From the NCBI GenBank assembly GCA_905221605.1, contig CAJNDS010000016.1, forward strand, positions 143,832-207,831: a stretch of DNA of 64,000 bases. The letters are read 5' to 3'. The translations under genes were made by a program, and so were the position numbers. This document shows positions 1 through 64,000 of the stretch, piece by piece (position 1 is the stretch's first letter; each line of letters opens with the position of its first letter). The notes under the pieces were generated by a model that worked only from the letters and a program-made list of their open reading frames with translations, was not told where the DNA came from and did no database searches. Source of the DNA: Symbiodinium natans (lineage: Eukaryota; Sar; Dinophyceae; Suessiales; Symbiodiniaceae).

Positions 1-1
1 T

Positions 2-913
2 GCAGTAAACATGGCGGAGCTCGGTTGGCACATGACCGGATCGGCGCAATGTGTGCTGGATGTTGCTTCCCGCAGAGCCAGACTGTGGAACGCAGCAGAT
101 TCAAGCTTAGCAGGGACTGTGTTCACCATGTGTGACTGCTTCGGCAGCTCCTGGACGACCAGGTCGAAGCTCCTGCTGCTCGAGTGGGGCCTCTTAGATT
201 GGCCTGTGTGGTGCTCTACCAGGCTCATGGCCGATCGTAGCCTCGAAGCTTACACGGCATACTGTAAACTTCACCTCACTGTTTTGTGTCAATCTAAGCT
301 GCTTTCTGAGCTTAGCTGCCACACGGCTCCTGTGCTTTATTCGTCCTTGCCCGAACCCCCCTTCAACTTTGCGCAGCATCTTCCTTGGGAAGCCCTGCGT
401 GCAGTGTTGAGCCTCGTCAAGTTTAGGGCGGGGCACCTGAGGCTTGGACATGTGGAGGGCAAACCGTCGCAAGCCAATGTGCAACATTGCATCGCCTGTG
501 AACGCAGGTACTCTGCAGGAGCCTTGTGGCACCACGTCTGGCTCAATTGTAGTTTCTTCGAGCCGGAGAGACGCCTCTTACGCCGCTCCCTTGGCAAGGA
601 GCCGCAAGCAAATGAGGTTTGGACGCCTTCTACGAGCGAGGCTTTTGCGGACGTTTTGCTCATGGCCAAGACAATCCATGCAAAGCACAAGGTTTTTTGG
701 AAACGCATCTGATCTGCACTGCGAGCCGCTGCGCCTCAAAAAGCATACTGAGCACCCGCTTCGTCCGGTGCCTCAATGCTTTTGATGGCCCGTCCAGCCG
801 CTCAGTAAGTTCCAGGGTCGTTGGGGCTTTCTCTTTCTTTTTATGTTTCTGCCCTTGGACGGGGGCTCCATGCAGCTTGCTCGGCTGCCGCTACAGAACA
901 GAACAGAACCCGT
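2..913 (+). mobile_element. 3' end of a non-LTR (LINE) retrotransposon, reverse transcriptase C-terminus
   Basis: An open frame runs in from the left edge and ends with TGA at 710-712 (the part from the first Met is 233 codons). Near residues 160-180 it has CIACERR followed by WHHVWLNC, a C-x2-C-x11-H-x4-C arrangement. This CCHC motif is typical of the region downstream of the reverse transcriptase domain in non-LTR elements. The neighbourhood is rich in Leu, Arg and Trp, as usual there. After the stop there are about 200 nt of non-coding sequence ending at 894-911 in a short ACAGA-type repeat, which could be the element's 3' tail. The RT catalytic domain would lie left of the window. It sits upstream of, or in an early intron of, the nucleotidyltransferase gene that follows. 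The alternative is an unrelated zinc-binding protein; the CCHC spacing and tail favour a LINE. Confidence 0.55.
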
Positions 914-1151
914 AGCTTCTTTGTTTCCTGGGTTGAGACCTTGGCGGTTTCTGAGTACAAGAGAGAGACGGCCGAGTTGGTTTAGGTTTCCGTAAGTCCA
1001 AAAGAGGAGGGAACGCTCCTACTCCCCAGATCGCTCAAAAGTTCACAAAGCCTTAATCCCAAACCCCTCATTTCGTGAATTAAGCTGGTTGTTGAAGAAG
1101 CCTAAACCCTAAACCCCAAACCTACACCCTGGGTCTGGGCCAATTATCGAG

Positions 1152-4100
1152 GTGGACCGCATCCAGGCGGCGGCAAGGCACCTCGGGATCGAGGTGCGAT
1201 GTGCGCCGCTGATTCCTGGGCCGTGCTTTGGGTTTAAAGTGTTTTTGTTGTTGTCATAGGGTTTTGTGGGGTTTTATGAGGTTTCATAAGGTTCTATAGG
1301 CTTTAAGAGGGTTTATGGGTTTTTCAGGGTTTATAGGGTTTATGGGGTTTAAAGGGTTTGCGTAGGGTGTAGGGTTCTCCCCCATGTTAAAATTGCTCTG
1401 GGTTTACAGGGTTTATGGGGTTGACAGGGTTTGTAGGGTTTATAGGGTTGAGAGGGTTGATAGGGTTGATAGGGTTCATAGGCTTTATAGGGTTTTGACA
1501 GTTTGCAGGGCTGAGGGTTTGTTCATTTTCCCCCTTTTCGAATAAGGGACTTCTTGGATCAGTTTTTCGTCAGAAGATTTGGGGTACAACGTGCAACTTG
1601 GACTCACACATCCGTGTAAGGCTCGTGCTTAGGAAGGAGGTACTTGTAGGTTCTAACCCGCCCTCAACCCTATATACCCTAAATCCCAAGGCCTAAACGT
1701 TGCTGCCCAAAGCTGGCGAGTTTACCCTGTGACAGGGTGAGGTCGTTCCCTTCGGCTCGCATGCGAACGGCCTGCCGGGAGCTTGGATTCTTCCTAGCAG
1801 ACCAGGGCAGAACCTCCAAACCCTGAATCGCCAGGGTTTAGGGTTTAGGGGCTTTCTCGGGTTACTACGGCGACTTTTTTGTCTGGGGTTTCCTACGGGG
1901 TTGCGTCTGTTGCATAGCTTTTGAAACAACTGCAACAACCGATATATTTCGTTTCAACTGCGACGTTTGAAATCATCTGAAACAGTCGGAGCAATGGAAT
2001 AGATTTCGTTTGTTTCAAGTTGTTAAACCCCTCGGGAAACCCGTGGGCCGTGCGAGTTCAGAGGTTTTGAACATGTTTCAACTGCTGCCCTTCAAAGCAT
2101 TTTTCGAAACATTTAAAACCCCGGCCCCGATGGTTGCCCGACGGATTTCAACTTAAAACTTTTTGAGAGAAGAAAGCAAGCAAAGCTAATGAGTCAAAGG
2201 CTCTGAATGTTTTGAATGCTGCAGCTCAAAAGCACCGAAACTCGAAACAGTAGAAACTGTGACTATTTCAAGCCCCTAAGCCCGAAACCCCTAAGAATGT
2301 GTCAATTTAACTAATGTCTCAAAAGTTGAAACATTTGACATGCCGGGGCCTCTGATTTCCGAAGACCTTGTGGCCCGAACTTTAGCAACATTTTTCACTG
2401 CACATATCGCTATAACTGTAAGCGCAGATACAAATAGAGCTTCGAGTTTATAGGGTTTAGGGTTCAGGCCTCGTGGAGGTTTAGATTTTGAAGGGTGGGG
2501 GTGGTGGGGGTTGCGGATGTAGGAAGTTTGGGTTTACCGAGCTTGCCACCATGGAATCCCCATTGCCCTCCTACGAGAGAGCTTGATCGAACAAACCTGG
2601 TTGAAAACACGTCTATCTGGGCTATGAACTTGCGGACCCTAAACCCTAAACCCGAAGTCATCGTGATCTACAAATCTGCGACTTGCCCGCTCGCCCTCGC
2701 CTCCCGCCAAGGTGCACTGCAAATTCTGATTGCGATGTCACTTTCGTGCCACAAGAGGCCCCTGAGCCCTGAACTACTTGGAGGTTCATGGGTAGTTACA
2801 AGTAGGGTTATAAGTACCATAAACAAGGTTAGAACCAAGTATATGTTTAGTTACCCTAATTATATAACCCCGCCATGAAACCTCAAGTCGACACCTGAGA
2901 TCCCGAAGCCCAGAAGCTTTGCCCATAAAGCCAAACCCAGTGAACCCCTAAATGCTCAAAGGCCCTTAGCGGTTAGGGTTTAGGGTTTAGGGTTTAGGGT
3001 TTAGGGTTTAGGGTTTCATTCTTGTTTGGTTGTATTCGGATTTCTGGTCTCTGGTTTTGGTGGCTTCGGACGGCTCTTGGTTGCTCAGCTTGGTCCCGAA
3101 ACGCTCGTAGCCTCTAGGCGCTTTATCGTATTTTAGGATAGTGATCGTTTTTCTGGTTGGGCAGAATAGTACCTTACCATTCCTTGCCCCCTCCCCCGCC
3201 CCCCCCGCCAAAAATCAAACAAAGAAGAAATACTGCAATCCCCATGTTAGGAACCCCCAAAATCGTACCGCTATTTTCGGAAGCTTTTTTCTCTTTGCCA
3301 GAAGCAGTGCCAGGACGTTTGGGGCGAGGCGGCCCTGCACATCCTCAAGCTCATTGCGCAAGAGCTTCCGAGGACCCTCCCAGGGCTTAGTGCTTAGGGT
3401 TGAGGGTTTTGGGTTAGAGTTTACGGTTTAGGGTTTGGGGTTTAGGGTTTAGGGTTTTAGGGTTTAGGGTTTTGGGTGTTGGGTTTAGGGTTTAGGGTTT
3501 AGGGTTTAGGGTCCGACTTGGAGCTTGGTGGGTAGTCATCGGCGGGTGGACAGTAGGTTCACTTCAACCAAAGTAGACCCCCTAAACCCTAAACCCTAAA
3601 CCGGAGGCAAGAAAGTGGGGCGGATCAGGGCTCTTTGGGGCTGTCAACGGGACACTTGGGAATCTGATGCTCCCCCTTATACTAACAGTCCTGCAGAGGG
3701 ATTATAGTACCCCTATTACAATCCCTATTAAGGACTCCAAGGCTGAGATGCAAATCAAGTTTTCACAGAGCTTAGCGTGTAGGATTGGGGCGCAAAAGCT
3801 AGGCCTTCGCCTGTTAGGGTTGATGTCTTTTAAGGGGTTTCGGGTTTAAGGGCTGGTTTTTGTCAGAGTTTAGGCATCGTAGGTGGTGCCCCACACAGGA
3901 CATGTGCAAAAGAGAATCTCTCAGACCAACCCTAAACCCTAAAACCAAAAAGTTTTTTTTACAATGGTTCGAGTAGCCCTAAACTTCACAAACTTTGATG
4001 CCCAAAGCTCTCAAACAGACTTTGGAAGCTCAGGGTTTAGGATTTTAGGTTTAGGATTCAGGGTTTAGGGTGTGTGGTTTAGGGCTGTCAGGGTGCTTTG

Positions 4101-5820
4101 GGATTTGGGGGCTTTCGGTGGCTTTGCTGTTGGCTTCCTTAGGGGTTTTAGTGCCCGAGCCCTAAACTCCGAAAGGGGATCCTAGTTGAGCTCAACCTGA
4201 TGGGGTTGGGGTTTAGGGTTTAGGGTTTAGGGTTTAGGGTTTAGGGTTTAGGGTTTAGGGTTTAGGGTTTAGGGCTTAGGGTTTAGGGTTTAGGGTTTAG
4301 GGTTTAGGGTTCAGGCTTGACCCTAAACCCTCTGCTGCCCAGTCACGGCTTCAAGAGCATCATCCAAATCTTCCAGGCCGCACCCTCCCGAAACCCTACA
4401 GCAAACTCCAGGAAGTTGGAGCATGGAGTGCTATACTTTGTTTTTTGTTTCTGGGTTCCTATTCTGGCTACTTATACCTAAAGAGTATATACTTTTTTCC
4501 AAGTGTCCAAAGTAGGGGGAGCACGGTTCAAAGATCTTTCGTACACCTGCTTTGGTATGGTGATAAAGGATTTTCCAACTCTTTGGAGTTTTCTGTAAGA
4601 ACCCGAACCCCAGTCGAAGGCCCTGAGCTGAGCTTCTGCTCTCAGGGTTTGTGGGTGTTACGGCCTTAGGGTTTGGGGATTTTGGGGAGCAGGGTTAAGA
4701 GTTTGTTGGGTGCAGGGTAGAGGTCTATACCGGGTTTATATACGGCTCAGACACCCTGCGCCCTACACCCGCATGAGATCCCCAAATGACTTCTCATTTC
4801 AGGCAGCAGCGTTCAACCGCCCAGCTGATGCATTAGGAGGGGCCATAAATCCTGAGCCCTTAGCCGTAAACCCGATTTGGAGGTTCATGAATACTTTTCA
4901 GTGGGTTATAAGTAGGGTAACCATAAGTATAATTGGTTTTTACCTTATCCAGTGTACTTCTAACCCCATTTATAGCTACCCATGAACCTTCAAGTAACAA
5001 TCCCCAACGGGTGACATCTGGGTTTGGGGCATCGCTTGCGGGCATGATACAGGCGTCCATTCCGATCATCAAATGCATCGACAAAGGCCCTCGGGTTGGG
5101 CTTTGAGTCTAGGGCTGGGTGTTTAGGGCTCTGGGTTTAGGGTCCCAAAGGGTTTACGTAGAGGTTGGGGCTTTTGCGTGAGGGTTTCGGGCTTAGGGCC
5201 GTTTCTAGAGCCTACTTGAGGGCTCGTGCACAGTAATTAGCAAGGGATTTCAATGCATGCCTTAACCTTAACTATGGCGGCACATACTTCTGATAAGGGT
5301 TTAGGGTTTAGGGTTTCCTACCTTTGCTACCCGTGGACTTTCAAGGAGGGTTGAGGGTTGGGCTTTCGCTCCTCTTGATGTTTACTGTAAGACTACCATG
5401 CATGTGGACCTCCAGCCCTATATGGCTACGGAGCTTTGGGGGGGGTGGGGGGAGTGGGGGGGCTGCGCAGCAAAGGGATTTCAGCAGAAGCTCCCCCAGT
5501 CTGGGGCTTGAGAACTGTTAGGGCTAGGGGCTGTGAAGTTGGAAGGGGTCTACGTCTTGGGGTAGTGTCATGGTCCCTTAGTATGGGCCGTTAAAAGGGT
5601 ACCCCCCCTTATATACCCCTTATATACCCTGAACTACCCGCAGGGTAGGGTTTAGGTGGAATTATACGTCTTGAACATCAGGTGGAGTCGAAGTGGATCT
5701 CTGCATCGGGAATCACCTTGGCATCCACAACAGCAGGTTGGCAAGACTTGACTTGATTCAGCGCTCGCTCTCTCTCTCTCTCTCTCGCTCGCTCTCTCGC
5801 TCTCCCTCTCTCTCTCTTTT

Positions 5821-5860
<40 letters not shown>

Positions 5861-8800
5861 GTATTTAATACTTCAGGCTTCATTTCAGGTTATGTGGTGC
5901 TTGTGTGCCTTCAGCCTTTTCCCAAGACCCGCTGCGGCCCACCGAAACAAAAGTGGCAGCTTAGACGTTTGATTGGCCCAAGGGCTTCAGAGGGTTTCGA
6001 CGGCCGAGCGCATCATCAGAGGAAGCCGTCAACTGTAGCAGACTCCGAGCTTCACAGGGTTTAGGGTTTAGGGTTTAGGGTTTAGGGTTTAGGGTTTAGG
6101 GTTTAGGGTTTAGGGTAGGGCCTTGCAAAAAAGGGTCGGTCGTTCTTGCTGACTGATGGGCTGTTCTACTTGAGGCCATGTTTGTAGGTGGCTTTTGCAG
6201 TAGGACCCCTTACAAAAAGAACCAGCCCAGCACACAAAGAGAGGGCCAACCTCGAGAACTCTGCTTGAAGGTTCATGGGTAGGGTTAGAAGCAACAAAGC
6301 TATCACCTGCTATAATTATAGTTACCCTTGCCCAGAACCCCACTAATACAACGACGCGTGAACCTTCAAGAAGCGCCAGCTCTGAGCTGGCAGCATTCCG
6401 TGACAGGCTTGTGGCAGCCTATTGTCAGCTGGACATGCGTGTAGGGGAGGCCCGGGAGTTTTTGGAAATCCTGGTGCCGTATCCCTAACAGGTGCAGAAT
6501 TTTCCTGAGTCCTATGAAGAGCCCTAAGAACTAATCCATAAACCCGAGTCCTTAAGCTTCAATCCCTAAACCCTCTTGAAGTTTTCAACGTTCACACGGG
6601 GCTCGAGTTGACTAGGCTTCAATATCCCCCTTATTACGCACGATTTCGAAAAACATAGGATGCTGTAGCATCTGTTGGTACGTGTTAGTTTGTTATATAG
6701 TCTTTTTCGAGTCTACTAGTAGTGTGCTTTCGTTTCTTGAATCGAAAGGAAAGAGTGTTTCCAACTCAGGAATACTCCTTACCATAGGGATTGCGGAGTG
6801 TCTGGGCTCTAGCTTCGTTCCGTCATATAGCTAGAGGACGAGAGCGCGACGAAAAATCAGGCGATGTAGCTTCTAGTTCCTTTGCATCGCTAGAGGAGGG
6901 AGCCCGACGAAGAATCAGACGCTTAATTGGCGACCCAGGTGAACGAAACCCCGAAGCAGTAAACCCCACAAATCCCTGAACCCCGAACCCTCAATGTCGA
7001 GTTGAAATCGAGTGTCGCATTGCTTAGGACCTGGAGGTCTTAAAACCGGTTCGTTTGCCCTTAGCAAACAAACACACACCTATGGGATTCCCTAAAGCCC
7101 TGAATGACGCCCACACCCCAAAGCCTTAAAGTAAGCCCTGAACGTATCCTTGCGTACACGGACACATCAATAACGGCGGTCTATGCCACGAGAGCGCGTG
7201 ACTTGGGAATCTGGGTATAAGGGTGAACGAGAGGTCTGCCGCGCTGTGAAGCACTGGGCGAAAGCCACAGAACTGATTGGCAGCACCCTCGGAGTGCGGG
7301 GGTTGTGCTCAGGGCTTTGGCTTTCAGGGCTCGGAGCTTGTAGGGTTCTTGGGGTGTCGGGCTTTGGGTTTCAGATGTTAAGGCAGAGCGGCAGAAATGC
7401 CTCCAAGCCAAAGGCAAAGGACACCGCAGGGATTGGGGCAGTACCAGTAGCAAGGGGGCCCCTTCTCGAATCGCGACCAAATAGGTCTTAAAAAACCTCC
7501 AAACCCCAAACCCGTGAGCTTTAAACCCTTTTAAACCCCAGCATTTTTCTAAGGTCCGGGCTTGAGGCCAGCACGGAACTTCTGGACCTCTGGGCTCAAG
7601 AGGTGAAGGTTAGGGTTTAGGGTTTAGGGTTTTAGGGTTTAGGGTTTAGGGTTTAGGGTTTAGGGTTTAGGGTTTAGGGTGGTTTAGGGTTTAGGGACAA
7701 TACAGTCGAGCCCTGCGGCTCTATGATTGGAACGACTAGGGGAATACGGCTTCCTTGGAGTTCATGGGGAGTGATAAGTAGAGTTAGAAGTACCCCAAGT
7801 AAAGGTTATAAGTAGAGCTACCCCACTTATAGCCCTACTTCTAGCTACCCATGAGCCTCCAAGTAGGGGACTCGAGAGGCTTCCGGAGCTAAACTCATGG
7901 TCTCCGAAGTTCTTTGTGAGAGTTAGGCAACCCTAAGCCCTAAACCCTAAACCCTAGAAAATAAACCTTAAACCCTAAATCCTATAGGGGCACAAGATCT
8001 CGCAGCAAGGCAGCATCGACGGGCATCTGAACTCCTATGTCCGATCCTCTGGGGGGGGGGGGGGGGGGGGGGGGGGGGAATGTATTGGACTTCTGAACTT
8101 TGGGGTTTAGGGTTTAGGGTTTAGGGTTTAGGGTTCAGGCTTAGAATTCGAGTTGGACACCTACACACCCCGAACCCTAAACGCGACACCCTTAGTCTCA
8201 GCGTATCCCAAAACCGCCACGATAAATAAGTCTGTGTGTATGTATATCATAGACATGTATGCATGTATAGATAGTGCTTTAAAGAATGTTCCTTTGTAGA
8301 CTTGAGCCAGCCAAGGGCAACACCCTCAACGCCTGAACACCGGCAAGCCCCAAACCCACGCCCCGAGTTTCTGCGAACCCTATAAACGCTCGACCCTGTA
8401 TGCGCTTGACCCTAAACCCTAAACCCTAAACCCTAAACCCTAAACCCTAAACCCTAAACCCTAAACCCTAAACAACCCTAAACCCTGAAACCTAAACCTA
8501 CGGCACTTCATCAGCCCCTGGCTTGAAGTGAAGTGATTGAAGTGTTTCAAAGCTGCGGTCGCGATACCAAGAGATTCAGGGCTTAAATGGTCCTTCGTTC
8601 AAGAGTTTCACTTCGGCTTACTGGAGCTTATAGGGGGGTTACCCTCCTCCCTCAAAGCACCCCGAGAAATCTCTGTAGGATCTGCGGGCCTAGCTACCCC
8701 AGAAACAAGAGTCTTTGGAGCCTTGGTGTTAGGAGCTCATGGCATGTGGAGGCTTATATAGGGTTCCTCCGATAGGCATTTGAGAGTTTAGGGTTTAGCG

Positions 8801-11800
8801 TAAACTACACACACGTTGGCTTGCAACATGTTACGTGCTGCAAGGCCTACACGCTTCTGGCGTTGTACTACCTGATGTGCTGCAGCGAGCCTCTGGTGCC
8901 CAACCTTCAGGAGACTGGGGCGATGGGGGTGCGAGGAGTTTAGGGTTTTAGGCTTTGTGGTGCTTTACTGTAACTTTACATCTTTAGCCTTTTTGGGCTT
9001 ATTGGGTTTCTTAATAAGGCAGCTAGAAATTTAATTTATATCTGCCCTCCTAAGTGCAGCCAAGTAGGGAGCCGCTGTATTGCTTACCGCGGGGGTGCTT
9101 TTCTTTGGAGGACCTTGCAGCTCATCCCGACTGTGATCCTGTCCCGGTCATTGTGCAGCGCCTAGCTTTGCCTGGGAATTTTGGGGGTTTAGGGCTTAGG
9201 GCTTAGGGTTTTGGGTTTTGGGGCAATTTAGGGGTTTGTAGTTTAGGGGGGGGGGGGGGGGGGGGGGGTCCAGGTGCGGAAATTGCAGATTCCACACTGC
9301 AGGAAGGACTGTTGCGCCCTTTACAGATAGGATCTTAAGCTTAGGTCTGTGGCGTTGGGCTGTTGCAGGTCTTAGCCTGCGATTATCAACTAAGGCTTTA
9401 AGGGTTTGAAGGGTTAGAATTAAGGTTTATAGGGGCTTAGCGTCAGGTTTGGGGAGCGGGTCGGAGTGGTATAGGAAAAGGTGCCTCAACAGTCAGGAAA
9501 GCCAGAGTGCGATGGTTCCTTCGGCGAACAACAGTGCAATCTGTCAACGCACCCGGGGGCATACGAAGTTACGAGGTTGAGGAAATGGAGAGTTTAGGTT
9601 TAGGGGTTAGGGCTTAAGATTGAGCCTCCCAGTTACGCAAGAAGCTTTTGGCCTTCGGAAGCCTCAACACCTATACTCCCAGCTGTTGGGTTTAGGGGTT
9701 GGGCCATGCTCCACGGATTGAACCGCATACGGCACCGTCTTTTAAACCTGACGAGGGGCACTCTGCCCGCGAATAGGCAGGGCCTACTTGAAGGTTCCTG
9801 GGTAGCTATGAGTAGGATTAAAAGTACCAAAAAGAATGTTATACTTCCAATGATAACTATAGCTACCTTACTTGTATCTCGACTTCTAACTACCCATGAA
9901 CCTCCACGTAGCTTCACTTTGCCGACTGGGCGCCTGGCACGCTGTTCATAGCACGGCTCTGCAGCTGTCGCTTCCTTCCCGAATGGAGTTTGCCAGTGCG
10001 ATCCCACAGTTGTCTACCCCGAAAAGGGGAAATTAAACGGGTAGCTTGCGTGGATAGTGTGGGGGTCAGGGTACACCGTGTTGTAGTAGCAGTTTCTTCT
10101 CTACCTTGTCTCGGGTCGACGATGCAGAGCTTTGAGCCCAATATCCTAGCAACGGAGCTGCCCGGGACCCTATCTAGGCTAATGCACACTATGTCACAGG
10201 GATGCAGGGACTGAGAGGAAAGAGAGAGAGAGAGAGACAGAGAGACTGTGTGTGTCTGTGTGACAGAAAAACATTCATCGTTAGTCACCCAAACTCAAAT
10301 CCTGCTAAGGTCGAGTGTTGCAGCTTCCATCTTGACATATCAAAGAGGCTGTTAGGCTGTTTTCAGCCTCAGGGTAAGCCGAAAACTTGTAGAGCACCAT
10401 AGCTTGATGAAGCTTGACGATGTGCTCAGGATCGGAAGTGGGGGCAAAAGATTACCTGGGACTGCACCTCGTGCTCAAACTAGAGGGCACAAGGCTTCAG
10501 GCTTGAGTTACCTTACCTCGGTTTAGGGTTTAGGGGTTCCCAACTTACACCGTCGGAAGCCTAAACGGTCTCGAAACGCTTTTCTCTCAAGCTTACATGG
10601 GGTGAAGGCAAGTCCTCAGGTTCATTGGTCCCTGAACCCTAAGCCCCATACCCCCCGCCCTTCCTAAGGCCAAAAAACCCACCAATGCTCTCAGCCTCAC
10701 CATCCTGAACCCTAAACCCTAAACCCAAAACCCTAAACCCTAAACCTGAAACCTGGGCTTGGGCTTGGAGAGCTCCGGGTCGCGAACGGACATGGGCCTC
10801 TACCTCGGACCCCTGAAGGTTATACCCTTGGGTTCTGGGGACCCCTTTTTAACCATTTAGTCAGGGAATCTCAGGGCCATATGAAGGGAACCTCCTAGGG
10901 GTACATCCTTAGGGGTCCGAGTCTGACTACCTTGAAATCGGGGAGCCTGCTAGCCTTTCAGGGTGTAGGGGGGTAGGGGCTTTAGAGTTTAGGGACCCTA
11001 AGCCCGGAACCCGAAACTCGCAAGGATTTCGGGTGCTTAGGCTTAGGGGTGATTTGAGAGGCGTGCGGGGGGCCTGCGCGCTTGGATTCTGGGCTTACGG
11101 GTGTAAACCCTAAACCCTACAGGTTTTTGGGTCTAGGGACCACCCTGAACCCCTGACTCCAAAGGCCCCAACGGAGTGCCCTTGCTGAAGGCAAGTTCTA
11201 TGAAGATGTGGAGTTGCTGCCAAAGCGCCTTTGCTGCTTTCATGGAGACGTCGGGTTTCGGGCTTGCTGTGTCGGAGTGTGTTGCAAAGCAGGCCACAAC
11301 TTGGGGATGTGCCAACAGGCGTAGGGTTTAGGGAGTAGGGATTAGGGTGTAGGTAGAGCTTATGAAGCCCCCGAATTGAAAGAACACTAGACGGGCCTCG
11401 GAACTGTACCTGAATCTGACCATTATATACTCTATATAGCTCTCATATTCACCTTATACGTTCTCTAACTCTAGAAACCCAAGTGCCACCAAAGGAGCCC
11501 CTATATGCAGCCTGTAAGAGCCGCTCCTTGCGTTGATATGTTCAACGTGGCAGTCATGGCCTGCACGAGGAGTCCAGGTTTGGGGATGTTTTGTTTCTTT
11601 TGTCTGTGCTGAGACAATGACAACCAATCCTGATGGCGGCCCGAAACCTAAAGCCTAAATGCCCAGAATCCCTCGATGCCTTAACCCCTAGACCCTAAAC
11701 CCGAAACCCTAAATCCTAAACCCGAAGTCCATCCTTAGGGCCCGCAAAGGGCTTCGGCTTTAGAGTCTGCTCAGGACGCAGAACAAGGACAGTGTTGAGA

Positions 11801-14800
11801 CGCTCCTGCCAGGTCCCTACTTGAAGGTCCATGAGTATTTGTAGAAGCAATAGTAGTTTGGGGTTTATGTTTGGGATAGGTTGTGGCTTGGTGTCCAATG
11901 TGTTTTTCACCGGGGACTTTGGAGTTTGGAGCATCATAGCACCGAATCCTACGTACTAAAGCCATACACTATTCAGAGTTTTCAGAGAATTCGAGTATTT
12001 ACGGTTCCGGAGTCAGGGGCGGAGGGCATAGGTTTCATGCAATTTTCAAGAATTGGAATTGGGAGTTCGGGGCTTCAGGGTTTTGGGGTGTATTCTGCTG
12101 AGTTTGGGCTTGGCGTGTCAGGCTCGCAAATTGGCTCTGCGGTTGCATAGAACCACCCACCCGAACCCCCGTCCCTATGCCATCGATCAAGGTTTGATTC
12201 GGGCGATGTTTAGTGCTTTGGCAATGGTCATACAAGGTGCAAAAGAAGTTCTGCTCAGAGATGGTACCTGCTGAGGATCGGGTTCTTTCGATTCTACACG
12301 GAAGAGTTCGACTGGACAGATGGGGGCACACTGAAGATTCCTTCCTCCCTCTGTCCCTCTTCCTCTTCCTCTCACTTTCCCTCCCTGACATCTCTGACTC
12401 TCCCTGTTCCCCTCTCCTGCTCCCTCTTTCGCTCACTCTACATGGCTCTCTTCCTCGGAGTCTCTCTTGCCTCCTGCGTGTCGCATGCCCCTCTCTGCGA
12501 CTCCCCTGCATGCTGCTCGTGTCTTGGGTATCACTGCTTCCAGCAATTGCGCAGGAGCTCGCAGGCCGTTTCTATACGGCTCGCGCGGATCTTACACTCG
12601 AGGGAGCATACAGAGGCAGAAGTGTTGTGTTTGTCAGCCCGAAGCGGGGAATCCTCCATGCAACAGGATGTGGGAGCGTTTTGGGTTGTAATGGTTCGGG
12701 GTTTAGCGGGCTGCTCCTTGTTTGCTGCAAAGGTTCGGGTTCAGCCCTTTCTGAAAAAGCTAGACAAAGTGAGTATTCTGGCAACCCACTGACCAAAACA
12801 TGGCCAGAGTCAACAAGAAGCAAGAATTCTCCCTCAACAACCATCTTTCTGTCATGACACTATGTTCCATGGTCACAGCTCACAAAGTTCCAAATGCATC
12901 TTCAAGGCGTGTAAGAACTCCTACATCGGTAGCCTAAACCCTAAACCCTAGACTCTGGACTCTAAACTCTAAGCCCTAGCCCTAAATCCCAAACCCTAAA
13001 CTAACCCAAAACCCTGAATCTTAAACAAGTTTAAAGGACCCTTGGATCGACAAAAAGTAGAGGGGCCGCCGGAACACAAGCAGGACACGAAAGCACCGCA
13101 ACTCTCACCACGGCATTTTTGGTTTAGGGTTTAGGGTTTAGGGTTTATGGTTTAGGGTTTAGGGTTTAGGGTTTAGGGTTTAGGTGAAGGCTGTAAGGGC
13201 TCTTGCTTTTGGGGTTCTGCGCCCAAAGACCATACTGTCCGAGGTCAGTGGGGGGAATTCATTGAGGCCAAGGGTGCGCCGAAACTCCCTGAATGCGGAC
13301 TTCTCACAGACCCAACCCAGAGCTCCAAAGCTCCCTAAAGCCTCAAATGTCTCTAAAACCCCCAACCCTCAACTGACCCCTTACGAACTTCCAGCCATTT
13401 CAAGACCCCTAAGCCTTTTTTGAAACTAGACCAGCTCGAAGCCATAAACCTGATCCCTCCTTGGAGGTTCATGGGTCGTTATCATTAGGGTTATCAGGAG
13501 GGTACCTACACTTATAACTGGCTATGACGCAATTTAGGCCCTAGGGGTACTTGTAACCCTACTTATAGCTACCCATGGACGTTCAAGTCCCCCACCCGCC
13601 ACTCTCATTTCAACCCAGGCCTTGACGACCAAGAACGTGCCCAAGCTCCTGGGTTTAGGGTTCAGGGGACCCTTGGGACCCTGGGATCCTTTGCTTGAGG
13701 GTGAAGGGTTTGTAGGGTTTAGGGTTAGGGTTTAGAGTTGGGAGCCTTTTCGCCGTTTGGTTTGACTGTTGGGCCTTTAAACGGAGCCTGAACCCTTGTA
13801 GACCCTCAAGCTAAACCCCAAGACTCTAAACCCTGAAACCCAAACCCTAAACCGGTTATTTATATTTTATGATATATATATATATTTCTTCATATATAGT
13901 TTAGTCATACATATATCGAGAACAATTTTGACTGATTTTGCCCAGCCGGCTTCGGAAACAGCCAACCGAGGTTCAGTCTCCTTGCGCCCGTGTCCAAAAA
14001 TGGGCCCAGCTCTGAGCAGGGGGTTCGGATTCAGCGAATTTTGTATTCTTAGATACCCTTAACCCCTCTAATCCTTCTAAAGCCCGAACTAAAAATGGGT
14101 CCAACTCTGAGCAGGGGTAGGATTGAACATAATGTTTCAATGTTTTGTTACCCAAAAATTAAGTTTTGTTCTTAGGGCCCCCAAACCTACCCCAGTGGCC
14201 CAGTGAGTAGCAGTTCAGGGCTGAGGTTCCAGGGTCGGTCTAGGGGTGCAGGGGTTTAGGGGTTGAGGGTTTTTTTGTTCAGATGTTTTTTTTTGGGTGG
14301 GGGGAGGGGGGGGGGGGGGGGGGGGAGGGGAGAGAGGTAGGTTTGCAGCTGAGCCGGGTGGGGATGGTCGGCTGCGGTGGGCCTCCGAATGTGTTGGGTT
14401 GAGGGGCTCCTTAGCTTGACTTGCTGTTAAAGGCAGCAACGGCGTTTCTGAGAATCGGTTTTGGCGTGTAAGGGTTCAGGGATCCCAGTTTAGGAGAAGG
14501 GCTTGTATTCTCACATTATTTCTTTTGCTTTTTGTTTGATTCTGGATTTTGAAGGCCGATGAGAACGTATTTGCAGGGTAAACACAACAGCTTCCTGGAT
14601 CATGAACTTCCCCCTGCAAAGTACAGCACAAAAAGGGTCTCGAGCCCCCAGAATACAAAGTAGACAGGCGCAGTGTTACGTGTAGTTGGGGAGTCTTGGT
14701 AGGCCTTAAACTCCAAAGCCCCAAACCCCAAACCCTCTCCCACACTAGAACCAAAATTTGCCCTAAATACCACGAAATCCCAGACCCTACACCACGCAAA

Positions 14801-15749
14801 GCCCTACTTCTATATCCCCCCCAACCCCAAATAACCGAAACCCAAACTGCCCTCAAACCCCCCAAAACCCCACATCCACAAGCCCCAAACTGCGGCAACT
14901 GAGGTGGTACATTGAGGCGGGGCTGATCCGGTGCTCTGGGTTTGCGACTATTTGCTTAAGAACCCCCCTCCAAAACAAAAGAAAAAGAGCAATATTCTTC
15001 GTTTTCAGGGGACTATAGGGATTACTATCTTTCTGATTTTTTGGGGGGGATTCGTAAGCGAATAGTAGGGTATAATAGGGTTGAACAATAAAGTCCGAAT
15101 CCTGCCTCGGCTTGCAAACGGTTTAGGGTTACAGGCTCAGCGCCAGGTACACGAAGTTGAGCCCATACAGTAGTTCAGGTGCATGGGGTTGAATGGAAGG
15201 CTGCCTTTTTGATAGGTTCCGTCAGGTTGGTCTAATGCCCAAGGGGGGTGCGCGGCGACGTTGTTGGACCTGAAAGCTCTGTTGGCAGGACCCCTTTGAC
15301 TTGCGGCACAACCTGTCCTCAAGTTGTGGAAAGGCCCGGATGGAAGTTTGAGCCAGGGAGTAGGCTTTAGGGATCTAATATAGGGGTCGGCTAGTTGCTA
15401 TTTAATAATATTCCTCTTATGGTCCCTATAAAATTATACTACAAGAACCCCACGCACACACACACACACACACAAACAATAAAAACACACCTATTCGAAG
15501 TATTCAGGCGCCTATATTTCACGGGTCCGAAGCCTGTCCCGCCGGGAGCTCATGCAAGATGCCCAGCATCGAAACTCGGAATGCTGAAGACGCTCCGTTC
15601 GTAAACCCTGTATTTGTCCTCGGGTGTCATTGGGATCAGAGCCTCCAAGTCGAGGTTCCTGCCCCAGAGCCAACCGTTTCCAAGACCCGTTTTTTTCTTT
15701 TTATCTTGAAGTGCTTAGACGGCACAAGAGCCAATTTCTCTCCAAATGA
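1152..15749 (+). CDS. Cid1/TUTase-type nucleotidyltransferase (non-canonical poly(A) polymerase), about 28 small exons
   Basis: Predicted to add nucleotides (U or A) to RNA 3' ends. Exons read by splice border and phase: 1152-1193, 1736-about 1777, 2712-2757, 3302-3372, 4343-4376, 5053-5086, 5682-5736, 6407-6449, 7234-7293, 8006-8038, 8845-8910, 9111-9159, 9506-9575, 9965-9995, 10128-10177, 10324-10347, 10592-10619, 10771-10818, 11165-11318, 11475-11577, 12259-12336, 12616-12666, 12733-12768, 12879-12906, 13619-13652, 14883-14916, 15289-15333, then 15501-15587 (TGA) or on to 15712-15749 (TGA). The order of family motifs is complete, including all three catalytic Asp. Donors are GT, GC or GA after AG, so most introns are non-canonical. 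Joins not resolved: exon 2 to 3, 10818 to 11165, and 11577 to 12259 to 12616. The true start lies upstream. Introns hold foldback elements and telomere-like arrays. Family assignment is firm; substrate is unknown. Confidence 0.8.
1240..1500 (+). repeat. Degenerate G/T-rich telomere-like tract
   Basis: GGGTTTATAGGG and GGGTTTATGGGGTTGACAGG variants, no perfect array. Lies in the first intron of the nucleotidyltransferase gene, between exons 1152-1193 and 1736. Confidence 0.6.
1736..5736 (+). CDS. Nucleotidyltransferase catalytic core exons
   Basis: These six exons carry the Pol-beta-type core. Exon 1736 encodes VVPFGSHANGL, the glycine-serine helix that grips the nucleotide. Exon 2712-2757 encodes NSDCDVTFVPQE, whose two Asp are the first two metal ligands. 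Exon 3302-3372 encodes an amphipathic helix (AALHILKLIAQELP) between the strands. Exon 4343-4376 (HGFKSIIQIFQ) and exon 5053-5086 (ASIPIIKCIDK) form the usual strand leading to the third Asp, in EVDLCIGN of exon 5682-5736, which continues with HLGIHNS as in Cid1 relatives. From 2712 onward all five junctions agree in phase: 2757/3302, 3372/4343, 4376/5053 and 5086/5682, plus 5736/6407. Donors at 2758, 4377 and 5087 are GC, at 3373 GA and at 5737 GT. The 3' border of the 1736 exon is not settled: no border I see gives the right phase. Confidence 0.8.
2778..2890. mobile_element. Foldback element family A
   Basis: Family A is a MITE-like palindrome of about 105-175 bp. Its ends read ACTTGGAGGTTCATGGGTAG and the complement CTACCCATGAACCTCCAAGT. 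The inner arms carry TATAAGTAGGGTTATAAGTA, and the loop often contains ACCCTAAACAAGG. No coding capacity. About 20 copies occur across the window, mostly in introns. This copy follows the SDCDV exon of the nucleotidyltransferase gene. Confidence 0.75.
2970..3016 (+). repeat. TTTAGGG array, about 6 copies
   Basis: Perfect heptamers in the intron before exon 3302. Confidence 0.9.
3661..3745. mobile_element. Foldback element family B
   Basis: Family B, about 90 bp: GATGTTCCCCCTTATACTAA, CAGTCCTTAATAGGGATT and a near-perfect inverted copy. This copy has lost the right terminus after TATTAAGGACT. Confidence 0.6.
4209..4332. repeat. TTTAGGG array, about 14 copies, then inverted CCCTAAA
   Basis: The G-rich strand runs 4209-4311 with one CTTAGGG unit. 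After nine bases the repeat resumes in the opposite orientation at 4321-4332. It ends 10 nt before the 4343 exon. Confidence 0.9.
4405..4600. mobile_element. Foldback element family L
   Basis: AAACTCCAGGAAGTTGGAGC pairs with TTCCAACTCTTTGGAGTTTT; the related copy is at 42360-42482. Confidence 0.55.
4877..4995. mobile_element. Foldback element family A
   Basis: Ends TTTGGAGGTTCATGAATA and CTACCCATGAACCTTCAAGT. Full length. Confidence 0.7.
5761..5858. repeat. CT microsatellite
   Basis: Two CT blocks separated by nine T, 25 nt downstream of exon 5682-5736. Confidence 0.9.
6056..6116 (+). repeat. TTTAGGG array, about 8.5 copies
   Basis: Perfect heptamers in the intron between exons 5682-5736 and 6407-6449. 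Confidence 0.9.
6265..6370. mobile_element. Foldback element family A
   Basis: Ends CTTGAAGGTTCATGGGTAGG and CGTGAACCTTCAAG. It ends about 36 nt upstream of the 6407 exon, so it forms most of the 3' part of that intron. Confidence 0.7.
6407..8910 (+). CDS. Nucleotidyltransferase helical subdomain exons (VKHWAK, LNSYAYTLL, PLVPNLQ)
   Basis: Exon 6407-6449 encodes RLVAAYCQLDMRVGE (its first codon is split with 5735-5736). Exon 7234-7293 encodes VCRAVKHWAKATELIGSTLG. Exon 8006-8038 encodes GSIDGHLNSY, and exon 8845-8910 encodes AYTLLALYYLM followed by SEPLVPNLQ. Joined, these reproduce the order Y-x-x-x-D-x-R-V, V-K-x-W-A-K, G-x-L-x-S-Y, x-L-P-x-L-Q that defines the middle of Cid1/TUT/PAPD enzymes. 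All phases match (5736 to 6407, 6449 to 7234, 7293 to 8006, 8038 to 8845). The donor at 8039 is a plain GT and is followed 12 nt later by a run of 28 G. A foldback element (6265-6370) ends about 36 nt before the 6407 exon. Confidence 0.78.
7608..7696 (+). repeat. TTTAGGG array, about 12 copies
   Basis: Contains one TTTTAGGG unit and one broken unit (GGGTGGTTTAGGG). Confidence 0.9.
7752..7864. mobile_element. Foldback element family A
   Basis: Ends CCTTGGAGTTCATGGGGAG and CTACCCATGAGCCTCCAAGT, with TATAAGTAGAGCTACCCCAC in the centre. Confidence 0.7.
8051..8078 (+). repeat. G28 homopolymer
   Basis: Twelve bases after the GT donor at 8039 and 24 bases before a TTTAGGG array. Confidence 0.95.
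8409..8488 (-). repeat. CCCTAAA array, about 10 copies
   Basis: Opposite in orientation to the TTTAGGG array 270 bp upstream (8102-8138), in the same intron. Confidence 0.9.
9111..11577 (+). CDS. Linker exons between PLVPNLQ and the PAP-associated domain
   Basis: Nine candidate exons encode a linker of at least about 190 residues between two conserved blocks; such insertions are common in TUTases. Clear ones are 9111-9159 (HPDCDPVPVIVQ), 9506-9575 (CDGSFGEQQCNLSTHPG), 10128-10177 (SFEPNILATELPGTLS), 10771-10818 (GSRTDMGLYLGPLK), 11165-11318 (GKFYEDVELLPKRLCCFHGD) and 11475-11577 (PCVDMFNVAVMACTRSP). Phases agree from 8910 through 10771, from 11318 to 11475, but not from 10818 to 11165, so at least one exon is missing or misplaced there. 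The linker is Cys-rich (several CC, C-x-x-C and C-x3-C pairs), so metal binding is possible but not shown. Confidence 0.5.
9785..9912. mobile_element. Foldback element family A
   Basis: Ends TACTTGAAGGTTCCTGGGTA and CTACCCATGAACCTCCACGT. Lies 50 nt upstream of the 9965 exon. Confidence 0.7.
12259..15749 (+). CDS. PAP-associated domain and C-terminal exons of the nucleotidyltransferase
   Basis: Exon 12259-12336 encodes LLRIGFFRFYTEEFDW, the signature LL-x-GFF-x-F/Y-Y of the PAP-associated domain. Exons 12616-12666 (EVLCLSARSGE), 12733-12768 (VRVQPFLKKLDK) and 12879-12906 (LTKFQMHLQ) follow. Exon 14883-14916 ends in LRWYIE and joins in phase 0 to 15289-15333, which opens DPFDLRHNL; together they make the IEDPFDxxHNL motif. 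Exon 15501-15587 (YSGAYISRVRSLSRREL...) matches the short helix that closes the domain and can end at TGA 15585-15587. A superb pyrimidine-rich acceptor at 15690-15711 offers an alternative last exon, 15712-15749, ending KSQFLSK. Donor sites after 12336 and 15555 would be AG|AT, which is unusual, so these two borders are weak. Confidence 0.72.
13121..13184 (+). repeat. TTTAGGG array, about 9 copies
   Basis: One TTTATGG unit interrupts it. Confidence 0.9.
13458..13590. mobile_element. Foldback element family A
   Basis: Ends CCTTGGAGGTTCATGGGTCG and CTACCCATGGACGTTCAAGT. It ends about 28 nt before the 13619 exon; the pyrimidine tract of that exon's acceptor starts just outside the element. Confidence 0.7.
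14944..15066. mobile_element. Foldback element family C
   Basis: Family C, about 105-120 bp with terminal inverted repeat CTACTATTTGCTTAAGAACC. Here CGACTATTTGCTTAAGAACC pairs with GGATTCGTAAGCGAATAGTA. The centre contains a conserved TAGGGATTACTATC. Confidence 0.7.
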
Positions 15750-16011
15750 TTCGCCGCTCACAAAACGAGCTCCATCTACATGTCTCTAGTCCGGCCTTCT
15801 ACGTTGGAACGCCCTGCCCGATTTAGGGTCTCAAGAACTCACTATAGGACTGCGGACAGATAGAAGCAAGTAGACGGACATGATATAACATAATGGACAC
15901 TTTTTGCGAGGCTTGCACCTCCCGACACACCCTCAACCCCCAAACCTTCCTAAACACCCCGAAACTACAGCTGTTTGGAAGAGAAGCCCGGAACCCTAAA
16001 CCCCAAGCTTG

Positions 16012-16112
16012 GGATGTTCCCCCGTATACTAAGAGTCCTTAATTGGGAGTATGATAGGGGGCACTAGAATCCCTATTCAGGACTGTTAGTATAAGGGGAA
16101 AACATCCCAACC
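16012..16112. mobile_element. Foldback element family B
   Basis: GGGATGTTCCCCCGTATACT pairs with AGTATAAGGGGAAAACATCC. Directly left of a duplicated segment that brackets a CCCCCAAA array. Confidence 0.75.
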
Positions 16113-16155
16113 TCAAACCCCAAGCCTCCATCATCTTCGCAGCTTGGAGGAGGGC

Positions 16156-16310
16156 CTAAGCCTGAACCCCAAACCCCCAAACCCCCAACCCCCCAAACCC
16201 CCGAACCCCCAAACCCCCAAACCCCCAAACCCCCAAACCCCCGAACCCCCAAACCCCCAAACCCCCAAACCCCCAAACCCCCGAACCCCCAAGCCCCCAA
16301 GCCCCAAGCT
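16156..16310 (-). repeat. CCCCCAAA array, about 15 copies
   Basis: Units of 8 nt (ACCCCCAA), a telomere-like variant with periodic CCCCCGAA units every fourth or fifth position, so a higher-order repeat. Bracketed by a duplicated segment (16120-16155 and 16311-16342). Confidence 0.85.
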
Positions 16311-16344
16311 CCAAGCCTCCATCATCTTCGTTGGAGGAGGGCAG

Positions 16345-18547
16345 GGTGCGGATCTTGGCGCAGATGGTCGAAGCCCTGAGGACCCGAGCACGGGCTTTGG
16401 GGTTTAGGGTTTAGGGCGTAGGGTTTAGGGTTTAATGAGGGTTTAGGGTTTAGGGCAGAGAACCACAAAGCTTAACCTTGAGTTTCTGTAGGAGTCCAAA
16501 TAAAATAGGGCCTTTAGTGTTACTGAGTGTTGAACACAGGCGATCGTGCTTGGATGCAGGGTTGCAATGAGACACTGGAATAGTGGCCCAACAACCACCC
16601 TAAGCCCGAAACCTCAGCAACCAAAAAAACCCTTGCAGCTCACCAACTTCCTGCTACTGGGTTTCTGCAACGTCCATGCCCTATCTTGCCCGTAGATTAT
16701 CTGCCTTAATTGCCCCAAACCTTGCATGTAGCCGGGAATGAACCCTGTGCATAGGAATGTTCGAAATTAGGTGGTCGCCTGAAACAAACTTTTCGATTGT
16801 CAATGTGTAGATACAGGTGCTGCATGGTCTCTCCCAAAAAGGGGCCGAAAATAAAGCCGCCCTCAAACGCCATTGCAAGCCCAAGTCAACCCTAAACCCT
16901 AAACCCTAAACCCTAAACCGCAAACCCTAAACCCTAAACCCCAAAATTGCACCAAACGACGAAGGCTGCTTGAGGAGGGCGGGCTGCCCAAGTTCCATAG
17001 TGTCGCCCCCGGACGTTGACCGATCCTTCGCGTTTGGGGTCTTGGGTTGAGGGGTTTTGGGGGTTTAGGATCTTTAGGGGTTTAGGGTTTAGGTTTAGGG
17101 GTTTGGGGTTTGGGGTTTGATGGTATAGGGCTGAGGGTCTAGGGCCGTGTAAACCCTACACCACAAACCCATTGAGTTCTCGGATATTTGGGGATTGCTT
17201 GGTTGCTGTTGGGGGGCTGGAAGTTTTTCCCTCTTTTCTAGAGGGATACTTTGGGGCAGTGGGGCGTCCGTGGCTTGCAGGGTATTTCTGGCTACCGAAT
17301 ATAGGGAGTCAGGGAGGGGAGCTCTGGTTTTGGGCGAAACGGGTCTAGCAGTCGTGTCTCCGCTCCATGAATCCAGGAAAAGTGATTCCGTAGAGGGTCG
17401 TCGCTTACGTGCTGCAGCATGGGCGAGACATCATGGTTTCGAGGCCATGCAGCCCTATGAACAAGCCCTCCTAGACTCGAGCACCCAAGCCACCGTGTCG
17501 ATGACCGAGTGTTTCGGTTGGGCACGCCCAAGGCATTCGGTCCAACAAGACCAGCAAGCACATGCTCAAGTGCCGCATCCACATTGAGAAGGTGGGGCGA
17601 GTAACCCCCCCCCCCTCCGCCCCCCCCACCCACACCCCCGAATTCCCATTTTTTGAACCTTACTGAGCCCTAAACCTAATGCTACCTGACCGAGCTTTCC
17701 GCTGATCGTTGTGTGCTTGAGATGTGATAAAAAAGAGTTGAAGGGAGTACATCCGGCGGTCTGAGCTGAACTTCGGAGCACAAGTTCTGCAGTTCAGTGC
17801 TGTATGATCCAATTGAGTAGTATGCACATTCTTGTTTTTTTTTCGTTGTTACCAGCTGCACGACCTCGTTCGGATGTTATCGCTGGCTTTAGCCGTGGCC
17901 TGGTCTTTAGATGTACGATTTGGGGAGCATCGGGTGAAGAGGCAACTGCCTTACGTTTTGCGAGTGCTCGGCCCAACCAGGACGGCACGCTCTTCAGTGA
18001 CTGATGCCGGCTGGAATCGCCGCGTGTGGCCTTTGGGCTCTTTGACCCGGCCCTGTCTAGGCTTCATAGCTGCTCCCAGAGAGGGCAGAGGATATTAATC
18101 CGCTGCAGTGGCTGCATTACACGCATGGGTCTTCGCGACCGGAGGACATGGCAATATAGTTAGCGACGCCACTACTGGACACGCAGACGTCGCCGACGCC
18201 GGGTCGATCATATAGGACTTCCTAAGGCAGGCAGCTCAACATCCAAACTGGCAGCACGAAGGCAAGAAGGCCATGGACTGGCCGTACACTTCAGAGGGCC
18301 CTCAGCCCGCCAACAAGCGCTGAGAACAAACGACATCAAGTACACTCTAAAGAAGTTACCATGCCCGGTTGTCAAGTAGTGCGCTGCCTTGTTTCGCCAG
18401 CCCCCGACACTCAAATCCCGGCAGCCCCTGTGGAAGGTGTCCTTGGCCGAGTTCACGGATCTTCTTCGGCGAAATATCCGTGAGCCGATGCATCTTCACT
18501 TCCCGGAAACGCTGGGCAGCCCAGCCTGGCAGAGGGTCATGGTTTAA
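16345..18547 (+). CDS. Unrecognised multi-exon gene segment
   Basis: Candidate exons: 16345-16380 (VRILAQMVEALR), 17533-17591 (SNKTSKHMLKCRIHIEK), 17856-17980 (begins LHDLVRMLSLALAVAWSLD after a nine-T tract and CAG), 18109-18144 (GCITRMGLRDR), 18227-about 18296 (HPNWQHEGKKAMDWPYTSE) and 18401-18547 (WKVSLAEFTDLLRRNIREP, stop TAA 18545-18547). Phases match from 17591 through 18227, and plausibly to 18401. A second open segment (17377-17532, HHGFEAMQPYEQALLD) ends exactly where the 17533 exon begins, in another frame; either one is wrong or an indel has occurred. I see no known domain; helices dominate. It could be the same gene as later exons. Confidence 0.45.
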
Positions 18548-18824
18548 GCTTGCGAGCTTAAGCCCTACACCCTCACCCTCGCGAAGTTCCACAGAACAAG
18601 CCTAATCCCCAGCCCCTTGTGCACAATCCCCCCCCTTCCAAAAAACGAAAAGTGGGGTTGCATTGTCCCTTAATTCTGTCTTATGGGCCCTGAGCCTTAA
18701 AAGGGTATAGAAGGGATATATAATGGGGCCCATACTCAGGGACCATAAAACTACCCTTAGATTCTGGTGCAACAAACAGCGGCGACAGGTGACATGAGGA
18801 TCTTCGGCAGGAGCCCATGTAATG

Positions 18825-18942
18825 TAGGATGCCCAGTAGTGCCCTTATTCCCTTTGTGGGGGGTTTAGGTTCCCTTATAAACCCCTTCAAGCAAAAAGGG
18901 CACTCTTTTTAAGCCTAGGATACTGGGCAGCCTAGTAATGTA
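18825..18942. mobile_element. Foldback element family F
   Basis: Family F begins TAGGATGCCCAGTAGTGCCC and ends CTAGGATACTGGGCAGCCTA; the centre reads TTAGGTTCCCTTATAAACCC. Confidence 0.7.
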
Positions 18943-19448
18943 CGAGCTCCCTTCGCCCCAAGCCTACAGAAGCTCCTCTGTGCCTTCAGGTCGTCGAGTT
19001 TAGGTTGGGGGATTAGGGCTTAAGGTCTAGGGTGCAGGTTGTAGGGTTTACTGCCTAAAGTCCAATCGCCCTTTTTTTCACAGTGTTTTCACTGAGGCAA
19101 TGCCTTGCACTGCATAGCAAAGTTCGTAGTGAAGAGTGGCAACATAAGTAGTTCACTTTAATTCTCGCTAGTTCTAGGTTACTTACAACCCTACTTGTAT
19201 AACTCCCCGGTAACTACCCATGAAGCTTCAAGGAAGGGTTTTGAGTTGCAGTTTTCTGGAGATATACAAGACCTCAAGCCAAGGGTTAGGTACCAAGAGA
19301 GCCCTGCACGACTTTGTAAATGAGGAGGGGGTTCTATACCTTGCAGTTCCTGTTTCTGGTAACTGGGCTCTCAACCCTGAACGTTTATTGGCTTTGGAGC
19401 GGATTTAGGCTTTCGGGCGTAGAGAAGAAGGTGTAGCGTTTATAAACT

Positions 19449-19569
19449 TGAATACTACTTGCTTAAGAACCCCCCCCCCCAAGAAAAAAAGGGAAACATT
19501 CTCCCTTTAGCGGAAATTCAGGGATTATTGTCTTTTTTTGGCGAGGTTCGTAGGCGCAAGTAGTAGTTG
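19449..19569. mobile_element. Foldback element family C
   Basis: ATACTACTTGCTTAAGAACC pairs with GGTTCGTAGGCGCAAGTAGT. Confidence 0.7.
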
Positions 19570-19923
19570 AAGTTTCTTCGCAGGGGCACCATCTCTCGCG
19601 AGGCAGGAAGGGGGCTTCGGCAAAGGTCTTTGGAGAGCAGTCGAAATACACCCTAAACTTGCATCATGCTCATGGGGTTGTAGGTTGATTGGTTATGGTT
19701 TTGTGGTTTCATAGCGTCCATACAGGGTTGTGTTCGGCAACTGCCAGCTCTCCGCCACCGGTTCGCTACGGGCTCTCACTTCACCAGGTCTTAGAGCAAT
19801 AGCTACACTAGCTTGCTCAAGAATGCACCGTAATTCGTAAGAACAATCCGAATACGATTCCTGTTTTTGAATGGCTTTGACCCCTCTGGAAGATTGTACC
19901 TGGCCCCCGGAGATTCATATCAG

Positions 19924-21285
19924 GCCAGAGATCAGAAAGCTACGAAAGCTGTGCGTCCCAAAGAACTTGGAGCTCGAATAGAAAGTAGAGCATACCGGGG
20001 GCCCGCGAAGATTCAGATTCGGATCCTCATCTTCAAGCCCAAGGACAACCATAGGCTATCATTCAGACTCGCCAACAGTTCAGGGTTTGGGTTCTTGGTA
20101 GCCCAGGGGTACCCTTTATACCCTCTATTTGGTTCTAGGTGCCCTTATAAAGTAACCAACCCAAAAAAGAGAGCGCCCTTTTTACAATATGGCTACTGAG
20201 GTACCAAGGAGGAGGTGGGGCTTTTCAGGTTTGGCCGTCTGGGTAGCCTGGACAAAGCCCCGGCGTGTGGAGGTGGCTGACGCCTTCCTCATCTTTGCCA
20301 GCAAGGACTCGCAACGAAAAGTGTGTGGGACTGAGGACCTGATTGGGGGGGCAGGCTCAGATTTACTATTCGTTGTTTGCTGTCATTGCTTCATCGGGAA
20401 GGAGTTGTTTAGGGCAGGAGACAAGAGGGGTGCCTTCATTGCCCGAAAACAAAGCGCCAGAGCACGCGCGGCAAACGACGAGTGCATGGAATTCCTAAAC
20501 GCCCTCCCCTCCCCCTCCCCCTGCCCCTCCCCCTCCCCCTCCCCCCTCCCCTCCCCCCCCTCCCCCTCCCCCTCGCCCTCGCCCTCTCCCTCTCCCTCTC
20601 CCTCTCTCCCTCTCCTCTCACCTCTCCCTCTCCCTCTCCCTCTCCCTCTCCCTCTCCCTCTCCCTCCCTCTCTCCCTCTTCTCTCTCCCCCCTCTCTCCC
20701 TTTCCTTCTCTTTCTTCATCTCCTGCTCTCTCCATTCTCCTCTTTCTCCTTTTCGTTCTCTCTCCCTCTTTCTTTTCATCCATCTCTCTGTCTCCCTCTT
20801 TCTCCCTCTCCACCGACCGACCGACCGAGAGCGAAGAGCAGTCCACAGCAGCCAGTCGAAGAACTGAGAAAGCGGCAATCTGGTGGTATCTTCTTCCATG
20901 GCAGGAAAAGCAAAGACTGGGCCGGTGGCTCCCTGCGCCCGCTTTGTGCCGAAACCTGCGCGGCATCCCTAAACTTCTGAAATTCTGAAACCTCAAGGCC
21001 CAAAAGGCGGGAGGGGGAGCTGGGGGGTGGGGGCGAGCGGTGGGCGGTGGGGGCGGGGGGTGGGGGGCGGTAGGGGCGGTTGCTGCCAAAGGGTGCCTAT
21101 GGTCGCCAAAGGAGGCATCAGTGCGATAAGGCAGCTTTGTACGTAGAGGTGATAGAGTTTTGTTGCGGCTGTCCTCCACCTTGAGGCATGAGCTGAACGA
21201 GACGGCCATCGGCGAGTGGCAGCTCCGGTTAATGCGCGCCTCTCGTGTGTACATTCTGGACTTCCGGTCTCGGATTTTCGTCTAG
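19924..21285 (+). CDS. Unrecognised exons, candidate gene 3' part
   Basis: Exon from 19924 (after CATATCAG) encodes ARDQKATKAVRPKELGARIE and reads on to KIQIRILIFKPKDN before a foldback element at 20092. Exon 20302-20335 (KDSQRKVCGTE, or another frame) follows CCTCATCTTTGCCAG. Exon 20856-20904 encodes EELRKRQSGGIFFHG and follows a 300-nt pyrimidine tract, an exaggerated acceptor. Exon 21149-21285 encodes LRHELNETAIGEWQLRLMRA and VYILDFRSRIFV and ends in TAG 21283-21285. The phases of 20904 and 21149 do not match, so an exon may be missing. No family recognised. Confidence 0.4.
20092..20206. mobile_element. Foldback element family E
   Basis: Family E ends TCTTGGTAGCCCAGTGGTAC and TGGTTACTGGGATACCAAGG; the centre reads GGTTCCCTTATAAAGTAACC. 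This copy directly follows an open exon. Confidence 0.7.
20505..20815. repeat. CCCTCT/CCCCTC polypyrimidine tract
   Basis: About 310 nt almost without purines, ending 40 nt before exon 20856. It could act as an oversized acceptor tract; the long open frames on both strands here are artefacts. Confidence 0.9.
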
Positions 21286-21639
21286 TGACATCTCAGGGCT
21301 TTGACGCCACACACAGGGCTCACGAATTGGAGTGTTAAGTGCGGGTACATGCTGTCTGCGAATATCGCGAGTCAATATATGCAAGCTTTTGACAATGGTA
21401 CCTGAAAGCGTCTGGGCCCTAAAACACCCCCCCTTCCCAGCAAAAAGGAAAGCAAAGGCCGAAACCCTAACCACCCCCCCCCCCCAGAGTAGAATTTGAT
21501 GATGGCAGAAATAGCAAAAGTAAAACAACAGGATCATAGAGATACCATGACAAGAACTACAAGAACAATACCATAACTCTTCTAAACCCTAAGACCTCAA
21601 CCCTAAACCCTAAGCCTTCAGCCCCTGGACCCTAAACCC

Positions 21640-21732
21640 AGAACCCAGAACCCAAACCCCAAACCCTAAACCCCAAACCCTAAACCCGAAACCCGAAACC
21701 CTAAACCCTAAACCCTAAACCCTAAACCCTAC
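21640..21732 (-). repeat. CCCTAAA-type array, degenerate
   Basis: Mix of CCCTAAA, CCCGAAA and CCCCAAA units, with a perfect block at the right end. Confidence 0.8.
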
Positions 21733-21774
21733 CCCCTCCTTGCCTAAGGGCCCCGCAAGTGCCAGGCCCTGCAG

Positions 21775-23651
21775 TGGCTGGGCACTGGAGGATGCACAGG
21801 CAGCCGGGGAGTACCAGGCCGGGGTTTAGGGTTTAGGGCTTAGGGCTTAGGGCTTTGGGTTTAGGGGTTAGGGCTTAGGGCGTAGGGCTTAGGGCTTAGG
21901 GCTTAGGGCTTGGGGCTTAGGGCTTAGGGCTTAGGGCTTAGGGCTTAGGTTTCAAGGGTCCTGTTTTTTCCCCACCCTCGGCGCAAGGCGCTTAAATTTC
22001 AACGAAGCTCCTCTCCTGGGCCTGTTCCCCATATACTAACAGGCCTTAATAGGAAATATAGTACACACTCTTATAATCCCAATTAAGAACAGTTAGTATT
22101 AGGGGGAACATCCCAACGTATCCCACTCCAGAGTTTTTTAAGACACTTCCTGGAGTGCCCAACCCCAAAGTATCCCCAGAAAGTCTCTGGAGTGCCCAAC
22201 CCCAGAGTACCCCCAATAATTGGAGTGCCCAGAAGTATCCCCACAGAATTCCTGGACTGCCCGACCCCAGAGTGTCCCTGGAGTGCCCAACCCAAGAGTG
22301 AGCTCGCACCTTGCAAGGCAGGGGTCGAGATGTTCGAAGTAAACCCTAAACCCTAAACCCTAAACCCTAAACCCTAAACAATAGCTTTCTTGCGTTTTTG
22401 AGCTCGGTTTGCAGACCAGGGTCTTGGTGGGCCAATGGTACTCGTTACCCTTTTTTGGCTCTAGGTTCCATTATAAAGTAATCTGCCCAAAAAAAGGGTG
22501 CCCTTATTATAATATGGTTACTGGGATACCAAGGGGCTGTTATGCAGTTGTAAAGAAACCACAGGGGGCTTTCTCTTCTGGAGGGGGGGGGGGGGGTTGG
22601 TGGCATTTGGAGCTTGTGATGGTGTGTGTTGTAACCATCTTGCAAGATAGGTTACCCTAAGCCCTGAACCCTAAACCCTGGTGTTTGAGTTCTTTGCGCC
22701 TTGTATTCCTCTTTGCCTTCTGGCCTTCAACAGGTAGGGCCAGGTAGGGTTTGGGGTTTAGGCTTTAGCAATTGAGGGTTTTGGGGTTTAGGGTTTTGGG
22801 GGTTAGTTATGAGTGTCAGGGTTTCAGTGTGGCGCTGCCTAAAAACCAGATCTCCAAGCCCCACCCCTGGCCACCCTAACCCCTAATCTCAAAAAAACCC
22901 TAAACCCTAAACCCTAAACCCTAAACCCTAAACCCTAAACCCTAAACCCTAAACCCTAAACCCTAAACCCTAAACCCTAAACCCTAAACCCTAAACAGCA
23001 GCTCTGAGCCTCAACATATGCCACCAGCAAGCAGGAAGTGCTCGTGGAGCCCCTTGCGGTGACAAAGCCCTCCCTGTCGGACGACAGCACCATCGCGGAC
23101 CAGGTGGCATCTCACTGAAAATTTAGGGTTTAGGGTTTAGGGTTTCGGGTTTAGGGTTTAGGGTTTAGGGTTAGTAGTTCGTAGAGTAGGTGACCTTCTC
23201 ACCTTTTTGGGGTAATATAATCCCCTTATCGTCACAAAGGTTATCCTCCCTAGGTACTGGACAACTAGGCATGAAGGTGTACTTTCTGGTTTGGTGTTTA
23301 GGGTTTAGGATTTAGGGTTCAAGGATTGGGGGGGGGGGGGGGGGGGGGGTGGTTGGGGTGTTTGGGCTACCTTTTCGGGTACAGGCTTATCGAAACTTGA
23401 GTTTGGGAGACCCAAGCAACAGCTTGTAAGCTTAAGGTGTACGGCTCAGAGATTAGGACCTCGATTTGTGGCTGGGTTTGGGTTTAGGGTTAGTTTTTTC
23501 CAGGTTTGCAAGGGTTTAGGGTTTAGGGCTTCTGGGAGTTTTCGAGAGCCAGTAAATCCTGAGGCACTGAAACCCTCAACAGTCAACCAACAATGAAAAG
23601 GCTCAGATTTTGGGCAGACGATTGCAGCTACAGCTCCGGAGACTCTCATAG
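21775..23651 (+). CDS. Unrecognised exons ending in a basic helix and stop
   Basis: Three exons in coherent phase: 21775-21817 (GWALEDAQAAGEYQ, donor GC), 23009-23103 (KQEVLVEPLAVTKPSLSDDS, donor GT) and 23583-23651 (EKAQILGRRLQLQLRRLS, TAG at 23649-23651). Donor phase 0 at 23103 matches the phase-0 start at 23583. The 23009 exon follows directly on a 14-copy CCCTAAA array whose last unit lies next to the acceptor region. The protein end is a Gln/Leu/Arg-rich helix. Function unknown. Confidence 0.45.
21824..21955 (+). repeat. CTTAGGG variant array, about 14 copies
   Basis: GGGCTTA units predominate, a homogenised single-base variant. It lies only 92 bp from the C-rich array at 21640-21732, in inverted orientation; exon 21775-21817 sits between them. 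Confidence 0.85.
22024..22116. mobile_element. Foldback element family B
   Basis: GTTCCCCATATACTAACAGG pairs with CAGTTAGTATTAGGGGGAAC. A tandem GGAGTGCCC repeat follows at about 22130. Confidence 0.75.
22130..22310. repeat. Minisatellite with GGAGTGCCCAACCCCAGAGT units
   Basis: Five diverged copies of a 30-40 nt unit containing GGAGTGCCC and CCAGAGTATCCCC, directly after a family B foldback element. Confidence 0.8.
22418..22542. mobile_element. Foldback element family E
   Basis: GGTCTTGGTGGGCCAATGGT pairs with TGGTTACTGGGATACCAAGG. Confidence 0.75.
22898..22996 (-). repeat. CCCTAAA array, 14 copies
   Basis: Perfect units; the acceptor of exon 23009 lies within 12 nt of its end. Confidence 0.95.
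23174..23274. mobile_element. Foldback element family G, uninterrupted
   Basis: Family G: AGTTCGTAGAGTAGGTGACC, a CCTTTTTGGGGTAATATAAT core, and GGTACTGGACAACTAGGC at the right. The left terminus abuts a TTTAGGG array. Confidence 0.65.
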
Positions 23652-23784
23652 GGTAGGGTAGGGTGCTCAACGAGGTTCAGGGGTAATGCAGAGACCTAAT
23701 AGTCACCAACGTTCTCCCGCTTAACTTCTCCCCCTTAGGCCTTTGACTAGAGCATATAGTCTACCCCAACTACCTGTTCCAAGC

Positions 23785-23904
23785 TTGGAGGTTCATGTGT
23801 AGTTGTATGTGGGTTTCTCAGTAGGGCAGGTCTTTTTATCTCTAGCGATAACCTTGTTTAGGGTACTTATGAACCCCACTTATATTTCCCATGAACCTCC
23901 AAGT
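23785..23904. mobile_element. Foldback element family A
   Basis: Ends GCTTGGAGGTTCATGTGTAG and CCCATGAACCTCCAAGTGG; the loop has CCTTGTTTAGGGTAC. Confidence 0.7.
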
Positions 23905-24002
23905 GGACCCTAAAACCATTCTTGACTAGGCCTTTATAAGGCGGTTTCGGGTTTGAAGGGCTATAGTCCGTGCATACAGCTACCGAGGCTTCTCTTCCAG
24001 GG

Positions 24003-24056
24003 TTTGGGGTTTAGGGTTTAGGGTTTAGGGTTTAGGGTTTAGGGTTTAGGGTTTAG
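24003..24056 (+). repeat. TTTAGGG array, about 7.5 copies
   Basis: Perfect heptamers between a family A copy (23785-23904) and the next one (24133-24247). Confidence 0.9.
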
Positions 24057-24132
24057 GTACCAAAAACACCCATAAAGCTGTAGGTACACTGGGCCCCGGG
24101 AAACTCAAGCCGAAGCCCCAAACCGTATCAGC

Positions 24133-24247
24133 CCTACTTGGAGGTTCATGGGTAGTGATAAGTAGGTTGTAAGTAGGCGACCTATACTTAGAACCTTTAT
24201 TAGGGTACTCTTTGCCCTACTTACAACTACCCATGAACCCTCAAGTA
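24133..24247. mobile_element. Foldback element family A
   Basis: Ends CTACTTGGAGGTTCATGGGT and CTACCCATGAACCCTCAAGT. Only about 230 bp from the preceding copy. Confidence 0.75.
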
Positions 24248-24761
24248 ACCTCGAACGCAGACTTGGCAGGTGCGAAACGGCTACCGGGCTGCTACCACGG
24301 CGGCTTCCGTGCAGGGGCCGTGCTCCTGGCTGCCGGGATAGTCCTAAACCTTCAACATGTAAACCCTAAACCCGACACCCTAGCCCCAAACGCCCTAAAT
24401 TCTAAATGGTCGACAAGACCCTGAAGCCAAGACCTAGGGTTTGGGAGTTTTTTGAGGATTCAGAGCTTGGTTGGCGGCTGTGTTCTTCAAAGCCTGAGGG
24501 GGAGCTGCTTTTGGGGCCAACTCTGAAGGTCCTATTAGCGCTCCATACGATGCGTTGGGGCGTTTAGACCGGTCGGACCCCACGTGTGCCCAAAGCCTGA
24601 AACATCCAAGCCACCCATAGAGCCACAATATGTCTGAACCCCACTCGGGGGTAGGATTAAGATTACAATTGCATCTAAGAAGTGGAAGCCCTTCAACACT
24701 TGGATCTGTATCCTCCGCGCACAAGTGTGGTTCGAGGCCCCTTGTGTGATCGATCGCACAG

Positions 24762-27395
24762 ATGCCGAACGGCTTTCTGGAGCAAAAGCTGGCGGTAGCA
24801 ATGGTTGTGCATCAAGTGCCTCACGGAGAGGAGCCTCGAAAAGGGTCAGAATGGACTAGCTGCCTTGGCATTCAGTTGCAATCGTGGCACTGGAAAGGCG
24901 GAGGTGCCTTGGTATGCGATTTGCCATCCTCATGGTCTTATGCTGTTCTGAGGCGCATCTTCACTTTCCGTGGCTGGGTATGTCCTAAGCACCCGAAGGT
25001 GCGCTAGCCTAAGTATAACGTGACTGATCATATGTTGTATATATTTACACACAAACTAAGTTTCCTAATTCCGGCCTCACCCTATTTGCTAGGGCTGAGG
25101 GCTCCAGGCGGCATTTAGGATCACAGGGGGCCCTGGGGCGCTTTGACATCGTAAGGCTTCCTCGCTTACGGGAACCTTCCTAGACCCCAAACTTCAACTA
25201 AACCCATGCCCTACACCCGATGCACACGTGGTAGGCACACCCTTGGGGCCGTGGGGTATTGCACGTTCTTCTTTTTTGGGCTTCAGAGGGCCATCTTTAG
25301 GAAATGTGTAGGTGTTAGCAAGGCCAACCGGGACCCTGTTGCGAGAATGCGGCTGCAGGCTGCCAAGACGCCAGGTGTTTAGGATTTAGGGAGTTGGGGG
25401 TTTAGGCTTGGGAGTCCCCAACTTTCCACCGCTACACAAGCCCGTCCCCCTCCCCACCGAGGTGGCTGGAGGTGGCGTCAGCCTCAGCGCAAGTTCTCGG
25501 ACATGAACAGCTGAGTGTTTTGAGATTCTCAATCCCAGACCTAAGCCCCAGACCATCAGCATCCCTTTTCATGTTCGGTACCTTGTTTCGGGTTTCGCCG
25601 CAGGATATACGTGGAGGTTCCGCCCGAAGGAGCGAACTTCATTCCGTGCACCCTTCAACCCCCTGCTTTTTGACTAGCCTTACAGGGCTCAGTTGGGAGC
25701 CATACTTGTCCTCCTGAATGACCTCCAGCTTGAGTGGCTCTCTACTCATGATCCCTGTGTAGTCATGGCTTCAATATGCCCAAGACCCTTCAGAGAACTC
25801 TAACTGCTTGCTTCACCAGGCCGTTTCCTGAGCCCTGACCCTGAACCTTAGAGTAGTTCTGAGTTCTCTGGGCCTCAAAAGCCAGGAGCTCAGCCTGTTC
25901 AGGGTTTAGGGCTTAGGGTTACTGAACTTGCAGCTCATGAAAGGCGCGGGAGCACGACCTCAAGCATGAGGAGCAGATGGGCCTGAAGCGTCGGGGAGCT
26001 CAGTGGGGTTTAGGGTTTAGGGTTTAGGGTTTAGGGTTTAGGGTTTAGGGTGGCAGGTTTTTGGGCGGGGTTTAGAGTCTTTTGGGTTTAGGACGTTGGA
26101 GTTTGACCTAAACCTCAGAATTCCCGAAGCGTCGCCCCAGACCCTCAGCTTCAGGCGCTCAAGGATTGGGGGGTTTCGTGGTTTAGGTTGTAAGTTAGAT
26201 TTTGGGTTTCGGGTTTGAGGGAGGGCGAGGTGTTGGGATTTAGGAGTTTAAGACTTACTGTTTTAGGGTGTGGGGTCTGAGTCCACATAGCTCGTCGGCC
26301 ACCCCAAGCCCTACTTGATGTGTTGAATCAGAGCGGTGTAGGGTTTAGGGTTTAGGGTTTAGGGTTTAGGGTTTAGGGTTTAGGGTTTAGGGTTTAGGGT
26401 TTAGGGTTTAGGGTTCAGGGTAGGGTTTAGGGTTTAGGGTTTAGGGTTTAGGGTTCAGGGTTCAGGGTTCAGGGTTCAGGGTTCAGGGTTCAGGGTTCAG
26501 GGTTCAGGGTTCAGGGTTTAGGGTTTAGTATTCGACCTGCATGTAGACACCGAGCTGAGATCTTGCCATCGTAAGAAGACAAAAGCAGCCGACGACCCTT
26601 CACGTAAGACTTGCAACGATTGGGGGGAGTTCAGTTGCACTGTCTACAATCCCAGGGCTTCCAGGGCTGCAGATATGGAAAGCGACCATCCTCTGCGATT
26701 TCTTGAGCTGGCTTTAGGAGCTTTATTAGATCAGCACTTAGGAGACTCTGTAGGACAGAGAGGAGGTTTTTTCCCGGGGGGGGGGGGGGGGGGGGGTTGA
26801 GGTTCTGGTTTAGGGTTTTAGGGTTTTAGGGTTTTAGGGTTTTAGGGTTTTAGGGTTTTAGGGTTTAGAGTTGTAGAGAAATTCATAGTGAGACCCAAAC
26901 CTGAACCCCTGGATGCCAAGCTCTGAGTTCAGGCCTCAAGCAGCTGGAGGCAGCTGAGCGTTTGCGGTTCACAGCTTTAAAGGTTGGCTTCGGAGAAACA
27001 GCACGCAAAGCTTGCAAATGCCGTGCTTTCTATTTCGAGTCTAGCTGAACAGCAGTGAACCTCTTGGCCTTGGCGATGTTTTAGCCACACATGCCACTGA
27101 TGAACCGGCAAAGTGGCGGGCACCCATAGCGCACCAGCAATTAGGGTTCGGGTTTACGGCTTATGCGTGCCCCAAACCAGACCATCATTTTGCAAAACCG
27201 CGAAAGTTCTTTCATCATCCAAGCCAGCACCGACAGGGTTCTTCTCGTTTCTATGGCTTCGTGGCTACTGTGAATCTTCCCCTCTCTGCACAGGATGCCG
27301 CGAAGAAGCGTGAAGGCAAGGCATGCATTAAGCTCAGTGCCACCAACAGCAAGCCTGTTCCTAGGAAGGGTGCATCTGCCCAACATCTTAGCTAG
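24762..27395 (+). CDS. Unrecognised multi-exon gene with Lys/Glu-rich coiled C-terminus
   Basis: Candidate exons: 24762-24976 (NGFLEQKLAVAMVVHQVPHG, GTATGT donor), 25472-25603 (VLGHEQLSVLRFSIPDLS), 25686-about 25758 (AQLGAILVLLNDLQLEWLST, after a long pyrimidine acceptor), 25944-about 26003 (REHDLKHEEQMGLKRRGAQ), 26933-26982 (LKQLEAAERLRFTALK) and 27294-27395 (DAAKKREGKACIKLSATNSK). The last join (26982 to 27294) is phase 0 on both sides, with CTTCCCCTCTCTGCACAG as acceptor. The last three exons form a charged, coiled-coil-like tail. The stop TAG at 27393-27395 lies inside the shared terminal bases of a foldback element. I do not recognise the family, and the first two exons could belong to another gene. 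Confidence 0.45.
26338..26529 (+). repeat. TTTAGGG array with an internal TTCAGGG block
   Basis: About 11 TTTAGGG, a deletion junction, 5 more, then about 10 consecutive TTCAGGG units (26448-26517) and a return to TTTAGGG. The variant block is sharply bounded. Confidence 0.92.
26811..26868 (+). repeat. TTTTAGGG octamer array, about 7 copies
   Basis: GGGTTTTA units after a 21-G tract at 26776-26796. Confidence 0.9.
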
Positions 27396-27502
27396 GATGC
27401 CCAGTAGTACCCTTGTTCCCTTTTCTGGGGGTTTGGGTTCCCTTATCAACCCCTTTAGGAACAAAAGGGCACCCTTTCTGATCCTAGGTTACTTGGCGAC
27501 GA
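27392..27502. mobile_element. Foldback element family F at a stop codon
   Basis: CTAGGATGCCCAGTAGTACC to CTAGGTTACTTGGCGACG. The TAG at 27393-27395 is shared with the 18825 copy, so it belongs to the element, and it also stops the exon 27294-27395. Confidence 0.7.
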
Positions 27503-28005
27503 AGTTAGCGTGTGTTTCGCTTGGTTTGGCGAATGCAGGTGCTTAGTTAGTGCAGCACGCCGACTCAATACTTGTTGGGAGTTCACACAAGAAACATGTC
27601 CGTTTGCTCTGCTTCTGAGCCTGAATCCCGAACCTTCAGGTACCCCAGACTCCACACCCTATACCCGAACCCTTAGGCCCAAAATTGCCCTCAAAACCTA
27701 GACCCTAGACTCGAAACCCCAAACCCCATACCCGGGACCCTCCATACCCTCAGATGCCCTCAAAGCGACATCCAAAGCCTCCCATCAAGCCAGGCCCCGG
27801 CGCCTCCTATCAATGACGGGGTGAGTCAAGGGCTCAGGGTTTAGGCTTTAGGGTTTGCATCCTGACTGTTTCCACACAACCCACGAACCTTATAGAGTGT
27901 GCTTAACCCGACAGTAAGATTCCTGTAGCCTTAGGGTTAAGGGGCTTGGAAATGTGGTGTTCCGGAGCAGAACAGGTAGTTTAGCTACTTAGCTACATCC
28001 AGCAG

Positions 28006-29241
28006 GTTCTCTTTGGGTTTTCTTCTGGGATCATCACGATTTCGGAATTTCTGCTGGCGACTGGTGTGTGTGGTGAGGTGCACCGCGCGTTGCGCGCTAT
28101 TTCTGGGGAGAGTGCAGGAGGGTTGCTTCAAGATGTTGCCTCAGCTCCAACAACCCTGACAGTACAAGGGGGTTGGGCCTTGGCCAGATGCAGGACAGCG
28201 CAGGCAACCCTTCTACTCCCCCAAAGCCCGTTGCCCTAAAACTCGGGGCAATCTGGTTAACTCTTGCGTGTACAGTGTACATAGAGCGCCTTTGCGTGCC
28301 GCAGAAGTTCCAGAGCTCCCAACTGGACAGGAGATGCTCCATTTAGAATGCCAGGGTCCAGCTGCCCAAGCCTGGGTGGCATGAGGCTTCTAGCCCTAAA
28401 CCCTAAACCCTAACCCTAAACCCTAAACTCTAAACCCTAAACCTTCGCTCTCTAATTCGCAACTGCTACAACTGCTGGGAATCTGGACCCTTCGGAGCAA
28501 CCCGGAGCAGCCAGGTTTTAGCCTTGTTTCCTATACCCTGCGCGGCCCTTTAGTGGAAGGCTCTTGTCGTTCGGCTGCTTTTCGTGGCTTTTCAGAGGCT
28601 TAGGGCTTGAACGGCTGGAGAGTGATGTTCAGGCTGCGCAATGCTGCGCAGCCTGGATGCTTAAGTTTTGCTTGTCGGGGCAAGTCCTTCCCTAGCCCAC
28701 ACGTGGAAGTGATCTGCACCAATTCAGCACCTTCGAGCCGACCAGCCGTGAATGCATGGAGGCTTTGACGTGCCACTTGGAGCGGTAGGAGTCAGTGCGG
28801 CCGTGCAGACAAATAGGTTTTAATGTCCAGACCCACCCTCTGTGAGCAAGTGTCTCGTTACAGGTACCCTCTCAAGAACACTTCGAACCATTTGCAGGGA
28901 CTCACTACAGAGACCTGGCTTGCAACAACCTCCATTGGGCTTTTGGGTTGGAGGCTTCATGCAACAGATACACACAGGCGCCGTCTTGCAGTACTCGATT
29001 GATCCACGCCATGCCCAAGGAACTTACCCTACGGGTCCATGTACCTATATAGCATATACTTGAGCCCAAAAGCGGGTCCCATGTCGTAGCTTTAGGCCCC
29101 AAGTGTATACTATACAGGTACATGGACCATCAGGGTTAAAACAAGAGGCTTCTACAGCACAAAGAGGTACATGCGAATGTGTTGTTTCCCTTGTACGTCA
29201 GTGCATTGTGAAATCATGTGGACACGACGACATGCTCAAAG
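28006..29241 (+). CDS. Six-exon gene segment, possible EF-hand-like first exon
   Basis: Six exons connect: 28006-28162, 28276-28330, 28728-28784, 28864-28897, 28968-29019 and 29158-29241. All five junction phases agree, although the first donor must be placed at AG|TA (28163) or be ambiguous by one base. Products in order: SSGIITISEFLLATGVCGEV, YIERLCVPQKFQSSQLD, TFEPTSRECMEALTCHLE, YPLKNTSNHLQ, IHTGAVLQYSIDPRHAQ and CVVSLVRQCIVKSCGHDDML. The G-x-I-T-I-S-E-F stretch resembles the second half of an EF-hand loop, but the first Asp ligands are not seen, so calcium binding is speculation. The segment continues at both ends. A foldback element (29034-29131) occupies the last intron. Confidence 0.55.
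29034..29131. mobile_element. Foldback element family J
   Basis: GGGTCCATGTACCTATATAG pairs with CTATACAGGTACATGGACCA. Sits in the last intron of the 28.0-29.2 kb gene. Confidence 0.75.
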
Positions 29242-29402
29242 GCCCCTTGACTGCTCCCAAACCCTGAACCCTCAACCCAGAACCCTAAACCCTAAACCCT
29301 AAACCCTTTTGGGGGTCCCAAACCCTGAACCTGACACCCCAAAACGAAGCCTTTGCCCACTGACTGAGCAGAAGTTCTTGAGACCCCCCTTCGATAACAC
29401 GA

Positions 29403-29550
29403 CCACTTGGAGGTTCATGGTGCTTACTTATTAACCAATTGTAACTGGTACTTATAACCGTACTTTTAACCGTATGAGGGCACTTGAGGGGCTTATAAGT
29501 GGGTTATAGGTACAGTTATGATTGAATACGTACCATGAACCTCCAAGCAT
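29403..29550. mobile_element. Foldback element family A, diverged interior
   Basis: Ends CACTTGGAGGTTCATGGT and ACCATGAACCTCCAAGC are well paired, while the interior has diverged. Confidence 0.6.
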
Positions 29551-30195
29551 TGCCCCAAGCCTGGCCCCGAAACGAAGCTAGCCCAAGCTATTTGGGTTTA
29601 GGATTTATGGTTTAGGGTTTGGGGTGTAGGGTTTACGATATTAGGGGGTCAGCATTACATGGTGGTTTACGACATTAGGCGGTACCTTACATAGGTTAGG
29701 GGGTGCCTTATTGGGGTACTTATTTTATTGAGATATTATTTTAGGGATCTCCTCATTTTTCGTAAACCCTGATTTAGGGTTGAATTGGGACCCTATTTCC
29801 CTACACATTACTAGTAAGTAACCCCCCCTCCATTTAGTAGGTATAAGCCCTGTAAAACTGTAGGTAAATTTAGGGTCCCAGGCAATTCGTGTTTGTAGGG
29901 TGGATTTAGCGTCTTGTGTTGCCCACGCACATGCGTGGACGCCGCGCGAAGCTCTCAAATCTAGCCGGTGAGAGGGACTCCAAGCCAAATACCCGCTGCC
30001 TGCGGCCCAGTGAACCCGAAGGGGCGCTAAGTTTTAGAAGGGTTTAGGGTTTAGGGTTTAGGGTTTAGGGTTTAGGGTTTAGAGTTTAGGGTTTCAGTTT
30101 AGAGGCTTTCGAGATTGTGGCTTCCTCGCCAGAAGCCCTAGAACCCTAACTGGAGCTTCTGTTTCTGCTGAAGCTCTGTTGTTGCCATGGGTCTT

Positions 30196-30356
30196 AGTAG
30201 TAGAGTAGATAACCTTTTTGGGGTTTAGAGTTTAGGGTTTAGGGCTTCGGGCTTAGGGTTTAGGGTTTAAGGTTGGAACCTTTTTGGGGTAGAATGATCC
30301 CAGTAAATTCCCAAAGGTTAAGCTTTAGATCCCCTGGGTTACTGGACAACTAAGGG
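30196..30356. mobile_element. Foldback element family G split by a telomere-like insert with a 14-bp duplication
   Basis: Compared with the copies at 23174 and 33968, this one has 52 bp of TTTAGGG-like repeats (30225-30276) inserted in the core. AACCTTTTTGGGGT is present on both sides, at 30211-30224 and 30277-30290. The right end GGTTACTGGACAACTAAGGG is intact. Confidence 0.85.
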
Positions 30357-30714
30357 GTGGTCTCATGCTAATGAGTCTAAGGGTAGTTTCATGGGCCCCC
30401 CAATTATGGTCCCTTACCTTCTTTACAGGCTTGTGAAATATGGGCCCTTGGGTTTTAGAGGGGCATATAAGAGGGTCCATATTTACGGGTCCATATGAAG
30501 GGATGTACCCCTAAACCCTAAACCCTAAACCCTCAACCTGAGTGCGAAGCCCGAGACTCCCCAGACTCTAACCCCGAACCCTTCGAGCCCTAAGCCCTAA
30601 CCCCAGACCCGAAGCCGCCTTGAAACTCTACTTCGGATGTGGAGCCCGAGCAACTTTTAAACTGTAATCCGAGAAGCCCTGGATGCCCTAACTATGACAT
30701 CTCTTTCTGTTCAG

Positions 30715-32329
30715 GTGCAGCGCCCGTGCGCGAGAGTACCGCCACCTGAACCAGCCTCTCAGGCGGGGTTCTATGGGGGGTTTAGGGGGGTTTAGGGGGG
30801 TTTAGGGGTTTAGGGGGGTTTAAGGGGGGTTTAGGGGCGGTTAGGGTTGTTGGGGGGTGCAGGGCTTTCAGGTGCAGGGCTTGAGGTTGAAAGTTAAGCT
30901 GTTCAGGTTGGGATTTCGGGCCTTGACCCTGTAAATCCAAAGCCCGACAACCTAAATCAGGGTTCGTTCGCAGGGTTTGGAGCTGGGGGTTTAGGGCTTA
31001 GGGCCTTCTATTCTACGGCCCCCTCGGGCCCGAAGAATCCCTGAAAAAATGACACCCACAACTCTCCCCCTAGGTGGTACGAGTCCCTGTTGTAGGATCT
31101 TGGGAGCCTTGGGGTAGAACCCTTTTCGAAGAGGAGCCTGCCCAAAACAATCTCCTCCAAAAAGAGTGCCTTCGTTTAGAGCAAGCTCTCCGGTGGATGT
31201 GTGCGCGAATCTTGTCCGGTGCAGGGTTCAGACATGACTTGAAGGATTCTAGGGTGCTTAAATAGGAAGGGTTGCAGTTCTAGAAGCAAGGGGACTGCAT
31301 CTTTAACCCTGCTTGAGGTAACTGCCCATGAGCCTTCGGGTAGCAGGCTTAGGGTTTAGGGTTTGGGGTTAATCCTTTTGCGGGGGATGGGAGGGGGGGG
31401 GGGGTGGATTGTTTATCTTGGGTTGGGTGTTGGGAAAGTACTCTGAACCGCAGACCTCTGGGCTCCTAAACCCTTAGACCTTGCACCAGATGTTGGGTTT
31501 AGGCTTATGTGTGTTCGCTTCTGTTGGCATGAGTAGATTCGTTCAGGGTTGTGTATTTGGGTGCGCGCCTGCCGGTGCAGAAAGAATGCGTATGAGCTTA
31601 AGGATGAGATTAACTGTAAAGGCGTACTTTGTTCAGCCCTATGCCTATACCCGTTAAAGCTAACGAATAAGTAATGCGTTCACGGCTAGTCTCAACCTTA
31701 TGCGAACCTATGCCCCAACCTAGGGCGCCATCTCCTGTTTGAATGAGCGCACGGCATGCAAAAGGGCTTAAAACCCTAAACCCTGGACCCTACACCCTAA
31801 ACCTCAAACCCCAAACCCTAAGGGCCTCCCGCGGCCTCACAACCTGCCTTTTCTCACAGGACGTGGGGTGAACCTGTTTGGCAGCCATGGCCGAAGAGGA
31901 GGCAAGGCACGCAACCCCAAACCCTAAACCCTGAACCCTGAACTCTGAACCCTGAGCCCTGAGCCCTGAGCCCTGAGCCCTAAACCCTAACCCTAAACAC
32001 GAAACACCCACAACCCGACTCAGCCCAGGGAATCGGGAGCCCCCCCAAGAACCCGCCCCCCCCGCCAAAACCCCTCCCCCCCCCCCAAGAATGGTGGACC
32101 ATCAGGGATCAAGCCTGAAACTAATATGACTCCGGCTTGTTCAAGCTGTGTGTGTTTTTTTCTCAACCCCCTGGGCCAAGAACCCTTGAGTCTCTAAATG
32201 CATCCTATTCAAGCATGTTAAAGCGAAAGCCTCAACACCGACAGGGGTCTTTTGGAGGCGAGGTCGTTTGTTCTGATGCATGCTGAGGATGGATACGTGA
32301 GAGTTACCGTGGAGGACAGCCCCTGCTGA
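30715..32329 (+). CDS. Unrecognised exons ending at a TGA
   Basis: Exon 30715-30762 follows ACATCTCTTTCTGTTCAG (REYRHLNQPL in one frame). Exon 31074-31265 encodes PAQNNLLQKECLRLEQALRW, a leucine-rich helix, within a 63-codon open stretch after CTCCCCCTAG. Exon 31860-31906 follows CTGCCTTTTCTCACAG and ends AAG|GC; two frames are possible. Exon 32245-32329 encodes EARSFVLMHAEDGYVRVTVE and ends at TGA 32327-32329. That last exon is the most protein-like, with alternating strand pattern. Whether all belong to one gene is uncertain. Confidence 0.4.
30777..30846 (+). repeat. GGGGGGTTTA array
   Basis: Seven units with 4 to 6 G, starting 14 nt after the donor of exon 30715-30762. Confidence 0.8.
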
Positions 32330-32344
32330 GATGTCCTTCAAAAA

Positions 32345-32450
32345 AGATATATGGGGGTTTCCGAATTTCAGGGGTACCTTATTGGCCCTTTTTACAAGGG
32401 AATCCTACTGTTTGGAGGTCTTATTAGGGGTCTCCTACTTTCATTTACGG
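32345..32450. mobile_element. Foldback element family D
   Basis: Family D ends ATGGGGGTTTCCGAAATTAG GGGTACC and the complementary GGGG...TTTCGTAAACCCCCAT; the inner part is AGGGAATCCTACTATTTG. This copy is missing the last few bases at the right. Confidence 0.6.
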
Positions 32451-32568
32451 TTTGAGGGGTTTAGGTTCCAAAGGGCCGCAATCTAAACCCTAAGCCCTAA
32501 GCCCTAAGCCCTAAACCCTAAACCCTAAACCCTAAACCCTAAACCCTAAACCCTAAACCGCAATGTAG

Positions 32569-33086
32569 CTTTGGAGGCCTTCTCGAGTTATGTTTGAAGC
32601 GTCAGCTTGCTTCGGTGATGTGGGGCCTCTTTCCGGGTGTGGTAAAGCTATGCAACTCGATTCTCGCTGCTTGGCGCTTTCTTTTGTGAAGAATTCAACA
32701 TACCCCAAGCCCATACCGCACACCCCTTTACCTATAAACGGAGAAATTCAGGAAAGATTCTTCCGCGCCCCTTAGTTTCTTCGAAGGGTATGCCCACGGG
32801 GTATGTTCAATATTTCTGGGATTTCTACAGTGCTCTAGAATCATCTTGCGGCGTTCCTCACACAGGGTTCAGCGTGCGTAAACCCAGAAGGGGGCCCTAG
32901 TGGAGTCTCCAGTACTTTTCCGCCGGCTTCTTGGGGCTGTTTGAACTTGGGGTTTCCCGGGGTTGTTCTAAGGTACCCGGCATACCAAGCTCTATACTAT
33001 GACAGGGTCCCAACAACCCCCAGGTGCCCACAGCTGCTGACCAAAAGTTTAGAACAGAGGCATCTCTCGTGTGCCACTTTACATAG
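32569..33086 (+). CDS. Hydrophobic exon plus two small exons, unknown
   Basis: Exon 32569-32641 begins where a CCCTAAA array ends and encodes LLELCLKRQLASVMWGLFPG with a GTAAAG donor. Exon 32831-32865 (CSRIILRRSSH) and exon 33024-33086 (VPTAADQKFRTEASLVCHF, TAG 33084-33086) follow. The first exon is amphipathic to hydrophobic. No family recognised. Confidence 0.35.
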
Positions 33087-33224
33087 TATCACATCTTCTA
33101 GACCTTCTTTTCTAGATGTTATATTCAAAAGTATAAACCCTTAACCCGAAACCCTAAACCCTCAATCCTAAACCCTAAACCCTAAACCCTAAACCCTTAT
33201 ACTACTAAATATCAGAATACCCCG

Positions 33225-33803
33225 AGTTCACTTCGAGGACACCCCCACTACGCCCAAGAAGGCACGGGATGCGAGCTTCCGGGCTCCAGCACCTCCATCC
33301 TACGCCCAAAGCCCTAGAACCTTAGAACCCTAAAACCCTTTGGGGTTTAGGGTTTAGGGTTTAGGGTTTAAGGGTTTAGGGTTTAGGGGTTTTTAGGGGT
33401 TTTAGGGCTTTTAGCGTTTTTAGGGGTTTTAGGGTTGTTTGGGTTGCTTAGGGTTTTAGAGCCCTAAGCCCCTCAATCCCTCAATCCTACAGAACCTCAA
33501 GCGTAGGGGCCTCGCATGTCAGCTTGCGCTTTCGTGGTTCCACTGCTGGTCTGGTCGGTTTATGTCAAGCTTAGGGTGTAATTACGGGGTGTATCGTGCT
33601 TCTAGTCTACAGGGTTTATAGGGCTTCTAGCTCTTGTCTATACAAAGGAGGCGCCCTTCGGCTTTGCAGGGCTTGGAGGGTGTGCAGAGCTTATGGGGTT
33701 TACCCTAAACCCTAAACCCTAAACCCTAATCCAAAGACTGCCAGGAAGTGCATGGCTCCTCGTGGCGATGAATACGCCTACTTGTACCTATCTCCCGATG
33801 CCG
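33225..33803 (+). CDS. Candidate exons, unknown product
   Basis: Open segment 33225-about 33310 encodes HFEDTPTTPKKARDASFRAP. Exon from 33493 follows CCCTCAATCCTACAG and encodes LKRRGLACQLALSWFHCWSG; its end is unclear. Exon 33745-33803 encodes CMAPRGDEYAYLYLSPDA with a GTACAC donor. Between them lie an inverted pair of telomere-like tracts and degenerate repeats. No function inferred. Confidence 0.4.
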
Positions 33804-33967
33804 GTACACTCTGTATCCTCAACCCTCCCTTACCCACAAGACTCAAAGCACTCTGATATTCTGGAGTTTGGGGCCCATTTGCGGTTCATTTGAAGTCGGG
33901 GACTGCACTGCCAGGCAGAGGTCAGATTCCAATCCGACGCTCGGGTCTTGAGTTGCTGGGTAGGTTT

Positions 33968-34073
33968 CCTTAGTAGTAGAGTAGGTAACCTTCAACCTTT
34001 TTTGGGGTAGTATAATCCCCTTATAATCCCAAAGGTTAACCTTTATTTCCCTCAGGTTACTGGACAACTAAGT
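33968..34073. mobile_element. Foldback element family G, uninterrupted
   Basis: TTAGTAGTAGAGTAGGTAAC, core TTTTGGGGTAGTATAATCCC, end GGTTACTGGACAACTAAG. The best reference for the interrupted copy. Confidence 0.7.
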
Positions 34074-34224
34074 TTCCCTTAAGCAAGGTCGACCATTTGA
34101 TTCCAAGCTACCCATAGCCCTTTTTTTGGTTTAGGGTTTCTTCGGTTTCAGGTCTTAGTGTGTATAGGGTTGAAGCCTCTAGGGCTTTAGGTTCTGAGGG
34201 GTGAAGGCTTCCTGGTGTGCTGTT

Positions 34225-34333
34225 GATTTTCTAGGACCAGAACCGGGCCATATTCCCTTTTAGTGTTTAGGTCCCCTTAACCCAAAAAGGGTTTAGGGTT
34301 TCGGTTTTAGGTTACTCTTGGGTCCAGTTTTCA
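34225..34333. mobile_element. Foldback element family F interrupted by telomere-like repeats
   Basis: TTAACCCAAAAAGGG is followed by TTTAGGGTTTCGG (34291-34303) in place of the usual TACCCTTTTATTCC, then TTTTAGGTTACTCTTGGGTC resumes the element. Confidence 0.65.
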
Positions 34334-34422
34334 ATGCTCTGCAGGCCCAAAGAGTTGAAACCCACAGTAGAGGGCTTTCAGAGAGCTTCCGATTGAGGAA
34401 GGCTCAGTGAGTCGTCCCTGGC

Positions 34423-34555
34423 CTCAAGTCGGAATACCTTCTAATAGTATCCCTTTTACGGTCCCCATGTATGTTTTCTACAACAACCCCCAAAACCCTC
34501 TTCTAACTACTAAGGCTGACGGCTTAGACCCTATATAGTCCCTAAGTCGCGCACT
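34423..34555. mobile_element. Foldback element family H
   Basis: GTCGGAATACCTTCTAATAG to CTAACTACTAAGG, with central ACGGTCCCCATGTATG: an uninterrupted core. Confidence 0.5.
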
Positions 34556-34986
34556 CTCAGAATCTAGGTCCTGGCATAAAATACCAAACCCTAAGCCCGA
34601 AAACCCAGCCGACCGATTGCTTCAGACGCGGTTTCATTGCGGCTGATCGGTATTCCGGGGGGCCCTGGGTCTCGTTTGTTGTCTGTTTCCTCAGGCTGCA
34701 GGCATGTCAGTAAAATCCGAGACGCCTGACCCTTAACCCTAAACCCGAAACCTGACCCTTAACCCTAAACCCGAAACCCTAAAAACCAGAACACCCCTAA
34801 AATCCCTAACACTTCTAAACATACTAACACCCCTAAAAGAACCCTAAAGCCCCTAAAAAAACCCTAAGAACCCGAACCCTGGAAAAGCCAAAGCCCTCAA
34901 GCCCCGAACCCGCAAACGACCTCAGGAGACCTCGAAGCCACAGATACAAGGGACTGGCTCCTCCGGAGCCTCTCAGAAGCAATGAG

Positions 34987-35400
34987 TTTAGGGTTTAGGG
35001 GGTTTAGGGGGTTTAGCCGGGTTTAGCCGGGGGTTTAGGGGGTTTAGGGGGTTTAGCCGGGGGTTTAGCCGGGGGTTTAGCCGGGGGTTTAGCCGGGGGT
35101 TTAGCCGGGGGTTTAGCCAGGGGTTTAGCCGGGGGTTTAGCCGGGGGTTTAGCCGGGGGTTTAGCCGGGAGTTTAGCCGGGGGTTTAGCCGGGGGTTTAG
35201 CCGGGGGTTTAGCCGGGGGTTTAGCCGGGGGTTTAGGGGGTTTAGGGGGTTTAGGGGGTTTAGGGGGTTTAGGGGGTTTTGGGGGGTTTTGGGGGGTTTT
35301 GGGGGGTTTGGGGGGTTTGGGGGGTTTAGGGGGTTTAGGGGTGTAGGGTTTAGGGTTTAGGGTATAGGGTTTAGGGTTTAGGGTCTGGGGGCTTAAGGTC
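34987..35400 (+). repeat. GGGTTTAGCCGG minisatellite grading into GGGGTTTA and TTTAGGG
   Basis: The core (35017-35235) has about 17 GCCGGGGGTTTA units of 12 nt. Both sides grade into GGGGGTTTA and then into TTTAGGG, so the 12-mer appears derived from the telomere-like unit. The translated Lys-Pro-Pro-Ala frame on the minus strand is an artefact of it. Confidence 0.9.
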
Positions 35401-35486
35401 TTAGTAGGCAGGGGAGGGGAGGAGGGGAGTGCGACTAAAGCCACAGCTAGAGGCTAGAGGACTAAAGCCCCCGAGATTGTTTCCAG

Positions 35487-36292
35487 CGGATGGTAAGGCA
35501 GGTCCAAAACTGGCGATGCACATCAGGCGCCAAGACCATAGTCGTCCGTAACCCTGCCTGGATCTATCTACTAAGTCTACCACAAGGAACTCGTCGTGTC
35601 GACTCTGAAACATTCTAAGATTGAGCAGTTAGTGATCGATCGGCCGAATCCTTGACGCTACACCAACGATTCCTAATCCCTTGCGGTTTCGCTTGTTGAG
35701 TTTGGCTTTCAGAGCAGTTGGCCCGCTTGACGCGTTTCTCCATCCACCTAGGTCACCTAGGCCTGGATACCTAAACATCCTTAAGCCCTAAACCGCCTGA
35801 ATTCTGAAGGGCTCGTCACTTCGAGCTGGCACCAAGGTCACTGGAAATAGAGATTCCTCCAACTCACTGAAGGCGTGGGCCTCGTCTTTGGCATTTTGGG
35901 GTTTAGGACTAAGGCTAGTCGAGTGGCTTGAATAAGCTCAGGCCAGCTACAAGTTCTTGGTTCCGTTTTGCCATACATTCTTCAGGAACCCTAAGCCCCG
36001 AGCTAACCCTAAACCCTAAACCCTAAAGCCTAAAGCCTAAACCCTAAACCCTAAACCCTATCCCCGGGTCTGTCTGGAACACCCGAAATCTGCCGGGAGA
36101 GCTTTGGAAGTTTTGTTTTGTTGGGAGGGGAGGCATTAGTGCATAGGCTTCGTGAGTGTAGATCGCATTAAATTAAGCAAAGGAGGGATAAGGGCTTCAA
36201 GGGGGCTTGGGACTCGTTCCCTTCAGCTTAGCAGCTGTTCAGGGATAGCCCATCCACCAGATCTTGCGTTGTGGTTATGCTATTCGAATTGA
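35487..36292 (+). CDS. Four-exon gene 3' end, unknown product
   Basis: Exons 35487-35526 (RMVRQVQNWRCTS), 35713-35751 (QLARLTRFSIHL), 35826-35872 (GTKVTGNRDSSNSLK) and 36227-36292 (GIAHPPDLALWLCYSN, TGA). Every junction agrees in phase (1/2, 1/2, 0/0), donors are GC, GT and GC after AG, and acceptors are GTTTCCAG, GGCTTTCAG, TTCGAG and CCCTTCAG. This is one of the most coherent small models in the window. The protein is basic then neutral, without a recognised motif. Upstream exons probably include 34695-34709. Confidence 0.5.
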
Positions 36293-36340
36293 CTCCTGGT
36301 CTCCATCATCCAGAAATCCCTAGGGTTGCCAGGAACACAA

Positions 36341-36453
36341 AACCCTAAACCCTAAACCCTAAACCCTACACCCTAAACCCTGAACCCTAAACCCTAAACC
36401 CTAAACCCTAAACCCTAAAACCCTAAACCCTAAACCCTAAACCCTAAACCCGA
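36341..36453 (-). repeat. CCCTAAA array, about 15 copies
   Basis: Contains single CCCTACA, CCCTGAA and CCCTAAAA units. Confidence 0.9.
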
Positions 36454-36641
36454 GCCAGGCTCGAAGTCAGCAAGTGAAGAAGCACCTTCGAGAAGCGTTC
36501 CTGCAGGCTCCCGGAGGGAAGGAGAGGGAAGGAGGCTCGGGGTCTGAGGCATCTCGAGGTCTGAGGTTTGTATTCAGGCCGAGCCTTTGGGGAACTGAGG
36601 TGTGCGCACAGCTGCAAGGAAGCTCGAATTGGAAGTCTCCA

Positions 36642-36747
36642 GGTCTACTAATTGTTTAAGAACTCCCAAAAATTAAACATATTCAGCACTTTAAGGACCA
36701 TACGGGGATTTTCATTTTTTTGAAGGGGGTTCTTAAGCAAATAGTAG
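36642..36747. mobile_element. Foldback element family C
   Basis: TCTACTAATTGTTTAAGAAC pairs with GTTCTTAAGCAAATAGTAGA. Confidence 0.75.
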
Positions 36748-36784
36748 AGGTCGTCTCCTCCACATCTGGCCAAGCCGCCCTCCT

Positions 36785-36892
36785 CTCCATAAGGGTCCAT
36801 GTACCCATATAGTACATATTTGGGCCGTAAAGCTACTGTATAGGAACCCCTTTATGGCCCAAGTATATACTATATTGGTACATGGACATTTT
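36785..36892. mobile_element. Foldback element family J
   Basis: AGGGTCCATGTACCCATATA pairs with ATATTGGTACATGGAC; a half copy is at 45425-45455. Confidence 0.75.
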
Positions 36893-37047
36893 GGGTCGTT
36901 GTAGTAAGTCGCACCGCTAAGCTGAAAGCCTACGCCCTACGCCCGGACGCTGGTAGCCTGCACTGTGCGGAAAACTTGTCTCTGCACCCGGTCGAAGGGG
37001 TTCAGGCTTTAGGGTTTAGGGCCGGGTTCAGGTTTTAGGGATTTTGA

Positions 37048-37190
37048 AAGCCCTAAAACCCTAAAACCCTAAAACCCTAAAACCCTAAAACCCTAAAACC
37101 CTAAAACCCTAAAACCCTAAAACCCTAAAACCCTAAAACCCTAAAACCCTAAAACCCTAAACTCTAAACTCTAAACCCTAAACCCTAAAG
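37048..37190 (-). repeat. CCCTAAAA octamer array, about 13 copies
   Basis: Uniform octamers followed by two CTCTAAA and two CCCTAAA units, ending 15 nt before exon 37207. Confidence 0.92.
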
Positions 37191-37206
37191 GGGCTTGAGA
37201 ATTTAG

Positions 37207-40165
37207 AGGGCGTCGCTCGAAGAAGAAGCAAGCACAACATGGGCCAGAGGTGCCCTGGCGTGCCCACGCGGCCCCAGGTTGCACTGTCCTAAACAGGGTT
37301 CATATTATGTGTATATATATATATATATACCTATATCATATTATGTGTATATATATATACCGATATGTATATGTATATATATATATTTTTTTTTTTGCTG
37401 GTACTGGTGAGTGTGTTTAGGGTTCATTTGTTAATGGTGGTGAGTGTATATAACTGGTGTCCTATGGGGGATACAAGAAATATAAGCCGTACTTCATGTA
37501 GCCTTAACAGACTGCTGGCCTTGCGTGACCCAGCCTAGGGCTTTGTCATCGTGAGTGTGTGCGGTCAGATATCTGGATCGTGGTACCGTTTTTTGGTGCG
37601 TGCCCTGAACATAACACGTTGTATAGGAATATAAGGAGCCAACTTTGCAGAATTGACCTTGGGTTGTTCAAAGTGCCGTGCAGTTTTGTCACAGGTTTAC
37701 GAGCTCAGCCTTTAGTATCTCGAAACCCTCTTACGCTTCAATAATAGACACCGCTGCCCAGAACAGTGTTGATGGAGCTTGGGATATCCCTTAGAAACAC
37801 GGGGAGTTCAAGTGCCCTAAACCCTAAACCCTCAAACCCTAAACCACCCATTCCTGTGCACATGTACCGTTTACGATGGTCGGCCTATCCATGCAAATCC
37901 TCCATGAGCTGGGGTTTAGGTTTAGGGAGCTTGGGGTTTAGGGGTTTTAGGGTTTATTTAGGGTTAAGGTTTAGGGCTTATGCGTAAAAGACTTGGGGCC
38001 TTAATAGGCTGGGACCTTTTTCTTCAACATGGGAGGGTCGCGAGCCTGCTAATCTGCGGATCCTCCGAGATGCTTTATATGTGTGGGAAGTTCCAACTTC
38101 TACTAACAGCTCCTTAATGGGGATTCTAGTACTCCCTATTAGAATCCCTATTAAGGACTGTTAGCAGAAGGGGGAGCATCCCACAGTGGGTCTCTAAATT
38201 AGGGACCCTTTGTGGGCCCCACAAAATAGTACGGCACGCGGACAGTTCGGGCCCGAAACAAGACCCTAATTTAGATAACTACCATTATGCCGCTGGTGAC
38301 GTGTCGGTTGATCGTTTTGGGAGGCTACGTATTCAGCTTTCTTAGGGTTTAGGCTTAGGGTCTGACTATGGTGTAGGGTTTAGGGTCTAGGGTTTGGAGT
38401 TTCTTGGTAGCCCAGCGGTACTTCTCACCCTTTTTTGGGGGGGTTCTAGGTTCCCTTCAAAAGGTAATACCAACCCCAAAAGAGGGTTTAGGGTTTAGGG
38501 GTGGTTTCTGGGGTACCAAGGGTTTCAGCGCCAGTGGGTCTGGACTCGCCAGGACGCAGTGCCACAGGAGACAGAAGACGAGATCAAGGACTTGCGGGGG
38601 CTTTGGAGTACGATATGTTTAGGGTTTAGGGGTTAGGGGTTAGGGGTACTTTGATACTTTTTTTGGTCCTGGATTCCCATTATAGCCACTTCTACCTAAA
38701 AAGTAATTCCAGGGTCTACTCCACAGTGGGATTTGCGGGACGGGCTTCAGAGGGAGGGTTTACTTGAAGGCTCAAGGGTACACGTAGGTGGGGCCAGAAG
38801 CAGGCTAGCGAAAATTATAGCTGGTTAAAGCCTGATTTCGGGTACACATATATATATATATATAGATATTAATATATATATATATATATGCATATATAAC
38901 CCTACCTGTAACTACCGATGAACCTTCAAGCAGGGCTTCTTGTCTACGATCATCAACGCTTGGTTTGTCCATCCCTGGGGCTATTTGAGGGCCCGAAGGC
39001 CCCAGCAGCCTCATCCCGGAGGCTTCGCGAGGAATGTTTAGGGTTTAGGGTTTAGGGTTTAGGGTTTAGGGTTTAGGGTTCAGGGTTTAGGGTTTAGGGT
39101 TTAGGGTTTAGGGTTTAGGGTTTAGGGGCCACCTTACTGACCCCCCGTCCGGGCAGCGACCGGCATTTCGAGCAAGAAGTCCCTAAACCCGAACCCCTAA
39201 GACTGCAGAGCCTTTTTTTGCACCCAAGACCCCCCAGGGCAGATCGTTCTCCAGAAGGTCCAAAGGCAGCTGGGGTTGAGTGAATTTTTTCGGGTTCGGG
39301 GCATCCTGGCCGGCATCCTTGGGCTTCCCCCTGAGCACGTTTTGGGGTTTAGGGTTTAGGGTTTAGGGTTTAGGGTTTAGGGCTCGTCGGGTTTCCCAAG
39401 GCAAGGCCCTCACACCGCAGGCTCCAGCCGCAGACCTTGCAAACGAAACGCAAGAGACTTGAGGCCTTATAAGCCCTTAACCAAAGCCGAAACCTTAAGA
39501 CCTTAAACCCTAAACACACACACACACACACACACACAAAAAAAAAAAACAACAACAAAAAAGAGAAAGTGCTGCAGCCCTAAGCCCGAAATCACCGACC
39601 ACGAGGAGAGACCCGAGAAGCTGAAGGTTGCCAAGGCCACCTGGAGTTCTGTGCTTGGGCGTTAGGGTGCGAGGCTTTCGGGTTTCAGGGTTTCAGGTCT
39701 TAGAGTTTTAGGGTGTTAGGCTTTAGGGTTTCAGGGTTTCAGGTCTTAGGGTTTTAGGGTTTTAGGGTTTTAGGGATTAAGGGATTTAGGGTGTAGGGTT
39801 GACGACTTCGGGTTTCATTTCAGGGTTTTAGGGTTCTAGGGATTTAGGGTGTAGGGTTTACGGCTCTAGGTACCGAACAACTAAGTATCTTCGAGTTCCT
39901 TCGGGCCATCTGCAAGTCATCCGCTCCCGAAGGGGTGACTCCTGAGCAGTCTGCCATCTCTACTGCCCCAAGCCTACATCCTACATCCTACACACCCTAA
40001 ACCCTAAACCCTAAACCCTGTACCCTGTACCCTACAGCCCCCGGCAACCTAAACCCTCGACAGGACTTCATGATGCAAACTGCCTGTACGAAGCTTGCCG
40101 GCACTAGCTGCACCACAGGGGCTCTCCAAGTCATTCTGTGCGGGTCCATGGGCCAATCTTCGTAG
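37207..40165 (+). CDS. Unrecognised multi-exon gene ending at 40165
   Basis: Candidate exons: 37207-37249 (RASLEEEASTTWAR), 37767-37811 (LMELGISLRNTGSS), 38529-38588 (RQWVWTRQDAVPQETEDEIK), 38727-38757 (WDLRDGLQRE), 39157-39179 (TGISSKK), 39238-39338 (LQKVQRQLGLSEFFRVRGIL then GLPPEH), 39585-about 39624 (EITDHEERPEKLK), 39886-about 39949 (IFEFLRAICKSSAPEGVTPE) and 40064-40165 (DFMMQTACTKLAGTSC then VILCGSMGQSS, stop TAG). Phases match at 37249/37767 and 38757/39157; others are unresolved. A helical, Leu-rich protein of unknown family. The minus-strand frame at 39997-40188 is also protein-like, but the + exon has a better acceptor and a stop. Confidence 0.42.
37280..37505. mobile_element. Foldback element family K expanded by TA repeats
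   Basis: ACAGGGTTCATATTATGTGT at the left and AAGCCGTACTTCATGTAGCC at the right frame two blocks of (TA)n and a T11 run. Confidence 0.55.
38090..38184. mobile_element. Foldback element family B
   Basis: GTTCCAACTTCTACTAACAG pairs with CTGTTAGCAGAAGGGGGAGC. Confidence 0.75.
38400..38521. mobile_element. Foldback element family E interrupted by telomere-like repeats
   Basis: Ends are intact (TTCTTGGTAGCCCAGCGGTA, TTTCTGGGGTACCAAGGG). At 38484-38501 the expected AGGGTGCCCTTATTATAATA is replaced by GAGGGTTTAGGGTTTAGG. Confidence 0.75.
38760..38937. mobile_element. Foldback element family A with an AT-repeat loop
   Basis: Ends TACTTGAAGGCTCAAGGGTA and CTACCGATGAACCTTCAAGC. The loop has expanded into (TA)n at 38848-38896, making this the longest copy. 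Confidence 0.65.
39034..39127 (+). repeat. TTTAGGG array, about 13 copies
   Basis: One TTCAGGG unit. Ends 30 nt before exon 39157. Confidence 0.92.
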
Positions 40166-40198
40166 AACCTGTCAAGTTCTAAGGGCATACCGGCATAC

Positions 40199-40321
40199 CA
40201 TGTGGGGTTTCCGAAATTAGGGGTACCTTATTGGGGTAAAGGAATCCCCTTATTGGGGTAAGGGAATCCTACTATTTGAGGGTCTATATGAAGGGCCCCT
40301 TATTTTCGTAAACCCCCATGT
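40199..40321. mobile_element. Foldback element family D with an internal duplication
   Basis: CCATGTGGGGTTTCCGAAAT pairs with TTTTCGTAAACCCCCATG. The segment CCTTATTGGGGTAA is duplicated within it. It starts 33 nt after the stop codon of the 40064 exon. Confidence 0.75.
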
Positions 40322-40552
40322 TGGTTTTTTGGGGCTCTTCGAACATAAGAGGTGCAATACAGGGGCCTGTTTAATTGTAACGAGCAGTTTGGGGTTGTCT
40401 CCTTGCGCGCTTTTGTTTGCGGTTACAGTTTACGGCACCTTCTTCTTGGGGTACCCGAAACGGGACTGCAATTTTGGTGAACTTCTCTGTGCACACATCA
40501 CAGCCGTTTGGGGCTTCGGATTCTGGCTGCATGCATGTGTCCAAGCGGGCCC

Positions 40553-40682
40553 GGTACTAGGACCGGGGGTTGGCGCTTTCGTCCTTTGTTTAGGTTGGGG
40601 GGTTCCCCTATAATCCCCTTAAACCAAAAAAAGGGTACCCTTTTATTCCTAGGTTACTCCCGGGTCTAGAGTATATACGGCG
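40553..40682. mobile_element. Foldback element family F, subgroup CTAGGACC/GGGTCTAG
   Basis: ACTAGGACCGGGGGTTGGCG at the left, GGTTACTCCCGGGTCTAGAG at the right. Shares TTCCCCTATAATCCCCTTAA with the family centre. Confidence 0.65.
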
Positions 40683-40757
40683 CTCTGCATGGTATTTTTG
40701 GATCAAGGGGCAAACCCTAAACCCTGCACCGTGATAGTTGGATCCCGGAGCCCTTAT

Positions 40758-40874
40758 AGCTTGGTGGCCGAGTGGTACTCTTTACCATTTTTTGGGGTTC
40801 TAGGTTCCCTGATCAAAGTAGTCAACCCAACAAAGGGGTGCCCTTACTATGATGTGGTTACTGAGATACCAAGA
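40758..40874. mobile_element. Foldback element family E
   Basis: AGCTTGGTGGCCGAGTGGTA pairs with TGGTTACTGAGATACCAAGA. An uninterrupted reference copy for 38400-38521. Confidence 0.75.
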
Positions 40875-41109
40875 TAGAAATGGCCGCCCAACCAGGGAAC
40901 CCAAAAATGCAGCAGCCCCCATGCACCGAGGGATGACCAGTGCCAGTGGAAGCCGCTGAAGACTCCGGTGAAGGAGCTAGGCCTTTGGCCCTCGGCAATG
41001 TGTCTCCCTCCCCCCGGGTGAGCCAAACCCTAAACCCGAAACCCTAAACCCTAAACCCTAAGCCTCTTTAAGAACTTGCAAGCAGGTTTCAGGGGAGGTT
41101 GTTTGTTCG

Positions 41110-41275
41110 CCTTAGGGGACTTTTGTTATATAGTGGTCGGAATAAGTACTAACGGTATTCGCTTTGGTCCCTATGTAATTATGCTAGAATACCCCCCCCC
41201 CCCTCAAAAAAAAAAAAAAAACCTTTCTCATGATCAAGGCCCCTACATTAGGGTAATTATTAGGGCTGAGGCTCA
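41110..41275. mobile_element. Foldback element family H
   Basis: Family H: TCGGAATAATTACTAATAGT near the left end and the inverted ATTATTAGGGC near the right, with a central GGTCCCTATGTAATTAT. Contains a C13 and A16 tract. Confidence 0.5.
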
Positions 41276-41710
41276 GGGAGCAAACCCAGCCCTGAACCGA
41301 AAAGCTCAGTGTATTTTGTTCCCACGGTTTCAAGGCTCCTCTAGGGCATATGGAGTTTGTGATGATAGGGTTTTATAGGGCTTGTAGGGATACCCGGGCG
41401 ACACCCTCCAGGGGCAACTCAAAGCGGCTATAGGCTCTGGGGGCTTGGGCCCTAAAATTCCGAAAGGTCCGAAACCCTCCTCACGGGTTATAGCCCGGAT
41501 TGCAGGGTCAAAGGGCAACCCTCGAAATACCCCAAAGGCTCTCCGGGACCTCGAGATTCCAGAGGTACCCGAGCCCTCAGGTTATATGTACCCTCATGAG
41601 AGTTATAACCCTAGTTCTCCCACTGTAGTACCCCAATTCTAAGTACCCAGGAACACCCAAGTTCGGGAGCAGGTAAACTGGAGCCCCAAGCTGAACTCTG
41701 AGTCCTAAAG

Positions 41711-43326
41711 CTGCCTGCTGGGAGGCCAATATGGCGTCGGAGTGCAGCTCTATTTCCAGTTCTTGATCGGTGGGGGGGGGGGGGGGGGGGGGGGGAGGGG
41801 GGAGGTGGAGTCTGTCAGGATTCAGTGTTGTTGGGTTCGGGGCCTGGCGTGTCCAGGGCGCCCCGTCACACCCTGAGATCCATCCTGAACCTGTATGATA
41901 TTGCGTTTATATTGCTGTTATAGGTGCATGTGTATACTGGGTGCCCTTTGGGGATACAAGGAATATATACCCGACTAGATAGGTGAAAGGGCCCAGCTTC
42001 TTTTACTCTGAAACCCCGAGCTGGGGCCCATAGAGCCCTGGGCTCCAGTGGCCGATAGAGGGCTCAGGGAGTTCAGGGCTTAAGGCTTGGGGAGCTTTAT
42101 GGGTTAGACCGCCCCGAACTCATACTAAGCTAGAGAGTGGTGAGTCATGGGGTTTAGGGCTAGGCTTGTCGCGTGATCCCAGGCTTCAAGCGCTACTGCC
42201 AATGACTCAGAACACCCTTGCCTATACCCGCCTCCCCCCCCCCCCACCAACCCCCAACCTTCAGGATCCCGCCATGCACCCCCAACCAGTCAGGGTGTCC
42301 TGAATGACCCAGCCAAATTGACTTTCTACAGGAGGCCCCCACAAAACCAGGTCCAACATTAAACTCCACTCCAGAAAGTTGGAACATGGTTTAAGGATGG
42401 TTAGAGCTGGGATTCCCTTTAGTATACCTTTTTGGGGTATGGGGATAGATGTTTCAACTTTTTTGGAGTTTACTGCAAAGATCCCAGCCCTACCTCACTG
42501 CTCGCAGTTTCACACTATGGGCGCTGTCTGGTCTTGCAGGTTTTATGGTTTCGGGCTTAATGGTTTCATTTGTAGTATAGGGTGTTGGAGTTGAGTACTG
42601 CTCTCGACCCTAGTCCTCAAACACTGAGTGATTGCGTCAGATCTGGGTCTGCTCTTCATGTTCCTTTTCCTCTTCACGATCCCAATGATGCGCCTGGACC
42701 CAGTTGGATTGGGGAGCGGATTGTGAAGCTAGTAGATCTCAAAGCATACCATCAATTCGGCACGATGATGGCAGGTTCTTATATATATATATATCTAAAC
42801 CTAGCAAACGCACATGCAACTTGCACACCATAGTGCATTCCTTCTGCCAGGCACAAAACTTGAACCTCACTGGTGTATAGGGCACAACTTTTTTGAGGCA
42901 GTCGCAGCATCGCCGGTAAGAAGCCGATTTGCCAAGTCGGGCCTAGAATTTCAGCAGCGTCTTTCCGAGACTGCATTGCTTGTTGAAATGCGCCTGGAAG
43001 GGCACGCGCTGCTATCGAATGTCATGGGCGATGCCACCGACAGTAATTTCATGTCTGCTCCAAGAAAATTCTTCATTTGGTGAGGGTGGCTAAGGGCTGC
43101 GCCCTGTACCTGAGCCTTTTAACCCTCCCTTGTTTGCCTGTATTTGAGCAGCTGTGCTTCCCATGCAACTCAGGGTCAAAGGGTCAAAATGCGACTCTGG
43201 TTACTGTGCCAGATGCCCCGTTCATGTGCTTATAAGCACCGGAGTTTGCTACACCCGAATAAGCATGGACCCTTCATAAGCACAAACCCCGTACCTCCAA
43301 GTGAAGCCAAAAAAACTGAACGTTAG
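41711..43326 (+). CDS. Five-exon gene, unknown product
   Basis: Exons 41711-41769 (CLLGGQYGVGVQLYFQFLI), 42508-42539 (SHYGRCLVLQ), 42591-42774 (PGPSWIGERIVKLVDLKAYH then QFGTMMA), 42851-43079 (LEPHWCIGHNFFEAVAASPV then LVEMRLEGHALLSNVMG) and 43152-43326 (HATQGQRVKMRLWLLCQM..., stop TAG 43324-43326). All four junctions agree in phase (1/2, 0/0, 1/2, 2/1). The first donor, GTGGGG, runs straight into a 24-G tract. Introns are short at 51, 76 and 72 nt, except the first, which carries G-tract, foldback and MITE material. No domain recognised. Confidence 0.5.
41772..41812 (+). repeat. G24 tract plus GGGGAGGGGGGAGG
   Basis: Begins at the third base of the intron whose donor is at 41770. Confidence 0.93.
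42360..42482. mobile_element. Foldback element family L
   Basis: TAAACTCCACTCCAGAAAGT at the left, ACTTTTTTGGAGTTTACTGC at the right. Immediately upstream of the 42508 exon. Confidence 0.6.
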
Positions 43327-43329
43327 CCG

Positions 43330-44020
43330 CAATTCTCTGAAGCATGATTTTTGAGCTCGCACAGCACCGACAGGGTTCAAGGTTTCGGGCATAGGGTTCC
43401 CTAAACACGCTGAGAAAACCCATGTCTTTACATAGCTTGTATATTTAGGCCTAGGGCTTGTGCGGACCAGCGTCCGAGTCCCGGGTTTCAGCTGTGTTGG
43501 GGTTTAGGGTTTAGAGTTTTGAGTTTAGGGTTTCAGCTGCGTGGGGGTTTTGCGGCTGAGCTTTGTCACGTGGGTTTGTGGATTCTTCTGAGGCCCTGAA
43601 CACCAAATGCGTGACTTTCTGCAACCCTCAACCCTAAACCCTGAATTGCTTGAGTTTATTTATTCGTGTCTAGGGGTTGTCGCCTGACAGGGCCCGAGAA
43701 CGCAACCTCTGAGGTACTTTTCCCTTGGCGGCCAGCGGCTGAGTACGAGCTTGGGTGCATAAGGGCAGGTTTCCATATCTTGGTTTCTTTGTGGACCCTA
43801 AACCCCAAATCCTGAAGACGAAGCTTTTACTGTAAGGCCCCAAAGGGACCATAGTTTAGAACAGACCCCCCCCCCCCCCCCGCCATATTTTGCCCGAAGG
43901 GTGTATGTACCTTAATACTAAAATCTTGAGCTCCAACGCGATCCCTGGGCAGAGTTGGGGTTTAGAGTTTCATGATCACTGTAACCCCTCTCCTCCCCAT
44001 CAGCCCTAATCTGTCACATT
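43330..44020. other. Spacer with degenerate telomere-like fragments
   Basis: After the TAG at 43326 there are only short TTTAGGG fragments (43500-43535) and a C16 tract at 43866-43881. No exon is supported. Confidence 0.4.
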
Positions 44021-44153
44021 CTCGCTGCGGTATGCCACAGCTTCACGGAACTGCTGTCTGTTCTCAGGAACTTGAGCCCAAGAGCACGGTTTTGGGGGTT
44101 TGGGCTTTAGGGTTTAGGCTTTTGGGCGCCTGGAAACCGGCTGCGTGAGACAG

Positions 44154-44224
44154 GATCAATGCTTGAAGACTTCCCAGAGACGAAGGAGCAGAATTTTTTC
44201 TACAAGCCGGCCGCCCAGTGCTGA
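44154..44224 (+). CDS. Candidate terminal exon
   Basis: After TGCGTGAGACAG the sequence encodes MLEDFPETKEQNFFYKPAAQ and stops at TGA 44222-44224. A second frame (KTSQRRRSRIFSTSRPPSAE, running to an AG|GC donor near 44250) is also open, so the reading is ambiguous. Neighbouring foldback elements start at about 44284. Confidence 0.3.
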
Positions 44225-44283
44225 AGATGTAGAAAGCTCGGCTAGTTCGGGCAGGCTGTGGGTAGAGCCTGCCCCGTGGAACA

Positions 44284-44392
44284 TGCGTGTTTCCGAAAGC
44301 AGGGGAACCTTGTTTGGGTCCCCATGGGAAGGGAATCTTACAATTTGTGGTCTATTTTAGGGGTCCCTTATCTTCTGAAACCGCCACATTCT
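44284..44392. mobile_element. Foldback element family D
   Basis: GCGTGTTTCCGAAAGCAGGG pairs with CCCTTATCTTCTGAAACCGC. Confidence 0.6.
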
Positions 44393-44505
44393 TCAACCCA
44401 CACCAAGGTTTGAGGACTAGGGCTCAGGAAGCTCAGGGTTTTTTGCGGCTCAGGGTTTATGATGTCGGGTTTGGGGTTTCGGGTCGATGTTCAAACCTGT
44501 ACCCG

Positions 44506-44614
44506 TATGGGCATTTCCCAAAACAGGGGTACCCCTTTTATACCCCAAATAGAATAGAATCCCCTTAAAAGGACCACCAAAAGGGTACCCCTATTTTCAG
44601 AAACCCCGATATTA
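44506..44614. mobile_element. Foldback element, family D relative
   Basis: GGGCATTTCCCAAAACAGGG GTACCCC pairs with GGGTACCCCTATTTTCAGAA. Followed 260 nt later by a third related copy ending at about 44962. Confidence 0.55.
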
Positions 44615-45044
44615 AGTTGGTATTAGATACATGGATCATTGGGGCTATAACCCCTGCGCAAAATCATCGCCTGATTCCGAGGCTCATGGCAGCTTTCACC
44701 CCTGCAAACCTCGGGCACGGTGCTCAGCGGAAAACGGTTGAAGTCTCTTTTGGGCTTAGGGTTTAGGGTTTAGGGTGTAGGGCGTCTGAGAAGTGCCGAA
44801 CACTTGGCATTGAGGACTGAACTTGCAGATTTAGGGGATCGCCCGAAACCCATGCGTGAACGGAGCTCCATGAAGGGACCCTTTTTGGGGGGGTCCCCTT
44901 AGGGGGATTCGATTCTAGTTGGGGTGTAAAAAGGGGTCCCCCTGTTTTGGGAAATACCCATATGAGGAGTTCTCTAGATTAGACTCCCTTTCTCGCACCG
45001 CTTTAAAACGGACCCCCCCTTCAAAGGGAACTTAATTTAGAGAA

Positions 45045-45140
45045 CGAGGCCCTTGTTCCCTTTTTCGAGGGCTTAGGTTCCCTTCTAAACCCCTTCAAAC
45101 CAAACAAGTGTACCCTTGGTTACTCTTGGGTCTAGTTTAG
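45045..45140. mobile_element. Foldback element family F, subgroup
   Basis: AGGCCCTTGTTCCCTTTTTC through TGGTTACTCTTGGGTCTAGT. The left terminus is truncated. Confidence 0.55.
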
Positions 45141-45299
45141 CTCTTCTTTCTTTGTCTTGCTATCAACCTCTGGGAGCCAAATTTCCTGGTTCAGGGTTTA
45201 AGGGCTCAAGGGTTCAAGAAGTAGGCCCAGAACTGTTCTGGGCGCCCTTCTGGACGGGTAGTGCCAAAAGGGCGTGGTTACCGAAATAGTGGCCCAAGT

Positions 45300-45424
45300 C
45301 CCTACTTGAAGATTCATGGGTAGTTATAAGTAGGGTTGGAAGTACCCGAAATAAGCTTCTGCCCAGAGCTATGGTTACCCTACTTATACCCACACTTAGA
45401 ACGACTCGTGAGCTTTCAAGTAAG
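45300..45424. mobile_element. Foldback element family A
   Basis: Ends CTACTTGAAGATTCATGGGT and CTCGTGAGCTTTCAAGTAAG. Confidence 0.7.
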
Positions 45425-45604
45425 CCCCTAAAGTGTATACTATTGAGGTACATGGGCCCGTAGCAGAGGTTATGGTTGCAGGGTAAGCCTGAGTCAGATG
45501 CTCAAGGCAGTTAAGTGAGACTTATAGGGTCTGCGGGAGCCAGGTTGTTGGTAGTTTGACCTAAAGCCTAAACCCTAGACCCTAGACCCTATATAAACCC
45601 TTCA

Positions 45605-45726
45605 CCCTAAACCCTAAACCCTAAACCCTAAACCCTAAACCCTAAACCCTAAACCCTAAACCCTAAACCCTAAACCCTAAACCCTAAACCCTAAACCCTA
45701 AACCCTAAACCCTAAACCCTAAACCC
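45605..45726 (-). repeat. CCCTAAA array, 17 copies
   Basis: Perfect; followed immediately by the acceptor of exon 45748. Confidence 0.95.
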
Positions 45727-45747
45727 AACACCGTTCTGCTGTTGCAG

Positions 45748-45804
45748 CTCCCGCGCCACCTCCCAGAGCATAGCCCTTGGCTGCGGGTTTTGCCAAAGCT
45801 CTAA
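45748..45804 (+). CDS. Candidate terminal exon after a long CCCTAAA array
   Basis: CACCGTTCTGCTGTTGCAG, just right of a 17-copy CCCTAAA array, is a good acceptor. The exon encodes LPRHLPEHSPWLRVLPKL and stops with TAA. It is short, and the call rests on the acceptor and protein character only. Confidence 0.3.
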   Translation, partial: LPRHLPEHSPWLRVLPKL

Positions 45805-46158
45805 GGCCACTTATCCCCAAAAAGGGGGGGGGGGGGGGGGGGCATGATTTAGGTCTCCAGGGACTAAAGGAGGGACCCTTTGTAAGGGACCCTAGGGTTT
45901 CTTTAGGGCTTTTTCGGGGCTACTTAGCAAAATAGGGACTCTACATGGTATATAAAAGGGTCATGCAGGGGAATAAGATTCAGGGTCCCTTCTATACCAC
46001 TTAAAGGTCCTCAAACCCTACACCCTAAAGCCTTAACCTTAAAACCTAAACCCTAAACCCTGAACCCTAAAGCCCTCATGTTACTCACGCTTCGCACATT
46101 GACGAAGGACCTGTGGGGCTGACGCAGCCGCCGGGTGGCCAAGTCCTTTCCGGGAGCG

Positions 46159-46397
46159 TTTAGGGGTTTAGGGGTTTAGGGGGTTAGGGGGTTTAGGGGG
46201 TTAGGGGTTTAGGGGTTTAGGGGTTTAGGGTTTTAGGGTTTTAGGGTTTTAGGGGTTTAGGGGTTTAGGGGTTTAGGGGTTTAGGGGTTTAGGGGTTTAG
46301 GGGGTTTAGGGGTTTAGGGGTTTAGGGGTTTGGGATTTGGGGGTTTGGGGGTTTGGGGGTTTGGGGGTTTGGGGGTTTGGGGGTTTGGGGGTTTGGG
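46159..46397 (+). repeat. TTTAGGGG to TTTGGGGG composite array
   Basis: Successive homogeneous blocks: TTTAGGGG, TTTTAGGG (3 units), TTTAGGGG again, then TTTGGGGG (8 units). Each block has its own fixed variant. Confidence 0.9.
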
Positions 46398-46674
46398 GTA
46401 GACAGCTATATACGCAGGCAGATAGACGGACAAGGTCGAAAGGGCTAGATTAGATACAGAGTGCTGAGTGCAAGCGTCATGCTCATACAGATATTGCTAT
46501 ACGCCGAATGAACCACATAAGGTCACATAAGCTTGGAGAGATGGGGTGTACGAGTCGCCCTTCGGTTTCGGGTGGTGTGGCCGATACATCAAATCTCAGC
46601 TTTCGGTTGAGAGTCAAACCCAATGGCCTCGTAGCCAAATCTGCAATTCAAGGATTCTTCTCTCGGGGAAGTTA

Positions 46675-46808
46675 TACATGGTCCCTTAATATGGTCCCTT
46701 GCCTTCTTGAAAGGGTTCTGAAGTACGGGCCCATGGCTTTAATAGGGTATAAGTGGATTCCAATGGTCCCCATTTAAGCGCTCAGACTGAGGGACCGTGT
46801 TGATACCC
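46675..46808. mobile_element. Foldback element family I
   Basis: CATGGTCCCTTAATATGGTC to CAGACTGAGGGACCGTG. Relatives at 18660-18772 and 30385-30512 share GGTCCCTTA...GGGCCCATGG... and AGGGGTATATAAG-like centres. Confidence 0.5.
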
Positions 46809-47138
46809 TTAGATGTTGGGGGATGCTTCGGCTTCCCTTGCGGCAAAGAGCGCGAAACGTCCCTACTTCACCCGAACGGCCTTCCTGAAACCTGAACGCT
46901 ATACCAGCTAACCCCCCAGTTAGAGTTTAGGGTTTCGGGTTTAGCGTTTAGGGTTTGTGTTTAGGGTTTAGGGATCTGCGGTGACCATCTGGACTTGGCA
47001 CCCTAAACCCTAAACCCCAAACCTCAAACCCCGAAACCCTAAACCCCTTAAACCCTAAACCCGAAAACCCAAAACACTCAGGTCTAGGTGCATGCTTGTG
47101 ACCGTCTCGCGCAGCAGCCACGGTCCTTAACCTCAAAG

Positions 47139-47237
47139 CCATACTTTCAATGGCCAGAACATGTGCTTTCTTGCGAAGACATCAAAGAAGCAGTACAAAT
47201 ATTTCTTGAGTTTAGTGATAACAAAGATCATCATTAG
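47139..47237 (+). CDS. Candidate terminal exon (acidic helix)
   Basis: After TTAACCTCAAAG the frame encodes PYFQWPEHVLSCEDIKEAVQ and IFLEFSDNKDHH, ending at TAG 47235-47237. Codon use and the amphipathic helix look genuine. Upstream exons are not identified; degenerate telomere-like sequence precedes it. Confidence 0.38.
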   Translation, partial: PYFQWPEHVLSCEDIKEAVQIFLEFSDNKDHH

Positions 47238-47574
47238 AACAGCCAGAAGTCGGCTCAAGCCCCGCCCCTAAACCCTAAACCCTAAACCCTAAACCCTAAA
47301 CCCTAAACCCTAAACCCTAAACCGCTTTCCCAGGATTGCCTGCGGCAGCAAGACAGGCATGATCGCAAGGTCGGAGCTTTGGGGCACAAAGCGATTGAGA
47401 ATTCCACGTTGGAGTGTCGGGCTTTAGGGTGAGACCTACATCTCTGCAGGGTTTAGGGTTTAGGATTTGGGATTTAGGTCTTCGACTTCTACAAAAGAGA
47501 AGCACCCCCAAGTCTTTGTGCTCCCCAATCCCATGGGCATGCCTCAGCCTAAGCCCTTCAACACTTCAACCCTG

Positions 47575-47688
47575 AACCTACTAATTGCTTAAGAACCCCG
47601 AGAAAGTAAAATAGATTCTTCCTTATTAAGAGTAGTGTAGGGATTATTACCTTGTATTCTTTTGGGGTTCTTAAGCAAATAGTAGGAA
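47575..47688. mobile_element. Foldback element family C
   Basis: CCTACTAATTGCTTAAGAAC pairs with GTTCTTAAGCAAATAGTAGG, almost perfect for 20 nt. Confidence 0.8.
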
Positions 47689-47989
47689 CCCGAAACACCA
47701 AAAGCTTTGTATGTACCCGGCACCCAAACAAGGGCCCTCAGTTCCGGGCTTCAGGGTCCCAAGGACTTTTAAGAACTTCAGCCCCGCCCTAAACCCTGAA
47801 CCCAAAACCCTAAACCCTAAACCCTAAACCCCCCGAACCCCGAACCCCCTTCGCAGGTCTTTGGTGGAAGCGAGGGTCTGCTCCGAGACGCCTGGAACCC
47901 TCAGCAGGGTTAGAGGGGTTATTTTAGGGTTTAGGGGTGTTAGGGGTTATAGGGGTTATACAGGTTATAGAATGTTCCCCCCTTATACG

Positions 47990-48083
47990 AACGCTAGGAC
48001 CGGGAGTAGGCCCTTTCTTCCTTTTTAGGGTACCAAAAAGGGCACCCTTTTTATTCCTATAGGTTACTCCCGGGTCTAGAACG
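47990..48083. mobile_element. Foldback element family F, shortened
   Basis: GCTAGGACCGGGAGTAGGCC to GGTTACTCCCGGGTCTAGAA; the centre is deleted. Confidence 0.6.
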
Positions 48084-48672
48084 GCTCCTGAATAGGGCTT
48101 CTAGTAGCGCCCTCATATAATCAGTAGTGCAAGCGGAAACATCCGGGTTGTAGGGGATATGGGGGTTGTGGCGTTCGGAGTTTACTGTTCCAGGGTTGAG
48201 GGCAGTGGGATTTGGGGTTGAAGCCCTTCATTTCTGTGGCAGCTTCTGACCGATCCTAGGCTGCCGGGCCTTGTGAATTCAGAGGTCTGGAGATGAAGGT
48301 TGCGGTTCAGGGAGTTCCAGAAGCACAGCTGAGCCTAATGCCTGGTATGATTTGTGGGATTCAGCGCGCTGGGTCCATAGGGTGGGTGGCATGGGCTGTT
48401 GGAGTCGACTAAATGCTCTGGTCAGTTTTAGGGTTTAGGGTTTAGGGTTTAGGGTTTCCTGGACTTTCCTTGCAAGGCTCATAGGGCTCATAGGGTCATT
48501 GCAAGACTTCGGGCTAGAAGTACCGCAAGAAAGGTCACAACCTTTCTGTTGCTACAGGTCAGGTATCAAACAGAAAACCCCCCCCCCAAGAGGGTTTAGG
48601 GTTTAGGATTTAGGGTTTCGGGTTTGGGGTTTGGGGATTAGGGTTTAGGGGGTTTAAGGGTTTAGGGTTTAG

Positions 48673-48839
48673 GGCTATGGGAAGGGAGCGAAAACGCTGA
48701 GGTGACGCCTGCCCTTGGCATCCTCGACTTCTTGCAGTCGCTCATCGCCCTGGTCTTCATCGTCTTGCCCGGGGCCTTGGGACCTGTTGTCATAGTGGGG
48801 TCACAGTTTGCATGTTTAAGGGTGCTCAAACTCAATAAG
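48673..48839 (+). CDS. Membrane-spanning exon, unknown membrane protein
   Basis: A continuous frame encodes NAEVTPALGILDFLQ, then the hydrophobic segment SLIALVFIVLPGALGPVVIV, then CLRVLKLNK before an AG|GA donor; if the donor is not used, TGA follows at 48843-48845. The roughly 20-residue hydrophobic run followed by basic residues is a standard transmembrane helix. It begins immediately after a telomere-like tract. It may belong with the exons at 50712-51789, which would make a multi-pass membrane protein, but this is inferred from position only. Confidence 0.45.
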
Positions 48840-48899
48840 GAATGAACATTTTCAATTTTGAGTACTATCCCAACCATGAACTAGGGACGGGCGCTGAGG

Positions 48900-49046
48900 A
48901 TTTTACTGGGAGGGTTCTTCATGTAGGGTAACTATAGTAATAGGGTTATGTATGTAGGGTAACTATAGTAATCGCTGGTTAGAACCGAATTTAGGGTACT
49001 TATAGCCGTAGCCCTACTCATAATCACCCCTGATCCTTCAAGTAGT
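48900..49046. mobile_element. Foldback element family A, degenerate
   Basis: The right end TCACCCCTGATCCTTCAAGT and inner GTAGGGTAACTATAGTAAT (present twice) identify it; the left end is mutated. Confidence 0.5.
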
Positions 49047-49429
49047 GATAGTCCCCTCCAGAAATACTGCGTGTCGGGCTTGTAGGAAGCCCGAGAAGAG
49101 ATGTAACGCGAAGAAGCATGGGGTGTAGGGTTTAGGGTTTAGGGTTTAAGGTTTTTGAGGAACCCAAAGAAGCGATGTAGCATGAAAAAGACTTGCTCGC
49201 CAACTGGGGCTCCATAAAAAGGGGATGTTTAGGGGATTAAGGGTTTAGGGTTTGAGGGTTTGGGGGTTTAGGGTTTAGGGTTTAGGTATTAGGGTTTAGG
49301 GTTTAGGGATTGAGGTTTGAGGGTTTAGGGTTGAGGGTCTAGGGGATGTAAGGTTGCTTGGGGCTTCTTGTGTTGGCTTGTGGGCGCCGTAGATGCCAGG
49401 AGTTCGGGGCTCAGAGTCTAGGACCCTCA

Positions 49430-49555
49430 ATATAGGGGTCGGAATAATTACTAATAGTATTCCCTTGTGGTTTAGGGTTTAGGGTTTAAGGTTCCTTTCT
49501 GAATAGATCATAATAACCCCCAAAACCCTGGTCTAATTATTAAGGCCCCTATATT
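49430..49555. mobile_element. Foldback element family H interrupted by telomere-like repeats
   Basis: TATAGGGGTCGGAATAATTA pairs with TAATTATTAAGGCCCCTATA. At 49470-49492 GGTTTAGGGTTTAGGGTTTA replaces the start of the usual GGTCCCTATGTA core. Confidence 0.7.
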
Positions 49556-50246
49556 GTTCCCTTTGCTTACGGCTGAGGTTCCCTTATCAAACCCCTTTAG
49601 ACCAAAAAGTGTACCTTTTTGTTTTCCTAGTGTACTCTTGGGTGTAGTGTAGGTATCAGCCGTGAAACTTGTTGATGGCTTGGGGCTCGGGGTCTGAAGG
49701 TTGTTCTAGGGCAAGCCCCCAAATCGTACTCCGTTTCTTCACCGCAGAATGCCCTGAAGTCTCTAAAGCCCTCAAACGCATGAACGCCGAAAACCGTTCA
49801 AAGCTCCCGAAAAGGCCCCAACCCTTTAGAACCCCTGAGACAATGAAACACTGAAGCCCACTTAACTTTTTCAAAACAGCTAAATTTCCTATAAGCCCCA
49901 AACCCTAAACCCTAATTAAACCCTAAACCCTAAACCTTAAACCGTAAACCCCGAACAAAAACTGATACCCTCCAGCCGCTAACTTTTGAACCATGGAGTT
50001 CTCAACCCCTCACCGCCCAAAAGTCTCAGAATGCGGATTGCTGTGCCATATTCCCTATACCCTAAACCCGAAACCCTAAACCCTAAACCCGAAAAGCTAA
50101 TCCCTAAACCAACAAGCCCTAAACCCAAAAACCCGAAAGCACTTTCATCCCCGGAAGAGCCTGAAATCCCTCAACAGCTGAGTCACTTCCTTTGGCCGCT
50201 TTTTGGGGCCGTAGAAGCTCCCGAGCTTAGGGTGTGGGCAGTTTAG

Positions 50247-50309
50247 GGCTTAGGGTTTAGGGTTTAGGGTTTAGGGTTTAGGGTTTAGGGTTTAGGGTTT
50301 AGGGTTTAC
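50247..50309 (+). repeat. TTTAGGG array, about 9 copies
   Basis: Near-perfect heptamers (one CTTAGGG at the left), ending at TTTACGTAAGG. Confidence 0.9.
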
Positions 50310-50711
50310 GTAAGGTTTCGGGGGTCTCTTCAGGTCTCAAAACCTTAGGGAATCCAGAACCCTCCCTCGTAGGGTAGTGGTGTAGGCTTTAGGTTAAGCT
50401 TTTTTTGTGGCTTAGGCGCGCTAGGTTCATGGTGTTTTCGGTTTAGCGTTTGGAGTTTCGCCCGTACGGCTCCAAAGGCTCGGATTGGGGGGCCTAGAGA
50501 CTACTAGAGACCTCGTACATGGTTTCATTCTGGCAGGTTGATTGAGCCTAAGTGCCCAAGTACTGTAACTGTCATGTATGACGGGGGTGTAGGGCCGAGG
50601 GTGTAGGGTTTAGGGTGGACCTATAAGACCCTAAAGCCTTATGACCGGAGGCATGCCCCTCGGCCCTAAGCCTAAGACCCAAAGCTTGCGAGAGCCCTGC
50701 TGGCGGCCCAG

Positions 50712-51789
50712 TTTCCGGGTCTACAAAATCCCGAAGGCTGTCCGCATCCAGGATGAGGCGTCGAGGGGGACCACCGAGGGACCATCATTTCGCGAAAGCA
50801 TGTGAAGCAGGGTTTATATTACTGTTTTTGGTGAGTGTATATAAGGTTCCTTTTTAGTACTGGTGAGTGTATATACCGGGTGTCCTTTTGGGGGTACAAG
50901 AAATATATACCCTGCTTCATGTGAGTTTTTGGTTTGAGGACTAGGGTTCTACGGGTAAAGGGTTCTAAGCTTCTAGGGTATGAGGCATTGAGGGCTCATG
51001 GGGACTCTGCGAAAATGTGGGGCATGATCCCCTTTTCGAATAGTGAAGTCTAGCCCTAAAGCCAAAAACCCGAAACCCTCAGCCCTGGAACCATTGTCTT
51101 TCTTCTGTTTAGGGTTTAGGGTTTAGGGTTTAGGGTTTAGGGTTTAGGGTTTAGGGTCTAGGGTCTAGGGTCTAGGGTTTCTATATACAACGAAATGTGT
51201 ATACATGTAAAAAATTGTGGGTTTCCGATATTCGGGGTACCTTACTGGGGTCCCGATTATAAGGGAATCCTACTATTCGGGGGTCTAAGGGGTCCCCTAT
51301 TTCGTAAACCCCATATCCCTAAACCCTAAAACCTACACCCTACACCTTTGTTCACTCCTGTTTGCACCCCTGCAGTTAAACCCTAAACCCTAAACCCTAA
51401 ACTCTAAACCCTAAACCCTAAACCCTAAACCCTAAACCCTAAACCCTAAACCCTAAACCGGGGTAGAAGTACCAAAGGCCAACATCACTGCGAGCGACTA
51501 CGCTGTGCGCGTGTCCGGTCTTCCAAGGCCGCACATGGGTGGGGGCCGGGGGTCACGGTGTAGGGTTTAGGGTTTAGGGTTTAGGGTTGAGGGTTGAGGG
51601 TTTAGGGTTTAGGGTTTAGGGTTCGGGGTTTAGGGTTTAGGGCTCAGCACGTAGAGGGGGGGGGGGGGGGGGGGAGGTGGACTCTTCAGGGTTTAGGGTT
51701 TTAGGGCTTCACAGGGTATCGGTTTTGCCTTAGAGCGTCTTTTGTAGGTTCCCGAGTCGGACCACAATGGCCCATATGTTCAGTCATAG
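50712..51789 (+). CDS. Exons with an ITASDYAVRVSGLP motif, possibly a membrane channel-type protein
   Basis: Exons 50712-50751 (FRVYKIPKAVRIQ), 51478-51527 (ANITASDYAVRVSGLPR) and 51748-51789 (FPSRTTMAHMFSH) join with matching phase (0/0 and 2/1) and AG|GA, AG|GC and AG|GC donors. The pattern S-D-Y-x-V-x-V-x-G-L-P, followed by a helix ending in F, resembles the start of an RRM-like cytosolic domain found in some multi-pass membrane proteins (CSC1/TMEM63-like and related protist proteins). That assignment is from memory of the motif and is tentative. Between them lies a 12-copy CCCTAAA array (51362-51460) whose end is 18 bases before the 51478 exon, as well as two foldback elements. Confidence 0.45.
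50797..50928. mobile_element. Foldback element family K
   Basis: CATGTGAAGCAGGGTTTATA pairs with TATATACCCTGCTTCATGTG. The inside has two GGTGAGTGTATATA blocks. Relatives at 37280-37505 (with TA repeats) and 41893-41985. Confidence 0.7.
51214..51314. mobile_element. Foldback element family D
   Basis: TGTGGGTTTCCGATATTCGG pairs with CCTATTTCGTAAACCCCATA. Confidence 0.75.
51362..51461 (-). repeat. CCCTAAA array, about 14 copies
   Basis: One CTCTAAA unit. Upstream of exon 51478 by 17 nt. Confidence 0.93.
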
Positions 51790-52300
51790 GCTACAAAAGA
51801 CTTGGTTTCGGTTGTCAAGGCTGGGTTCAGGGGTGTAATTTGTCGGGGCCCGCTTTGCCTGCATGTTGGATCTCCTTAGTGTTGAAATTGCTGTTTTGGG
51901 GGGGAGAAAGCTTAACCCCGAAACCCCAAACCCTAAACCCTAAACCCCTTTCCTCAAAACTGCGAACCTGTAAATGCAGGGTGTGTTGGCTCACAAGGTT
52001 GGGAGGTGCAGAGGTGTCCCGCAACATATCCAAACGATTTCTCGGCTTCTAGCGTTTAGGAAGGCGTTGGTTGGTTTCGGGTTTGGTGTCTGGACTTTCG
52101 TAACATATTCGGAACCCTCAAAACCGGCGCTAAACCCTAAAAGCCCTGAATCCTGAATCTTTAACCTCAGAGACCTGAATTGCCCAAACCCCTCTAGAAC
52201 CCGGCCTGCAGCTCCCAAACCCAGCAAACCAGTAGGTTATAAACCCTGACTATGTATAAATCAAAACAAGAGCCAAAAATAAACAAATATAAAGATAGCA

Positions 52301-52304
<4 letters not shown>

Positions 52305-52331
<27 letters not shown>

Positions 52332-52395
52332 TTTATTTTTTTTATTTATATTTATATTTATATTTATATTTATATTTATGTATGTATGTATGTCT
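52305..52395. repeat. TA, TTTATA and TATG microsatellites
   Basis: (AT)14, a T-rich bridge, TTTATA hexamers and TATG units, just upstream of candidate exon 52422. Confidence 0.9.
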
Positions 52396-52421
52396 GTGTG
52401 TAAGTCATACTTTTCGAGCAG

Positions 52422-53393
52422 ATGTGTTCGGGCCTATGCTGGCTTCGGGTTTCGCTCGAAAGGAAGTTGGACGAGAAGGACCATCCACAGTATGCACCGT
52501 GGCGGCATATGGTGATCTTCTTCTTTGGCCCCTGTTCCAGCCTTCCCGCAAATGCTTGCACCACCCTGCAGCCCGAACCCCCCCCCCTAAAGCCGAAGGT
52601 CTCTAACTTTTTTGGGGGGTGCAAGAGTGCTGTGGAAGATAATTCGTTTGTTTTGAGAACCTGTGGTTAAGGTTCAGGGGTTCAGGCTGGATCCAGGGGT
52701 TGAGAGTTCAGGGACTAGGGGCTTTGTAGGGCATGGGGTTTGAGCTTGAGTATCTGTACTGTAGATGGTACCGAACCCTGAACCCTAAGCCCTAAACCCA
52801 GGGTTCCGTTGCTTCGGTGTGACTTGGTGATTGACGGTTTTGGGCGTAGGGCCCAAGGGAGTTCTGTCACTACCGGGATAGAGCCGCTGAAGGTTTCGTT
52901 TAGAACGGCATGTTGGGTAAAGAGGACCGAAGTCATGCCAGGCAAGTGAGACGGGAGCAGTTCTTGTTTGTACACTCACATTCGAACGCTATATTGGTGC
53001 TCTACATAATTTCAAGAATGCACTGCAGCATATCTTCATTGGCAAGCAACATTGGCTGTTCCATTATCAGAATGCATTGTTTCAGCAGCATCGGAAGCAT
53101 GCGGTCATGTTCGCATGTCGCGCTTCGACAGAGCAACGTATGAGCTTGGAACAGAATTGGCTTGCTCGTCAACTAGTCCAAAGAGCCCGGATAACATGGG
53201 AGCAGCTGCAATTTGATGGGTTTAGGGTTTTCGGGTTTAGGGTTTCAGGTTTAGGGTTTTGGGTTGGTAATGTCACGAAACGGCCCCAAGGGCAGACTTG
53301 GGGACTGGTCTTCCGGGTAGAAGCACACGGATTCTGTCGACACTTTACGGAATCCATTCTTCAAGCGTGCATGTACGACACACAGGAATCCCA
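52422..53393 (+). CDS. Candidate exons, hydrophobic then Gln/His-rich, unknown
   Basis: Exon from 52422, after TTTTCGAGCAG, encodes LERKLDEKDHPQYAPWRHMV and IFFFGPCS. Exon 52626-52665 encodes SAVEDNSFVLRTC with a GTTAAG donor. From about 52981 to 53218 a frame encodes FERYIGALHNFKNALQHIF and HYQNALFQQHRKHAVMF... and RMSLEQNWLARQLVQRARIT. It then runs in frame through a telomere-like stretch (53219-53268) and on to an AG|GTATGT donor at 53394. Either the repeat tract is part of an intron or it is translated. No family recognised. Confidence 0.35.
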
Positions 53394-53756
53394 GGTATGT
53401 GCCTCACAAGGGGCGTGACACCTTTCGTGGATGAGAGCAAGTGAAATTTGGTGCCACAGTTTCGTAGCAACTTGGGGAACCATCCAAGTGAGAATGCATA
53501 TGTAGGCCGGCTTGTGGTCGATTGTTCATCATAACGGTTGCGAGAAGGGATGATGTGGGTTTAGGGTTTAGGTTCAGACGGACGGGGTGTTAGTATCTAA
53601 GGGTTTTGGTGGTCTTGGGGCATATATGTTAAATATTAGCAGGACAAATCAGCATGATAATAATAACAATATTCATGATCTTCATAATAATAGTAATGAT
53701 AATAATAATAATACTAATAATAATAATCATAAGTCGAGGGTCAAGGGCTTGCAAAG

Positions 53757-53833
53757 AAGAATGCGCGGTGGCTAAGGAAGACTTGCTGCAGCAGCATTTC
53801 GAGAATGTCCGGCTCCCAGAACTGGTGGCCCAG
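53757..53833 (+). CDS. Candidate exon abutting a telomere-like array
   Basis: After GGGCTTGCAAAG the frame encodes ECAVAKEDLLQQHFENVRLP and ELVAQ, ending CAG directly against an eight-copy GGGTTTA array that starts at 53835. A clear amphipathic helix. The donor would be CAG|TG, which is atypical, or lies inside the array junction. Confidence 0.35.
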
Positions 53834-53834
53834 T

Positions 53835-53892
53835 GGGTTTAGGGTTTAGGGTTTAGGGTTTAGGGTTTAGGGTTTAGGGTTTAGGGTTTAGG
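53835..53892 (+). repeat. TTTAGGG array, about 8 copies
   Basis: Starts directly after exon 53757-53833 and points toward the much longer inverted array 100 bp away. Confidence 0.92.
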
Positions 53893-53993
53893 TCCACCCA
53901 AGTGACCTCAGGTCACAGTCAGGCCCCCCCATCTACCTTGAGAGACTTCCCAGACCCCTCCACTCGCAACCCGGAATTTCATTTCCTGAGCTC

Positions 53994-54212
53994 TAAACCC
54001 TAAACCCTAAACCCTAAACCCTAAACCCTAAACCCTAAACCCTAAACCCTAAACCCTAAACCCTAAACCCTAAACCCTAAACCCTAAACCCTAAACCCTA
54101 AACCCTAAACCCTAAACCCTAAACCCTAAACCCTAAACCCTAAACCCTAAACCCTAAACCCTAAACCCTAAACCCTAAACCCTAAACCCTAAACCCTAAA
54201 CCCTAAACCCTC
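53994..54212 (-). repeat. CCCTAAA array, 31 copies (longest in the window)
   Basis: Perfect heptamers, in inverted orientation to the 53835-53892 array: TTTAGGG, 100 bp spacer, CCCTAAA. Confidence 0.97.
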
Positions 54213-54299
54213 AACAAAACGGGCCAGATCCTCGCGACGGAGTGCGGGATCTCGGAGCCAGCCCCGCGCCCGGTGGGCTGTTCCGAGAGTTCAAAGTCT

Positions 54300-54517
54300 A
54301 TAGGGGTTTACTTACTAGGTTCATGTACAGCTAATATTATTCAGATTATTATTATTATACCTTTATAATAATAATAGTAATAGTAATAATAATTATTATT
54401 TTTATACCTTTATTTTAGGTGGGATTCTAGGTAGGTTAATATGATACTTTATGCTTGGTTATAACTTTTTTTAGGGTAGTTAGAACCCTATTTAGGACTA
54501 CCCATGAACCGCCAAGT
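54300..54517. mobile_element. Foldback element family A fragment with TTA microsatellite
   Basis: The right end GGACTACCCATGAACCGCCA is intact. Left of it are TTATTATTAT-type repeats (54333-54420) that seem to have expanded within the element. Confidence 0.45.
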
Positions 54518-54861
54518 AGGGTTTCAGGGTTCAGGCTTTTAGGGTTTTCGGGGATTAGGGTGTCAGGGTTTGACTGTTCAGGATTCATGGTCTGTAGGTT
54601 TTGGGGTCTTCGGTGTATCTGCTGGCTCCTTTTCCATTCCTTGGGGGGTTTGGGTTCTATAGGGTTGAGGTTTGTTTTTTCTTTGTGGAGGAGGAGAAAT
54701 TACTAATTGGGGGTGAGGGGTTCAGGGTCTAGGTAGGGTTTGGGTGGGGGGGAATTGGGGGGGAGAGCTTATCGAGTCCGTAACCCTAAACCCCCAACCT
54801 TGTAAACCGCCCCCAGCCTTAACTCCAAGTACATCCCTAAACCCACGGGTCGGGTAAAAAG

Positions 54862-55423
54862 CCCTGTAAAACGACGGGGAACACCGACAAGCGACGCCCC
54901 TTCTAGTACCCATGCCTCTAAAAACCCGCTAGGTTCTGCGCACTACGAGACATGATCGCGTTTCTCAAGAAGAACCGCCGGATTTTGGTTTTTCTTTCGT
55001 CACATTTTCATGGACAAAAAGCTAAGAAACCCGATCGGGCTCATGAAGCCTGACGAGTTACTGGCGTGGGAAAAGCCAAGTGTTTCGGCATGTTGATGGT
55101 ACTTGCCGCACGTTTTTTGGAACCGCGTTTCTTAGATTTCTTGCGCCAAAAGACTGGCCATTTTTGGAGAGTGAGCACAAGAAAATCAGCAATTCCGACC
55201 AGTACTTACAGAAACTGCGTTACCTATGAAACGTGTGCTAATTATGTCGCATTAGAAGAGCAGAAACATCAGTCCATCGCTATCATTGGTACATATTGGT
55301 ACTGACAGCTGGCCGGTGACACAAACCCCTGTAAATCGCCGGGTTGCAGTTGGGGCCCATAACAAAACCATCAACAAACCCTTGTAAAACCGACAGGGAG
55401 TACCGAAAAGCGACGCCCCGCTA
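54862..55423. repeat. Direct repeat pair bounding about 515 bp
   Basis: CCTGTAAAACGACGGGGAAC...AAGCGACGCCCC at 54863-54900 recurs, diverged, at 55382-55420. The interval holds open frames that could be a small mobile unit. About 85 percent identity by eye. Confidence 0.55.
54933..54980 (+). CDS. Candidate exon, basic hydrophobic
   Basis: After ACCCGCTAG the frame encodes CALRDMIAFLKKNRR before a GA donor, or reads through to ILVFLSSHFHG and a TGA near 55048. The surrounding 54.86-55.42 kb is bounded by a diverged direct repeat, so this may be mobile-element sequence rather than a host gene. Confidence 0.28.
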
Positions 55424-55439
55424 TTGCGCGACATAGGCC

Positions 55440-55920
55440 CGACGGTAGAGTTTTGACAGTGGTCTCATGCCGAGATGCACCTCTGAGAACTCAAGTGTGG
55501 TGACTGCCCGTCTGCACTTGAGGGTCGTTGCGTGCAAGACGAAGCATCTTTGCCACGCGTGGCCGTGACGCAACAGCCGCGCCCTGTGCGTCACCTTATC
55601 GCGTGCGCAGCAGCAGGCTGCAGCAGAAGGTCATGCTGTGGCGACACTGCAGTGCAAGACTTAAGAGTCTAGTCCCCTCAACCCGAGGACAGGATTGCTA
55701 ACGCAAGAACCCAGGTAATCTCCTACGCCATCCCCTCAATTTCCCCTATTAATAGGTTCAATTCGCTTCTATTATGAGCTTGCAAAATGTCTACCCAAAG
55801 CTGAAACCTGCAAATTGTTAGAGCCCCAGATACACCCTAAGCCAGATGACACTCTCATCGAAGCTTCATTGAAACAAAAGCCAAGCACTCGCAGCACAAT
55901 TTGTCTTGATCTGTCGAGGT
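55440..55920. other. Region without a supported feature
   Basis: Complex non-repetitive sequence. I find no frame over 60 codons, no array and no foldback element. It could be a spacer or a non-coding RNA. Confidence 0.4.
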
Positions 55921-56042
55921 ACCTAATACCCATGAACACCCAAATCTCTAACCCTAACTCCTAAACCCTAAGCCCTAAACCCTAAACCCTAAACCCTAAA
56001 CCCTAAACCCTGATTTCGCTTCAAACCCCACGGCTGCCCCAG

Positions 56043-56245
56043 GGCAAGGTGGCAGAAGTGACCCTCATACGTGAGTATGCCATGGCCTCAATTAGTTTAG
56101 GGTTTAGGGTTTAGGGTTTAGGGTGTAGGGTTTAGGGTTTAGGGGATTGTACCTCCTTAGTTGCGCTGCCGATTAGCAATTTCTGCGGGAGTTTTGTTCT
56201 TTAGGCGCTTCCCGTCGGGCCTTTCTGTGCCTGCTTCGGGCCGAG
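56043..56245 (+). CDS. Two-exon segment GKVAEVTLI / RRAFLCLLRAE
   Basis: Exon 56043-56070 (GKVAEVTLI, donor C|GTGAGT) and exon 56205-56245 (ASRRAFLCLLRAE, acceptor TTTTGTTCTTTAG) join with matching phase. The first resembles the third strand of an RRM-type fold, where G-x-V-x-x-V is common, but a 10-residue match is weak. A TTTAGGG array (56095-56147) lies in the intron between them. Confidence 0.38.
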
Positions 56246-56661
56246 CCCGAGCCCTAAACCCTAAACCCTAAACCCTCCAAGTCGGGCATCGGGGTTCATA
56301 AGTTGAAGTCTGAACTGGCCATGCGCTTCGGCTCTTGAGGCGACGAACAGCAGCGATTCCGAAGGCCCTGAACCCTAAACAGTCGAATGCCCGTAATCAC
56401 CTAAAGCATATTATTACTATTATTATGATAATTTTTGTTGTTGTTATTATTACTTGTTTTTTGTTTGTGTGTGTGTGTTGTTGTTTTCTCTCTTTGTTTT
56501 TTTTTGGGGGGGGGGTCTGCAGCCGAATCGTCAAAGATCCGGAAAACCTTCCGTGTTGCTGCTTGGACCTTTGAAAGTCCCCCCACTCCTGCACTGCAGC
56601 GGTTTAGGGTTTATGGTTTAGGGTTTAGGGTAGAAGCTTCTCTTTTTTTAGACTTTGAGCC

Positions 56662-56836
56662 CTACTTGGGGAGGTTCACGAGTAAGTGGTCGAATAAAGT
56701 TTGCATTAGAGATATCCTACGTATAACCCTACTTAAAACTAGCCATGACCTCACTTAGAAAGAGGGTTATAAGTGTTCTAAGTAAGTTCCCTAATCATAA
56801 CCCTACTTTTAATTACCCATGACCTCCAAGTAAGCC
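56662..56836. mobile_element. Two nested or tandem family A elements
   Basis: Three related arms are present: CTACTTGGGGAGGTTCACG at the left, CTAGCCATGACCTCACTTAG in the middle and TTACCCATGACCTCCAAGTA at the right. A full copy has a second half-copy joined to it. Confidence 0.6.
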
Positions 56837-57099
56837 CTTAACACTTGCGCCTTCAACCCCAAGCCCGCTCCCCGCAAAAGCCTCGACGACACACCCTTCT
56901 TCCGAGCCGAAACGTCCTCCCCTCATCCTGCATAGTACAGGCGCCTAGAGAACTACCAGCGTTATCCGCTTTGATTCCCTGTAGGTTGAATGAAACAATA
57001 CTGGTCGCTTCTAACCGCTGTACTGTTACAATGTGAACACTAAGTGGATGCAGGCAACATCCTGTTGCTTTCTTGACGCTGACAGGCTTTCGCCCCGCA

Positions 57100-57247
57100 T
57101 CCCTCCCCCCCTTCCCCCCCCCACTCCCCCCCTCCCCCCCCCCCCCCCCCCCTCCCCCCCTCCCCCCCCCTCCCCCCCTCCCCCCCCCCCCCCTCCCCCC
57201 CCCCCCCCCCTCCCCCGCCCCCCCCCCCCCTCCCCCCCCCCTCCCCC
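57100..57247. repeat. C-rich low-complexity tract
   Basis: Runs of 6-16 C separated by single T or G over 148 nt. The Pro-rich and Gly-rich frames are artefacts. Confidence 0.93.
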
Positions 57248-57678
57248 TGAGACATTGAAAACCTCATGAGGATGGCTGCATCTCCCTCTTCTTGCAGCAG
57301 GGCAACCTCCTTGAGGCCGCGCCTCCTCGGGGTTCAGGGTTCAGGCCAAGGGGTTGGGCTCAAATCCCAACTACATTCTCAAATATGGTTCGACATCAAA
57401 AACCTACGTCATCACAGAAAGCATTCATGCCATCGAGACGACTGGAAACACTAGCGGCAACGGCAGTACTACAGCTCGCTGTTGAGAGATTTCTTTGGTC
57501 ATACCAAACCCCCCCCCCCACACCCTTCTGCAGGAAAACATTCACACCCAGACACGGTCCGCAAAAAGAGCCTTGCACAAGATCAGATCCCCAAGCACTG
57601 AAGCTTTCAATCGTCGAGGGGCTCTCGGTTCCCTGCAAATCTGACAGAAGCCCCTAAACCCTAAACCCTAAACCCTAA

Positions 57679-57771
57679 GCCCCCCATGTCATTGTTTGGG
57701 CTTTGGAGCTCCGGGCGCGCGTCCTTCCTGGGGCCGAATCCGACTTACCCAGCATCAAGAAAGAATCAGAA
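57679..57771 (+). CDS. Candidate exon, unknown
   Basis: Right after a CCCTAAA tract the frame encodes HVIVWALELRARVLPGAESD and LPSIKKESE before AG|GG. A preceding candidate exon at 57300, after CTCCCTCTTCTTGCAG, begins QGNLLE. Two short helices; no known family. Confidence 0.35.
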
Positions 57772-58034
57772 GGGCCCAAGCCCTCACACCTCAAGACCCT
57801 GAACCCTAAACCTAAACATTAAACCCTAAACCCTAAACCCTAAACCCCCCTAAACCCTAAACAGGAAATGCATGAGGCGGGCGTGGCCTCCAGGCCAGTC
57901 GGGAGTTCAGGGTTATGATGTGGAGGTTGTGCCGTTCTTCTGAGGCGCAGGGGGGGCGGGGTTCTTTTTGACAAGGGATTCTTGCTATGAGTGGTGTGAC
58001 CTGTCCGTAGGAGTCTCGGTTTCACTCCTGGGGG

Positions 58035-58068
58035 TCAAGCAGGAAGGAAGGAAGGAAGGAAGGAAGGA

Positions 58069-58114
<46 letters not shown>

Positions 58115-58207
58115 TGACAGACTGACAGACTGACAGACTGACAGACTGACAGACTGACAGACTGACAGACTGACAGACTGACAGACAGACAGACAGACAG
58201 ACAGAGA
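58035..58207. repeat. GGAA, GA, GACA and GACTGACA microsatellite series
   Basis: Blocks in order: GGAA (7), GA (10), GACA (6), GACTGACA (about 10, period 8), GACA (5). Each block derives from its neighbour by one base change. Confidence 0.93.
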
Positions 58208-58665
58208 GTGAGAACGGAAGACAAAAAGCCCACATACTCTAAACCCGATGTATACTGTATAACTGAACAGCGAATTTAAGGTTTCAAAGGTTGGGGAGTC
58301 GGGCTTTAGGGGAATATTTCCGCGCGCTGCGCTCAGAACCCCTGAAACCCCTGCTAGCCCTTGGACCAAACGTCAGAAGGGTTTAGGGTTTAGCACCCTA
58401 TTGAGGGTTTAGGTTTTCAGGAGCTATGGAAATTTCAGCATGGTTCAGAAGGGGCATGCTGCGTAGTCTGTCATAAGATTACATGGCCGGATGCTTTTTT
58501 GGGAATAGGTTTAAGTGCTGCCGGGGTGTGTTTTTTGATGGCTTGGCCATGCAGGGGTAAGGGTTTAGGGGCTTGAAGCGTTTGTCGCTCTAGTGTTTCG
58601 GGCTTGGTTTAGGGCTTTTTTTTTTTTGGGGGGGGGGGGGGGGACTCTCGCGTCGCGGGTGTATA

Positions 58666-58737
58666 GCAAAGCTGCGAGGCTTGCCAAGAAAGCCGGGAAG
58701 GATAAGGATGCCGAGAAGCACGAGAAGCGCCGCAAGC
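58666..58737 (+). CDS. Candidate Lys/Glu-rich exon
   Basis: After a 16-G tract and GGGTGTATAG the frame encodes KAARLAKKAGKDKDAEKHEK followed by RRK. The charged helix is typical of a coiled coil or nuclear basic region. Its composition resembles the exon at 27294-27395 but the sequence is different. The ends are uncertain. Confidence 0.33.
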
Positions 58738-59255
58738 CGCCCTTATCGCCGGGTGGTCGGGTGGCAGGGCTTACCCAGGGCTCCCTTTTGGGGCTCCATT
58801 CTGGTGCGAATTTTGTACGGTTTGGGAGGAACAGGCAGGGCTTGGGGTTCCCTTCTCACGAGCGGCCTTAGCGGGCTATACGAGCTGAGGCTCTTCTGTC
58901 TGACGCTTGGAGGACTTCTGAGGTTGGCTAAGGTTTCAGTTTCAAACCTCGGTGCGACGGACGAGTTGAAGGTTGCAACCTGGAGTTTGGGGCTTGCGGT
59001 TGTGGCTCTAGTGGGTTGAAGGCGCAAGGTTGAGGGGAGTTGAGGATTGCAACTGCACGATGATGGGTTTGGGTGGGGGTGCGGATAGGGGGGAAAGCCC
59101 CCGAGGTGAGCGTCGTAGAGAAGGGCTCAGCATTCAGCTCACATTCTACGCTCGTGCTTCAACAATGCCGTTTTTTGGTAGTGTTTAGCCCTTCTGCCTA
59201 GAATGCGTACGCAACCCAGCTGCGCCTTCAAGCTGGGCTACTGGCTACAGATACT

Positions 59256-59361
59256 GCTTGAAGGTTCATGAGGTTATAAGTACCCTAAACAAGGTATAAC
59301 CAGTTATACTTGCACTTACACCACTTAGAACCCACTTATAATTACCTATGAACCTCCAGTT
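59256..59361. mobile_element. Foldback element family A
   Basis: Ends CTGCTTGAAGGTTCATGAGG and CTATGAACCTCCAG; contains TACCCTAAACAAGG. Confidence 0.7.
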
Positions 59362-59634
59362 TTAACTGCCAACCCTCGTATGTAAATGCAGCGTACATGC
59401 CGCAAGAGGTTATTCTAGGGTAAGCCTGCATGTTGTTGCCACAAAGGTCTTCAGATAGTGCTGACAGCTAAAAAAACAGCCACTCGCTAATTCACATCTG
59501 ATCGAAACGAATGATCCGCCCCTATGCACAACTCAAATCAACTCAATGCACGTGAGTGGACATGGCAGGAAGCGCCAAAAGCTCAAGCAAAAGATCGATT
59601 CGATCGAGGATGGTTGACATGGATACTTGTCAAG

Positions 59635-59788
59635 GGTTGAGTTCCTTGTGTATCCCCCGGAACTCGGGGGAAACTTCCGGCTACTGCCATCAGCTCTCCT
59701 CTGCTGGTTCGTGCTTGCATGTGCGCACCTACTTCGGGCAGGGAGAAAGTCGGAAGATGAATGCAACCCCAAACGAAGCTTCAAGAAG
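59635..59788 (+). CDS. Candidate exon with a hydrophobic segment
   Basis: A 51-codon exon between GATACTTGTCAAG and an AG|GC donor encodes VEFLVYPPELGGNFRLLPSA, then LLCWFVLACAHLL, then RAGRKSEDE and KRSFKK. The middle is hydrophobic enough for one membrane helix followed by basic residues. A minus-strand frame overlaps but has no splice support. Confidence 0.38.
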
Positions 59789-60105
59789 GCTTCAACCTTA
59801 AACCCCACACCCTTAATCCACAGCACATTCCTAAATCTCGCCAAGGCAAGCACAAGCTCATGCGCATCCAGAAGACACTCCAGACTCAATAGCAGACATT
59901 CTGAGATGCAACGCCCCAAACGAATCCCAGCCTACAGGTTCGTCTTACGTATACCCAGCCTTGGGATCCTCAAGCCTAAGCCTTAGCCCACGGCCCACAA
60001 GCCCAAATCCGCAGGGCGTGGGGTTCAGAGCTTGCTGATGACTTCCTTGCAGGGACTAGCGACGTAGGTACCTTTCATCACCCTGCATAACCCTTAAAGG
60101 GATTA

Positions 60106-60216
60106 TTATGTGGGGGTTTACGAAAAAAGGGGACCCCTATGATAAACCCCCAACTAGTAGGATTCCCTTATAGTAAGGACCCAGAACAGGCACCCCTATT
60201 TTAGATTCTCTGCCGA
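60106..60216. mobile_element. Foldback element family D
   Basis: TATGTGGGGGTTTACGAAAA at the left, AACTAGTAGGATTCCCTTAT in the middle; the orientation is opposite to the other copies. Confidence 0.65.
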
Positions 60217-60238
60217 GAGCCCTAAACCCGAAACAGTG

Positions 60239-60366
60239 TACCTGGAGGTGCAGGGGTAGCTATAGTAAGTAGGGTTATAAGTGCCCTGAATAAGGTTCAT
60301 AGCCCATCAGAACTATAGGTACCCTCCTTAACACCCTCATTAGAACTACCCATGAACCGTCAAGTT
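60239..60366. mobile_element. Foldback element family A
   Basis: Ends ACCTGGAGGTGCAGGGGTAG and CTACCCATGAACCGTCAAGT. Confidence 0.65.
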
Positions 60367-60811
60367 CGGAACAAAGCAACTTCTCTGCGGCAGGACAGCC
60401 TGGCGCACCAGTCGGTGCGGCGCCCAGCTTCTGCAACGTTGTTCTAGGTTGGGGATTGAGGGTCTCGGATCTTGAGTGCACTTTAGGGTTTCAGGGTTTA
60501 AGGTTTAGGGTCTAGGGGCTAGGGTTTCTAGGGTTTCCGGCCTTAGGGTTATCCTCTGACTCTCTTTGAACACAAGAAGGGAGTTTATGGTTTCGCTTCA
60601 ATCTGCAACTGTTGCTGCTGTTTCGTAGCAGGGATGGCAGGGACGGGGAACCTAGGGCGGCAAAAGCTACCCCTAAACCCTAAACCCTTCTAATACCGAC
60701 CTCGAAACTTGCAACAACACGGCGTCTTGCCCCGCGACAGCAAAACCATCCCCTGTGTTTAAGCTCCACTGCAGTTCCCAATCTTGAGAATACCGGAGGC
60801 CTTGGACACAG

Positions 60812-60938
60812 AGTAGGGCCCTCATTCCTTTCTTTTAGGGTCTAGGTTCCCTTATAAAGTTTAGGTTCCCTTATAAACCCCCTTAAGCCAAGAAGGGTAC
60901 CCTTTGTCTTCCTTGGATACTCCTTGGGTCTAAACCCT
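60812..60938. mobile_element. Foldback element family F with internal duplication
   Basis: The block TAGGTTCCCTTATAAA occurs twice in tandem (60846-60885). The right end GATACTCCTTGGGTCTAAA is intact. Confidence 0.6.
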
Positions 60939-61298
60939 GGAGGCTGAATCCTCACAAGTCGATATGAGGGTAGATCCATGTTAGGGTTTAGGGTTTAGGG
61001 GGTCTCTGGCATAGCTTCTTCTTGCGGGGATGGGGCGGCTTCAGGGTTTCCTGAGACGAAAAGTGCCAATCAGGCAGATCGATACCCCTCATATGCACTT
61101 GGTAGCTTAGGGGAGTTGCTGCGCTGCTAAACCCGAAACACTCAACCTTAAACTCTGCTACCCTAAACCCTAAACCCTGTTACCCAAACCCTAATTAAAC
61201 CCCTAAATTGCCTCTTTTTGCAAGCATGGAAGTCACTGGTGCGAGGACGCGCGGTTCAGTTCAGACTTTGGAGTTGTTCTCAAGATTCCTGGGGCCCC

Positions 61299-61434
61299 GA
61301 CTGGGAGGTTCATGGGTAGTTATAAGTGGGGGTATATTAAGTAGGGTAACTATAACTGCAACAGGTTATAAGTTATAACCTTATAAAGGATACGTATCAT
61401 CCTACTTATAGCTGCCCATGAATCTTCAAGCAGG
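61299..61434. mobile_element. Foldback element family A
   Basis: Ends CTGGGAGGTTCATGGGTAGT and CTGCCCATGAATCTTCAAGC, arms of about 55 nt. Confidence 0.75.
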
Positions 61435-61568
61435 GGCGCCCCGTGTTCTTTCCTTACAGTCAGGCCTTGCTTTCTTGAGGAGGCCCATGCACGCCGCCCA
61501 AGCAGCGTTGCCTCTGCACGTTAAGGGTTATCGGTGGGCGAACACTGTCAACCCTAAGCCCCAATCCC

Positions 61569-61599
<31 letters not shown>

Positions 61600-61617
61600 A
61601 ATGCCCGAGCCCCTCAG

Positions 61618-61718
61618 CCCGAAACAAAATGAACCGGCGAGTCGCCACCAAGGACCTGCAAGACGTCCAGCGTGAGGCGGACGCGAACCCCCCCTCCCAT
61701 ACCCCCAAGATCCGACAA
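61618..61718 (+). CDS. Candidate exon MNRRVATKDLQDVQREADAN
   Basis: After GAGCCCCTCAG the frame encodes MNRRVATKDLQDVQREADAN and PPSHTPKIRQ, then a GTGAGC donor. It could be a first coding exon (ATG at 61629) or internal. It lies just after a C24A12 tract. A competing open exon, 61732-61799 (LLRGVGGLFKTKVTVLRLLC, GTGAGT donor), starts 13 nt after that donor; both cannot be adjacent exons, so one of the two is wrong. Confidence 0.35.
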
Positions 61719-62299
61719 GTGAGCTTCGAGGTTCTTGCTCCGAGGCGTAGGTGGTCTTTTCAAAACGAAGGTGACAGTACTTCGGCTCCTGTGCAACAGC
61801 GTGAGTCGTGCTCCTTGCGATGAGTCTCGTATTCGCGTGCCTGGTCTAAGCATGAACTGCCAGCCCGAACGCGCTGCCCTGAGCCCTGAACTCCTGAGCC
61901 CCCAAACCCCAATTCCTGTTCAATCCCTCGAGCCCTCAGCCCTATTCCCCTAAACCCTAAAAGCCGACAACGTGGCAGTCATGGACAGGTTTGTGGCGCC
62001 TTCGTCATGTTTGAAGAGGACACCCGGGCTAGGTGTCCGGTCTCTTGCTGGATCATGAGTCTCGGGGTCCCTAAAGCCCTAAGGCGTGTATGGGGCAGCC
62101 CTGCATGCCATAAGCGCCTCTATCTTCAATCCCGAGACCCTACACCCTTGTAAACCTTGTAGTACCTCTTAGAAGCACTCGCCTCAAGACCTTCGCGGCA
62201 AGAATCCCAGCAGGCAAACCAGAGGCACGAATAAACGGTTGGGGTTTAAAACGTCCATCCCCTGCCCTTGTCGAAATTTCTGCGATGTACGCTGCTCCG

Positions 62300-62516
62300 C
62301 CTCTGAACCCACAACCCTAAATCCCCCTAAGCCCTGAACCCTAAATCCCGAAATCCCTGAACCCTAAACCCCTAAAGCCCTACACCCCTAAAGCCCTAAA
62401 CCCCTGAACCCGAAACCCCTAAAGCCCTACACCCCTGAACCCTAAACCCGTAAAGCCCTGAACGCCTAAAGCCCTAAACCCCGGAACCCTAACCCCTGAA
62501 GCCCTAAACCCTAAAC
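62300..62516 (-). repeat. Degenerate CCCTAAAGCCCTAAACCCCTGAA array
   Basis: A 12-14 nt compound unit (CCCTAAAGCCCTAAACCCCT) with many substitutions; an aged telomere-like array that ends where the intronless coding remnant begins. Confidence 0.8.
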
Positions 62517-62523
62517 GAGTGCT

Positions 62524-63705
62524 ATGCGAGTTCAAGCTGATGGACTGGCACAAGTAACTCGGACATTCCAGACTGGCGCCACGTTGGCCTATGTGAACCC
62601 GGGGAATTTGCGGGTCCCTAGAGGCGTAGCATTCAATGTTGCGCCCTACTCTTACAGAGAGTCAGAGGGACCCGTCATCCCGTGGTGGCTTCACTCAGAG
62701 AAGGCACTGAGCTGTTTACAACCATTGTAGGGAGTACGGCAAGCTCCCTGCGAAACACAGTCGGGCAAGTATTGGAGTCCAACAGCGCAAGCGGACCGGA
62801 AGTTGGCGAGTTGAACGTGATGTTGGCTGGCTCTTCAAAAAGCCAAGCGTGCATGGCAGGCTCGCTTTCGCGGATATTCAGGTCTGCTGTGGCACAAGAC
62901 TTGTACAGGCACATGGGCTTGACAGCACCAGCGAAAGCTGCTACATCTCCAAACAGATCCAATGTACTCGTCGTGAACCCACGCTACTACAAAGCTGTAA
63001 AAGCTGCCTTCAGCCACAAGAGCACCTTGGCCCTTGACATTGATTTATCGGTGGAGGAAGCTGTGGCGCTTGCTGATTTGGTGTGCATGCCAGTGGAGTT
63101 CGATCAACAGCCTTGGCTTCCCAATGCGCCCAACACAATGGTGCATGGCGTAAATGTTGCTGGCAGTTTACAACTGCACTTGGACAGCTTCAATGGTGCT
63201 GCGAACGGGGAGGCCACGTTGCCAGCTGAAATGAGAACGCTTGGGTACACCGGCCCTCCTGTGGCTGGAGGAGGGAATGTACCCTTGAACACGCCTGGAC
63301 ATCCGGTTCCTGCCCTGCAAGCTTGGTCTAACAATGCTGGTAATCCAATTATGATCATCATAAACAAGGCCCTGCAGGAGCGAATCTCGATGACAACCGG
63401 ACAGGCGACATGGGTCGGAACCGGCAACGCCAACTTCAACATCGAAACTGCACGGCTCCTCACTTTGACCCAGGATATAGCAAAATGCACTGGTAGTGTC
63501 GCCACGCTACGTTGGCCTACCAGGCCCCGCAGAACGGGTCAACTTCTTGGCCTCGCTCTACCAGTTCATGGTCACTGGTGTAGGGGTAGCTGCAACCCTG
63601 CAGAATAGAATTTGCTACAGCCGAAGAACAAACACGGACGCAGCCCCAGCTTCCATTTGCTGGTATCATATTCTGGTGTTGCTGTTTCAGCGTGGCGTTT
63701 TTTGA
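62524..63705 (+). pseudogene. Frameshifted intronless coding remnant of unknown, possibly capsid-like, origin
   Basis: Two long frames cover almost 1.1 kb without an intron, unlike every other gene here. Frame 1 (62524-62730) contains NPGNLRVPRGVAFNVAPYSY. Coding character moves to the next frame near 62685 (62682-63608: GPEVGELNVMLAGSS, NPRYYKAVKAAF, NAPNTMVHGVNVAGSLQLHL, NAGNPIMIIINKALQERIS). It moves again near 63500 (YVGLPGPAERVNFLASLYQF). After 63600 all frames decay. At least two single-base shifts are needed, so it is broken or contains sequencing errors. The Gly/Asn/Pro-rich, strand-rich composition is reminiscent of RNA-virus coat proteins integrated in protist genomes, but no diagnostic motif is present. 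A processed host gene is equally possible. It begins directly after a degenerate CCCTAAA array. Confidence 0.45.
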
Positions 63706-64000
63706 AAATGACATCAGGAGCACGGCGCTGTTCGGCCCTTATTCATGATGATCACGAACAACAGCTTGAACAGCTTGATGAAACATGGTCACATGGTCAT
63801 TCTCGTTGCCACATGCGGGCAGGAAGCTGAGGTGCCCGGACAGTCTGGCGAAGACGGACGAATGGCAGGTTGTCGGCTCGCTGTGCTTGGGCAGCAGCTT
63901 GTTTTCCTTTCCTCAAACTACGCAGCCCCAATACACCGAGCTCCTTCAACCTAGACTTGAAGCTTCAACTTTTCGTGCCTCCAGTGCTGTGGGTAGTGCT

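Follow-up and report, generated by a model that had tools for sequence, protein, structure and literature searches.

A telomere-like array within a MITE of a dinoflagellate genome, and the joins of similar arrays in sister copies of the element

Introduction

Expansion of internal telomeric repeats, as studied in yeast, is said to be the growth of an existing tract and not a gain at a new site. Interstitial telomeric loci have been counted in four mammals (244, 250, 83 and 79 loci), and the accessible text of the same study classes the changes at insertion sites: among 130 rodent loci 50% show a deletion, 23% no change and 4.6% a duplication, and among 25 primate loci these classes make up 52%, 16% and 16% (PMC2246262). 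Telomerase-RNA sequence copied next to an array, as in rodents, is regarded as diagnostic where it occurs (PMC2246262). For 66 loci of the horse, the part of the report available gives 30% deletion, 17% no change and 4.5% duplication, and describes a staggered break with duplication (PMC7215372). The telomere repeat of dinoflagellates is TTTAGGG, according to the sections consulted of two papers (PMC11508785, PMC11453091). No report of abundant interstitial TTTAGGG arrays in dinoflagellates was found in the accessible text of the literature searched (including PMC6410037 and PMC9498494), a body of texts that omits most subscription papers.

We analysed a telomere-like array in a stretch of 64 kb (the window). 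The original prediction had placed TTTAGGG-like units in a foldback element between two copies of a 14-mer, regarded as a flanking duplication, and had proposed a staggered break extended in register by telomerase. The locus is an interstitial telomeric array within a MITE. The explanation of its flanks proved to be different, and sister copies of the element made it possible to study the joins of many such arrays.

Results

The array-bearing copy lies at 30193-30354 on the forward strand and measures 162 bp instead of about 103 bp, the consensus being drawn from 33 near-full copies. It is bordered by the 4-bp target-site duplication GGGT, on the left at 30189-30192 and on the right, where it matches the left one, at 30355-30358. 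As predicted, the 14-mer AACCTTTTTGGGGT is present exactly at 30211-30224 and at 30277-30290, with 52 bp between the two, and there is no third exact match anywhere in the 64-kb window. The TTTAGGG-like units between the 14-mers were also confirmed, TRF and a 7-state scan giving the same bounds for the array (30217-30274, forward strand). This array of about 58 bp starts inside the first 14-mer and reads TTTGGGG TTTAGAG TTTAGGG TTTAGGG CTTCGGG CTTAGGG TTTAGGG TTTAAGG TT. Upstream, the native heptamer AACCTTT (30211-30217, forward strand) stands at the 18-bp distance from the start of the element that empty copies also show, and its last T is common to the array as called. Downstream, GG (30275-30276, forward strand), either extra bases or part of the array, separates the array from the native core of the element, AACCTTTTTGGGGT (30277-30290, forward strand).

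The window contains two other copies of the family, both on the forward strand, which had been described as having the core once and no array. The single core was found in both, with 1 mismatch in the second copy (23173-23269) and 1 extra T in the third (33969-34072), which is empty, 104 bp long and bordered by TTTC on both sides. The absence of arrays did not hold at the second copy: it has no internal array, but a 51-bp array (23122-23172) abuts its 5' end and another lies at 23288-23319.

Searches were extended to the assembly (759 Mb, 2543 contigs). A sequence which we take to be the dinoflagellate spliced leader had 205 exact copies (reversed control, 0), and the host was therefore taken to be a dinoflagellate; in the window, the spliced-leader pattern was not found with up to 2 mismatches. 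The RNA-binding domain of TERT (PF12009) had 1 match (E 1.5e-18, G000:C1024:674960-675301), in an open frame of 582 aa, and none in the 14 control genomes. On the window itself, Pfam gave 0 families for 4 ORFs, Rfam 0 matches at the gathering threshold, and ARAGORN 0. One open frame of 328 aa (62622-63608), which has no Pfam match, retrieved in a protein search only itself and one protein, with 58% identity over 49%.

The inverted ends and the fixed length of 4 bp of the target duplication show that the element is a MITE. Among 52 hits, 33 near-full copies, of which two contain arrays, yield as family consensus a foldback of 103 bp whose ends read C[CT]TAGTAGT.. and ..ACAACTA[AG]G. Beyond the ends, 18 of 34 copies show an exact 4-bp match, vs 0.8 in shuffles; matches of 2, 3, 5 and 6 bp were seen in 3, 2, 1 and 0 copies, where 2.4, 0.5, 0.1 and 0.02 were expected. 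The core AACCTTTTTGGGGT has 937 exact matches in the assembly (reversed control, 4). We read 90 of these, and 68 were element copies by a simple two-sided test; the remaining 22 were partial copies, other repeats, masked or non-element, one of them being the second core of the window copy. The usual form of the element reads GTAACCTTT-AACCTTTTTGGGG and the consensus GTAACCTTT-AACCTTTTTGGGGT, so that AACCTTT is natively doubled. Genome-wide, the double-heptamer form GTAGRTAACCTTTAACCTTTTTGGGG has 350 exact matches and the collapsed form GTAGRTAACCTTTTTGGGG only 3, namely the window copy and two empty copies (L166, L167). The element also carries a telomere-like sequence of its own, TTTTTGGGG.

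Eight places had two cores 20-50 bp apart: in six the 5' half is duplicated in tandem and there is no array (L031, L032, L035-L038), one is another repeat (L034) and one is a compound tandem of core and array (L033). Tandem duplication of the 5' half without a telomere-like array was also seen in L008, and among these seven copies it is in some several-fold. In L033, near offset 1500, the unit of the higher-order tandem is the element core plus a telomere-like array, and the series closes with the 3' half of the element. In L031, L101, L129 and L138, and similarly in L106, an alternative 5' end, ..GGGGACTTGCTGTGCACACGTCGCGCTTT, replaces the usual one, which suggests a second element type having the same core.

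The native doubling of the heptamer changes the interpretation of the 14-bp repeat. The predicted duplication was not borne out by comparison with empty copies, which already have AACCTTT twice in tandem: in the window copy, the first 14-mer combines the native AACCTTT with TTTGGGG, the unit that opens the array. With the heptamer natively double and an array unit supplying the rest, the 14-bp repeat is no target duplication but an illusion, to which the MITE contributes its own sequence and the array one unit; the array of about 58 bp entered between two native heptamers. For identity over 14 bp, one A-to-G change in the first array unit is enough, and among non-canonical first complete units TTTGGGG is the most frequent, with 14 window arrays, and it accounts for 30 of 1002 units overall. 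Another copy (L088) likewise carries its array between the two heptamers, with the start CCTTT|AGGG, and a further one (L098) presents the same illusion, with TTTGGGG on each side of its array. Among the 68 element copies, AACCTTT precedes the core exactly in 33, with at most 1 mismatch in 58 and with at most 2 mismatches in 62; most copies thus carry the AACCTTT half of both segments. The whole 14-mer behaves otherwise: of the 90 core matches read, none but the window copy showed another exact core within 130 bp.

In the window, flanking repeats of at least 6 bp were found at 5 of 156 arrays (of at least 20 bp) vs about 1.3 expected; one of these arrays is that of the MITE copy and, by eye, two others lie within larger tandem repeats. 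Elsewhere, a candidate for a true duplication adjoins the C-oriented array of L042, where two copies of the 15-bp segment CACCTTTRGTTCCCC are separated by a single telomeric unit.

Arrays are not confined to one site of the element. Patterns anchored in the 5' half retrieved G-oriented arrays at 38 places and C-oriented ones at 17 (raw numbers, 61 and 26); those anchored in the 3' half gave 33 C-oriented and 18 G-oriented places (raw numbers, 49 and 30), reversed controls being 0 throughout. By eye, 5 of the 38 G-oriented places of the 5' half (L069, L075, L078, L093, L106) may be chance occurrences of GTAGAGTAGG beside an array; they were kept in n=38. In a sample drawn without regard to arrays, 7 of the 68 element copies carried one between positions -38 and +66 relative to the core: the window copy, L026, L042, L051, L056, L144, and L148, where it is in the 5' flank only. 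Within the family, arrays sit at many element positions and in both orientations. At L092, a spliced-leader-like relic, TTTTGGCTCAAG, lies just behind an array and ahead of an ATG, as though a gene began after it.

Joins were studied in 56 filled copies, comprising 36 of the 38 G-oriented places of the 5' half (all except those in C2391 and C733, L070-L073), the 17 C-oriented ones, the window copy, L026 and L056, and the empty form of each site was read from sister MITE copies, not from orthologous loci. In this three-segment analysis, 8 of the 56 copies failed two-sided alignment, and 7 of the 48 aligned were dropped as misassigned after the alignments were viewed (L060, L097, L101, L103, L105, L106, L124). 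In the remaining 41 copies, array length had a median of 51 bp (range 19-108). Element bases were lost at the joins in 26 of the 41 (at least 10 bp in 13 copies, 1-9 bp in 13) and not lost in 15, of which 10 repeat 1-4 bp, a score that cannot be separated from the unchanged state if the bases fit either flank, and 5 repeat at least 5 bp (L067, L110, L100, L107, L098), at least one of these being ambiguous and the larger scores including, by eye, some array bases. Flanking repeats, predicted for the window copy, are a minority in the family, and the changes at the joins are of the end-joining type. The losses at 26 of 41 joins would be compatible with a one-step gain of the arrays. Six filled copies kept both ends and the exact 4-bp target duplication (the window copy, which is L011, and L061, L063, L095, L107, L113).

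In-register bases at the joins were compared with an expectation of random position and phase, the two-segment analysis being uniform on matched strings and leaving anchor bases uncounted. At primed joins of the 5' half, the mean was 2.34 bases vs 0.89 expected (n=38, P<0.0001), and 2.08 vs 0.91 without the AGTAGG|T group (n=25); at primed joins of the 3' half it was 1.67 vs 0.95 (n=33, P=0.0037). Distal joins gave 1.12 vs 0.74 in the 5' half (n=17, P=0.11) and 1.39 vs 0.78 in the 3' half (n=18, P=0.037). In the three-segment set, which overlaps the two-segment set and hence is not independent of it, the values were 2.22 vs 0.91 for G-left primed joins (n=18, P=0.0001), 1.28 vs 0.80 for G-right distal joins (n=25, P=0.036) and 1.06 vs 0.77 for C-left distal joins (n=16, P=0.19), and C-right primed joins were at chance (1.00 vs 0.85, n=16, P=0.34). 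In-register bases thus exceed chance at most primed joins. The in-register continuation first noticed in the window copy, which alone is uninformative, stands as a family-wide feature of the 5' half.

The primed-minus-distal excess was 0.62 (P=0.037), or 0.42 without the AGTAGG|T group (P=0.13), an asymmetry that is only suggestive. As for orientation, the primed side was at the anchor in 71 places and the distal side in 35 (P=0.0006); without the AGTAGG|T group the ratio was 58:35 (P=0.022). G-strand 3' ends stopped after GGG, GGGT or GGGTT in 154 of 238 perfect tracts of at least 21 bp, 3/7 being expected, and such tracts started at A, G or G in 158 of 278 cases. In the window together with 28 loci picked without regard to arrays, these phases accounted for 54 of 93 stops and 59 of 115 starts; taken separately, the window and the 28 loci gave P=0.32 and 0.14 for the stop-phase bias. 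In tests of stops and starts, single subsets gave P values of 0.09 to 0.39, none significant, and the pooled stricter set 0.03 and 0.02. The primed-distal contrast and the phase bias are not decisive.

The TTTAGGG dimer TTTAGGGTTTAGGG occurs 1,788,098 + 1,787,600 times in the 759 Mb, overlaps counted (reversed control, 257 + 280). The total of 3.58 million corresponds to 4.71 per kb, and since the window has 4.66 per kb it is typical in this respect. By extrapolation from the window (106 arrays for 298 dimers), the genome would hold about 1.27 million arrays, counted as tracts of at least 2 exact units; 34 of the 106 window tracts have at least 4 exact units. In all, 250 arrays were detected in the window, where 9130 of 64000 bp are array-like, vs 1 array in one mononucleotide shuffle. 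In 28 other loci, chosen by the MITE core, 18.4% of 83.6 kb is array-like and there are 2.68 arrays per kb; arrays are common outside the MITE as well. The longest pure CCCTAAA tract of the window is 210 bp long (53998-54207). Variant units, 8 and 12 bp long and amplified locally, were also observed (35007-35236, 16167-16305, 37047-37189), as if arrays later diverge and re-amplify.

Discussion

For the window copy, we infer a break, telomerase as the enzyme, end-joining and the following order of events, a sequence of MITE insertion, break, telomeric extension and rejoining that we consider rather probable. The 103-bp MITE would have inserted at the site with duplication of GGGT, and a break between its two AACCTTT heptamers would have come later. 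Three bases of the 3' end ...AACCTTT are in register with TTTAGGG, and this end would have gained telomeric repeats, most likely via telomerase; the extended end would then have rejoined the other side with almost no loss, leaving GG. Subsequent base changes may have blurred the units, and with TTTGGGG as first unit the apparent 14-bp repeat would have appeared. In the family as a whole, the join, orientation and phase data, together with the encoded TERT-like domain, speak for priming by telomerase, to which capture of telomeric DNA is the chief alternative. The class of mechanism originally proposed, a break extended by telomerase, thus survives at the family level, without the 14-bp duplication at the window copy. 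Several points count against the explanation we propose: distal joins also have some in-register excess, so that the primed-distal contrast is weak; C-oriented primed joins of the three-segment set are at chance; the stop-phase bias is smaller in the window and the 28 loci; the empty sites are those of sister copies; and, as the MITE contains TTTTTGGGG, in-register joins are favoured by its composition.

Capture of pre-made telomeric DNA, in which a double-stranded telomere fragment or template switching into telomeric DNA would patch the break via short homology on either side, is in our opinion unlikely. It would explain why distal ends also have an in-register excess (3' half and G-right joins), why filler bases are present at L094 and L107, and why C-oriented primed joins of the three-segment set are at chance, but it is moderately opposed by the bigger in-register excess on the side where a 3' end would prime, by the preference of orientation for that side and by the non-uniform stop phase. 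Growth in place, by slippage or unequal exchange from seeds in the element (TTTTTGGGG, AACCTTT), seems improbable: the element does have a seed and the family does expand, as the internal tandem duplications at 6 of the 8 two-core places attest, but the positions and orientations of the arrays are too many, and arrays are too frequent outside the element, for this scheme to fit easily. Slippage from the TTTTTGGGG core as sole cause was rejected, because the loss of element bases at 26 of 41 joins is beyond slippage alone.

A staggered break in a single-core ancestor, with a 14-bp fill-in duplication and in-register extension by telomerase, was the original prediction and now appears very improbable. 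This route would need an ancestor lacking one heptamer, a form seen in the two collapsed empty copies vs 350 double matches; furthermore, the spacing between the element start and the first heptamer is the native one, and a single array unit accounts for what remains of the first 14-mer. Besides these two copies, the prediction can claim the exact 14-bp identity, repeats at L067, L110, L100 and L107 with scores of 12-18 bp (some look shorter by eye), and the event of the same type described in the accessible part of the horse report (PMC7215372). Least credible of all is that the array was already in the MITE at transposition, several copies sharing one array event: filled copies can have intact ends and target duplications, but in a comparison by eye rather than by full alignment no two viewed filled copies share both joins and flanks, the internal repeats of L033 aside.

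It is the genome-wide process, more than the single copy, that holds the interest. As the MITE family numbers several hundred copies at the least and its empty form is clear, one genome offers many events that appear independent; the statistics of the joins, their orientation and the stop phase thereby become measurable, and telomerase vs captured telomere DNA as the source of internal arrays becomes directly testable. The process may explain a sizeable part of the repeats of this genome. Dinoflagellate chromosomes are unusual and permanently condensed. We advance only tentatively the idea that healing by telomeric repeats followed by rejoining might be a routine form of repair in this dinoflagellate, with more than 1 million arrays, 14-18% of sampled sequence, and MITEs as its readable record.

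The element itself resembles MITEs and foldback elements in that it is short, has no coding capacity seen, and has inverted ends (C[CT]TAGT.. / ..ACTA[AG]G) and a 4-bp target duplication. It can be compared, on abundance alone, with dinoflagellate introners, which are also abundant short elements (Roy et al., 2023, as quoted in PMC11453091). In yeast, interstitial telomeric repeats are reported to expand (Aksenova et al., 2015); there, too, telomeric repeats can change length at internal sites. The array resembles the insertions of primates, rodents and the horse as a gain of telomeric sequence at a site with a known empty form, here that of sister copies and not of orthologues. As in mammals, joins show loss, no change or occasional duplication, and in-register bases are found at the 3' end of the break; unlike in mammals, the unit is TTTAGGG, the host is a dinoflagellate and the empty sites come from sister MITE copies. 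Numbers also differ, the arrays extrapolated here being about 1.3 million against 79-250 mammalian loci, a comparison that is not like for like, since at least 2 exact units were required here and at least 4 units in the horse study, as far as its accessible text states. Repair of breaks by telomeric repeats is known in mammals; its scale here is unusual.
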